Positions 1-22,488 of a DNA stretch of 22,488 nt are shown here, one piece after another; within the stretch, counting starts at the first letter, position 1, and every line of letters begins with the position of its first letter. This DNA is from a virus: positions 1-22,488 of IMG/VR virus record IMGVR_UViG_3300034418_000708, one strand, 5' to 3'. The notes beneath the pieces were generated by a model. The model worked only from the letters and a program-made list of their open reading frames with translations. It did no database searches and was not told the DNA's origin. The position numbers and the translations under genes are program-made.

Positions 1-46
1 CATAACAATAGACTAATGATACTTAGATAGGGATATTACACCCCCT

Positions 47-232
47 ATGAACCTTAAAATAAAAAGAAATATGCTGGTTAAGCTGTATGTTGGTGGGGTG
101 CGGCACAAAGGTTCAGAAAGAGTACCAACGCAGTTCTTAAACAGACTTAGGGTATCTGATCCAACAGGTGGTGTTCCTGAAGTTTGGAGGTTTAGACAGA
201 TCCTCTTCTGTTTGTTATATAAAGATAACTAA
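47..232 (+). CDS. Doubtful 61-aa hypothetical ORF
   Basis: An ATG-started ORF in the otherwise gene-free first 318 bases. The product would be small and basic, with no signal peptide, membrane segment or motif I recognise. Codon use (AGA, GTA, GGT) is not unlike its neighbours, but the reading frame is open upstream only as far as a TGA at 17-19, and I know no homologue. The gene before it appears to end within the first 30 bases (in-frame stops at 14-16 and 28-30 in two frames). It may be real or a chance ORF in a leader region. Confidence 0.25.
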   Translation: MNLKIKRNMLVKLYVGGVRHKGSERVPTQFLNRLRVSDPTGGVPEVWRFRQILFCLLYKDN

Positions 233-249
233 AAGCATCTAAATCTGTT

Positions 250-287
250 CATAGATATTTCTTATATTGCTATAGATTTTATCTATG
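250..287. promoter_or_regulatory. Inverted repeat upstream of the tail operon
   Basis: The arms CATAGATA (250-257) and TATCTATG (280-287) form a perfect 8-bp inverted repeat with a 22-nt spacer, ending 31 nt before the first tail gene. TAGATTTT (273-280) inside it is close to the Bacteroidota -7 element TAnnTTTG, but I see no TTG at the expected -33 position. The core TATCTAT recurs directly before the start codon (312-318). It could be an operator or an AT-rich coincidence. Confidence 0.25.
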
Positions 288-318
288 CACTACAAAAATT
301 AATTATTAGGTTATCTAT

Positions 319-1035
319 ATGATGAGTGAAAACATTACACTAGAGTTAAGCGTTCCAACCAGAATGTCTGATATTAAGCTGGAGCAGTATCAGAAGTATT
401 TAAAGGTTGTTGATGGTGTTGAACAAGAGAGTGAGGAGTCTGTAAACTTTGTCAATCTTAAGGCTCTTGAAATCTTTTGTGGATTGCAGCTAAAGGAGAG
501 TTATAAGCTCCCCTTGTCTGAGTTTGGTGGAATTATAGAAGACTTGTCTTCTGCATTGGCCGAGAAAACACCATTGGTGAAGAGGTTTTGGTTTAGAGGA
601 GACAATGGCAATGAAGTAGAGTTTGGTATGATACCAGACCTCAACAATATGTCATTTGGTGAGTATGTAGATTTAGATAAATATATTTCTGATTGGTCAA
701 ATATGCACAAGGCGATGGCTGTGTTATTTAGACCTATTACTAAAAAGAGAAAAGACCTATACGATATAGAAGAATATGAAGGGTCTGATAAGTATGCAGA
801 TTATATGAGGTATATGCCGCTTAATGTTGCATTGGGGGCTATTGTTTTTTTTTATCGTTTAGGGATGAAATTATCCAAACATACGATGGACTATTCGTTG
901 AATCACATGACGACAGACCAACGCTCTCAAGTAGAGAAGATGTTTTTGGAAAGAAGTGGGGTTGGTATCAATCAATTTATGCACTTGCTGGATCAGATGT
1001 CACAAGATTTGATCAAGTTACCAGGCAGCCATTAA
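319..1035 (+). CDS. Tail assembly chaperone, zero-frame product
   Basis: A 238-aa soluble, acidic protein with no membrane segment, first in the tail block and four genes upstream of the hub and tape measure genes. Tail assembly chaperones (lambda gpG/gpGT type) bind the tape measure protein and the tube subunits during tail building and are absent from the virion. The sequence supports this role because the gene carries a T-run slippery site (845-853) and an open -1 frame that continues to the next start codon, the hallmark of the G/GT arrangement. In the zero frame the ribosome reads past the site, adds about 60 residues and stops at 1033-1035. The start could be ATG 319 or the adjacent ATG 322. 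The zero-frame sequence itself I recognise only as a conserved unknown of Bacteroidota phages. Confidence 0.72.
   Translation: MMSENITLELSVPTRMSDIKLEQYQKYLKVVDGVEQESEESVNFVNLKALEIFCGLQLKESYKLPLSEFGGIIEDLSSALAEKTPLVKRFWFRGDNGNEVEFGMIPDLNNMSFGEYVDLDKYISDWSNMHKAMAVLFRPITKKRKDLYDIEEYEGSDKYADYMRYMPLNVALGAIVFFYRLGMKLSKHTMDYSLNHMTTDQRSQVEKMFLERSGVGINQFMHLLDQMSQDLIKLPGSH
846..852 (+). promoter_or_regulatory. Programmed -1 frameshift slippery site T_TTT_TTT
   Basis: A run of nine T (845-853) lies in frame as GTT TTT TTT TAT, so 846-852 is a perfect X_XXY_YYZ heptamer for -1 slippage. Four nt after it, GTTT (857-860) can pair with AAAC (877-880), and the inner GG/CC and AT/AT pairs give a bulged stem of about 8 bp, a plausible stimulator. 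The -1 frame has stops just upstream (786-791 and 822-824), so slippage must occur between 825 and the T run. Confidence 0.8.
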
Positions 1036-1115
1036 GAAAATGTTTTACATGGCTAATATTTGAAAAAGAAAAGAACGAGCTAGAAGCTAAAAGAATAAAA
1101 GATAGTTATAGATGA
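852..1115 (+). CDS. Tail assembly chaperone, -1 frameshift extension (GT-type)
   Basis: After -1 slippage at 846-852 the frame stays open for 87 codons to a TGA at 1113-1115, whose bases overlap the ATG of the next gene (ATGA at 1112-1115). The frame has no ATG, so it should be made only as a fusion: 178 shared residues plus 87, about 265 aa. The extension reads like a real protein. It contains a GWYQSIYALAG stretch, then a segment with FDQVTRQPLRKC, a hydrophobic TWLIF and a charged Lys/Glu helix near the end. This matches the pattern I remember for the C-termini of tail chaperone T domains in these phages. The T part normally contacts the tail tube protein. The open frame and stop placement are direct observations; the role is inferred. 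Confidence 0.78.
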   Translation, partial: LSFRDEIIQTYDGLFVESHDDRPTLSSREDVFGKKWGWYQSIYALAGSDVTRFDQVTRQPLRKCFTWLIFEKEKNELEAKRIKDSYR

Positions 1116-1579
1116 CAACAGTATATAATATATTAAGCACTATTAAGACATTCCTCAGAAACAATCCTATTGTTAATACTGTAACATTTGGTGATATTTC
1201 TGACATTGACCTTAATAAGACAACAATCTTTCCATTAACACACTTCTTCATTAATAATGTGACAGTAGTGGATCAGGCCATGCAGGTATCAATCAGTATG
1301 CTATTTACTGATGTTGTTGACCACTCTAAGAACTTTAACAATAATGACTTTGGAAACAGGGAGGATGACACCAATTTGATTGATGTGTACAATACGCAGC
1401 TTCAAATTGCTAATGCTCTTATACAAGACTTAAAAAGAGGAGACTTATATAGAGACAGGTATCAGCTAGAGGGCAATCCTGTATTGGAGCCATTTAATGA
1501 TAGATTTGAGGATGAGTTAGCTGGGTGGACAGTAGACTTGACTATAACTATTCCTAATGACAGTATCTCTGTATGTTAG
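1112..1579 (+). CDS. Putative tail terminator/completion protein
   Basis: A 155-aa protein starting on an ATGA overlap with the frameshifted chaperone product, so the two are probably translationally coupled. It has a helical N-terminus (residues 1-20) followed by a segment (about 22-65) rich in alternating hydrophobics, including a TVTFGDISDIDLNK stretch and a TIFPLTHFFI stretch. I remember these as a conserved small tail-associated family in flavobacterial phages. Size and position beside a gp10-like gene fit a tail terminator or tail completion protein, which caps the tube and joins it to the head. No catalytic or membrane features are visible. Confidence 0.5.
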   Translation: MTTVYNILSTIKTFLRNNPIVNTVTFGDISDIDLNKTTIFPLTHFFINNVTVVDQAMQVSISMLFTDVVDHSKNFNNNDFGNREDDTNLIDVYNTQLQIANALIQDLKRGDLYRDRYQLEGNPVLEPFNDRFEDELAGWTVDLTITIPNDSISVC

Positions 1580-1602
1580 AAAGTGAAACGAACTTACATT
1601 AA

Positions 1603-2097
1603 ATGTTAGAGTCTAGAATACATAAGATTCTTAGTATGTATGGCAGCAATATTGTGTTGGCCTTACAGAGAGAGCTTAGAATAAATGACAATATAGCCAC
1701 AGGAAAGGCTATTGAGAGTTTAAGATATGTTATAGAGCATGAGGGAAGCCAAGTTGTTCTAAGCATATTAGGAGAGCATTATATAAAGAAGATTGATGAG
1801 GGTAGAAAGCCAGGTAAAAGACCACCTAGCTCTACTACCATAGAGAAGTGGATTGAGGCTAAAAGTAGCTTCAGGCTAAGAGATAGCAGGGGTAGGTTTG
1901 TAGCAAAGACAAAATCTAACATTAAGAGAGCTGCTTTTAATATCTCTAGATCAATAGGAATAAAGGGGACTAGACCATACAACTTGCTAGAGTATGCTAT
2001 GAAGCCTCAAGAAAGCAAGATATTAGCAGAGGTGGTTACCGCCTTTGTAGAAGAAGAACTAAACACAATGATTAAGAATAAAACTTTAATAGTATAA
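1603..2097 (+). CDS. HK97 gp10-like neck/tail completion protein
   Basis: A 164-aa basic protein with a helical N-terminus and a central motif around residues 65-85 (DEGRKPGKRPPS, then IEKWIEAK). It continues through a helix to a GIKGTRPYNLLEYA stretch near residue 130. An 'EGRKPG...PP...I..WI..K' core followed later by 'G..P...L' is the pattern of the HK97 gp10/neck-protein family, which joins connector and tail. It follows the previous gene by 23 nt and ends one base before the next ATG. No other function suggests itself. Confidence 0.55.
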   Translation: MLESRIHKILSMYGSNIVLALQRELRINDNIATGKAIESLRYVIEHEGSQVVLSILGEHYIKKIDEGRKPGKRPPSSTTIEKWIEAKSSFRLRDSRGRFVAKTKSNIKRAAFNISRSIGIKGTRPYNLLEYAMKPQESKILAEVVTAFVEEELNTMIKNKTLIV

Positions 2098-2098
2098 G

Positions 2099-3016
2099 AT
2101 GGCAAATATAGGAGTAAGAAGTCCATATTTTATATATGAAACAGAGGCAGGAGCGGTTTCTGCTAAACTGACCCTTACTATAGACAGTACAAATATTTAT
2201 TATATAGTAAAGGACACAGGAACTACATTCCTGGCAGATATATCTGAGATAGTTAGAGACTATGTAACGCCCACTTATGATGGCACACTAGATGCTGATT
2301 CTCCTGGAGAGGTTCCAGTAACCACTTCTGTACAGTTCTATGACACAGCAGGGGCAACAGGAAGTACAGTGGGTTCTGCACATACGCAGTCTCACACTGC
2401 ATTTGATGGATATAATTACTTCCATCAAGGAAACAACTTTCAGATAAGCAACAGTACCAATCTATTGAGCGAGTCTACTATATGGGCACCAGACAGCACT
2501 GCTGGCACATTTTATTCTACAGATGTTTCAGGGAATATTGTAGTAAATAATTATTTGACTTCAGACACAAGTGAGGCTGGAGTGACCATTAAACGCTATG
2601 GATGCTCTAAATACGATGCTATTAAGTGTGTGTTTGTAAACAAATTTGGTGTACCTCAAGAATTATATTTCTTTACTAAGAATATGGAGACTACAGATTC
2701 TTCAAGAGAGTCTTATAAGTCAAATATCATCTCATCAACAGGAACTGTAGACACCAATAAACATCAATCAAGGTCTTACAATGTACAAGGAAGTACAAAA
2801 TATACATTAAACACAGGCTTTGTGGGTGAAGAATATAATGAGTTCATTAGAGAGCTTATGCTATCTGAGCAAGTGTGGATTCACTTTGATAGCGTAGTCA
2901 GACCTGTTACACCATTAACTTCTAGCGTTCAGTTTAGAACATCATTAAACGACAAGCTAGTGCAATATACAGTAGAGTTTGAGCAGGCTAATGACCTTAT
3001 AGCAAATGTAAGATAA
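2099..3016 (+). CDS. Putative distal tail / baseplate structural protein
   Basis: A 305-aa beta-rich protein, high in Thr/Ser, with no signal peptide or transmembrane segment. The N-terminus (residues 1-60) looks like an antiparallel beta sheet. The segment from about residue 165 contains IKRYGCSKYDAIKCVFVNKFG followed by an aromatic strand, and the C-terminal third (about 235-300) is the part I remember as conserved among Bacteroidota phage tail genes. Its stop overlaps the next gene by one base (TAATG at 3014-3018), and it sits between the neck genes and a large hub-like gene. A distal tail or baseplate role fits the context; the exact role is inferred. Confidence 0.45.
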   Translation: MANIGVRSPYFIYETEAGAVSAKLTLTIDSTNIYYIVKDTGTTFLADISEIVRDYVTPTYDGTLDADSPGEVPVTTSVQFYDTAGATGSTVGSAHTQSHTAFDGYNYFHQGNNFQISNSTNLLSESTIWAPDSTAGTFYSTDVSGNIVVNNYLTSDTSEAGVTIKRYGCSKYDAIKCVFVNKFGVPQELYFFTKNMETTDSSRESYKSNIISSTGTVDTNKHQSRSYNVQGSTKYTLNTGFVGEEYNEFIRELMLSEQVWIHFDSVVRPVTPLTSSVQFRTSLNDKLVQYTVEFEQANDLIANVR

Positions 3017-5082
3017 TGCGAGAAATTCAATTATATATAGGATCAGACAGAGTAGAGCTGTTTGGCGGAGACAGTGTATCTATAACAGAGTCTATTAAGA
3101 ACGCCAAAGACATCTCTAAGGTGTTTACTACATTCAGTAGACAGTTTACTGTCCCTGCATCTAAGTCTAATAACAAGATATTTAAGCATTATTACAATTA
3201 CCATATTACTAATGGCTTTGACGCTAGGATAAAACAGGATGCAAGCATAGAAATAAACAGCCTTCCTTTTAGAAAGGGTAAAATAAAGCTAGATGGCGTT
3301 GATATGCGTAGCAATAAGCCTTATGCTTACAGAATAACATTCTATGGAAGTGTTGTTGAGTTAAAAGACTTACTAGGAGAAGACAAGCTTCCTTCTTTAA
3401 CAGTAGGGGCAGGAAGTCTTGATATAGATATGCCTTATGACTCTGACAGTATAAAGACTAACCTAACTAATCTAACTTCTGTAGATAAGAACAGCACTTC
3501 AGTCGCTGGAGTGTCTCTTCCATTAATCACTCACAGCCAAAGGCTGTATTTTGACAGTAGCAAATCTTCTCAGCAATCAGGAAACCTATATTATGGCTCT
3601 GTTAATCAAGGAGTCAAGTTTGATGAATTAAAATATGCTGTTCGCCTAGATAAAATACTTGAGGCTATAGAGTCTAAATATACAACAGGCAATGGTTACG
3701 CCTCTAACATTACTTTTGCTTCAGGCAGCTTCTTTGATGCAGCACAGGCTACAGACATTACTAAACTATATATGTGGTGTCACAGAAAGAAAGGAAAAGT
3801 AGACATATCTCAAAGTACAGCAGTGCAGGCTACATTCATAAGTGGGGGTGGTTCTTATCCTCCTGGAAGCTACGGTTCTACTATGTCAGGAAATACGCTT
3901 ACAATAGATGTAGCCACTGGACAGAGCTTAAACCTAACAATAACCACTAATAGTGACTTTGCTTATACTGTAGACATCTATAAGAATGGCTCAATCTACA
4001 AAACAGTTGAGCAGGCTATAGGGGACCAGATAATAGGCGTTACCTTCACTCAAAATGATGATTTTGATGTGTATTTGAGCATCTATGAAAAAGATGCAGA
4101 TTTTAACACTATAAAGTGGGATTTTGTCTGGGCACCAACTTCAGGTCCAGTTATAACAGATACTTATACATCTAATTTATCAAACTCAAGCCTAACTGTA
4201 GGATATGAGTTTAATATCGCAGAGAACTTGCCAGATATGACTATTATAGACTTTCTGTCAAATATCTTTAAGATGTTCAATTTGGTTGCCTATGTAGATG
4301 ACAATAACGACATCTATGTAGAGCCATTAGATGACTTTTATAGCACAACCGAGAGAGACTTGTCAAAATACATAGATGCAGAGAACTCTCAGGTCAATGT
4401 GGCTTTGCCATACAAGGAAATCTTCTTTAAATATGCGGACACAAAGACCATATTGGCAGAGCAGCACTTACAGGAAATATCTCAAGTAGAGTGGGGTGGT
4501 ACAGAATATACGGATGCTATAAACCTAAGCGGAGGTATATACAAAATGGAGCCTGCATTCCATCATGCCAAATATGAAAAGTTGCTTGATTTTGGGCAAA
4601 ACTTAGCAGACACAGGAGTTCAGGTAGGATATTTTGTTACAGACAATGAAGAAGCTTATCTAGGCAAGCCATTGATTCTGTATATAGACAATATACAAGC
4701 AAATAGAAGCATAGGATTCTTATCTAGAAATAGCAGAAGCGAGATAACAACCTCTTCTGGAATCAATATGCCATCTAATACAGAGACTATAGACGATGAA
4801 ACAACTGACAACATTCACTTTAATGCAGAATTAAGCGAGTACACTGGTCTTACAGCCACAGAAACGCTATTTAAACGCTTCTATCAGTCTTATATAGAAA
4901 ACATATTTGCTTCTTCTAGCAGACTTATAAAAGTATCTGCTGTGTTGCCTGTTGGACAGATGATACAAATTGACCTTGCTGATGTTATCATTATAAATAA
5001 CAACAAATACAGAATCAACAGCATGGACATAGAGTTAACAACAGGGAAAACAGACCTTGAATTAATAAACTATTATGCTTAA
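3016..5082 (+). CDS. Putative tail hub / baseplate protein
   Basis: A 688-aa protein, the largest of the tail-assembly block, immediately upstream of the tape measure gene. Residues 1-130 form a domain dominated by short strands, including the FTVPASKSNNKIFKH stretch typical of the N-terminal hub domain in these phages. Residues about 270-360 look like an inserted beta-sandwich (Ser/Thr/Gly-rich). A second conserved part starts near residue 400 (MTIIDFLSNIFKMFNLV) and runs to the end, resembling a tail-hub/Tal-like core with paired beta barrels. No lytic motif is visible. The start ATG shares a base with the preceding stop, pointing to coupling. A receptor-contacting role is possible but not shown. 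Confidence 0.5.
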   Translation: MREIQLYIGSDRVELFGGDSVSITESIKNAKDISKVFTTFSRQFTVPASKSNNKIFKHYYNYHITNGFDARIKQDASIEINSLPFRKGKIKLDGVDMRSNKPYAYRITFYGSVVELKDLLGEDKLPSLTVGAGSLDIDMPYDSDSIKTNLTNLTSVDKNSTSVAGVSLPLITHSQRLYFDSSKSSQQSGNLYYGSVNQGVKFDELKYAVRLDKILEAIESKYTTGNGYASNITFASGSFFDAAQATDITKLYMWCHRKKGKVDISQSTAVQATFISGGGSYPPGSYGSTMSGNTLTIDVATGQSLNLTITTNSDFAYTVDIYKNGSIYKTVEQAIGDQIIGVTFTQNDDFDVYLSIYEKDADFNTIKWDFVWAPTSGPVITDTYTSNLSNSSLTVGYEFNIAENLPDMTIIDFLSNIFKMFNLVAYVDDNNDIYVEPLDDFYSTTERDLSKYIDAENSQVNVALPYKEIFFKYADTKTILAEQHLQEISQVEWGGTEYTDAINLSGGIYKMEPAFHHAKYEKLLDFGQNLADTGVQVGYFVTDNEEAYLGKPLILYIDNIQANRSIGFLSRNSRSEITTSSGINMPSNTETIDDETTDNIHFNAELSEYTGLTATETLFKRFYQSYIENIFASSSRLIKVSAVLPVGQMIQIDLADVIIINNNKYRINSMDIELTTGKTDLELINYYA

Positions 5083-5221
5083 ACATATAATTGACTTATT
5101 AAACTCCTCTGATTGGCTAATTGGAGATCCTGATATAGACTTTGCTAAGGGGTCAGATAAATTGCCATCTACATTCAAACAAACTAAACAATTAATAAAG
5201 AGAAGACATGGCAGTAAATAA
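5075..5221 (+). CDS. 48-aa hypothetical protein nested between hub and tape measure genes
   Basis: ATG 5075 to TAA 5219-5221, overlapping the end of the hub gene by 8 nt and the start of the tape measure gene by 14 nt. It exactly fills the 125-nt gap between them. The product is amphipathic, beginning with MLKHIIDLLNSSDWLIGDP and ending in a basic tail (KRRHGSK). Filling a gap with short overlaps at both ends is what compact phage operons do, so I take it as a real gene. The function is unknown; a small tail-assembly or virion component is the natural guess. Confidence 0.6.
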   Translation: MLKHIIDLLNSSDWLIGDPDIDFAKGSDKLPSTFKQTKQLIKRRHGSK

Positions 5222-6944
5222 ATATATAATTCAGCTTGTAGTAGAAACTGGCTCTGGTGAAACAAAAGTGAGAGGTGTATCTAAGGCGTTTCAGGACTTA
5301 GAAAAACAGTCAAAAAAGACAAATGATGCCATAAAAAAGAACAGCGATGCGTTAAAGGACAATAGCAGTTCCGCTGGTATTGCTGGAGCCGCAACTGCTG
5401 AATTTGGTCGTTTAATATCTGATGCTCCATTTGGGATTCAGGCTGTAACAAACAACTTGTCTCAATTAGGGTCTATGTTCGCCCTCTTGGTTGAAAAAAC
5501 TGGAGGAGCAAAGAAGGCTTTGGAGTCAATGACAGATGTTGTATTTAAGAATGGAAAAATAACTGCTACTGGATGGCTTATCGTATTCCAAGCTGTCATT
5601 GCGGCAATAGAATTTTTCGCTCAACGGGCAAGGTCTGCGGCTAAGGAAACGGCTGAGTTAGAAAAGGCTATAATTACATCGTCTTTAAGTTTAAAGCTTG
5701 CTAAACAGGCTTTAGATGATGAAAATACATCTTTGGAAGAAAAAAGGGGGATAATATCTGCTTTGTCAGAAAAGTATCCAGAATATAACTTTGAGTTGGA
5801 TGAAAACAATAGGTTGACTAGAGAGGGGAATGTTGCTATAGAAGAGCAAATAAAACAACTTGAAACACTAGCTAAAGCTAAAGCTCTTCAGAGTCAATTA
5901 GAAGATGCTTATTCAGAAAAAGCTCAGCTAACCGTAGAATTTCTTAAGACAAATAATAGTGCCTTTGGTGTGTTCAAGAACATACTTCTAGGCTCTGGAA
6001 CTGCTTTAGAGAAATTAAATGCAATAAGTGCTGCTGTTGCTACTGGAGGTTTTGCGACTGGCACACAGGCTGTACAGTTATTTGTTAATTCTCTTTCCGA
6101 TATAGATGATAGGATAAAGATTTTAGGTGAAACATTAGGAACAGAAGGCTTAATAAATATATTATTAGGAGAAGGCGGAGAAGAAGGAAGATCTGCTGCT
6201 GTAACAGACTTGGGTGACAAGTTTTTTGATGATGGATTTGCATTAAGTAAAAAATTTATAGAGGGCTTAATATATGGCCAAGAAGAAATAGAAGACCCCC
6301 TTTTAGGATATGTTAATTTAAGAAAGCTTGAAATAGAGGAGGAGATAATTGCTGAAAGCGATAGACAAAAGGAGCTTGCTGAAATAAAACAAGCAGAGCT
6401 TGAGGTATTTAAAGAGGTTGAACTTGCTAAGGTTGACATAATAGAAACAGCTTTTAGAACGATAGCTGATATATCTCAAAACAATAGATTTATTCAAGCT
6501 GCGGCTTTATTAGGAGAGTCTGCCGCAGGTATTGCTAAAGTTATAATTAATACCAAATCAGCTAATGCTGCATTAAGGCTACAACAAGCAGCGATAGCCA
6601 CATTAAACCCAGCAGCAGCAGCACTTATAGAGGCAAAAATAAAAGCTAATAATGTTTTTGCAGCAGCAGATATTGCAGCGAATATTGGGGCTACAGCAAC
6701 AGCATTGAGCAGACTTAAAGCTCCAATGGCGACTCCATCAACCCCATCTATAGGATCAGATGGTGGTGTTTCTATTCCAGTAGTAGCACCAGGTTTTAAT
6801 GTAGTTGGTGCTGCTGGACAGAATCAATTAGCTGCTGCTATTGCAGGACAATTCCAACAACCAGTCAAGGCTTATGTGGTTTCTTCTGATGTAACTACTG
6901 CACAAGAATTAGACAGAAGAATTGTACAAGGAGCGTCAATTTAA
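5208..6944 (+). CDS. Tail tape measure protein
   Basis: A 578-aa protein rich in Ala, Lys and Glu. The N-terminal 60 residues are a Lys/Asp/Ser-rich coil. A hydrophobic helix lies near residues 120-137 (WLIVFQAVIAAIEFFAQ), and long charged helices fill residues about 145-260 and 370-440. An Ala-rich helical region follows (about 450-500), then a Pro/Gly linker and a C-terminal segment around PVKAYVVSSDVTTAQELDRR. I recognise that last segment from tape measure proteins of Bacteroidota phages. The protein sets tail length and is threaded through the tube. At about 0.15 nm per residue it implies a fairly short tail, near 85-90 nm. It lies downstream of the chaperone genes, as expected. Confidence 0.78.
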   Translation: MAVNKYIIQLVVETGSGETKVRGVSKAFQDLEKQSKKTNDAIKKNSDALKDNSSSAGIAGAATAEFGRLISDAPFGIQAVTNNLSQLGSMFALLVEKTGGAKKALESMTDVVFKNGKITATGWLIVFQAVIAAIEFFAQRARSAAKETAELEKAIITSSLSLKLAKQALDDENTSLEEKRGIISALSEKYPEYNFELDENNRLTREGNVAIEEQIKQLETLAKAKALQSQLEDAYSEKAQLTVEFLKTNNSAFGVFKNILLGSGTALEKLNAISAAVATGGFATGTQAVQLFVNSLSDIDDRIKILGETLGTEGLINILLGEGGEEGRSAAVTDLGDKFFDDGFALSKKFIEGLIYGQEEIEDPLLGYVNLRKLEIEEEIIAESDRQKELAEIKQAELEVFKEVELAKVDIIETAFRTIADISQNNRFIQAAALLGESAAGIAKVIINTKSANAALRLQQAAIATLNPAAAALIEAKIKANNVFAAADIAANIGATATALSRLKAPMATPSTPSIGSDGGVSIPVVAPGFNVVGAAGQNQLAAAIAGQFQQPVKAYVVSSDVTTAQELDRRIVQGASI

Positions 6945-6974
6945 AACGAATACTAACTAATAAGTTACCCTTAT

Positions 6975-7907
6975 ATGGAAGTTTACGAGTTATTTATAGA
7001 AGAAGATAGCGAGTTCTCAGGAGTAGAAGCTATCTCAATCGTAGAAGAGCCTGCTATTGAAGAGGATTTTATAGCACTAAAAGCTCATAAGGTAGAAATG
7101 GCCGAAGTAAATGCTGAAAAACGCATCTTAATGGGGCCAGCATTGATACCAAACAAGAAAATCTATCGCAGAAATGGCGATAATGAGGAATACTACATCT
7201 TTTTTAGCGAAAGCACTGTTAAAAAGGCTTCTGAGCTGTTCTTAAGCAGAGGAAATCAGAATAATTCAACCTTAGAGCACGAATATCAGCTAAAAGGTAT
7301 GTCTGTAGTAGAATCTTGGATCGTAGAAGACGAAAAACAAGATAAATCTGCATTATACAACTTAAATATGCCTAAAGGCACCTGGATGGTGTCTGTAAAA
7401 GTAAACAATGAAGAAGTCTGGGAAGAATTTGTCAAAACTGGAAAGGTTAAAGGTTTTAGTATTGAGGGATACTTTAGTGATAATGCTGGAGGACCTAAAG
7501 AACAGGTGGAAGAGACGCTTTGCAAAGATTGCCTTGAGGAACTACAAGCGGAATATGCTCTTTTAGAGGCTGTAGCAGCTTTAGAAGAAGTAGAATTGGA
7601 GTCTTATGGAGGTTATCCTGAGTCTGCATCAAACAACGCTAAATTAGGTATCAAACGCAATAAAGAATTAGGCAATAAATGTGCAACTCAAGTAGGAAAG
7701 GTAAGAGCACAGCAGTTAGCTCGCAAAGAGAAGTTTACAGTTCCAACCTTGAAGAGAATCTACAGTTACCTAAGCAGGGCAGAAGAGTATTACGACCCAG
7801 CAAAGCCAGAGGCTTGCGGTACGATTAGTTATTTGCTATGGGGAGGTAAGTCTATGAAGAATTGGGTTGAGTCTAAGTTAAAAGGACTTGATGAGATAGA
7901 TGGCTAG
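6975..7907 (+). CDS. XkdF-like prohead serine protease with C-terminal accessory domain
   Basis: A 310-aa protein. Residues 48-168 match the pattern of the XkdF-like phage serine proteases: an ILMGPALIPNKKIYR strand, a helix at 78-90, His102 in a TLEHEYQLKG context, a VVESWIVED strand, MPKGTWM, and Ser162 in KGFSIEGYF. His102 and Ser162 are the likely catalytic pair for maturing the prohead. A Cys pair (CKDC, 183-186) and an acidic linker follow. Residues about 214-302 then form a separate helical domain ending in ISYLLWGGKSMKNW, which I know as a common C-terminal attachment in phage proteins. The scaffold-like and capsid genes follow three genes later, which supports the head-protease role. 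Confidence 0.72.
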   Translation: MEVYELFIEEDSEFSGVEAISIVEEPAIEEDFIALKAHKVEMAEVNAEKRILMGPALIPNKKIYRRNGDNEEYYIFFSESTVKKASELFLSRGNQNNSTLEHEYQLKGMSVVESWIVEDEKQDKSALYNLNMPKGTWMVSVKVNNEEVWEEFVKTGKVKGFSIEGYFSDNAGGPKEQVEETLCKDCLEELQAEYALLEAVAALEEVELESYGGYPESASNNAKLGIKRNKELGNKCATQVGKVRAQQLARKEKFTVPTLKRIYSYLSRAEEYYDPAKPEACGTISYLLWGGKSMKNWVESKLKGLDEIDG

Positions 7908-8028
7908 ACAGACAGCACACATTAAGATAGAGAAGCCCAAAGGAAGGGGTGTATATGCTAAAAGTAAAACTAGCGTTTCTAAAACATCAAAGAATTATAA
8001 GAAACCATATAGAGGACAAGGCAGATAA
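7900..8028 (+). CDS. 42-aa highly basic phage protein
   Basis: ATG 7900 (8-nt overlap with the protease gene) to TAA 8026-8028, which shares a base with the next ATG. It has 13 Lys/Arg and one Glu among 42 residues, with the core RGVYAKSKTSVSKTSKNYKK and the end YRGQGR. I recall very similar tiny basic proteins beside the head genes of many Bacteroidota phages. No function is known to me; binding to DNA or to an acidic scaffold is a guess from charge alone. Confidence 0.72.
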   Translation: MARQTAHIKIEKPKGRGVYAKSKTSVSKTSKNYKKPYRGQGR

Positions 8029-8654
8029 TGGCAAGCGTATTCAATACATCATATAGAACAAAGTCAGATGTAAACACAGAAGACGAAAGACTTTATTACA
8101 ACATTGAGGAGGGTGCTTTTGTACACACCTCAGCAGGCGTATGGACAGTATATAAAGGCGAGTGGGTAAAGTTATATCCACAAGCTGGAGAAGGCACGAT
8201 GATAGGTTGGGTAAGATACGATGATACTGAATATACTTCGTTAAATAAACTCGCTCTAACTGATGGTGTAGAGACACACTTGCCAAACAACGGAGGGCTA
8301 ATTACAAAGTCTCACGATGTTAGCTACTATAACATACAAACAGAGAAAGTATTTGGTGATACAGCTAATGATGTTTATACGCTTACGGTTATTTTCAAAG
8401 CGTCTTCTCCACAGACAGTAAATACTCACTTGGATTTCACGATGACTGGTGTTGTTGGATATGATAGAATAAACAAGTCGTTAAGTTTCTCTAAGGGCAA
8501 TAACGAGGAGCAGAACTTTCACGAAGTGTACCAATACTATGTGAATCAAGATTTCATCACTAATGGTGCTGAGTTAAGAATAATGAGTCACGGAGGTGAC
8601 GCTTCTATTTGGGATATTATTTACTTTATACAAAAGACACAAAGCTATGCGTAG
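8028..8654 (+). CDS. Beta-rich virion protein, putative head decoration/fibre
   Basis: A 208-aa protein. Residues 1-60 contain a small beta module with aromatic residues (SAGVWTVYKGEWVKLYP). From about residue 78 a second domain begins with LTDGVETHLPNNGG, followed by strands and YTLTVIFKASSP, and ends with NGAELRIMSHGGDASIWDI. The second domain has the look of a jelly-roll module I remember from many marine phage structural proteins. It sits between the protease and the scaffold/capsid genes, so a capsid decoration or head-fibre role is likely. It is coupled to both neighbours by short overlaps. Confidence 0.5.
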   Translation: MASVFNTSYRTKSDVNTEDERLYYNIEEGAFVHTSAGVWTVYKGEWVKLYPQAGEGTMIGWVRYDDTEYTSLNKLALTDGVETHLPNNGGLITKSHDVSYYNIQTEKVFGDTANDVYTLTVIFKASSPQTVNTHLDFTMTGVVGYDRINKSLSFSKGNNEEQNFHEVYQYYVNQDFITNGAELRIMSHGGDASIWDIIYFIQKTQSYA

Positions 8655-8793
8655 TAGATATTCTAATAGACGCAATCCAAGCAAGACAAGTCCAAGAGAG
8701 AGCAGAAGAGCTTGTTTGTGTAAGAATGGCTCTCTGTATAGCAGAAGATGTTGCAATGGAAATATGATTAATCAGGGCATTGGTAAAATTTGA
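8647..8793 (+). CDS. 48-aa Cys-rich basic phage protein
   Basis: I prefer ATG 8647 (8-nt overlap with the preceding gene) over the in-frame ATG at 8596, which would lie deep inside that gene. The product is 48 aa. The first 22 residues are Arg-rich and are followed by Cys23-Leu-Cys25, Cys35-Cys36 and the end NQGIG. Four closely spaced cysteines could bind zinc or form disulfides. I remember this CxC...CC...QGIG pattern as a recurring small family beside phage capsid genes. Its role is unknown. Confidence 0.68.
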   Translation: MRSRYSNRRNPSKTSPRESRRACLCKNGSLYSRRCCNGNMINQGIGKI

Positions 8794-8844
8794 AAATACA
8801 ACAGTCTAAGTAAGTAATAGTTAACCTAATATAAATTGAATTTT

Positions 8845-9312
8845 ATGAAAGCAAGTGAAATTGTAGACAGACTAAAATCTGTCTTACTTTCTGCTGACGA
8901 AGTACAGCCAGAGGCTGCTGAAGAGCAAGTTGAATTGGCTGCTGAAGAAGTAGAAGTAAATGATCCTGTTATTCTTGAGGATATGCCAGAAGATGAGGCT
9001 TCTCCTGAAGATGTAGCAGAAGATGTAGCAGAAGAAGAAATTAAGTATGCTACCAAAGAAGAGCTTGACGCTGCTGTTGCAGAAATGAAAGCTATGTACG
9101 AGGCAATCGTAGAGAAAATGGGTTCTGAAGAGATGGAAGTAGAGATTCCTGCTGAAGAACTAGCAAAAGAGGAGTTATCTTCTCAAGAAGATGGAGCGGA
9201 GCCAATCCAGCACTCTCCTGAAGTAGCTGAAGGACAGAAGTTAAACTTCTTTAAGTCAGCTAAATCACGCAATACAATGAGTGTTGTGTACGAAAAAATG
9301 TTTAATAAGTAA
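8845..9312 (+). CDS. Acidic scaffold-like capsid assembly protein
   Basis: I take ATG 8845 as the start (155 aa); the in-frame TTG at 8836 is less likely. The protein opens with a short amphipathic helix (KASEIVDRLKSVLLS). A very acidic, Glu/Ala-rich stretch (about 18-65) follows, then a coiled-coil-like helix (about 70-95), another acidic linker and a basic C-terminal tail (KSAKSRNTMSVVYEKMFNK). Acidic coiled-coil proteins with a basic C-terminus directly upstream of the major capsid gene are typical scaffolding proteins, where the basic tail contacts the capsid subunit. The upstream protease would be expected to degrade it. The call rests on composition and position. Confidence 0.6.
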   Translation: MKASEIVDRLKSVLLSADEVQPEAAEEQVELAAEEVEVNDPVILEDMPEDEASPEDVAEDVAEEEIKYATKEELDAAVAEMKAMYEAIVEKMGSEEMEVEIPAEELAKEELSSQEDGAEPIQHSPEVAEGQKLNFFKSAKSRNTMSVVYEKMFNK

Positions 9313-9327
9313 TTTATCTATTTAAAA

Positions 9328-10272
9328 ATGGCAACTACAACTTCAATTACAACTACTTACGCTGGTGAATTTGCTGGACAGTACATCTCAGCAGCGTTAC
9401 TTTCAGGTAAGACCCTGAATGAAAATGCTATTAGCATTAAACCAAATGTGAAGTACAAAGAAGTAATCAAAAAGATTGCTACTTCTGGACTTATCGCTGA
9501 CGCTACTTGTGACTTTACTGATACAGGATCAGTTACTTTGACTGAGAGAATCCTTACTCCAGAAGAGTTCCAAGTAAATGTTGAGCTTTGTAAAAAAGAC
9601 TTCCGCTCTGATTGGGAAGCTATCCAAATGGGTGTTGGTGCATTTGACCAACTTCCTCCTTCATTCGCAGACTTCCTTATCGCTCATGTAGCTGGTAAAG
9701 TAGCTGAGAAAACTGAGCAAAACATCTGGGGTGGTGTTAATGCTACTGCTGGTGAGTTTGATGGTATTACAGTACTTGCTGCTGCTGATGCTGATGTAAA
9801 CGATGCTGCTAACGGTGCTGAAACTTCATTCACTTCATCTAATATCGCTACTCTTTTAGAGAATGTATTAGCTGCTGTTCCTTCAACTGTTTATGGTCGT
9901 GAGGATCTTACTATCTATGCTCCAACTGTAGCTTACAAAGCTTATATTCGCTCTTTAGGTGGATTTGGTGCTTCTGGATTAGGTGCTGCTGGTGTTGATA
10001 GCAAAGGTGGACTTTGGTACAACAATGGAAATGCTCTTTCTTTTGATGGGGTAAAAATCCAACACGCTCCAGGTATGCCTTCTGACCACATCGTTGCTGG
10101 TGAAGCTTCTAACATCTACTTTGGTACTGGTCTTCTTTCTGACCATAACGAAGTTAAAGTTATTGATATGGCTGACCTAGATGGATCTCAAAATGTAAGA
10201 GTTATTATGAGATTTACTGCTGGAGTTCAGTACGGAATTGGATCTGATCTAGTTCTTCTTACTTTAGCTTAA
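9328..10272 (+). CDS. Major capsid protein (HK97-fold, putative)
   Basis: A 314-aa protein with an Ala/Gly/Thr-rich composition and no membrane segment. The pattern is that of HK97-fold capsid subunits in Bacteroidota phages: a flexible N-terminus, a KYKEVIKKI segment, an E-loop-like region, a spine helix (SFADFLIAHVAGKVAEKTEQNIWGG split around residues 112-137), then FDGI and a C-terminal A-domain with IVAGEASNIYFG. Codon use stands out: T-ending codons (GCT, GGT, ACT, TCT) dominate and Arg is often CGT/CGC, where neighbours favour AGA. This is what one expects of a very highly expressed gene. It follows the scaffold-like gene and is followed by a terminator. Confidence 0.8.
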   Translation: MATTTSITTTYAGEFAGQYISAALLSGKTLNENAISIKPNVKYKEVIKKIATSGLIADATCDFTDTGSVTLTERILTPEEFQVNVELCKKDFRSDWEAIQMGVGAFDQLPPSFADFLIAHVAGKVAEKTEQNIWGGVNATAGEFDGITVLAAADADVNDAANGAETSFTSSNIATLLENVLAAVPSTVYGREDLTIYAPTVAYKAYIRSLGGFGASGLGAAGVDSKGGLWYNNGNALSFDGVKIQHAPGMPSDHIVAGEASNIYFGTGLLSDHNEVKVIDMADLDGSQNVRVIMRFTAGVQYGIGSDLVLLTLA

Positions 10273-10293
10273 TAAACAAATTGTATAACAAAA

Positions 10294-10331
10294 GAGGGTA
10301 GGTGAGCCTTAGAGCCTGCCTACCCTTTTTT
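10294..10331 (+). terminator. Intrinsic terminator after the capsid gene
   Basis: A perfect 7-bp stem GGGTAGG (10296-10302) / CCTACCC (10319-10325) with a 16-nt loop is followed by six T. The A-rich bases before the stem can extend the pairing into the T run. It lies in the 77-nt gap between the capsid gene and the next gene. Confidence 0.85.
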
Positions 10332-10349
10332 AATAATAAAAAATAAATT

Positions 10350-10868
10350 ATGGCTTGTGACATTTCAGCAGGAAGAGCGTTACCTTGTAAGGACTCAGTT
10401 GGTGGTCTTAAGAATGTTTATTTTGCGAACTATGGAGATGTATCTACCACTTTAAGTGCAGACGACTCTATTGCTTCAACAGAATTTACAGGAGATACAT
10501 TCTACCAATACGAACTTAAAGGGACTTCTTCTTTAACACAGAATATCCAATCTTCTAGAGAGAATGGAACAACTGCTTTTGAGCAGGTACTGGAACTTAC
10601 CCTACCAAAATTAAGTGCAGCAGACAACCAAGAGGTTAAATTATTAGCATTTGGTCGCCCTCACATTGTGGTAGAGGACTATAACGGAAACTTCTTCTTA
10701 GTAGGTAGAGAGCATGGAGCTGATGTAACTGGTGGTACTATTGTTACTGGTGCATCTATGGGTGACCTTTCAGGATACACTCTTACATTCACAGGAATGG
10801 AAAAACTCCCTGCCAACTCAATCACTGGTGGAGATTTCACTACTCAAGCTACTATCGTTACTTCATAG
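10350..10868 (+). CDS. Putative major tail (tube) protein
   Basis: A 172-aa protein starting with MACDISAGRALPCKDSVGG and containing SSRENGTTAFEQVLEL (residues about 68-83), an AFGRPHIVVEDYNGNFFLVG strand pair and a GASMGDLSGYTLTFTG hairpin near the C-terminus. I remember this as a conserved structural protein placed directly after the capsid gene in flavobacterial phages. Its length and beta-rich composition fit a tail tube subunit, and no other gene here is a better candidate. It is bracketed by two intrinsic terminators with no room for its own promoter upstream, so it probably depends on read-through from the capsid gene. Confidence 0.55.
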   Translation: MACDISAGRALPCKDSVGGLKNVYFANYGDVSTTLSADDSIASTEFTGDTFYQYELKGTSSLTQNIQSSRENGTTAFEQVLELTLPKLSAADNQEVKLLAFGRPHIVVEDYNGNFFLVGREHGADVTGGTIVTGASMGDLSGYTLTFTGMEKLPANSITGGDFTTQATIVTS

Positions 10869-10892
10869 TAATATATAGTTTGTATTAAGAAG

Positions 10893-10918
10893 AGCAGCCC
10901 CGTAAGGCTGCTTTTTTT
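10893..10918 (+). terminator. Intrinsic terminator after the tail-tube candidate
   Basis: The stem AGCAGCC (10893-10899) / GGCTGCT (10906-10912), loop CCGTAA, is followed by a run of seven T (10912-10918). It is a strong GC-rich hairpin. Confidence 0.88.
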
Positions 10919-10961
10919 ATGCGTAATAAAAACAAAATATATACCTTGCGGTTATCCTTTT

Positions 10962-11324
10962 GTGATACGATTACAACCTACAGATACGGAACAAACATTT
11001 AGTATTATACCATCTTCTTTTGCCTCAGCAAACTTGGATGCAGCCTCTATTACTTTAACAGAGAATGGTACTAATTTATCTGAAAGCAATGTAACATTTA
11101 CTTGGGCAGAATCAACTAATGGCAATTTTATTGAGATTAGCATGACTCCAACAATAACATTGAAAGAAGATCAAATATATACTTTAGAACTTACAACAAC
11201 AACAGATGTATTGTACAGAGATTTGGTGTATATTACAAGCATAACAAATAAAAAACAAGTGTTCGCTTATCCAGATGCTTACGATGAGTATTCAGATGGG
11301 GATGACGAATATATAGTATTGTGA
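10962..11324 (+). CDS. Small beta-rich hypothetical protein with GTG start
   Basis: A 120-aa product. There is no in-frame ATG upstream of the conserved-looking sequence, and GTG 10962 is the best available start (MIRLQPTDTEQTF). The sequence alternates hydrophobic residues with Thr/Ser, giving about eight short strands like an immunoglobulin-type sandwich, and ends in an acidic tail (DEYSDGDDEY). Its position between the tail-tube candidate and the portal suggests a virion or tail-tip accessory. I do not recognise it with certainty. It is followed by the portal gene after one base. Confidence 0.55.
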   Translation: MIRLQPTDTEQTFSIIPSSFASANLDAASITLTENGTNLSESNVTFTWAESTNGNFIEISMTPTITLKEDQIYTLELTTTTDVLYRDLVYITSITNKKQVFAYPDAYDEYSDGDDEYIVL

Positions 11325-11325
11325 T

Positions 11326-13083
11326 ATGGCAAAACCTAGAGTAAGATTAGTTAACACAAACGATCAGCCTAAGAGCTATAAGAATAGCGTCAGATTGGTC
11401 AACCTTAGTGGCTACCAGGCCCCAGAGATCATAGAGGATGATAGAAAAGACTGGGTATTATATAAGACTGGAGATGATGGTCAAGATTACTTTGAGTCTT
11501 TAATAGAGAAGTATCTTGGTAGTCCTACCAACGCCTGTTGTATCAATGGTATAACAGAGATGATCTATGGTAGAGGCTTAGATGCTCTTGACAGTGCTGA
11601 GAAGCCTGAGATGTATGCTAAGATGAAGCTGTTATTCAAGCCATCTTGTATGCGTAAAGTAGTTAATGACTACAAACTCTTGGGACAGGCTGCTGTACAA
11701 GTCATCTACAATAAGAACAAGACTGCTATTACAAAGGTGGTACACTTCCCAATGGAAACATTGAGAGCTGAGAAGGCTAAGAATGGCAAGTGTGAAGCAT
11801 ATTACTACCACCCTAAATGGGCAGAGCTTAAAACATCTGACAAGCCTAAGCGTATTCCTACATTTGGTAATGGAGGCAAGGGAGACTTACTAGAATTATA
11901 CATCTTTAAACCATATAAATCAGGATTCTATTACTATGCTCCTGTTGACTATAATGGCTGTCTTCAATATGCAGAGTTGGAAGAAGAAGTGGCAAACTAC
12001 CATATTAACAATATACAAAATGGCCTTCAGCCTTCGTTATTGGTTAATTTTAATAACGGTATTCCTAATGAAGAGACTCAGGAACTTATAGAGCGTAAGA
12101 TCTATGATAAGTTCTCTGGATCTTCTAATGCAGGTAAGTTCATACTTACCTTCAATGAGTCTGCTGAAGACCAAGCAAGCATTGAGGCCATTCACTTGCC
12201 CGATGCTCACGCACAATATCAATTCCTAGCTGATGAGTCAAGAGAGAAGATTATGCTTGGCCACAGAATTGTGTCTCCTATTCTTCTTGGTATTAAAGAC
12301 AATACTGGTTTTGGTAACAATGCTGAGGAGCTTCGTACAGCTTCTATCATCATGGATAATATGGTTATCAGACCATTCCAACAACAGCTCATTGAGGGCT
12401 TAGATGAGATATTGGCATTTAACAAAATAACTCTTCAATTATACTTCGTTACTCTTCAGCCTATTGAGTTTACAGAGCTTGACAATATCGCCACCAAGAT
12501 TAAGCGTGAAGAAGAGACTGGTGAGAAGCTTTCTAAGCAAGAGCCAGAGGAGCTTTCAGATTTGTCTGATGAAGAGTTTGAGGACCTGTTTGACCAACTA
12601 GAAGACTATGGAGAGGTTATCTCTGACGAGTGGGAATTAGTATCTGCTGAGAAAGTAGATCTAGCAGCGGTATCAGAAGACGATGCGAAGCCTTCTAAGA
12701 GCAGTTCTCAGGATAACAAGGGCTACAAGGTAAGATATGCTTATATGCCTGTTAGAAAGTCTCCTGATAGTCGTGAGTTCTGTGTTAGAATGGAAGCTTT
12801 AACAGATAAAGATATTGTATTCAGATTAGAGGACATTAATCAGATGTCATTTAGAGGAATCAATAATGAACTTGGACACAATAAACGCAACTACTCTTTA
12901 TTTAAGTACAAGGGAGGCAAGAACTGCCATCACTTCTGGGAGAAGAGAGTATATAAAAAGAAAACAAGAGTAAGCGAAGATGAGGCGTTAGCTGAAGGCT
13001 ATGTAGCACCAGTCAATCCAGATGAAGTGCCAATAGCACCAAAGGATATGCCAAATAGAGGAGCTTACCCAACAAGTAAATAA
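11326..13083 (+). CDS. Portal protein with an extra C-terminal domain
   Basis: A 585-aa protein. Residues about 35-390 follow the phage portal pattern. An N-terminal helical wing includes YFESLIEKYLGSPTNACCI, and strands around VVHFPMETLRAEK are followed by ITEMI-type and clip-region segments. A DESREKIMLGHRIVSPILLG helix and a GFGNNAEELRTASIIM helix occupy the crown/stem region. The portal forms the dodecameric DNA gate to which terminase and connector bind. An acidic linker (about 400-445) leads to a further domain, about 467-545, with REFC near residue 485 and NCHHFWEKRVY near 533. That domain resembles a piece often found in minor head (gp7/Mu F-like) proteins of Bacteroidota phages and could bind metal. 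Confidence 0.78.
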   Translation: MAKPRVRLVNTNDQPKSYKNSVRLVNLSGYQAPEIIEDDRKDWVLYKTGDDGQDYFESLIEKYLGSPTNACCINGITEMIYGRGLDALDSAEKPEMYAKMKLLFKPSCMRKVVNDYKLLGQAAVQVIYNKNKTAITKVVHFPMETLRAEKAKNGKCEAYYYHPKWAELKTSDKPKRIPTFGNGGKGDLLELYIFKPYKSGFYYYAPVDYNGCLQYAELEEEVANYHINNIQNGLQPSLLVNFNNGIPNEETQELIERKIYDKFSGSSNAGKFILTFNESAEDQASIEAIHLPDAHAQYQFLADESREKIMLGHRIVSPILLGIKDNTGFGNNAEELRTASIIMDNMVIRPFQQQLIEGLDEILAFNKITLQLYFVTLQPIEFTELDNIATKIKREEETGEKLSKQEPEELSDLSDEEFEDLFDQLEDYGEVISDEWELVSAEKVDLAAVSEDDAKPSKSSSQDNKGYKVRYAYMPVRKSPDSREFCVRMEALTDKDIVFRLEDINQMSFRGINNELGHNKRNYSLFKYKGGKNCHHFWEKRVYKKKTRVSEDEALAEGYVAPVNPDEVPIAPKDMPNRGAYPTSK

Positions 13084-13085
13084 TT

Positions 13086-13604
13086 ATGGCACAGAAGGCA
13101 TTATTTGTTACAATAGCAGACATAAAGAAGAAGTCTATCATTAGTGGTAATGTAGACCCTGATAAGATTGTGCAATTTGTTGAGGTAGCTCAAGACACGC
13201 ACATTCAAAACTATCTAGGAGGCAAACTGTATAAGAAGCTACAAGAGTTGATTATTAACGATGAAATTGATTTAGTGGCTAATGCAGACTATAAGACGCT
13301 TCTAAACACCTATATCAAGCCAATGCTTATTTGGTTTACTCAAAGCGATTATATGCCATTTGCTGCTTTTCAGATAAGCAATGGAGGCATCTATAAGCAT
13401 AGAAGCGAAAATAGTGATTCAATAACTATGGAAGAGCTTAATATGCTTGTTGCAAGTGCTTTGGAGACTGCTGAGTTCTACACTAGACGCTTTATGGACT
13501 ATATGGATCATAACAGCAATTTATATCCTGAATATACAAGCACAGCTAACGAAGATATGAATCCTGATAGGGATGTAAACTTTGGCGGTATTTATCTTGG
13601 ATAA
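13086..13604 (+). CDS. Head-tail connector / adaptor protein (DUF6712-like)
   Basis: A 172-aa, mostly helical protein next to the portal. The pattern LFVTIADIKKK...GNVDPDKIVQFVEVAQDTHIQNYLG, then a long helix with YIKPMLIWFT, YMPFAAFQISNGGIYKH and a final DYMDHNSNLYPEY, is one I know from the DUF6712 family of Bacteroidota phages. Helical proteins of this size beside the portal are usually gp6-like head-tail adaptors. The start ATG lies two bases after the portal stop. The function is inferred from fold type and position. Confidence 0.65.
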   Translation: MAQKALFVTIADIKKKSIISGNVDPDKIVQFVEVAQDTHIQNYLGGKLYKKLQELIINDEIDLVANADYKTLLNTYIKPMLIWFTQSDYMPFAAFQISNGGIYKHRSENSDSITMEELNMLVASALETAEFYTRRFMDYMDHNSNLYPEYTSTANEDMNPDRDVNFGGIYLG

Positions 13605-13722
13605 AAGAGGAAAGTATAAACCAAAAGAGGAAAATGTACGCAAGCTATTTGCGTTCCTTAAAAAGATAGGCGAATTGGAAGATTCGTCTATTGTTGTATC
13701 CAATAGCAAAAAGAATAAGTAA
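13597..13722 (+). CDS. 41-aa hypothetical protein with TTG start
   Basis: A TTG at 13597 (8-nt overlap with the connector gene) opens a 41-codon frame ending in TAA 13720-13722, which overlaps the next ATG by one base (TAATG). The product is Lys-rich: KRGKYKPKEENVRKLFAFLK with a charged end (SKKNK). Fitting the gap with overlaps at both ends, as the other small genes here do, argues for a real gene. The lack of an ATG is a weakness, and another TTG at 13582 is possible. Function unknown. Confidence 0.5.
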   Translation: MDKRGKYKPKEENVRKLFAFLKKIGELEDSSIVVSNSKKNK

Positions 13723-16709
13723 TGGCAGTAGATGTATCTAAGATACCCAATAATAACAAGTTTGACCCTGTAAGAGAAGCAATACTTCAGTTGCAATCTG
13801 ATATTACTAGTGGGGTAGCAGGTGTTGGTAGTTTAAATGGTCTAACTGGTCTGTTAACTATAGCAGGGACAAGTCCTATAACTGTAACCCCATCAGGAAC
13901 TACAATCACCATCTCTCTTGACAGTACCATCTCAGGAGATAGAACATTCTCTGACAATGTAATTATCTCAGGAAATCTTACTGTAAATGGTACTACTACC
14001 ACAATAAGCACAACAGAGCTTACTGTTGAAGATAAGAACATCACTATAGCTTATGGCTCAGGAAGTGCCTTAGCAGCAGATGGTGGAGGGATTACTATTG
14101 ATGGAGCTAACGCCACAATGCTATATGCTTATTCTACCGATAGAATGGTGTTTAACAAACCAGTAGAATCTACCTATTTTCATGGCGATGGTTCAAACCT
14201 TACCAATATAACTGTTTCAGAAACAGACCCAATATATACTGGCTCTTCTTGGTACACTACAACAAATAATTCTACTAATTGGAATACTGCCTATACTTAT
14301 AGTCAAGTAGGACACTTGCCATTATCAGGAGGTACAGTAAGTGGAAATGTAGCCATTACAGGCAATCTTACAGTGGACACAAATACGCTGTTTGTAGATG
14401 CAACAAATAACAGGGTTGGTATCTTAACAAATACGCCTGATTATGGTCTTGATGTCCAGACAACACTAAGAATGCGAGATGTAGGTCAGATTTTATCATT
14501 TGATACTACTGGTGCAGCAAATTCTGTTCAACTATATACTGCTAATAGCTATGAATTTTTGATTGTCAATTCAAGAGGAAACACTTCAAGATTAACTCTT
14601 GGCAATAGTAATATATCTCTTGGAACTTATGGAACTAGCATTTTACACTTAGACACTGCCAATAATAGGGTTGGGATAAATACAGTTGCTCCATCTTACA
14701 CATTAGATGTCAATGGCTCTGCTGCATTTAGAAACACAAGCTATGTTATTAATTCAGCGTTGTATAGCTATGATACAACTTCAGGAACATATCTTCAGTT
14801 TTATAACAATGGCGTAAGTGGTTATTTGACTATGCTTGGGGCACAGGATTTATTGCTTCAAACAAATGGTGGTAATCTAGCAGTTGGGACTACTTCTGCA
14901 ACTCAAAAATTAGAGGTCAATGGTGTTGGTTTATTTACAGGAACTTCTTTAGCAGGCAATACACAAACAGGTGTTTATATTTACGACCAAAACATTTATT
15001 CGTTAGCTGGAAGTAGTGCTAGACCATTGAATATATTTGGTCAAACTCTTAGCTTCTATACAGGGACGAGTTATAGTCAAAGCGTTATTATAGACGCAGA
15101 TGGACAGGTTGGTATCAATGAGGCAAACCCTTCTGCCTTATTACACATAACAAATAATGAAACAAGTGATTTAACTCATTTATTGCTTGAGAATACTGAC
15201 GCTGGCACTTCACAAGCCCCAAACCTTGCGTTATATAGAAATTCATCATCGCCAGCAGCAAATGATGCTTTAGGAAATATTTTGTTCTATGGCAAAAACG
15301 CTTCAGGAACACAAGTACCATACGCTGAAATATTTAGTGAAATAGTAGATACAACTGCTGGCTCTCACGATGGAAGGCTTGTTTTCTACAACTACATAAA
15401 TGGAAGTGGTGATTACTCAATGGTTCTAAGTGGAAGAAACTTAGGCATTGGTTTATCTTCGCCAGCTACTAATTTGCATGTCAGAAATACAGGTGCTACT
15501 GCCTTAAAACTTGAGAACTTTGGTACTGCTAATTGGATGCTGGGCGTACCTTCAGGACAAACCTATTTAGCATTTGATAATGTGAACAATGATTTGTCTG
15601 CACCAAAAGTTGTAATCAATTCTTCAGGGTATCTTGGACTAAATACAACTTCTCCATCATACCTTCTTGATGTGAATGGTAGTGCTGCTTTTAGGTCTTC
15701 TAGTTACGCTTTAGATTCAACTTTTTATGGGTATAGCAGTACTGGTGGCGTTTATTTAGGATTATATGGTGGAACTGATGGTAGGGGTTATTTAGGTACG
15801 ACTGCTAGTGAAGATTTGGTTTTAAATTCAACAGGTGGAAATGTTGGTATAGGAACTACGCCAAGCACTAATCTTGAGGTCTATGATAGTGCAAACCCAA
15901 CGCTTAGATTACAAACAACTGGAACAACAAATCAAGGTAGTATTGAATTTGGCGATTCAGCAGATGCTGATGTAGGAATCATAAATTATGTTCACGATAC
16001 GAACAAGATGCGATTCTTTACTAACGCATCTGAAAAAGTGGTGATTACTGGAGATGGATTTGTTGGTGTTGGCGTTCAGAACCCTTCTTATCAATTAGAA
16101 GTAACTAGAAGTGCTTCTAACTTATTAGCAAGCTTTTATAGCACTAGCAATGTAAGCTCATTTGTAAATATTGGAACAAGCACAAACACTTTATTCGCCA
16201 ATATAGGATTGACTTCTGATAATGGTACTGCTCAAATTTGGAACGCTGGTTCTACTTATGTAAGTTATGGTGGTGCTAATTCATTAAACTTCTACGCCCC
16301 TTTAGGGGTTAGTATGGCTTGGCATCCAAATGGTGCTCAAAATCAAATGGTGCTTTCAACAAGTGGTACATTGAGCGTTGTTGGTGATATTGTTGGTTAT
16401 TCTAGTTCAGACAAGGCTTTAAAAGAGAATATTAAGCCGATAGAAGATGCACTAGATAAGATAAGTAAGATAAGTGGCTATGAGTTTGATTGGAACGATA
16501 AACAAGATGTTTACGAAGGACACGATGTAGGGGTAATAGCACAAGAGATTGAAGATGTACTTCCTGAAGTTGTAACGACTAGAGATAATGGATACAAGGC
16601 AGTTAAGTATGAAAAACTAGCCCCACTTCTTATTCAGGCGATTAAAGAGCAGCAAGAACTCATTGAGGACTTGAAGGCTGAAATAAAACACATTAAAGGT
16701 CTGTTCTAA
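13722..16709 (+). CDS. Tail fibre with C-terminal S74 intramolecular chaperone
   Basis: A 995-aa protein and the longest gene in the window. Residues 1-165 form an attachment region (a helical start, then Thr/Ser/Gly-rich strands and a FHGDGSNLTNI motif at about 152). Residues about 228-800 hold at least eight copies of a motif of the form x-G-x-V-G-I-x-T-x-x-P-x-x-x-L-x-V (starts near 228, 314, 383, 460, 571, 634, 704 and 777), typical of trimeric beta fibres. Residues 896-995 are a peptidase S74 domain: SDKALKENI, then YEFDWND, GVIAQEIEDVLPEVV and a C-terminal coiled coil. S74 domains trimerise the fibre and then cut themselves off, here expected just before Ser896. It probably binds the host surface. 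Confidence 0.85.
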   Translation: MAVDVSKIPNNNKFDPVREAILQLQSDITSGVAGVGSLNGLTGLLTIAGTSPITVTPSGTTITISLDSTISGDRTFSDNVIISGNLTVNGTTTTISTTELTVEDKNITIAYGSGSALAADGGGITIDGANATMLYAYSTDRMVFNKPVESTYFHGDGSNLTNITVSETDPIYTGSSWYTTTNNSTNWNTAYTYSQVGHLPLSGGTVSGNVAITGNLTVDTNTLFVDATNNRVGILTNTPDYGLDVQTTLRMRDVGQILSFDTTGAANSVQLYTANSYEFLIVNSRGNTSRLTLGNSNISLGTYGTSILHLDTANNRVGINTVAPSYTLDVNGSAAFRNTSYVINSALYSYDTTSGTYLQFYNNGVSGYLTMLGAQDLLLQTNGGNLAVGTTSATQKLEVNGVGLFTGTSLAGNTQTGVYIYDQNIYSLAGSSARPLNIFGQTLSFYTGTSYSQSVIIDADGQVGINEANPSALLHITNNETSDLTHLLLENTDAGTSQAPNLALYRNSSSPAANDALGNILFYGKNASGTQVPYAEIFSEIVDTTAGSHDGRLVFYNYINGSGDYSMVLSGRNLGIGLSSPATNLHVRNTGATALKLENFGTANWMLGVPSGQTYLAFDNVNNDLSAPKVVINSSGYLGLNTTSPSYLLDVNGSAAFRSSSYALDSTFYGYSSTGGVYLGLYGGTDGRGYLGTTASEDLVLNSTGGNVGIGTTPSTNLEVYDSANPTLRLQTTGTTNQGSIEFGDSADADVGIINYVHDTNKMRFFTNASEKVVITGDGFVGVGVQNPSYQLEVTRSASNLLASFYSTSNVSSFVNIGTSTNTLFANIGLTSDNGTAQIWNAGSTYVSYGGANSLNFYAPLGVSMAWHPNGAQNQMVLSTSGTLSVVGDIVGYSSSDKALKENIKPIEDALDKISKISGYEFDWNDKQDVYEGHDVGVIAQEIEDVLPEVVTTRDNGYKAVKYEKLAPLLIQAIKEQQELIEDLKAEIKHIKGLF

Positions 16710-17290
16710 TGTCGTTACAAGCACCCTTATCAATAAACTTTATTCAGGACTACTTTACTGCTACTTGGAGTGCAAGTGGAAATATATCGTTTAGGACTAT
16801 AAATAGTGCTTTAAGTAGAACAACACCTGATGCGTTTTCTGACTTCTTAAACAACCAAGTAGATAGATTTTCATTTCAATACAGTATTCCAAGTGGTACT
16901 ACTTACTCAATAAGCAGTGCAACTGGTGATTTAGATACTTCATTTAATAACTACAAGACATTTTACACGAATACTGTTGGTGGTAGTGCTGCTGGTAGTG
17001 TTTGGCAATTAATAAATACCTACCAATATGGAACACTTACCTCTTATACTGTAAGGATTTACCTTGACCATATTTCAGGTGCATTACCAAGTGGAACGAT
17101 TAGAATTTATCATTCAAATAGTTCTACTGGTCCTTGGACTTTAAAAACAGTTGGGGCAGAATATAGTACAACCAGTTATTCGTTTACGCCAAACACTTCA
17201 GGAAATGATTATTTTCAAATGTTTATTGAATCACCAGTGACAGGAACAACTTATCAATGCTTATTAGGCATAGGAATAGAAATCTCATAA
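16709..17290 (+). CDS. Hypothetical beta-rich tail-fibre accessory protein
   Basis: A 193-aa Ser/Thr/Tyr-rich protein starting on the TAATG overlap with the tail fibre stop. It has no signal peptide or membrane segment. Strand-like segments fill the whole length, with short repeats such as IPSGTTYSIS and LPSGTIRIY that suggest two related beta modules (about 40-75 and 95-160). Its position directly after the S74 fibre suggests a fibre cap, adhesin or fibre-binding partner, but I do not recognise the family. Confidence 0.5.
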   Translation: MSLQAPLSINFIQDYFTATWSASGNISFRTINSALSRTTPDAFSDFLNNQVDRFSFQYSIPSGTTYSISSATGDLDTSFNNYKTFYTNTVGGSAAGSVWQLINTYQYGTLTSYTVRIYLDHISGALPSGTIRIYHSNSSTGPWTLKTVGAEYSTTSYSFTPNTSGNDYFQMFIESPVTGTTYQCLLGIGIEIS

Positions 17291-17302
17291 TTTAAATATA
17301 AA

Positions 17303-17686
17303 ATGAACACTTATTACTTTAAAATTAACGCAGTAGACGCAAAGGTCAGTTTAAATGGACTATCCAATGTTATCACGACTGTACATTATACACACATTGT
17401 GAAGGATGAGCATGGCAATGAATATGGTCGTAATGACGCTATTGTATTGCCTGAACCACAACCTGATAATTTTGTTGCAGTAGATGACTTGGTACAAGCA
17501 GATATTATTTCTTGGATTGAGCCATTGCTTGACCTTGATGCACTACAGGTTGCTTTAGATGCCAAGCTCGCTGAAAAGATAACGCCAAGCGTTGTTCGTT
17601 TGATTATTCCTGAAACAAATGAACCAGTAGTTGAAGAACCAGTTGTTGAGCAACCACCTTCTGAAGTTCCCAACATTGGACAATAA
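17303..17686 (+). CDS. Small conserved phage protein (DUF7936-like, tentative)
   Basis: A 127-aa protein. Residues 1-50 form a beta domain (YYFKINAVDAKVSLN, then VVHYTH-like strands and EYGRN). Residues 62-90 form a helix with WIEPLLDLDALQVALDAKL, and the tail is Pro/Glu/Val-rich (repeats of PVVEEPVV). The beta half followed by a 'V..WI...L' helix and a short 'P' tail is a layout I remember from small proteins after tail-fibre genes in marine phages, possibly DUF7936. The function is unknown. The low-complexity C-terminus is unusual for that family. Confidence 0.5.
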   Translation: MNTYYFKINAVDAKVSLNGLSNVITTVHYTHIVKDEHGNEYGRNDAIVLPEPQPDNFVAVDDLVQADIISWIEPLLDLDALQVALDAKLAEKITPSVVRLIIPETNEPVVEEPVVEQPPSEVPNIGQ

Positions 17687-17690
17687 TTTG

Positions 17691-17698
17691 TATATTTG
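17691..17698 (+). promoter_or_regulatory. Possible Bacteroidota -7 element
   Basis: TATATTTG matches the Bacteroidota -7 consensus TAnnTTTG exactly and lies 17 nt before the ATG of the next gene. No TTG is found at a suitable -33 position, so it may be a weak promoter or chance. Confidence 0.3.
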
Positions 17699-17714
17699 AA
17701 CAAACTAGTTTATT

Positions 17715-17960
17715 ATGTCAAAAATTACTGAAGAGGAGCTTAAAGAGCTTAGAGACCAAGAGGTCAAGAAAAATTCTATTAAATTAGACCTTGGAACTCT
17801 TGATGTGCAAAGACACGCTTTGCTCCACGCATTTGCTCAAGTACAAGATGAGCAGAACAAAACAACAACCACGCTAGAAGAAAAGTATGGCAAGGTCAAT
17901 GTTAACCTAGATGATGGTTCCTACGAGCCAATCGCAGAAGAAGTAGAGGAGGGGCAATAA
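17715..17960 (+). CDS. 81-aa coiled-coil phage protein
   Basis: A small acidic protein with a Lys/Glu helix (residues 4-25), then VQRHALLHAFAQVQDEQNK and a helix leading to EEKYGKVNVNLDDGSY. The 'xxHxLLxxxAxVQxExxK...L.EKYG.VNVNL' sequence is one I have seen in small proteins of many marine phages, where it is always unassigned. It is the last gene before the terminator that closes the late structural transcript; its stop codon lies in the terminator loop. Confidence 0.65.
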   Translation: MSKITEEELKELRDQEVKKNSIKLDLGTLDVQRHALLHAFAQVQDEQNKTTTTLEEKYGKVNVNLDDGSYEPIAEEVEEGQ

Positions 17961-17971
17961 GCCCCTCTTTT
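17949..17971 (+). terminator. Intrinsic terminator closing the structural operon
   Basis: The stem GAGGGGC (17949-17955) / GCCCCTC (17961-17967), loop AATAA, is followed by TTTT. The stop codon of the preceding gene (17958-17960) is inside the loop. The same 7-bp stem is used again at 20378. Confidence 0.85.
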
Positions 17972-18023
17972 AATTTACAACAGTTTGTTATTTTTTAGTT
18001 ATCCATGTATAAAGTTTACTAAA

Positions 18024-18248
18024 ATGGATAATAAAATTTCCTTTATAGCAGGCTGGTTTTTAACAGCAGCTACCACCATAACAGCATCAGGAATATTAAA
18101 TGCAGTAGTTTTAGGTCTCTTAGGGGGTTTCTTTGGTATCATAGGCAAAGAGGCCTATTACTATACAAGAGATCAATATAGAATATATTGGCCCAAAGCA
18201 AAGGCTTGGGTAGCATCTAAAATAGCGTGGATTAAGAGCAAGCTCTAA
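18024..18248 (+). CDS. Small membrane protein, holin candidate
   Basis: I take ATG 18024 (74 aa); an in-frame TTG at 17985 would add 13 residues with no support. Residues 5-46 are hydrophobic and rich in Ala, Thr and Gly (FIAGWFLTAATTITASG, then AVVLGLLGGFFGIIG), consistent with one long or two short membrane helices. The C-terminal 28 residues are basic and aromatic (YYYTRDQYRIYW, KSKL). It leads the lysis cassette and overlaps the next gene by one base (TAATG). A holin or holin accessory role is likely from topology and place, but a general small membrane protein is possible. Confidence 0.5.
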   Translation: MDNKISFIAGWFLTAATTITASGILNAVVLGLLGGFFGIIGKEAYYYTRDQYRIYWPKAKAWVASKIAWIKSKL

Positions 18249-18529
18249 TGACTGCCCCAAAGCTAAATGACGACAGTTCTTTATCTATCAATATCAAATG
18301 GCTTATACAGATAGTCATATTGGTGGGTACTGCTGTGTATTTATACTTTGGCTTAGAGAATAGAATAGCTAATAACGAAGACGAAATTAGCGGTTTAAGA
18401 TTCAATCAGAACAATTATGTGTTTCCTGATATTAGAGTTTTAGAAAATGAAGTAATAGACTTTAAATTAGAGCGAGAGAGAGTTAGGAAAGACATTCAAC
18501 GACTTAGAGAAATAGTAAACGAGAAATAA
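18248..18529 (+). CDS. Putative inner-membrane spanin (i-spanin-like)
   Basis: A 93-aa protein with a short polar N-terminus, one transmembrane helix (about residues 17-36, WLIQIVILVGTAVYLYFGL) and a 55-residue charged, heptad-rich tail likely to be a periplasmic coiled coil. This is the architecture of an inner-membrane spanin subunit. The next gene encodes a lipoprotein and the neighbours are holin and endolysin genes, which is the usual spanin setting. The assignment is from architecture and context; a membrane-anchored assembly factor is an alternative. Confidence 0.5.
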   Translation: MTAPKLNDDSSLSINIKWLIQIVILVGTAVYLYFGLENRIANNEDEISGLRFNQNNYVFPDIRVLENEVIDFKLERERVRKDIQRLREIVNEK

Positions 18530-18790
18530 ATGAGAGTATTTATCCTAATTGCAGCGTTATTGCTTTCTAGCTGTTCAAGCAGCAGGGTGATTAGTCAGAA
18601 GGACATTACCAAAGAAAGTAGTTGGCTAGAGTCAAGTGAGGATAACCCAATCATCAATGTCATTCAAAAGCATTATGCTAACAATGATGTGGAGGTTATC
18701 ATTAAAAAAAAACTGACTACTGACTATGTAAAGATAATGTTAAGCAAGCAGGGTAGAACTATATCTAAAACCACAATCAAGAACCAATGA
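18530..18790 (+). CDS. Lipoprotein, putative outer-membrane spanin
   Basis: An 86-aa protein with a signal peptide (MRVFILIAALLL) and a lipobox LSSC, so Cys15 should be lipidated. The mature part is about 70 residues, begins with a Ser-rich stretch, and contains a helix around NPIINVIQKHYAN and a strand-rich Lys-rich end. Its ATG follows the preceding stop directly, and its own stop overlaps the next start (ATGA at 18787-18790). Gene order (TM coiled-coil protein, lipoprotein, holin candidate, endolysin) suggests an outer-membrane spanin that pairs with the preceding protein to fuse the membranes. The sequence itself does not match a spanin family I know. Confidence 0.5.
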   Translation: MRVFILIAALLLSSCSSSRVISQKDITKESSWLESSEDNPIINVIQKHYANNDVEVIIKKKLTTDYVKIMLSKQGRTISKTTIKNQ

Positions 18791-19236
18791 GCGACAAGAA
18801 AAAGTTTAAAGATACAGGTGTAGGTAAGTTTTTAATGGGCAAACTACCTGAGCTTGCAAGTGCAGCCCTCACAGGAGGCCCTTTAGAGGCTCTTAGAACG
18901 ATTATTGACTCTGATGCGTCTATAGGACCAGAAGAGAAGCAAAGACTCCACAATGAGCTTATAGAGGCTTATAAGGCAGAAGTAGAGGACAGAGACTCTG
19001 CAAGAAGTCGTGAAGTAGAGATTGCTAAGGCAGGTAAGAACGATTGGCTCTTTAATCTAACAGGTATTGTTGGGTTAGGAGCTTTTGGCGTTATTATATG
19101 GGCAATTCTTGCCCTAGATATTCCTGAGACTAATAAAGAGCTATTCTACCATTTAATTGGTATCGTAGAGGGTGTTTCATTAAGCATCTTTGGTTATTAT
19201 TTTGGGACCTCAATGAAGGACAACAAAGACAAATAG
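18787..19236 (+). CDS. Holin candidate with two C-terminal membrane helices
   Basis: A 149-aa protein. The N-terminal half is soluble and helical, with a DRDSARSREVEIAKAGKNDW stretch at about residues 65-84. Two membrane helices follow: about 87-108 (LTGIVGLGAFGVIIWAILAL) and about 120-142 (HLIGIVEGVSLSIFGYYFG). The charged tail is KDNKDK. The 'DRxSAR..E...A..G..DW' plus two-helix pattern is one I remember from a common holin-like family of Bacteroidota phages. It lies immediately upstream of the endolysin gene. It could be the holin that releases the endolysin or a partner of the small membrane protein at 18024. Confidence 0.62.
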   Translation: MSDKKKFKDTGVGKFLMGKLPELASAALTGGPLEALRTIIDSDASIGPEEKQRLHNELIEAYKAEVEDRDSARSREVEIAKAGKNDWLFNLTGIVGLGAFGVIIWAILALDIPETNKELFYHLIGIVEGVSLSIFGYYFGTSMKDNKDK

Positions 19237-19238
19237 CC

Positions 19239-19272
19239 TCTTTAACATAGTAGGGTCTTTAACATAGTAGGG
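19239..19272 (+). repeat. 17-bp perfect tandem duplication before the endolysin start
   Basis: TCTTTAACATAGTAGGG occurs twice in direct contact (19239-19255 and 19256-19272), ending one base before ATG 19274. It fills nearly the whole gap between the holin candidate and the endolysin gene. It duplicates the translation leader of the endolysin. Confidence 0.9.
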
Positions 19273-19273
19273 T

Positions 19274-19663
19274 ATGAAACTTACAGAGCATTTTAACAGA
19301 GAAGAGTTTGAGTGTACAGATGGCTCAGAAATGCCAATAGAAGTACAGCTCAACATAGCAGAACTAGCTGTTCAGTTAGAAATTATCAGATCTCATTTTA
19401 ACGCACCTATACATATTAATAGTGCGTATAGATCACCTGAATACAATGCAACAATACCAGGCAGCTCTAAGAATAGTCAGCATATATTAGGCAAAGCAGC
19501 AGATATAGTTGTAGATGGTTATACACCAGATGAGGTTGCCGATGCCATAGAGTTCCTTATTTCTACAGGCATGGTTAAAGAAGGTGGATTGGGAAGATAC
19601 AACTCATTCACTCATTACGACATTAGAGGAACAAGAGCTAGGTGGAATTACAAGACTATTTGA
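19274..19663 (+). CDS. Peptidase M15 endolysin (intact zinc site)
   Basis: A 129-aa protein of the M15A/M15_3-type zinc peptidases that cut peptidoglycan peptides. The zinc ligands are all visible: His70 and Asp77 in SQHILGKAADI, and His114 in SFTHYDIRG. The upstream part has the usual SAYRSPEYN stretch (residues 50-58). No signal peptide is present, so release needs a holin. It follows the membrane genes of the lysis cassette and is the last gene before a long gap. Length is normal for a single-domain phage M15. Confidence 0.88.
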   Translation: MKLTEHFNREEFECTDGSEMPIEVQLNIAELAVQLEIIRSHFNAPIHINSAYRSPEYNATIPGSSKNSQHILGKAADIVVDGYTPDEVADAIEFLISTGMVKEGGLGRYNSFTHYDIRGTRARWNYKTI

Positions 19664-19708
19664 TATAGTTATCGTGTGATAAGAAGTGACTTTTCTTAGT
19701 CTTGGAGA

Positions 19709-19739
19709 CAAGTGGCTTCGTATTTGACTTCGCCACTTG
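19709..19739. other. 8-bp hairpin with flanking GTCT/AGAC dyads
   Basis: CAAGTGGC (19709-19716) pairs perfectly with GCCACTTG (19732-19739) across a 15-nt loop. It is flanked by two copies of TTAGTCT-(2 or 3 nt)-AGAC, at 19697-19709 and 19750-19761. No T run follows directly, so it is not a standard terminator. Confidence 0.5.
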
Positions 19740-19783
19740 CTAAAGCTATTAGTCTAAAGACGCAGTAAAGTTACGACTTTTTT

Positions 19784-19796
19784 TTGACATTGTCAA
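19784..19796. promoter_or_regulatory. Operator-like palindrome
   Basis: TTGACA (19784-19789), one T, then TGTCAA (19791-19796): a perfect 6+1+6 dyad right after a T run, in the control region before the early block. The size and symmetry fit a dimeric repressor site. Confidence 0.35.
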
Positions 19797-19846
19797 GTTC
19801 AGGAAAAATATTTCTATTTCTTTCCCTGAGTTTCATTTTTATTTAT

Positions 19847-19855
19847 TATATTTAC
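19847..19855 (+). promoter_or_regulatory. Possible -7 promoter element upstream of the early block
   Basis: TATATTTAC resembles the Bacteroidota TAnnTTTG element. The enclosing 12-mer TTATATTTACAT (19846-19857) recurs exactly before the ERF gene (20804-20815). No clear -33 TTG is seen. Confidence 0.3.
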
Positions 19856-19878
19856 ATCAGTTTCATCTCTTAAGTAAA

Positions 19879-19928
19879 GGGGAGGGAGAAAAAAGATATT
19901 TGACAGGATTGGCTTTCGTTACCTCCCC
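19879..19928 (+). promoter_or_regulatory. GC-rich inverted repeat in the leader of the M15-like gene
   Basis: GGGGAGG (19879-19885) and CCTCCCC (19922-19928) are perfectly complementary across 36 nt, the right arm ending 11 nt before ATG 19940. In AT-rich DNA such a stem is notable, and it could shape translation of the following gene. Confidence 0.4.
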
Positions 19929-19939
19929 AATACTTTAAT

Positions 19940-20326
19940 ATGACAAAAGAAGAAGAATTAGATAGAGAAGGATTGAAAGTGTTGAGATGGTCTATGTTTG
20001 ATAGTCCAGACACTCCTGGTTCAGGATACAGATTCATGGAGAGAGAGCCAGTAGTTGCTTTAGATAGAGCTGCACATAGATATGAGTATAGACCTAATGT
20101 TATTCTAGGATATACATCTAAGAGAGTGGCTGACAATATGGGGCTAGTAAGCACAGATTCTCATAGAATAGGCAAAGCAGTTAGGATCAGATGTGTTGGT
20201 TCTAGAAAAAGATTAAAACTTGTACGATCTCTTATGGAACAGGGAGTACAAAGATTTGCAATAAATAAAGAGGTTGTTTATTTTGATACAGACGAAATGA
20301 AGCCTCCTGCGATATACCTCTGGTAA
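19940..20326 (+). CDS. M15-like protein lacking zinc ligands (probable pseudoenzyme)
   Basis: A 128-aa protein whose outline follows the phage peptidase M15_3 family: FDSPDTPGSG near the start (20-29), a central LGYTS where the family has a GYRT-like turn, DSHRIGKAVRI (73-83), then RKRLKLVRSLMEQGVQRFAI and VVYFDTD (112-118). The family needs His, Asp seven residues on, and a second His. Here His75 is kept, but the Asp position is Arg82 and the second His position is Tyr114, and the Arg of the GYR turn is missing. It therefore probably binds no zinc and cuts no peptidoglycan. It sits at the head of the early block, away from the lysis cassette, which holds an intact M15 peptidase. Its actual role is unknown. 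Confidence 0.62.
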   Translation: MTKEEELDREGLKVLRWSMFDSPDTPGSGYRFMEREPVVALDRAAHRYEYRPNVILGYTSKRVADNMGLVSTDSHRIGKAVRIRCVGSRKRLKLVRSLMEQGVQRFAINKEVVYFDTDEMKPPAIYLW

Positions 20327-20377
20327 TCTAGAGTTATTTTTCCTTTTTGTTTTTAGTTAGTTAGTTTAGTTTGGTTG

Positions 20378-20400
20378 GAGGGGCTTAGGCCCCTCTTTCT
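20378..20400 (+). terminator. Intrinsic terminator after the M15-like gene
   Basis: The stem GAGGGGC (20378-20384) / GCCCCTC (20389-20395), loop TTAG, is followed by TTTCT. The T run is weak, but the stem is perfect and identical to that at 17949. A low-complexity TTAG-repeat tract precedes it. Confidence 0.75.
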
Positions 20401-20428
20401 GTCTTAAATGTTAAAATTGTTAAAATTC

Positions 20429-20460
20429 TTGACTTGTATTACAATGAGTTGTAGGTTTAC
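20429..20460 (+). promoter_or_regulatory. Candidate Bacteroidota-type promoter
   Basis: TTG (20429-20431), 20 nt, then TAGGTTTAC (20452-20460). Spacing and both elements fit the Bacteroidota -33/-7 pattern (TTG, TAnnTTTG) except for A in the last position. It follows a terminator and lies 21 nt before the next ATG, where a promoter for the recombination genes would be expected. Confidence 0.5.
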
Positions 20461-20481
20461 ACAAATCATTAAAATTATTCT

Positions 20482-20619
20482 ATGGATTTAACTAAAGTAA
20501 ACCCCATTCTTGGCTATAAGATGTATAGTCAACAAGACAAGGCCTTGATGGCTCAAAGAAGTGCCTATGGCATTAACATTCCTGTAAGAGGACTCTATAA
20601 ATCAAACAGAGATGTATAA
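20482..20619 (+). CDS. 45-aa hypothetical protein
   Basis: ATG 20482 to TAA 20617-20619. The product starts MDLTKVNPILGYKMYSQQDK and ends VRGLYKSNRDV. It is basic, without membrane segments or Cys. It is the first ORF after the candidate promoter and overlaps or abuts the next gene, as expected in a compact operon. I do not recognise it. Confidence 0.6.
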   Translation: MDLTKVNPILGYKMYSQQDKALMAQRSAYGINIPVRGLYKSNRDV

Positions 20620-20794
20620 TTTGATGTCATTTAAGGAAGCAAGAATTGAAGCCTTGCTAAACGAGCTTAATAAGAAAAGCAAACGCATTCAGCAACTAGA
20701 AACCTTTGTTTTTGAGCTGATTAATGACGAGTGTCCAGATTGGTATAAGGATGTCGTCAAGAAAGAAGTCTTTGACTCAATAGAAGAAGTTTAA
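20612..20794 (+). CDS. 60-aa coiled-coil hypothetical protein
   Basis: The frame starts at ATG 20612 (8-nt overlap with the preceding ORF) or at the in-frame ATG 20624 (56 aa, MSFKEARIEAL), which is equally possible. The product is a charged helix with leucine heptads (IEALLNELNKKSKRIQQLET) and an acidic C-terminus (KDVVKKEVFDSIEEV), probably a coiled-coil dimer. It lies upstream of the ERF gene. Function unknown. Confidence 0.6.
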   Translation: MYNLMSFKEARIEALLNELNKKSKRIQQLETFVFELINDECPDWYKDVVKKEVFDSIEEV

Positions 20795-20816
20795 TAATTT
20801 TGTTTATATTTACATT

Positions 20817-21374
20817 ATGGAAAGTTTAACTCTACAAGAAAGATTGCTTAAGGTGCAGACAGAATTAAAAGCACCCAAGAATCAGTACAACAGTTTTGGG
20901 AAGTACAAGTACCGAAACCAGGAGGACATCTTAGAAGCGGTGAAACCACTATTATCTAAGCACTCCCTTAATCTGATCGTCACAGATGAGGTGAGAGAAA
21001 TTGCAGGACTAGCATTTATCCACGCTACTGCTAAAGTGTTTGGCGAACCACAAGAACCAATAGTTGAGGTATCTGCTCAGGCAGGTATTGACCCTAACAG
21101 AAAAGGAATGGACATTGCTCAGTCTTTTGGTTCTTCTAGTAGCTATGCAAGAAAGTATGCTCTTAATGGATTATTCCTGATAGATGATACTAAAGATGCA
21201 GACGCTACTAATACACACGACCAACAGCCTGCTAAGGCTAGTAAGGAAGCCCTGCCAAAATCAGGAGATAAGTTTAACAAGGCTAAAGAGTTTATTAAGA
21301 ACGGAGGTTCTATAGATTCTATAAAAGCCAAGTATCAAATAAGTAAACAAGTAGAACAATCATTATTATCTTAA
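20817..21374 (+). CDS. erf: ERF-family single-strand annealing protein
   Basis: A 185-aa protein. Residues 1-125 carry the ERF family pattern: a helical start (LQERLLKVQTELKAP), the FGKYKYRNQEDILEAVKPLL core (27-46), a central sheet, then RKGMDIAQSFGSSSSYARKYALNGLFLIDD (split around 95-124) and DTKDAD. ERF proteins form rings on single-stranded DNA and pair complementary strands during phage recombination and genome circularisation. A linker (130-150) leads to a short helical C-terminal domain (about 152-185) that may bind DNA or a partner. The SSB-like gene follows after three bases, a common pairing. Confidence 0.85.
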   Translation: MESLTLQERLLKVQTELKAPKNQYNSFGKYKYRNQEDILEAVKPLLSKHSLNLIVTDEVREIAGLAFIHATAKVFGEPQEPIVEVSAQAGIDPNRKGMDIAQSFGSSSSYARKYALNGLFLIDDTKDADATNTHDQQPAKASKEALPKSGDKFNKAKEFIKNGGSIDSIKAKYQISKQVEQSLLS

Positions 21375-21377
21375 ATT

Positions 21378-21680
21378 ATGGGAGCATTATTAAACTTCAG
21401 CATCAACCTTGACAAATTAGACAAGTCAAAAGTAATCAAAGGTGCAAAAGGAAACTATTATGACTTAACAGTTTCTATCAATGACAAGTCTAGCCAATAT
21501 GGGAACAATGTTTCTGTATTTGACTCACAAACAAAAGAACAGCGTGAGGCCAAAGCAGAAAAGAACTATGTGGCTAATGGCAAAGTGATCTGGACTGATG
21601 GCAATATTTATGTTGCTGAGAAATCAGAGCAGACACAAGAAGCACAGTCTGCAACAGCAGATATTGACTTGCCATTTTAA
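21378..21680 (+). CDS. Probable single-stranded DNA-binding protein
   Basis: A 100-aa protein directly after the ERF gene. The first 75 residues read as beta strands with KGAKGNYYDLTVSINDKSSQ and YGNNVSVF and then a short helix and WTDG, consistent with a compact OB-like fold. The C-terminus ends in the acidic, aromatic tip ADIDLPF, much like the DDIPF-type tip by which bacterial SSBs recruit partner enzymes. It is shorter than classical SSBs (about 110-180 aa). Recombinase next to SSB is a frequent phage arrangement. The SSB call is by pattern and context. Confidence 0.6.
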   Translation: MGALLNFSINLDKLDKSKVIKGAKGNYYDLTVSINDKSSQYGNNVSVFDSQTKEQREAKAEKNYVANGKVIWTDGNIYVAEKSEQTQEAQSATADIDLPF

Positions 21681-21693
21681 TTAACTAAGTCTA

Positions 21694-21712
21694 GGGGGGA
21701 TTCGTTCCCCCC
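21694..21712 (+). promoter_or_regulatory. G6A/TC6 hairpin before the ATPase gene
   Basis: GGGGGGA (21694-21700) and TCCCCCC (21706-21712) form a perfect 7-bp stem with the loop TTCGT. No T run follows; an ATG starts at the very next base. This suggests translational or RNA-stability control rather than termination. Confidence 0.55.
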
Positions 21713-21736
21713 ATGACTATAAACAGAGAGAGATGA
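21713..21736 (+). CDS. 7-codon upstream ORF overlapping the ATPase start
   Basis: ATG 21713 to TGA 21734-21736 encodes MTINRER. It starts immediately after the hairpin, and its stop overlaps the ATPase start codon (ATGA at 21733-21736), the geometry used for translational coupling. It could be a real leader peptide or a chance ORF. Confidence 0.3.
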   Translation: MTINRER

Positions 21737-22488
21737 CTAAAGATATTGATTACGAACAAGAGGAAAGAGATTTAAGAGCAGAGTATTATTTAGAGGAGTG
21801 TTATATTGATCCCAATGAGGAAATAGAGCATCCACCAGTTGCAATTAGTTATAAAGATCATTCATACCAAACCAAAGATGGAACTATAACCTATCCAACA
21901 CCAATAGCAACTTATGGTAACTTTAGTTTTATTGCTGCTCCTCCAAAACACAAAAAGACTTTTCTAGTTAGCTTATTATCAGCAGCTTACTTAGGAGGCA
22001 ACTGTGAAAGGTTTACAGGAAAAATAAAAGGACATAGAGATGGTAAATGTATTTTACACTTTGATACCGAGCAAGGAAGATTCCACGCCCAAAGAGTCTT
22101 TAGGAGACCTATTGATATGTGTGGATTGGGAAACGAATGTTACAGGACTTATGGACTTAGAAGACTATCTCATAAAGAAAGACTAGCTGCAATAGACTTT
22201 GCTATTAGGACTTCAGACAATCTAGGATTGGTCATAATAGATGGTATAGCAGATTTAGTAAGCGATGTAAACAATATAGATGAAGCTAATGAGGTTGTGC
22301 AAATGCTAATGAAATGGACAGAGGTGCACAACATACATATAATAACGGTGATTCACATGAACTGGGGGAGCACAAAGCCTACGGGTCATTTGGGTTCAGC
22401 GTTACAAAAGAAATGTGAAACAGAGATACATTTGGAGAAAAGTGAATTTGACAATAGTATTGTTAATGTTAAATGTAGGTCTAGCAGA
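21733..22488 (+). CDS. RecA-fold / RepA-like ATPase, partial (runs off window)
   Basis: An open frame of 252 codons from ATG 21733 to the window end with no stop. Residues 64-78 hold a Walker A-like loop AAPPKHKKTF in which the usual Gly is Ala (family pattern GKPKxxKT). ILHFDTEQG (107-115) and the Walker B strand LVIIDGIADL (166-175) follow, then a strand with ITVIHMN and PTGHLGS (216-222) near the middle of the sheet. This is the layout of hexameric RepA/DnaB-like helicase ATPases in Bacteroidota phages. It probably unwinds DNA in phage replication together with the adjacent ERF and SSB-like proteins. The first 60 residues are a poorly conserved-looking acidic lead. Confidence 0.72.
   Translation, partial: MTKDIDYEQEERDLRAEYYLEECYIDPNEEIEHPPVAISYKDHSYQTKDGTITYPTPIATYGNFSFIAAPPKHKKTFLVSLLSAAYLGGNCERFTGKIKGHRDGKCILHFDTEQGRFHAQRVFRRPIDMCGLGNECYRTYGLRRLSHKERLAAIDFAIRTSDNLGLVIIDGIADLVSDVNNIDEANEVVQMLMKWTEVHNIHIITVIHMNWGSTKPTGHLGSALQKKCETEIHLEKSEFDNSIVNVKCRSSR

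Follow-up and report, generated by a model that had tools for sequence, protein, structure and literature searches.

Gene organization of the locus

The window analyzed here is the whole 22,488-nt viral record IMGVR_UViG_3300034418_000708. Close to its beginning, on the plus strand, lies an open reading frame (319..1035) that encodes a 238-aa protein, referred to here as the G-like product. This gene contains a run of nine T residues (845..853, plus strand), read in the zero frame as GTT TTT TTT TAT, within which an in-phase heptamer T_TTT_TTT occupies positions 846-852. The −1 frame is open from position 825 to a TGA stop at 1113-1115 and contains no ATG. Counted from position 852, it translates into 87 aa plus the stop (852..1115, plus strand), and this extension would form a T-like domain; a fusion at the T run is predicted to comprise 178 + 87 = 265 aa. 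The zero and −1 frames share the segment 852..1035 of the plus strand. In the third frame, a TAG stop (860..862, plus strand) lies two codons past the T run. The stop of the extension overlaps the ATG of the next gene as ATGA (1112-1115), and this next gene (1112..1579, plus strand) encodes a 155-aa protein assigned to PHROG 30964, a family of unknown function. The coordinates that the initial annotation gave for the gene, the T run, the heptamer, the −1 frame and the ATGA overlap were all correct when the sequence was read again.

The zero-frame protein matches PHROG 32199 (function unknown; E 8.8e-16). Its AlphaFold model has a mean pLDDT of 85.9, with residues 213-238 mostly of low confidence, while the extension is modeled as four helices with a mean pLDDT of 75.4. 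Ahead of the gene, a 61-aa open reading frame (47-232) has recognizable relatives upstream of the corresponding gene in four related loci (L003, L005, L006 and L048), and it may represent a real small gene. Elsewhere in the window, a nine-A run (18704-18712) is found in the open reading frame 18530-18790, where it encodes Lys-Lys-Lys, and this is another possible slip site.

Relatives of the gene

Hundreds of phages related to those of marine Bacteroidota carry the gene. In the IMG/VR database, at least 580 relatives were found for the zero-frame part and at least 580 for the extension. From viral contigs, bacterial contigs and two cultured Nonlabens phages, 359 distinct junctions between the two frames were collected in scans that used differing queries, some of them the extension alone. 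The search patterns of two scans included the Phe-Phe motif, which is a possible source of bias; scans whose patterns lacked this motif gave the same result. The only cultured phages matching both parts in tblastn searches were Nonlabens phages P12024S and P12024L, with 27-31% identity. Four loci lie on bacterial contigs labelled Bacteroidetes, Winogradskyella or Flavobacteriaceae. When 395 genomes from the phylum of a Bacteroidetes bin were surveyed, the sole match was the genome used as the center of the survey.

Two further groups of sequences came to light. Two BFVD entries, A0A6J5N0W0 (267 aa) and A0A516L611 (258 aa), each match both the N-terminal part and the extension and, judging by these entries, relatives fused in a single frame may exist. 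Protein AGN89393 of Flavobacterium phage 6H (191 aa; L456 10352-10927) is a remote fold match to the gene, and past its stop, in the vicinity of a T6 run, sequence that looks conserved carries on in different frames. This phage was dropped as a remote relative, since the fold match is weak and the frames are not cleanly readable.

Conservation of the −1 extension

The extension is intact in all 288 loci that contain enough DNA to judge it. Its junction with the next gene, evaluated in 237 distinct relatives, takes the form ATGA in 134 and TAATG in 52. The −1 frame might be regarded as a gene in its own right, with an independent start, as in the annotation of Nonlabens phage P12024S, which lists two genes, _38 and _39. 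This is contradicted by the lack of any ATG in the first 20 codons around the junction in 283 of 292 loci, and by homology to the extension that starts at the T run in nearly all matches. It might also be a dead remnant left by a frameshift mutation or a sequencing error, against which stands the recurrence of the same junction, with both frames conserved, in hundreds of independent assemblies. We regard a separate gene or a dead remnant as scarcely credible.

The overlap itself was examined in two ways. When the zero-frame amino acids were fixed and the codons redrawn, an average of only 0.2% of draws left the −1 frame open throughout the overlap; when the extension protein was fixed instead, the zero frame attained its observed open length in 8.9% of draws. 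Differences between close relatives were then counted at codon positions 1/2/3. They amount to 1231/983/4233 in the region read in the zero frame only and to 678/438/1632 in the region read as extension only. In the overlap, the counts by extension position are 2751/1479/2966, where extension position 1 corresponds to zero-frame position 3. Both frames are therefore under constraint over about 60 codons, because in the overlap, but not in the flanking regions, the differences are shared out between the third positions of the two frames. A value of log10 P = −64 from this analysis assumes independent relatives and was set aside in favor of tree-based counts.

The tail of the zero frame past the T run is under the weaker of the two constraints: in the Nonlabens phages the zero frame stops 25 codons past the run, and the last part of the tail is modeled with low confidence. 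That this tail is open merely by chance is nevertheless unlikely in view of the 8.9% of redraws and of substitutions constrained in both frames. The observation as a whole is far from chance, and comparative sequence analysis provides good support for two products of 238 and 265 aa. The initial annotation had predicted proteins of 238 and about 265 aa, with entry into the −1 frame at the T run, and had proposed asking whether relatives conserve the run and the −1 protein; they conserve both.

Conservation of the T run as a nucleotide sequence

Among the 359 distinct junctions, a run of 9 T is the commonest (302 junctions), followed by 10 T (55) and 12 T (2), and a run shorter than nine never occurs. 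The flanking codons vary: Val, Leu, Ile or Phe is encoded before the run (44 changes on the tree) and Tyr, Trp, Leu, Phe or Ser after it (30 changes), and at neither side does any change bring the run below nine. Each of the first three codons of the run ends in T in every one of 354 relatives, and all 354 carry the in-phase TTTTTTT heptamer. For comparison, five conserved Phe columns that served as controls contain 53-139 TTC codons each (17-41%), with 22-63 changes on the tree.

Particularly informative is the base that closes the second Phe codon of the run. In the 292 sequences whose fourth codon is TAY or TGG, replacement of T by C at this base is synonymous in both frames, being TTT to TTC (Phe) in the zero frame and TTA/TTG to CTA/CTG (Leu) in the extension. 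It would also retain a slippery sequence, U_UUU_UUC. Although this silent change is possible, C is found at the last base of the heptamer in none of the 354 relatives. The tree shows 64 and 41 exchanges between T and C at matched Leu sites within the overlap. Lineages with TTC carry an extra Phe codon ahead of it, so that their run amounts to 10. The run is thus selected as nucleotides, and the selected element is at least nine T, which is more than the seven nucleotides of a ribosomal heptamer. The outermost T residues can, however, be explained by hydrophobic or aromatic residues in both frames, which weakens the case for a transcriptional element.

A third-frame stop two codons past the run is present in 341 of 354 relatives, so that messages shifted the other way would terminate at once. 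It may simply result from the codons for Phe-Arg and Leu-Gly in the two proteins.

No run of nine or more T occurs downstream of the junction in any relative. The other such runs in related loci are all upstream, mostly 497-610 nt before the junction and just ahead of the gene start; they often follow short GC-rich stretches and resemble terminators ahead of a tail operon.

Homopolymers are prone to replication slippage (PMC3711429), and the run might accordingly lengthen or shorten by one base in some phages of a population, so that phase variation at the DNA level would fuse the two frames in their genomes. Such a mechanism is very unlikely here: the extension is in frame with the upstream gene in 0 of 359 distinct relatives, and every change in run length has left the frames separate.

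RNA structure around the T run

Ribosomal −1 frameshifting is usually, though not strictly, dependent on a stimulator, which may be an RNA structure or a Shine-Dalgarno-like sequence. The initial annotation had proposed a bulged stem at positions 857-880, just after the heptamer, and this element did not withstand analysis. Its folding energy is −4.1 kcal/mol (z −1.45), the fold of the segment 854-930 has a z of −0.45, and RNAalifold recovered 0 consensus pairs after the T run across 26 relatives. Folding of the sequence after the run in 60 relatives gave a mean z of about −0.2, the same as in shuffled sequences and control stretches. A downstream stem acting as frameshift stimulator was thus rejected, being weak in the window and not conserved.

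A hairpin just before the run, of the kind that would assist slippage in the manner of a terminator, was considered as well. The window alone can form one (−9.7 kcal/mol), but 71 relatives yielded no signal (mean z 0.17 and −0.04), and this candidate was also rejected. As for the other usual stimulator, ribosomes of Bacteroidota fail to recognize Shine-Dalgarno sequences (PMC9976891); such pairing would then be unavailable to stimulate frameshifting in these hosts.

Proposed mechanism of synthesis of the long form

We propose that in most messages the nine-T tract is read through in the zero frame, giving the 238-aa protein. In a minority of messages, RNA polymerase would slip on the tract and insert one extra U, so that a run of nine in the DNA becomes a run of ten in the message. 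Ordinary translation of this U10 message would proceed through Val-Phe-Phe-Leu-Ser-Phe-Arg and continue in the −1 frame, producing the 265-aa protein; the two proteins would share their first 178 residues. The ratio of the two products, with the long form in the minority, is likewise inferred.

Several lines of evidence favor transcriptional slippage. All 354 relatives end the heptamer in T although C would be slippery and, in 292 of them, silent in both frames, the run is never shorter than nine in 359 junctions, and neither side of it carries a conserved structure. Sites of transcriptional slippage are A or T homopolymers of about 8-9 or more that are selected as nucleotides, and 9-12 T were found in all 359 junctions. 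Slippage on a T run has been described for Shigella mxiE, where more than eight T residues are involved (PMC3711429; PMC1088944), and the RNA polymerase of Escherichia coli slips on seven or more T, with T preferred over A (PMC6260861).

One inserted U yields exactly the protein that ribosomal slippage would. A programmed ribosomal −1 frameshift on U_UUU_UUU, which would yield an identical 265-aa protein with the message left unedited, therefore has to be weighed. All 354 relatives carry the in-phase heptamer in the X_XXY_YYZ arrangement, nine T are, by simple reasoning, the fewest that guarantee an in-phase heptamer whatever the phase, and ribosomal frameshifting has its standard example in the G/GT genes of phages (PMC5009743). 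In E. coli, U_UUU_UUY is among the efficient motifs, the efficient class including H_HH.U_UU.Y, with the tetramer U_UU.C exceeding U_UU.U (PMC4066793). On the other hand, seven T would be enough for the ribosome, yet fewer than nine were never found. An invariant last base of the heptamer is not predicted either, as C should be tolerated, although the UUU/UUC rules behind this argument are those of E. coli and may differ in Bacteroidota. Moreover, no stimulatory RNA structure was found, and Bacteroidota ribosomes make no use of Shine-Dalgarno pairing (PMC9976891).

Taken together, ribosomal frameshifting as the source of the long form is possible but rather doubtful. That one gene specifies two proteins, the long one arising mainly by transcriptional slippage on the T run, is on balance the probable reading of the sequence evidence. 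Ribosomes could also slip on the ever-present in-phase U_UUU_UUU, which argues against a purely transcriptional account. The programmed −1 shift of the initial annotation therefore holds as regards a second product, while its ribosomal nature has become less probable, since the invariant run of nine or more T includes a base that the heptamer leaves free. The chances seem evenly balanced that a large family of phages related to Bacteroidota phages relies on programmed transcriptional slippage at a T9-T12 run, and not on ribosomal frameshifting, to make its G/GT-like pair.

Predicted role in tail assembly

Genes for chaperones with two products are very common in long-tailed phages, where the longer form is a textbook example of ribosomal frameshifting. 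The gene described here is on the same strand and in the same block as a candidate tape-measure gene (5208..6944, plus strand; 578 aa), from which it is separated by four genes. The candidate itself has partial tblastn matches to a structural protein of Cellulophaga phage phi10:1 (2e-10) and to a Porphyromonas phage 'tail tape measure' protein (8e-4). Other neighbors are structural as well, with genes for a protease (6975-7907; Peptidase_S78_2), a portal (11326-13083) and an S74-type tail fiber (13722-16709) further along the window.

Pfam and NCBIfam searches for known chaperone families gave no match, and no solved structure was matched by Foldseek in the PDB. Weak matches to PHROG 166 ('tail protein') were obtained in 11 of 80 members, with a best E of 0.0024. 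Foldseek otherwise returned mainly uncharacterized phage proteins, together with a weak match to a 'Tail assembly chaperone' (probability 0.54). The longer product of gpG/gpGT chaperones enters the −1 frame, and the same was found here on comparative evidence. As read from the sequence, the anatomy of the gene is gpG/gpGT-like, as originally suggested, and a role as tail assembly chaperone is likely by analogy. Of the initial assignment to a tail assembly chaperone gene, then, the layout stands, whereas no known family could be matched and the gene lies four genes before the tape-measure candidate. If the analogy with λ gpG/gpGT holds, the tape measure protein would be coated by the short form, while the long form, present in small amounts, would bring in the tail-tube protein.

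Comparison with known systems

Like λ gpG/gpGT, which relies on a ribosomal −1 frameshift, the gene described here has two products with a common N-terminal part, the longer of which enters the −1 frame and gains a C-terminal domain; it is likewise located in a structural gene block. No sequence or solved-fold match between the two was found. The overlap here spans about 60 codons, whereas λ slips near the end of G; nine or more T residues take the place of the varied heptamer of gpG/gpGT; and gpG/gpGT genes usually lie just upstream of the tape measure gene, in contrast to the four intervening genes seen here.

In Shigella flexneri mxiE, two overlapping frames are likewise joined by one inserted U at a T run, and the longer protein is the slipped product. 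That gene encodes a regulator of a bacterial secretion system, whereas ours belongs to a phage and, unlike in mxiE, its zero-frame product is also long and conserved. Another parallel is dnaX, for which Thermus thermophilus uses transcriptional slippage on A9, while E. coli does the same job by ribosomal frameshifting. The Thermus gene resembles ours in having a nine-base homopolymer within the coding region and a ratio of two products, but its run is of A rather than T and its slipped product is the shorter one.

Genes 38 and 39 of Nonlabens phages P12024S and P12024L are the direct homologue, with the same T9 (CTT TTT TTT TAT) and the same −1 extension. In the public annotation they appear as two hypothetical genes that immediately follow the terminase gene. 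In P12024S (L001 3001-3695), annotated gene 39 begins inside the extension, at the zero-frame stop.

Biological significance

Among the titles and abstracts covered in open-access searches on phage tail chaperones made by transcriptional slippage and on frameshifting in Flavobacterium phages, there was none of this kind, although an earlier description is possible. If our reading is true, this would be, within that same part of the literature, the first phage tail-assembly pair in which the step has moved from the ribosome to the polymerase. Such a move would possibly be due to Bacteroidota ribosomes working without Shine-Dalgarno stimulation. The analysis also corrects the annotation of the only cultured relatives found, where the gene is split into two hypothetical proteins, and it points to an 87-residue domain that would be missed in metagenomic relatives. 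A family with a slip site of the transcriptional type would show the same control of product ratio exerted at another level of gene expression.
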